From contig JAKMFG010000224.1 of NCBI GenBank assembly GCA_022425565.1, positions 1-12,548 on the forward strand: a stretch of DNA of 12,548 nucleotides. Direction: 5' to 3'. A program made the position numbers and the translations under genes. The stretch comes from Alphaproteobacteria bacterium. GTDB lineage: Bacteria > Pseudomonadota > Alphaproteobacteria > Puniceispirillales > Puniceispirillaceae. The notes below the pieces were generated by a model. That model worked only from the letters and a program-made list of their open reading frames with translations. It did no database searches and was not told the origin of the DNA. This document shows positions 1 to 12,548 of the stretch, in pieces (position 1 is the first letter of the stretch; each line of letters starts with the position of its first letter).

Positions 1-409
1 CCGATACGCCGACGCCGTGAAGACCACCCGAAACCTTGTAGGAATTGTTGTCGAACTTACCGCCGGCGTGAAGCTGGGTCATGATCACCTCGGCGGCGGA
101 CACGCCCTCTTCGGGGTGAATCTCAACCGGAATGCCGCGCCCGTTATCGGTGACCGAAACCGACCCGTCGGCGTTCAGGATCACCTCGACAATGTCGCAA
201 TGGCCGGCCAGCGCCTCATCGATGGCGTTGTCCACCACCTCATAAACCATATGGTGAAGCCCCGAGCCGTCATCGGTATCGCCGATATACATGCCCGGAC
301 GCTTGCGCACCGCATCAAGCCCTTTCAGGACCTTGATGGAATCCGCACCATAATCCTCGCCGCCATCATGCGGGGCCGGGGTATCGCCTGAAGTTTCGTT
401 GCCGGTCAT
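1..409 (-). CDS. gyrB: DNA gyrase subunit B, N-terminal part (runs off left edge)
   Basis: This is the ATPase subunit of DNA gyrase, which introduces negative supercoils with GyrA. Translating the minus strand from the ATG at 409 gives 136 residues with no stop before the window edge. They cover the start of the GHKL ATPase domain: [20 protein letters not shown] (residues 26-45), [13 protein letters not shown] (57-69, with the general-base Glu at 57 and Mg-binding Asn at 61), TDNGRGIP (87-94, Asp88 contacting adenine) and the ATP-lid start GGLHGVGVS (128-136). The first ~18 residues are a variable tail. The ATG overlaps the recF stop as ATGA, so translation is probably coupled to recF. Only the 5' end is present; nothing can be said of the rest. 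Confidence 0.97.
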
Positions 410-1533
410 TGATCATCCTCCGGAGTGGTGATGCGGGCGGTCCCGTCAGGGGCCTCAATCCGCACCGGCTGGGCCTCAAGGCCCGTGAAATCATCTTCGT
501 CCGTGCCGCTGAACCAGGTCTGGCCGCCAACAGCATCTACCGCATCGAACAGCGCGCCGCGCCGTGCAATGTCGAGATGCGCGACGACGTCATCCAGCAG
601 CAGCACCGGCGGGCGCCTGAGCCGCCGTGCCTGAAGCCGTGCATGGGCCAGCACCACGGCAATGAGCAATGCCTTCTGCTGGCCGGTCGAAGCAAGGCTT
701 GCCGAAAGGCCGGTCTGGCTGTTGCAGGCCGACAGGTCGCTTGCATGCGGTCCTGCAAGTCCCGGGTCACCCGCCAGGCGGCGGGTGCGGGCATCGGCAA
801 TGAACCTGTCCTCGGCGGCCAGTGCCGACTCCTCTTCGAGCCAGCTTTCCAGCGTGCCGTCGAGTCGCACCGCAACGCCCGGAAAGCCGAACCAGCCTTC
901 TGCCGCCTCAGCATTGAGATCGCTGATCAGCGACTTCCGCGCCGCCGTCACCGCGACGGCCGCTTCCGCAAGGCTGGTCTCGATAGCTGATAGCCAGGCC
1001 TCGTCACCACGCCCCTCCGACAGAAGCGTCGTACGTTCACGAAGCATCTTCTCATAGCGGCTCGTCCTGCCGATATGCGCCGGATCAAAAGCAATCACCA
1101 GCCTGTCGAGGAACCGGCGGCGCGCGCCCGGGCTGTCGATGAAAATGCCATCCATTCGCGGCGTCAGCCAGGATACGGAGAACAGGCGGCCGACCTCGGC
1201 CTGCGACACGGTTTCGCCATCACGCCGCATCACCCGGCGCGGCCCCTCACTGTCGGCGCGGACACCCGTGCCGAGCGACACGGTCTCGCCGCCGCTCGTG
1301 ACCCGTGCGGAGACTGCCCAGTCCACATTGCCGGTAGACTGGCGGGGCAGATGCTCGGCCTTTGCCCGGCGCAGGCCGCGACCTGGTGCAAGAAGGGAAA
1401 CAGCTTCCATCAGGTTGGTCTTGCCGGACCCATTCTCACCGAGAAGAAGTATTTTCGGCGCATCGATCTCGAGGCGGCAGCTGTCATAATTTCGAAAGTC
1501 CTGAATGGTCAACGAGGCAAGCCTTGTATGCAC
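406..1533 (-). CDS. recF: DNA replication/repair protein RecF
   Basis: RecF is an SMC-like ATPase that binds gapped DNA and, with RecO and RecR, helps load RecA at stalled forks. Visible motifs are LTIQDFRNY near the N-terminus, Walker A GENGSGKT (about residues 32-39), an ABC-type signature STGQQKALL, and Walker [13 protein letters not shown] with the D-loop. The frame is open back to a TTG at 1584, two nucleotides after the dnaN stop, but that codon has no Shine-Dalgarno. The GTG at 1533 follows GGATGAG at a good distance and gives [16 protein letters not shown], which matches the usual RecF beginning, so I chose it (375 aa). The TTG start would give 392 aa. It lies downstream of dnaN and overlaps gyrB by 4 nt (ATGA). 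Confidence 0.95.
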
Positions 1534-1585
1534 CTGCTCATCCGGCAATGCCCGCGTGATGTCCGTCAGCACCGCCAATGGCAAC

Positions 1586-2689
1586 TCACACGCGCATCGG
1601 CATCAGCACGAACAGCGTGGCCTCGTCACCGGGGGTGCGGACCAGGCTCGGCGCGCCCTGGTCGGCCAGCGCGAACTCGATGACGTCGCTGTCGACCTGC
1701 GATGCGATATCAAGCAGGTAGCGGGCATTGAAGCCTATTTCCATTTCCGGTCCGTCATAGCTGACTTCCAGTGCCTCGTCGGCGCTCGACGCATCCGTGC
1801 TGCTTGCCGAGAGGCTGAGGCTTCCGGGTTGCAGGCGCATCTTCACCGACCGCGACTTTTCCGAGGAAATGGTCGAGACCCGGTCGACCGCAGCCGAGAA
1901 GCTGGCCGCATCGACCTGCATGATCCGGTCGTTGCCGCGCGGGATGACGCGGGTGTAGTCGGGGAAAGTACCATCGATCAGCTTTGTCTTCAGTCGAACC
2001 GTGCCAAAGCTGAACTCGGCGCGGGTATCGGACAGCGACATGCCGATTTCACCGTCAAAGTCATCAAGCAGCTTGCGAAGCTCGGTTACGGCCTTGCGCG
2101 GGACAATCACCGACGGCATCGAAGAGGCGCCGGCGGGAAGTCCCTGGCGGGTCAGCGCCAGACGGTGGCCGTCAGTCGCCACGGCGCACAGGTCGCCCTG
2201 CTCGGACTTGTGGATATAGATGCCGTTCAGATAGTAGCGAGTCTCTTCGGTGGAGATGGCGAACCGCGTCGCATCGATCATGTCGCGCATATCGGCGGCG
2301 GTGATGGCGAAGGCGTCCGGCATGTCGCCGACACTGATCGTCGGGAAATCCTCGACAGGCAATGTCGGAAGACGGAAGTTCGACCGTCCGGCACTGATCA
2401 TGGCGTGGCCGTCGGCGACCGCAATCTCGACCTCTGCGCCATCGGGCAGTTTGCGAACGATATCGTACAGAAGATGCGCCGACACCGTCGTCGTTCCGGC
2501 GGTGGCGACCGCGCATTCAACCTGCGTTGCGATATCCATGTCCATGTCAGTGGCTGTCATCAGCAGCGCGCCGTCGGCGGCCTGCAGCACGACATTGGCC
2601 AGGATCGGAATGGTGTTGCGGCGTTCGACCACGGACTGGACCTGGCCGAGTGGCCGAAGAAGGCTGATCCGATCGATGGTGAGTTTCAT
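1586..2689 (-). CDS. dnaN: DNA polymerase III subunit beta (sliding clamp)
   Basis: The beta clamp is a ring-shaped dimer that encircles DNA and tethers DNA polymerase III and other repair and replication proteins. The protein is 367 aa, normal for the family, and starts MKLTIDRISLLRPLGQVQSV, followed by VERRNTIPILANVVLQA, a hallmark of the first clamp domain. YYLNGIYIH and ATDGHRLA sit in the second domain. The C-terminus TLFVLMPMRV is the conserved end that forms part of the binding pocket for clamp-interacting peptides. The frame is open for 26 codons further upstream, but the MKLTIDR start fits the family and those codons lie in the AT-richer leader. An AAGAGA stretch is the only ribosome-binding candidate. 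dnaN lies between dnaA and recF, the classical order. Confidence 0.97.
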   Translation of the reverse strand: MKLTIDRISLLRPLGQVQSVVERRNTIPILANVVLQAADGALLMTATDMDMDIATQVECAVATAGTTTVSAHLLYDIVRKLPDGAEVEIAVADGHAMISAGRSNFRLPTLPVEDFPTISVGDMPDAFAITAADMRDMIDATRFAISTEETRYYLNGIYIHKSEQGDLCAVATDGHRLALTRQGLPAGASSMPSVIVPRKAVTELRKLLDDFDGEIGMSLSDTRAEFSFGTVRLKTKLIDGTFPDYTRVIPRGNDRIMQVDAASFSAAVDRVSTISSEKSRSVKMRLQPGSLSLSASSTDASSADEALEVSYDGPEMEIGFNARYLLDIASQVDSDVIEFALADQGAPSLVRTPGDEATLFVLMPMRV

Positions 2690-2747
2690 GGGCTGTCTCT
2701 TATCTGTTGACCGTCGGTCGGACGCATCAGGCGCCATCGAACTCCGG

Positions 2748-2798
2748 TTAGCCACAAAATATAGCATGACAAATCGAAACAGGCATCAAAATATTGAT
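2748..2798 (-). promoter_or_regulatory. Candidate dnaN promoter region with one DnaA-box-like site
   Basis: The 177-nt gap between dnaA and dnaN is AT-richer than its surroundings. On the minus strand TATATT (2763-2758) is a good -10 hexamer. The best upstream TTGATG (2789-2784) is 20 nt away, longer than ideal for sigma70. Just downstream of the -10, at 2748-2756 on the plus strand, is TTAGCCACA, one mismatch from the DnaA box TTATCCACA. An imperfect palindrome, ATCAA-AATA-TTGAT, lies at 2785-2798 over the -35 position. A run of seven C at 2803-2809 lies further upstream. Together these fit a dnaN promoter that DnaA could influence, but each element alone could arise by chance. Confidence 0.35.
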
Positions 2799-2839
2799 CT
2801 CACCCCCCCTGCGGAGATGGCTGGGGCGGAATCGTCAAT

Positions 2840-2877
2840 GCATTGAATTATATTAAATTTCCAGCATCAGCTGGAAA
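2840..2877 (-). terminator. Hairpin at the dnaA 3' end, possible intrinsic terminator
   Basis: A perfect 8-bp inverted repeat, TTTCCAGC-ATCA-GCTGGAAA (2858-2877), overlaps the last codons of dnaA. In the mRNA sense it reads TTTCCAGC TGAT GCTGGAAA, so the dnaA stop codon TGA sits in the four-base loop. It is followed by TTTAATATAATT, a broken T-rich tract. A stem with outer A-T pairs and an interrupted U-run suggests a weak terminator or an mRNA 3'-end stabiliser that only partly separates dnaA from dnaN. Confidence 0.5.
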
Positions 2878-4309
2878 GGAGCGAGCGCAGAAGCTGAACA
2901 TCCTCGTTAATGCTGTCGTCCGTATTGATCAGACCTTCGATCGAACGTACCGCATGCATCACTGTCGTATGGTCCCTGCCACCGAACCTGCGGCCGATTT
3001 CCGGGTAGGACAGCGAGGTCAATGTCTTCGCCAAATACATGGCCACCTGGCGCGGGCGGGCGATATTTCGCGCCCGGCGAGCCGAGAACATTTCGGCGAC
3101 ACGGACGTCGTAATGGGCCGCGACCTGCTTCTGGATCTCGTCGATGCTGATCTGGCGGCTGCTGGCGCGCAACAGGTCGGACAGAAGCTCGGCGGCGCTG
3201 TCGATGGTGACTTCCCGTCCGACAAGGCTGGCATGGGCAGCGATCCGCGTCAGTGCCCCTTCAAGTTCCCGCACATTGCTGGAAATCCGGTGGGCAAGGA
3301 ATTCCAGCACCTTGTCCGGAACCGCGATGCGTGCCCGTTCGGCTTTTGACTGGAGAATGCCGAGGCGCAGCTCATAATCAGCAGGATGGATATCGGCGAC
3401 CATGCCCCAGCCGAGGCGCGAGCGAAGGCGCTCCTCCATCCCTTCCAGATCGGTCGGCGACTTGTCAGCAGAGATGATCACCTGCCGGCCATCCTCAACC
3501 AGCGCATTGAAGGTGTGGAAAAACTCTTCCTGCGTTGAATCCTTGCCGCTGATGAACTGGACATCGTCAATCATCAGGACGTCGACCGAGCGGAACTGCT
3601 CCTTGAATGACATGGTGTCACGGAAACGCAGCGCCTGAACGAAGCGATACATGAATTTCTCAGCCGACAGATAGACAACATTGCGGCTCGGATCCTGCTC
3701 GCGGATATGCCAGGCGATGGCATGCATCAGATGCGTCTTGCCAAGGCCGACGCCGCCGTAGAGAAACAGCGGGTTGAAGGCGACCGTCGCGGACTCGGCC
3801 GTCCGTCTCGCTACGGCAAAGGCCAGTTCGTTCGGCTTGCCGACAACGAAATTGGCAAATGTATAACGCGGGTCGAGCCCAGCCCCCAGCGCCTCGGCAC
3901 CAGACTTTACCCCGGACTTTTCCTGAGATGGCCTCTGCTGCGACATGCGCGGCGCAGACTGCGCGGCAACACGGACCTCAACCTTCTTCACCTCGCCAAA
4001 CTCGGCAGCCGAGATCACGCGAAGCCGGTCGGCATACTGGCTTGTCACCCGCTCGCGGGCGAGCGTCGAGTTCGTTTCAAGCGTCAGCGTCCCGTCTTCA
4101 AGACGGCTGACCCGAAGCGGTTTGATCCAGTTGCGCCAGGCCGCCTCGCCAATGTCCTGGCGCATGCGGCTGGTGACGCGCGTCCATGGATCCTCGGCAT
4201 CGCCCGTTGCAGGCGGTGTCCGGTCAATATCCTGATGGTCTGTGCTGGCTTGGTCGAGGGCGGCTGTCGGCGTGCTGTCAGACGGGTATGTATGGTCTCT
4301 GCCTGACAT
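2867..4309 (-). CDS. dnaA: Chromosomal replication initiator protein DnaA
   Basis: DnaA is the AAA+ initiator that binds DnaA boxes at oriC, melts the origin and helps load the replicative helicase. The 480-aa protein shows domain I at residues ~41-110 (WTRVTSRMR...WRNWIKPL), a short polar linker (~115-145), and the AAA+ domain III with Walker A GGVGLGKT (185-192), Walker B VLMIDD (244-249) and the arginine-rich RLRSRLGWG (294-302). The DNA-binding domain IV has RPRQVAMYLAK (418-428) and the DnaA signature GGRDHTTVMHAV (443-454). The ATG at 4309 is well supported by GGAGGAA six bases upstream (4322-4316), so the acidic, Ser/Thr/Pro-rich leader of ~40 residues before domain I is probably real. 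It lies downstream of rpsT, with a terminator between. Confidence 0.98.
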   Translation of the reverse strand: MSGRDHTYPSDSTPTAALDQASTDHQDIDRTPPATGDAEDPWTRVTSRMRQDIGEAAWRNWIKPLRVSRLEDGTLTLETNSTLARERVTSQYADRLRVISAAEFGEVKKVEVRVAAQSAPRMSQQRPSQEKSGVKSGAEALGAGLDPRYTFANFVVGKPNELAFAVARRTAESATVAFNPLFLYGGVGLGKTHLMHAIAWHIREQDPSRNVVYLSAEKFMYRFVQALRFRDTMSFKEQFRSVDVLMIDDVQFISGKDSTQEEFFHTFNALVEDGRQVIISADKSPTDLEGMEERLRSRLGWGMVADIHPADYELRLGILQSKAERARIAVPDKVLEFLAHRISSNVRELEGALTRIAAHASLVGREVTIDSAAELLSDLLRASSRQISIDEIQKQVAAHYDVRVAEMFSARRARNIARPRQVAMYLAKTLTSLSYPEIGRRFGGRDHTTVMHAVRSIEGLINTDDSINEDVQLLRSLLSS

Positions 4310-4701
4310 GCAGCGTTCCTCCGGCGTCGGATGTTGTTATCGTTCAAGACGGTCGACGAGCAAGCGACCTTGGGGGGAGATTAGCTGCTCGCAATCGCGC
4401 GGCGCAAGATGCCCACCCCCTGCAAATCGAAAATAAACAGCCGCCCCGTGCAGATATTTTGATTGACAGCTTCGCCTGCCACTAGCATCGGCCCGGACGG
4501 TAAATTGAGATAATTCAGTGCCCGAATCGGTTCAGGGTCAGACGGCGTCTCAATAGTGACATGCAAATGCACAGGCAGTTTGCAGCCAGAGCGCGGCCCG
4601 AGGCGCGTCGTCGCTTGCGGGATTCCAAAGAAAAAGGCCCGTCCGCAAACGGACAGGCCCTTGATGTTCTGCGATTCGGCTGTCGCCGGTCAGCTGGCAG
4701 C
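4310..4701. other. Intergenic region between rpsT and dnaA; dnaA leader, no DnaA-box cluster
   Basis: This 392-nt stretch holds the rpsT terminator (near 4627-4660) and the dnaA ribosome binding site (4322-4316). The rest should contain the dnaA promoter on the minus strand. The best candidate I see is TTGCTC with a 16-nt spacer to GATAAC, about 25 nt before the start codon, which is weak. The region is somewhat AT-richer than the flanking genes, especially around 4430-4520. I looked for TTATCCACA-like 9-mers on both strands and found no match with one mismatch or fewer. A 63-codon GTG-initiated frame (4572-4381, minus) has no ribosome binding site and is probably not a gene. Confidence 0.6.
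4627..4660 (-). terminator. Rho-independent terminator of rpsT
   Basis: On the minus strand the sequence reads GGCCTGTCCG-TTTG-CGGACGGGCC followed by TTTTTCTTT. The 10-bp stem (arms at 4659-4650 and 4645-4636) has one T-G wobble and is GC-rich, with a four-base loop and a run of T immediately after. This is a textbook intrinsic terminator about 43 nt past the rpsT stop codon. It insulates dnaA from rpsT transcription. Confidence 0.93.
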
Positions 4702-4968
4702 CTAGGCAGCCACCGCCTTCACACGTGCGTTGAGACGCGAGATCTTGCGCGACGCCGTGTTGCGATGAAGCACTCCACGGCTCACACCGCGCTGGATTTC
4801 CGGCTGTGCCACGCGAAGCGCTTCACGAGCTGCATCTGCGTCACCCGATGCGATTGCTGTCTCGACCTTCTTCATGAAGGTGCGAATACGGCTCATACGT
4901 GCGCCATTGATGGCAGCGCGGCGCGCGTTACGACGGATGCGCTTCTTTGCAGAAGTATGATTGGCCAT
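4702..4968 (-). CDS. rpsT: 30S ribosomal protein S20
   Basis: S20 is a small basic protein that binds 16S rRNA and stabilises the 30S subunit. The 88-aa product has the family's usual length and opening [20 protein letters not shown] helical middle ([13 protein letters not shown]) is followed by the conserved [20 protein letters not shown] near the C-terminus. AAGGAT lies seven bases upstream of the ATG. The gene has its own strong promoter upstream and a terminator downstream, so it is transcribed as a single unit. rpsT next to dnaA is a common alphaproteobacterial arrangement. Confidence 0.97.
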
Positions 4969-5002
4969 GGGACCATCCTTGCTGAATTCCGATAGAGCGC
5001 GG

Positions 5003-5032
5003 GTTATAGGGCGGTTTCTGCTGTCCCGTCAA
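5003..5032 (-). promoter_or_regulatory. Sigma70-type promoter of rpsT
   Basis: On the minus strand TTGACG (5032-5027) is separated by 18 nt from TATAAC (5008-5003). Each hexamer matches the sigma70 consensus at five of six positions. Transcription would begin near 4996, leaving a leader of about 28 nt before the rpsT ATG. The strength fits a ribosomal protein gene. Confidence 0.82.
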
Positions 5033-5081
5033 GCCATTTCGCCATCCTGAGAATGTGGCTGTGCGGGCGGCGATCGGCGGT

Positions 5082-5492
5082 TTAGTTCGGGCTCAGCCTG
5101 ATGCGCCACAGCCGGCCGACCGAGGTATCCACCTGTCCCAGCGTCAGGCTCTCCGAGCCACGGTTCCAGCTGCCGCCGCCACCCTGCCATCCGAGGCTGG
5201 CCAGCGCAGCGTCATAATAGGCCAGGATCGCAGATTCGCTGTCCGTTGCCGCAGCAAAGACAAGCACGATCCGGCCGCTGGGCGAATCAAACGCAAAGCC
5301 GAGCTCCGGCTCGATGGTCATCCCCTCCATGATCGGCAGATCACCCACCCACTGTTGCTGCGGGGTGTCGGCATGGGCCGGCACCATAGCAAGAAGGAAC
5401 AGTGCAAACAGGGTGCGAAAAGCGTGCATGATGATAGCTGGCATGGGCTTTGCCGCCGACGCGGCATCCTGTGGAAGGCGGTGGTATTCCAT
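5082..5492 (-). CDS. Small putative exported protein of unknown function
   Basis: I do not recognise a named family. The frame encodes up to 136 aa. A hydrophobic stretch, FRTLFALFLLAMVPAHA, followed by DTPQQQ looks like a Sec signal peptide with an AHA cleavage site, which would leave a mature protein of about 94 residues. The mature part has a short motif DLPIMEGMTIEPE, a strand-like GRIVLVFAAA, a helix-like SAILAYYDAALASLGW and a basic C-terminus. This order suggests one compact alpha/beta domain. The ATG at 5492 lies 14 nt after the mutM stop with GAGG upstream, though at long spacing. ATGs at 5444 and 5429 would give a more typical signal peptide but lack a Shine-Dalgarno. It is probably cotranscribed with mutM. 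Exported location is inferred only from the signal-like segment. Confidence 0.7.
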   Translation of the reverse strand: MEYHRLPQDAASAAKPMPAIIMHAFRTLFALFLLAMVPAHADTPQQQWVGDLPIMEGMTIEPELGFAFDSPSGRIVLVFAAATDSESAILAYYDAALASLGWQGGGGSWNRGSESLTLGQVDTSVGRLWRIRLSPN

Positions 5493-5506
5493 GCCGACAG
5501 GCTACC

Positions 5507-6328
5507 TCAGCGCTGGCAGGTGGGACAGTAAAAACTGCTGCGGCCTGACTGGGTGATCGTCTTGATCACGCTGTCACACTGGTGGCATGCCTCGCCCTCG
5601 CGGCCATAGACCGACAGCCGTTGTACGAAATAGCCGATCTCACCCCCAGGCTGCACATGATCGCGAAGGCTGGTGCCGCCATCCTCGATGGCGCGCTGCA
5701 GCACCGAGCGGATGGCTGCGACAAGCCGCTCGGCCCGGCCGCCACAGATGGTACCGGCCCGCCGGCGTGGCGACAGTCCCGCACCAAACAGGGCCTCGCA
5801 TGCATATATATTGCCGATGCCGGCGACAATCTGCTGGTTGAGCAGCGCTGTCTTGATCGGACCTGTTCGCCTGTCGAGCGCTGTTGACAGGCTGGCGGCG
5901 GAAAAACTGTTGCCAAGCGGCTCCGGTCCCATATCGGCAAGCATCGGATGCGTCTCACCTTCAAAAAGGTCGATCCAGCCGAATCTGCGCGGATCGTTGA
6001 ACACGATCCATTGAGGGCGGATGCCGCCCTGCATCTCGAGGATCATATGGTCGTGCAAACCGGTCTCTGGCCGTTGGTCATGGATTCGCACCGACCCCGA
6101 CATGCCGAGATGCATCAGCATGGTCTCGCCGCCATCGAGCGGGAGCAGCAGGAATTTGCCACGGCGGCTCAACGGGCCGACCCGCCGGCCGGTCAGTCTT
6201 TCACCAAGGCGCGGCGGCAATGGCCAGCGCAGGTCCGGCCGCCCTATAAAGGCGTCGCTGATATGCCGGTCCTCCATCGCGGGCACCAGCGCCCGGCGAA
6301 CCGTTTCAACCTCGGGAAGTTCAGGCAT
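5507..6328 (-). CDS. mutM: Formamidopyrimidine-DNA glycosylase (8-oxoguanine glycosylase/AP lyase)
   Basis: This bifunctional glycosylase/AP lyase removes oxidised purines such as 8-oxoguanine and FapyG. The 273-aa protein begins MPELPEVETVRR: after Met removal the N-terminal Pro is the Schiff-base nucleophile and the next Glu is catalytic. The conserved Lys is in SRRGKF (residue 58). The void-filling residues are in HLGMSG (Met76) and DPRRFGW (Arg115, Phe116). The helix-two-turn-helix carries GIGNIYACEALF. The C-terminal zinc finger is complete: CHQC (248-251) and CPTC (268-271), with Arg263 in SGRSSFYC. AGGGAG sits about eight bases before the ATG. The gene is divergent from ubiE and followed closely by the small exported protein gene. 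fpg is the synonym. Confidence 0.97.
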   Translation of the reverse strand: MPELPEVETVRRALVPAMEDRHISDAFIGRPDLRWPLPPRLGERLTGRRVGPLSRRGKFLLLPLDGGETMLMHLGMSGSVRIHDQRPETGLHDHMILEMQGGIRPQWIVFNDPRRFGWIDLFEGETHPMLADMGPEPLGNSFSAASLSTALDRRTGPIKTALLNQQIVAGIGNIYACEALFGAGLSPRRRAGTICGGRAERLVAAIRSVLQRAIEDGGTSLRDHVQPGGEIGYFVQRLSVYGREGEACHQCDSVIKTITQSGRSSFYCPTCQR

Positions 6329-6508
6329 GACATGGCTCCCTGTAATGCGACGCTGTGAGGGAAAAGATGCGCGACATTAGATAGCTGGCCCTTCTGGCGT
6401 ATTTTCGTGTATCACTTTGGATCATCCAGCCCCGGCCCGCAGCTTTGCGGACCTGACGCCAGCATAGCCTGAAAAACCGCAGGTAAAAGACCGTAGGCAA
6501 ACATCGTC
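6329..6508. promoter_or_regulatory. Divergent intergenic region between mutM and ubiE
   Basis: The 180-nt gap must carry promoters for both directions. No convincing -35/-10 pair was found on either strand; TCTAAT on the minus strand is an isolated -10-like hexamer for mutM. A short perfect hairpin, CCGCA-GCTT-TGCGG (6437-6450), and a 9-bp palindrome, GGATCATCC, lie in the middle. Their role is unknown. Promoter activity is inferred from gene orientation only. Confidence 0.4.
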
Positions 6509-7297
6509 ATGAACAGAATTCCGGAAAGCGCCCGCACCATGCCCGCCTTCGACAGCGGTGACGAGGATATCGATTTCGGATTCCGAACCGTGCGGCGCGG
6601 CGACAAGTCGGGGCTTGTGCGCGATGTGTTTGATTCGGTGGCATCGCGCTACGACCTGATGAATGATCTGATGAGCGGCGGCATCCACCGGCTGTGGAAG
6701 ACGGCGATGATCGACTGGATGGCGCCGCAGCCCCATCAGACTCTGGTCGACCTGGCCGGCGGCACCGGCGATATAAGCCTTCGTTTCCTGCAGGCAGGCG
6801 GCGGCCGGGCAGTGATTACCGATATCAACGAGGCAATGCTGTCCGCCGGTCGCCAGCGCAAGGAATTCAACAGCCTCGGCGGACGGGTCAGCTGGTGCGT
6901 CGGCAATGCCGAGACGCTGCCTTTTACCTCGGCCAGCGCTGACCGGATCACCATCGCCTTCGGACTGCGTAATGTCACAGACCGCGAGGCGGCGATCGCC
7001 GAGGCGCATCGCGTTCTGAAGCCCGGCGGACGGTTTCTGTGCCTTGAATTCTCGCAGGTGAACAGCGCTGCCTTGGCACGCGCCTACGATGCCTGGTCCT
7101 TTCATGTGCTGCCACGGCTTGGACAGATGGTAGCCGGTGATGCCGACAGCTATCGCTATCTGGTGGAATCGATCCGCACATTCCCGACACCCGAGGTTCT
7201 GGCCGATATGTTTGCCGGTGCAGGCTTTGCGCAGGTGCGGGTGCGCCGCCTGTCCGCGGGCATTGCCTGCATCCATTCGGGATGGAAGCTCGACTGA
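6509..7297 (+). CDS. ubiE: Ubiquinone/menaquinone biosynthesis C-methyltransferase UbiE
   Basis: UbiE is a class I SAM-dependent methyltransferase that performs the C-methylation step in ubiquinone (and, where present, menaquinone) synthesis. The 262-aa protein has the family signature YDLMNDLMSGGIHRLWK (48-64), SAM-binding motif I VDLAGGTGDIS (80-90), the motif around GNAETLPF (132-139), and the second signature RVLKPGGRFLCLEFS (168-182). Two starts are possible: the ATG at 6509, or an ATG at 6539 that would trim ten residues. Neither has a strong Shine-Dalgarno. The upstream ATG is kept because the frame is clean, but the shorter form is equally compatible with the family. The stop overlaps the ubiB start as TGATG, so the two are translationally coupled. 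The right-hand plus-strand cluster begins here. Confidence 0.95.
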   Translation: MNRIPESARTMPAFDSGDEDIDFGFRTVRRGDKSGLVRDVFDSVASRYDLMNDLMSGGIHRLWKTAMIDWMAPQPHQTLVDLAGGTGDISLRFLQAGGGRAVITDINEAMLSAGRQRKEFNSLGGRVSWCVGNAETLPFTSASADRITIAFGLRNVTDREAAIAEAHRVLKPGGRFLCLEFSQVNSAALARAYDAWSFHVLPRLGQMVAGDADSYRYLVESIRTFPTPEVLADMFAGAGFAQVRVRRLSAGIACIHSGWKLD

Positions 7298-8811
7298 TGC
7301 GTGTCTCGGCCTGGCAAATGACACTTGCCATGCTCCGGCTGCCGGTGATCGCCTGGCATCTCGGGCGGGCCGGCGCGCTTGGCCATATCGCAAAGATCAC
7401 GCTTCTGCCGGGCTGGATGCGCCATCTGTGCGGCAGCCTCGACAGGCTGGTGCGTTCAGGCAATGCGCGGCGTGATGCCGGCGGCGCGCTCGCCGAGGCA
7501 CTGATTCGCCTTGGGCCGGGATTTATCAAGTTCGGTCAGGCGCTGTCGACACGGGCCGACCTTATCGGCCCGGAAATGGGACATGCGCTGAGTCTTCTGC
7601 AAGACCGTCTCCCCGCTTTTCCGGGCGCGCTGGCGCGCCGCCGCATCGAGGCGGAAGCCGGCATGCCGGTATCCGATCTCTTCCGCCGCTTCGATGACGA
7701 GGCCGTGGCAGCTGCATCGATCGCCCAGGTTCACGACGCCGAGCTTGCCGACGGGCGCCGCGTCGCGGTGAAACTGCTGCGGCCGGGAATCCACCGCCGC
7801 ATGCAGTCCGACACAACCCTGTTCTATTCGCTGGCCAGCCTGCTGGAATGGATGGCGCCCAACCTGCGGCGGCTGAAACTTGTCACCGCAGTCGACCAGT
7901 TTACGCAGATCTCCGCCATGGAGCTCGATTTGCGGCTCGAAGCGGCGGCCGCCGGCAAGTTGGCAGAGAACATGGCTGACGATGCCGGCATCACCGTGCC
8001 GTGGGTTGATCTCGAGCACACCACCTCTGGCATGCTCGTCATCGAGTGGGTCGACGGAATCAGCATTGATGATGTCGAGGCGCTGACCGCCGCCGGACAT
8101 GATATCGGCAAGATCACCGAGGCGGCCGCACGGACCTTTTTCAATCAGGTCTTCCGCGACGGTTTCTTCCATGCCGACATGCATCCGGGGAATATTTTCG
8201 TCGCAGCCGACGGCACTCTGGTTCCCATTGATTTCGGCATTATGGGTCATCTCGATTTCGGCGAAAGGCTGTTTCTGGCCCGTCTGCTGACGGCGATGCT
8301 CGACCGCGACTATGAGGCGGTGGCCAAGCTCCATGCCGATGCCGGCATGCTTGGCGACCATGTCCCACTGGCACAGTTTGCACAGTCGATCCGCGCCGTC
8401 GCCGATCCGGTTATGGGCAAGGCACTTGGCGACGTATCGCTTGGAACGGTGCTTGGCCAGGTCCTGCAGCTTTCAACACGGTTCGAGATCACCGTCCAGC
8501 CGCAATACAATCTTTTGCAGAAGACCATGATGATGGCCGAAGGTGTGGCGCGGCAGCTGAACCCGCAGGCGGATATGTGGACCCTGGCGCGGCCACTGGC
8601 CAGCGACTGGATGCGCGACCATCTCAATTTTGCGCGCCGCGCCGAGACACTTGTCGAGGATCTATTGATGCTGGCCACACGACTGCCACGAATTCTCGAT
8701 GCGCTGGAAGAGCGGCGCAACGAGGAGGCGCCACAACAGGCGCGGCAGGGCGGGGCACTGGCCATTTCACTGCTGGCACTTGGACTTGCCCTTCTGGCCC
8801 TGTTTATCTAG
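7297..8811 (+). CDS. ubiB: UbiB-family atypical kinase/ATPase for ubiquinone biosynthesis
   Basis: UbiB (COQ8/ADCK family) is a membrane-anchored protein-kinase-like ATPase required for ubiquinone biosynthesis, thought to help extract or organise lipid intermediates for the Ubi enzymes. Diagnostic motifs in the 504-aa form are the KxGQ region GPGFIKFGQALSTRADL (74-89), the alanine-rich nucleotide loop AAASIAQVH (138-146), the ATP-binding Lys in VAVKLLRPG (Lys159), the ExD motif ELD (209-211), HADMHPGN (292-299) and the metal-binding IDFG (311-314). The last ~20 residues (AISLLALGLALLALFI) are a membrane helix. The chosen ATG at 7297 overlaps the ubiE stop and follows GGAAG at nine bases; an ATG at 7282 inside ubiE would add five residues. 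Confidence 0.95.
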   Translation: MRVSAWQMTLAMLRLPVIAWHLGRAGALGHIAKITLLPGWMRHLCGSLDRLVRSGNARRDAGGALAEALIRLGPGFIKFGQALSTRADLIGPEMGHALSLLQDRLPAFPGALARRRIEAEAGMPVSDLFRRFDDEAVAAASIAQVHDAELADGRRVAVKLLRPGIHRRMQSDTTLFYSLASLLEWMAPNLRRLKLVTAVDQFTQISAMELDLRLEAAAAGKLAENMADDAGITVPWVDLEHTTSGMLVIEWVDGISIDDVEALTAAGHDIGKITEAAARTFFNQVFRDGFFHADMHPGNIFVAADGTLVPIDFGIMGHLDFGERLFLARLLTAMLDRDYEAVAKLHADAGMLGDHVPLAQFAQSIRAVADPVMGKALGDVSLGTVLGQVLQLSTRFEITVQPQYNLLQKTMMMAEGVARQLNPQADMWTLARPLASDWMRDHLNFARRAETLVEDLLMLATRLPRILDALEERRNEEAPQQARQGGALAISLLALGLALLALFI

Positions 8812-8857
8812 ACTTAATTTCAAATAAATTCACGAATGTTCAAGGAATAAGATTTCT
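8812..8857 (+). promoter_or_regulatory. AT-rich leader before coaBC
   Basis: This 46-nt gap is clearly AT-richer than the genes on either side, and that composition continues into the first codons of coaBC. It contains AAGGA 11 nt before the ATG as the likely ribosome binding site. A weak promoter candidate, TTGCCC, 17 nt, TAGACT, straddles the ubiB end. Short direct repeats ATTTCT occur at 8852-8857 and 8864-8869. The gap interrupts the otherwise overlapping cluster, so a separate promoter or an operator for coaBC is possible but not shown. Confidence 0.3.
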
Positions 8858-10282
8858 ATGAATATTTCTGATCTTTCGGCAATCATTACCGCGCTTGGTG
8901 GGCGGCAGGCGCTGCAGGAGCTTCTTGGCGTCGGGCCAAGCGCCGTCAGCAACTATCTGGCAAAGGGAGCGCTGCCGCAGCGGGCACACGGCCCTGTTTG
9001 CGAGGCCCTTCGTGCACGCGGCTATCAGATTGATCCGGCAAGTCTTGCAATCACGGGCGAGCGCGCCATTGCAAACCTGTCCGGCGCACTATCCGGTCAG
9101 AAACGGGTGCTTCTTTTGGTCGGTGGCGGCATCGCCGCCTACAAGGCGCTGGAGGTTGCGCGGCGGCTTCAGGACCATAATGTCGGCGTGACGGGGGTCA
9201 TGACCCGGTCCGCCTGCGAATTCATCACACCGCTGAGCCTTTCGGCACTCACCGGCGAGAAGGTCTATACCGAGCTGTTCTCGCTGACCGACGAGGCCGA
9301 GATGGGCCATATCAGACTTGCCCGCGAGGCGGATCTCGTGCTGGTCGTGCCGGCAACCGCGAACCTGATCGCGCGCGCCGCCAATGGGCTTGCCGATGAC
9401 CTGGCGACGACCATCCTGCTGGCGACCACCTCGCCGGTGATCATGGCGCCGGCGATGAATCACGCAATGTGGGGGCATCCGGCGACACAGGAAAATCTCG
9501 CACGGCTCAGGGCCCGCGGGGTTGCGACGGCAGGGCCTGCCGACGGCAATATGGCCTGCGGCGAGGAGGGCACCGGCAGACTTGCCGAGGTGCCGGACAT
9601 TGTCGAGGCGGCGCTTCGCACACTGAATATCGCGCCGGGTCCGCTGTCCGGTCGTCACGCGCTGGTCACATCCGGTCCCACGGTCGAGCCGATCGATCCG
9701 GTGCGTTTCATTGCCAACAGGTCATCCGGCAAGCAGGGGCATGCCATCGCCGCCGAGCTGGCAAGCCGCGGCGCACGCGTAACCCTTGTCAGCGGACCGG
9801 TCACCCTGCCGCCACCGCCAACAGTCGAACTTGTCGAAGTCGAAACGGCGCGGCAGATGATGGAGGCCTGCGAAGCAGCCCTGCCGGCCGAGATCGCCGT
9901 CTGCGCCGCCGCCGTCGCCGACTGGCATGTGAAGGGTGCCGGCAACGCAAAGCTGAAGAAACAGGACGGGGCGCCGCCACCTATCGAGCTGGCGGAAAAT
10001 CCCGACATCCTCAGGCGGCTCTCGTCTCATGATGCGCGGCCCGATCTTGTTGTCGGCTTTGCTGCGGAAACCGACAATCTTCGCGAAAATGCCACCGCCA
10101 AACTGGCGCGCAAGGGATGCGACTGGATCGTTGCCAATGATGTTGGTGGTGGCAGCGTGTTCGGCAGCGACAGCAACAGCGCCATGCTGCTGACCGGAAA
10201 CGAGATCGAGGAATGGCCACAGATGCGAAAAGCGGAGCTTGCGAAGCGGCTTGTCGACAGGATCGGGGAGTATTTTGAATGA
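8858..10282 (+). CDS. coaBC: CoaBC (phosphopantothenoylcysteine decarboxylase / phosphopantothenate-cysteine ligase) with N-terminal helix-turn-helix extension
   Basis: This bifunctional enzyme makes 4'-phosphopantetheine for coenzyme A: CoaB ligates cysteine to phosphopantothenate using CTP, and FMN-dependent CoaC decarboxylates the product. CoaC features are GGGIAAYK (89-96), the catalytic His in MGHIRLA (His151), PAMNHAM (Asn201) and [10 protein letters not shown] (Cys234). CoaB features are [11 protein letters not shown] (284-294), AAAVADW (350-356) and KLKK (365-368). The protein is 474 aa; E. coli CoaBC has about 406. The extra ~80 N-terminal residues read as a Cro/YdaS-like helix-turn-helix: [20 protein letters not shown] (9-28), then a recognition-helix-like [12 protein letters not shown] (29-40). 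The extension is in frame, has AAGGA upstream, and there is no ATG or GTG near the normal CoaBC start. The stop overlaps dut as ATGA. The enzyme call is firm; DNA binding is inferred. Confidence 0.95.
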
Positions 10283-10737
10283 GCGCGCATGACGGGCCGG
10301 AAATCCGGATACAGAAACTGCCCCATTTTGACGGACTGTCGCTTCCCTCATATGCAACGGCAGGCGCCGCCGGCATGGATGTGGAGGCGGCCGTCGAAGC
10401 CGATACGCTGCTCGCGCCGGGCCGGCGTGCGGCTGTTCCGACCGGCCTCGCCATGGCCATTCCGGCGGGGTTCGAGATACAGGTGCGGCCCCGTTCCGGC
10501 CTTGCCCTGAAACATGGGGTGACCGTGGCGAACACACCCGGCACCATCGACAGCGATTATCGCGGCGAAGTCAAAATCATGCTGATCAATCTTGGCGAAG
10601 ATGATTTCATCATCACGCGGGGCATGCGCATCGCACAGCTGGTCGTCGCCCCGGTCAGTCTTGCCAGACTGGCGATCGCCGATACGCTTGAGACCACGGA
10701 CCGCGGCAGTGGCGGTTTCGGATCTACCGGAGTCTAG
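10279..10737 (+). CDS. dut: dUTP diphosphatase (dUTPase)
   Basis: The trimeric dUTPase hydrolyses dUTP to dUMP and pyrophosphate, keeping uracil out of DNA and feeding thymidylate synthesis. All five family motifs are present in the 152-aa protein: [10 protein letters not shown] (motif I, catalytic-metal Asp), [13 protein letters not shown] (II), [16 protein letters not shown] (III, with the uracil-contacting loop and catalytic Asp), [10 protein letters not shown] (IV) and the flexible C-terminal arm [10 protein letters not shown] (V). GGGGAG lies eight bases before the ATG, which overlaps the coaBC stop by 4 nt. Pairing of coaBC with dut is also seen in E. coli. It sits four nucleotides ahead of the moeB-type gene. 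Confidence 0.97.
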
Positions 10738-10741
10738 CAAT

Positions 10742-11503
10742 ATGCTTAGTGACGAAAATCTTGAACGCTATGCCCGCCAGGCCATCATGCCCGATATCGG
10801 CGAAGAAGGTCAGGAACGACTGCTCGAAAGCCGCATGCTCGTCGTTGGCGCAGGCGGTCTCGGCTCGCCGGCAATCTTCTATCTTGCGGCGGCCGGTGTC
10901 GGCAACCTGACCATCATGGATGGCGAAACCATCGATCTGACAAATCTGAACCGGCAGATCCTTCATACCACCGCCAGCATTGGCAGTCCGAAGGTGAAAC
11001 AGGCCGCCGCCACGGTCAGGGCGCTCAATCCCGGCATCACTGTCACACCGCTAGACGAGCGGCTTGAGGATGACAATGTCGAGGCGCTGCTGGCGGCACA
11101 TGATGTGGTGGTCGACTGTTCCGACAATGTCGACACACGCTACAGGCTTGGCGATGCTGCACACCGCACGGGCACGCCGCTGGTCTTTGGCGGAGCGGTC
11201 CGGACCGAGGGACAGCTGTCCGTCTTTCACAGCGGGGCCGGCGCAGATGAGGATTCGCCATGTTACCGTTGTGTATTTCCCGACATGCCAGACGCCATGC
11301 AGGCCCCGGGATGTTCGGAGGCCGGGATTCTGGGTCCGGTCACCGGGGTGATCGGCACCATGCAGGCGCTGGCAGCGGTCAGGCTGGTGCTGGGGATCGG
11401 CGGCAAACAGACAGGCAAGCTGCAGCTGTTTGACGGCCGTTACGGCAGTTTCATGGAGATCAGTACGTCACGTCGTGCCGATTGCGCCTGCTGCGGCGCC
11501 TAA
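10742..11503 (+). CDS. moeB: MoeB/ThiF/HesA-family E1-like adenylyltransferase
   Basis: These enzymes adenylate the C-terminal glycine of a ubiquitin-like sulfur carrier (MoaD for molybdopterin, ThiS for thiamine) so that sulfur can be loaded. The 253-aa protein shows the nucleotide loop VVGAGGLGSPA (34-44), the arginine motif NLNRQILH (68-75), Lys86 in GSPKVKQAA, catalytic Asp130 in DCSDNVDTRY and GCSEAGILGPVTG (190-202). The structural zinc site is complete: CYRC (174-177) and CACC (248-251). Length and cysteine spacing match stand-alone MoeB, with no C-terminal rhodanese domain. Which carrier it serves cannot be told, since no moaD or thiS is in view. The ATG at 10742 follows GGAG at nine bases; upstream in-frame starts would lie inside dut. 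It ends in a 3-nt overlap with the convergent dehydrogenase gene. Confidence 0.88.
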   Translation: MLSDENLERYARQAIMPDIGEEGQERLLESRMLVVGAGGLGSPAIFYLAAAGVGNLTIMDGETIDLTNLNRQILHTTASIGSPKVKQAAATVRALNPGITVTPLDERLEDDNVEALLAAHDVVVDCSDNVDTRYRLGDAAHRTGTPLVFGGAVRTEGQLSVFHSGAGADEDSPCYRCVFPDMPDAMQAPGCSEAGILGPVTGVIGTMQALAAVRLVLGIGGKQTGKLQLFDGRYGSFMEISTSRRADCACCGA

Positions 11504-12486
11504 AGCATCGCCTCGATCACCCGGTCACGCGGCGCATGGCCGTCCCAGAACGTCTGGATATTGATGATCACCTTGTCACCCATCTCGAGCCGTCCCTCGA
11601 TGGTGGCTGACCCGATATGCGGCAACAGCACCACGTTCGGAAGATCAAGCAACGCCTTTGTGATGTTCGGCTCATCGGCATAGACATCAAGGCCGGCACC
11701 GGCGATATGGCGCGATGCCAGCAAATCGGCAAGCGCGTCCTCGTCGACAACCTCGCCACGTGACGTGTTCACCAGATAGGCGGACGGCTGCATCATCTCC
11801 AGCCGTTCACGGGTCAGAAGCTTTTGCGTTGCCGGCGTGTGCGGGCAGTTCACCGAAACGATATCGACACGGCTGAGCATCTGGTCCAGCGACTCCCAGT
11901 ATGTCGCCTCAAGCTCGGCCTCGGTCTCGGGATGGACAGGCTTGCGGTTGTGATAATGGATGCTGAGGCCGAAGCCGCGCGCCCGGCGCGCCACTGCGCA
12001 GCCAATCCGGCCCATGCCGATAATGCCGAGCCGCTTGCCATTGATCCGGTGGCCAAGCATGCCGGTAGGTGCCCAGCCAGTCCATTCACCAGTCCTCGTC
12101 ACCTTGTCGCCCTCGGCGATGCGGCGCGGTACGGCCAGCATCAGCGCCATCGCGACGTCAGCCGTATCCTCGGTCAGGACCCCCGGCGTATTGGTAACGG
12201 TGATGCCTCGCGCCTTGGCGGCGGCGAGGTCGATATGGTCCACACCCGTCCCGAAGGAGGCGATCAGTTTCAGCTGGTCACCGGCCGCCGCGATCAGGTC
12301 GGCATCGATCCTGTCTGTCACGGTGGGAACGAGGACGTCGGCCTCCTTCACCATGGCGACGAGTTCTTCAGTCGTGCGCGGGGTATCGGTATCGTTGAGC
12401 CTGGCGTCAAACAGCTCTCTCATCCGTGTCTCGGTTGAGTCAGGCAATTTACGGGTCAGATGGACGACTGGCTTTTTCTGGTTCAT
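11500..12486 (-). CDS. D-isomer specific 2-hydroxyacid dehydrogenase, glyoxylate/hydroxypyruvate reductase type
   Basis: The 328-aa protein belongs to the NAD(P)-dependent D-2-hydroxyacid dehydrogenases and most resembles glyoxylate reductase/D-glycerate dehydrogenase (GyaR-like). Substrate-domain motif: IASFGTGVDHIDL (75-87). Rossmann motif: GIIGMGRIG (154-162). The catalytic triad is Arg243 (NTSRGEVVDE), Glu272 (DVYADEP) and His290 (LPHIGSAT). After the second Rossmann strand the sequence is YHNRK rather than an acidic residue, which in this family often goes with acceptance of NADPH; the exact substrate and cofactor are inference. Only GGAAAGA immediately precedes the ATG, a weak, closely spaced ribosome site. 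The 62 nt between this start and the window edge show no clear promoter. The gene converges on moeB with overlapping stop codons. Confidence 0.9.
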   Translation of the reverse strand: MNQKKPVVHLTRKLPDSTETRMRELFDARLNDTDTPRTTEELVAMVKEADVLVPTVTDRIDADLIAAAGDQLKLIASFGTGVDHIDLAAAKARGITVTNTPGVLTEDTADVAMALMLAVPRRIAEGDKVTRTGEWTGWAPTGMLGHRINGKRLGIIGMGRIGCAVARRARGFGLSIHYHNRKPVHPETEAELEATYWESLDQMLSRVDIVSVNCPHTPATQKLLTRERLEMMQPSAYLVNTSRGEVVDEDALADLLASRHIAGAGLDVYADEPNITKALLDLPNVVLLPHIGSATIEGRLEMGDKVIINIQTFWDGHAPRDRVIEAML

Positions 12487-12548
12487 TCTTTCCGCTCGTA
12501 TTTGGTCGCGGTCCGGCCTCTATGGCGTGGCCGGCGAAAACATAATAT

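Follow-up and report, generated by a model that had tools for sequence, protein, structure and literature searches.

The gene at positions 8858..10282 of the window, by which we mean the whole 12,548-bp stretch analyzed, encodes CoaBC, a bifunctional enzyme of coenzyme A (CoA) biosynthesis, and raises the question of what a helix-turn-helix (HTH) domain does at the N-terminus of such an enzyme. The original prediction, made from the sequence of this stretch, held that the extension appears to be translated, that it has the layout of a Cro/YdaS-like HTH, and that it may bind the AT-rich leader of its own gene. We followed up these proposals by profile searches, codon-level comparisons, and scans of the genomes of the order, class, and phylum to which the window belongs.

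An HTH domain in front of a complete CoaBC

The gene starts with an ATG and encodes 474 aa followed by a stop codon; all features described here lie on the forward strand. Behind some 80 extra residues, the complete CoaC–CoaB announced by the original prediction is indeed present: residues 81–469 match the full-length CoaBC equivalog TIGR00521 (E = 1.8e-128, 429 bits for a cut-off of 219.7), with the CoaC phosphopantothenoylcysteine decarboxylase domain at 9101..9622 (residues 82–255; PF02441, Flavoprotein, E = 3.5e-32) and the CoaB phosphopantothenate-cysteine ligase domain at 9644..10189 (residues 263–444; PF04127, DFP, E = 1.8e-67). The motifs GHI, PAMNxxMW, ACGE, and KLKK, which we take to be catalytic, are all found in the translation. 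Directly upstream, separated by a 46-bp gap, lies a gene of the ABC1 family (7282..8811; PF03109, E = 9.9e-74) that, from this family, we presume to be ubiB. Downstream, the dUTPase gene dut (10279..10737; PF00692, E = 2.7e-31) overlaps the end of coaBC and is probably part of the same transcript.

The HTH domain occupies positions 8876..9031 (residues 7–58) and matches the carph-isopro profile NF046037 over positions 2–53 of its 54 (E = 2.6e-7), with a score of 30.7 bits for a curated cut-off of 38 bits. The Pfam families YdaS (E = 0.0022) and P22_Cro (E = 0.0093) give weaker, sub-threshold matches. The same three profiles were compared with the CoaBC proteins of the order, using an alignment of 56 of the 57 fused starts (L012 was omitted). 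At E values up to 1, NF046037 matches all 56, including the window's, with a best value of 2.1e-12, YdaS matches 53, and P22_Cro 50. Searched against solved structures, the window sequence alone matches a Cro protein weakly (PDB 3bd1, E = 0.027), and a joint profile of the HTHs of the order matches the same structure over profile positions 1–48 (E = 7.4e-11). This significant match to a solved Cro structure places the domain in the Cro-like superfamily of lambda-repressor-type HTHs. The HTH assigned to the first residues by the original prediction gains independent support from these matches, and an extension unrelated to any HTH family is not what the profiles found. Six residues are invariant among the 56 sequences (G14, G15, L23, S31, N32, and P40). 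The conserved core consists of residues 24–33 together with P40, and the most conserved stretch, GVGPSAxSNY, corresponds to the turn and the putative recognition helix. The linker that follows (9032..9097, residues 59–80) varies in both length and sequence among members of the order.

The extension is translated and is not a chance open frame. In seven pairs of related genes, dN/dS ranges from 0.03 to 0.14 in the HTH and from 0.12 to 0.16 in the enzyme, and it is lower in the HTH in all seven, values that rest on few changes (2–12 nonsynonymous changes in the HTH per pair). The linker has a dN of 0.36–0.78 in five of the pairs, for which the HTH dN is 0.03–0.10; it is 0.03–0.08 in the two closest pairs. 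With its dN/dS far below 1, the HTH is constrained at least as much as the enzyme. In addition, the extension is conserved in four families of the order, and a Shine-Dalgarno-like AAGGA precedes the upstream ATG, as had been noted; it lies at 8842..8846, at a distance of 11 nt. The alternative, an upstream frame open by chance with translation starting near residue 80, would leave few residues before the GGGIAAYK motif. It can draw on start codons that the original prediction had overlooked when it stated that the usual start lacks both ATG and GTG: Val-83 is encoded by GTG and Leu-86 by TTG. Against the selection on the HTH, its conservation in four families, and the position of AAGGA, we give this alternative practically no credence.

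Distribution and origin of the fusion

The fusion is a feature of the entire order Puniceispirillales (SAR116). A CoaBC match was obtained in 111 of its 136 genomes, and the HTH part aligns, at least partly, in 108 of these; in the other three (G131, G135, and G071), contig ends cut coaBC. A second, unfused copy (L080) occurs in G120, a genome with 7% contamination. In a sample of the class, CoaBC was matched in 217 of the 289 genomes. Among the matches listed outside the order, the alignments mostly begin at residues 72–82. Seventeen begin before residue 70; eight of these run through a stop codon, and of the other nine, the four that we read (L038 and L246–L248) lack the HTH.

We also searched from the side of the HTH. 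When the GTDB species genomes were scanned for VGPSA[VLI]SNY, one exact peptide pattern that HTHs of the type found in family f4 of the order would escape, 47 loci were confirmed, and 45 of these are CoaBC fusions. Their record titles include SAR116 cluster and Candidatus Puniceispirillum, others reading only Alphaproteobacteria; 41 of these 45 loci were aligned with the window. At the two remaining loci, the HTH either stands alone as a Cro-like gene (L162) or precedes HisZ (L155). The HTH profile gave 77 matches in 385 genomes of the class, of which 72 fall outside the order, and eight besides the window in 299 genomes of the phylum. No CoaBC frame underlies any of these 72 class matches or eight phylum matches: the best CoaBC score among them is 83, as against at least 742 for the CoaBC frames of the order that were shown. 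The count that the original prediction had called for thus gives an order-wide extension, found nowhere else in the samples searched, and the idea that it is a common feature of the CoaBC family was discarded.

In a tree of the CoaBC core (76 sequences, after exclusion of 12 near-duplicates and of sequences under 330 aa), in which the AT-rich sequences of families f3 and f4 may be misplaced, two changes of the fused label are needed, and all unfused sequences form one clade except L080, which appears as a long-branched second copy. These relationships suggest that the fusion probably arose once, early in Puniceispirillales.

Candidate operators before coaBC and before relatives of the HTH

Reading the gaps between ubiB and coaBC revealed TTCAC and GTGAA half-sites. 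In the window, TTCA occurs there at 8819, 8829, and 8839 (8819..8842); these three half-sites have a 10-bp period and lie 16–39 bp ahead of the ATG, the third with its last base inside AAGGA. This triple, TTCAN6TTCAN6TTCA, is unique in the genome of the window (82.6% complete). In the 12 genomes of its genus, we found 16 triples, 13 of them just before coaBC and at least one such in every genome, for a single occurrence of the reversed control; the 13 include both copies in G009. In many other genera, the gap harbors a palindrome instead. Its strict form, TTCACAN3-4TGTGAA, occurs 40 times in the 136 genomes of the order (reversed control, 10), including 22 sites in coaBC leaders of 20 genomes. 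All 22 belong to families f1–f3, which contain 29 sites (control, 3); none of the 11 sites of f4 lies at coaBC, and four of these are in genomes without a CoaBC match. For the AT-rich genomes of f4, we used the array TTCATN6TTCATN4-6TTCA in 33 of the 58 genomes, leaving aside genus g19 (13 genomes), G071 with its partial gene, and 11 genomes that had no CoaBC match; 13 of its 19 sites are at coaBC leaders, for 15 occurrences of the reversed control. Since the patterns were designed from leaders already read, the species concerned do not provide independent counts, and the leaders of related species are not independent of one another. Occurrences in genomes that had not been read before are those of the palindrome in G095, G096, G098, G099, G133, and G134, and of the f4 array in G054, G060, G063, G066, G075, G077, G078, and G080; for the triple, it is the C2 copy of G009.

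The 100-bp leaders were also compared with shuffled ones. All 12 leaders of the genus contain the triple; the palindrome is found in 15 of 26 leaders from f2 and the rest of f1 and in three of three from f3. In each of these groups, the shuffles reached 0, and none of the 300 attained the number of triples or palindromes observed. The palindrome is absent from the 12 leaders of the genus and from the 16 of f4, five of which contain the f4 array (shuffle maximum, 1). None of 28 leaders of unfused coaBC genes has the palindrome. An excess of single half-sites (TTCAC or GTGAA) is seen in these unfused leaders as well (14, for a shuffle mean of 4.6 and a maximum of 12), so that only the arranged forms separate fused from unfused genes. 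The junction with ubiB does not by itself account for the palindrome: ubiB lies upstream of 55 of the 57 fused loci, the other two having less than 215 bp of sequence there, and of 15 of the 28 unfused loci, all 15 without the palindrome. Of the 289 genomes of the class sample, 33 contain the palindrome, and among the matches for which a coaBC position was listed, only that of G020, a member of the order, is at coaBC. Altogether, these comparisons make it likely that the ubiB–coaBC gap holds an operator.

Not all leaders conform. We saw no clear operator in those of the f4 genus g19 (L069, L070, L071, L082, and L083). In this genus, the distance between ubiB and coaBC is −2 to 15 bp, and the HTH is still kept; a TTGAAATATTTCAA-like palindrome was noticed by eye inside the end of ubiB.

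Of the 40 strict palindromes, 18 are located away from known coaBC starts, five of them in genomes that yielded no coaBC (G049, G090, G091, G093, and G104). Among the 11 that we read, three are intergenic in f3, four lie in long frames (L108, L109, L113, and L116), and four do not (L107, L110, L114, and L115). The three f3 sites (L090, L105, and L106, each at 1501–1515), which are three of the seven f1–f3 sites away from coaBC leaders and come from three different genomes, are second copies of the palindrome, between genes that by eye resemble ShlB and haemagglutinin genes, and this secretion-type locus is a possible second target. In G011, a relative from the genus of the window, a strict palindrome (L110:305–320) precedes by about 160 bp an unrelated gene, whose frame starts at 481; it may be a target or a chance occurrence. 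With the second f3 copies and 15 further sites away from coaBC, other targets are possible. A broad regulon was also considered, but the palindromes read away from coaBC, several of them inside long frames, do not establish one.

Relatives of the HTH outside CoaBC are in several cases preceded by sites of the same type. TTCA-N7-TGAA, a pattern that the 15-bp coaBC palindrome TTCA-CAAATTG-TGAA fits, was found 26–28 bp before the start of four of seven stand-alone relatives (L162, L173, L194, and L196, the last by eye) and is missing before L175, L197, and L198. At L162:424–1023, the stand-alone Cro-like gene is back to back with a small gene, HTH-like by eye, with TTCAAGTAACTTGAA between them. 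This gene layout is that of phage repressor regions, and the locus appears to be a phage-type switch, akin in its HTH to the fused domain.

Eight loci of other alphaproteobacterial families (L155, L169–L172, L174, L176, and L177), several of them close relatives, join the HTH to a HisZ-like protein; the HisZ identity was tested with PF13393 in L155, L170, and L172 and assigned by eye in the others. Their 220-bp leaders contain TTCA-N7-TGAA in seven of eight cases, with 12 sites for a shuffle mean of 0.08 and a maximum of 2, and palindromes such as TTCATATAATATGAA. At three other loci (L178, L179, and L180), the fusion partner of the HTH is a dehydrogenase, for which ADH_N and ADH_zinc_N matches were shown in L178 and which we take to be crotonyl-CoA carboxylase/reductase-like. 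By eye, their leaders share GTCAA-N13-TTGAC, about 50–75 bp before the assumed start. Finally, in many Alphaproteobacteria, the HTH heads membrane-type proteins (L181–L193), with a Mitofilin match in L191.

Probable autoregulation, its rivals, and known systems

We consider it probable that HTH-CoaBC binds its own leader by means of a captured phage-type HTH and, most likely, represses its own gene. Following the probable single fusion of an HTH of the carph-isopro, YdaS, and P22-Cro kind to CoaBC, the domain would read TTCA half-sites in the short ubiB–coaBC gap, arranged in many genera as a 15- to 16-bp palindrome, TTCAC(N5-6)GTGAA, and in that of the window as a direct triple with a 10-bp phase. 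Bound HTH-CoaBC would repress the transcription of coaBC, and of dut behind it, so that the enzyme level would be held by negative feedback. If the SAR116 enzyme resembles the mycobacterial one, several HTH heads of the same oligomer, on their flexible linkers, might hold the phased half-sites together, and CoA or intermediates of the pathway might tune the binding. We infer the physical binding, the preference for repression over activation, the use of the array by several heads, and the tuning by metabolites. The binding to the AT-rich leader that the original prediction had suggested is favored by leader sites that are largely specific to coaBC when arranged and of the same type as those before stand-alone relatives. 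What speaks against this reading is that the site of the window is a direct triple and no palindrome, that many fused leaders are without the strict forms, that single half-sites are enriched before unfused genes as well, that palindromes also occur elsewhere, that the HTH scores below the NF046037 cut-off, and that a pattern scan of positions 8560–8920 found no sigma-70-like promoter for the site to block.

The HTH might instead bind the leader and activate coaBC, or act as a switch with different states. Direct repeats with a 10-bp phase would also suit the recruitment of polymerase, and the scan located no promoter. However, the sites are found after the ubiB stop and before the coaBC start, and those of the window touch the ribosome-binding site, a location commoner for repressor sites; likewise, four stand-alone relatives carry the site 26–28 bp from their start. 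Activation is thus an unlikely, though not negligible, option. We find it distinctly less probable still that another transcription factor reads the TTCA sites while the CoaBC HTH acts otherwise or binds elsewhere. Comparative data do not tell which protein reads a site, and the second f3 site at a secretion-type locus and the enrichment of single half-sites before unfused coaBC genes would both suit a different one. Yet the palindrome accompanies the fusion and is absent from all 28 unfused leaders, and stand-alone relatives of this very HTH have the same type of site at their own genes. Moreover, the fused CoaBC is the only HTH-profile match at E values up to 1e-4 in five genomes of the order (G000, G013, G016, G020, and G023, one of them 83% complete), which argues against a second copy of the HTH as the reader. 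A loss of DNA binding, the fold being kept for assembly or for binding a partner, is conceivable since HTH domains can act as protein–protein modules. We judge it very improbable, as the turn and the putative recognition helix, GVGPSAxSNY, are the most conserved part of the domain and matching sites are present at coaBC.

A marine order thus appears to wire CoaBC directly to its own gene via a defined candidate operator. In the open-access literature (titles and abstract openings), we found no report of an HTH-CoaBC with an operator. Titles and abstract openings on carph-isopro and on HisZ with an HTH likewise reported no such fusion regulator, and the HTH mentioned in PMC11487621 concerns CymR.

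The window protein has the same two catalytic domains, in the same order, as the CoaBC (Dfp) proteins of Escherichia coli and Mycobacterium smegmatis (PDB 6TGV). Unlike it, unfused alphaproteobacterial CoaBC (L031–L057) start near the CoaC domain and have no HTH, as is also the case in E. coli. Mycobacterial CoaBC is described as a dodecamer with CoaC trimers at its vertices, in which CoaB is inhibited by CoA thioesters; according to the same source, the regulation of CoaBC was previously unknown in any organism (PMC7794376). Enzymes that regulate their own pathway through an HTH are a kind already known, as in the group II biotin protein ligases exemplified by BirA, where a cofactor enzyme carries an N-terminal HTH that regulates pathway genes (PMC4016012). 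HTH-CoaBC is analogous to BirA but unrelated to it in enzyme and cofactor, and its apparent target is its own gene. As in enzyme repressors of the BirA and PutA type, an operator-like site is recognizable, by sequence, at the gene presumed to be regulated.

Among Cro-like phage repressors (carph-isopro, YdaS, and P22-Cro; PDB 3bd1), the resemblance lies in the HTH and in the TTCA-N7-TGAA common to four stand-alone relatives, whereas the HTH of CoaBC sits on an enzyme and its sites sometimes have a 16-bp spacing or consist of direct repeats in place of the palindrome. A parallel is offered by the HTH-HisZ fusions, which share the HTH profile and TTCA-N7-TGAA sites (seven of eight leaders) and differ by a partner from the histidine pathway, by their occurrence in other lineages, and by sites 21–204 bp before the start. 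With sites of one kind before them, the two sorts of fusion suggest that evolution can turn phage repressors into self-regulating enzymes by a path open to repeated use. A broader scenario, which we advance tentatively and doubt slightly more than we trust, is that phage Cro/CI-type HTHs were repeatedly captured onto alphaproteobacterial enzymes (CoaBC in SAR116; in other lineages, HisZ and a dehydrogenase of crotonyl-CoA-reductase-like type), whose own genes kept operators of the TTCA type or similar ones, giving self-regulating enzymes. On this scenario, no enzyme of CoA biosynthesis before HTH-CoaBC would have been known to contain a transcriptional regulator; in CoaBC, the heads of the oligomer would read a phased array, and CoA or its intermediates would tune the repression.
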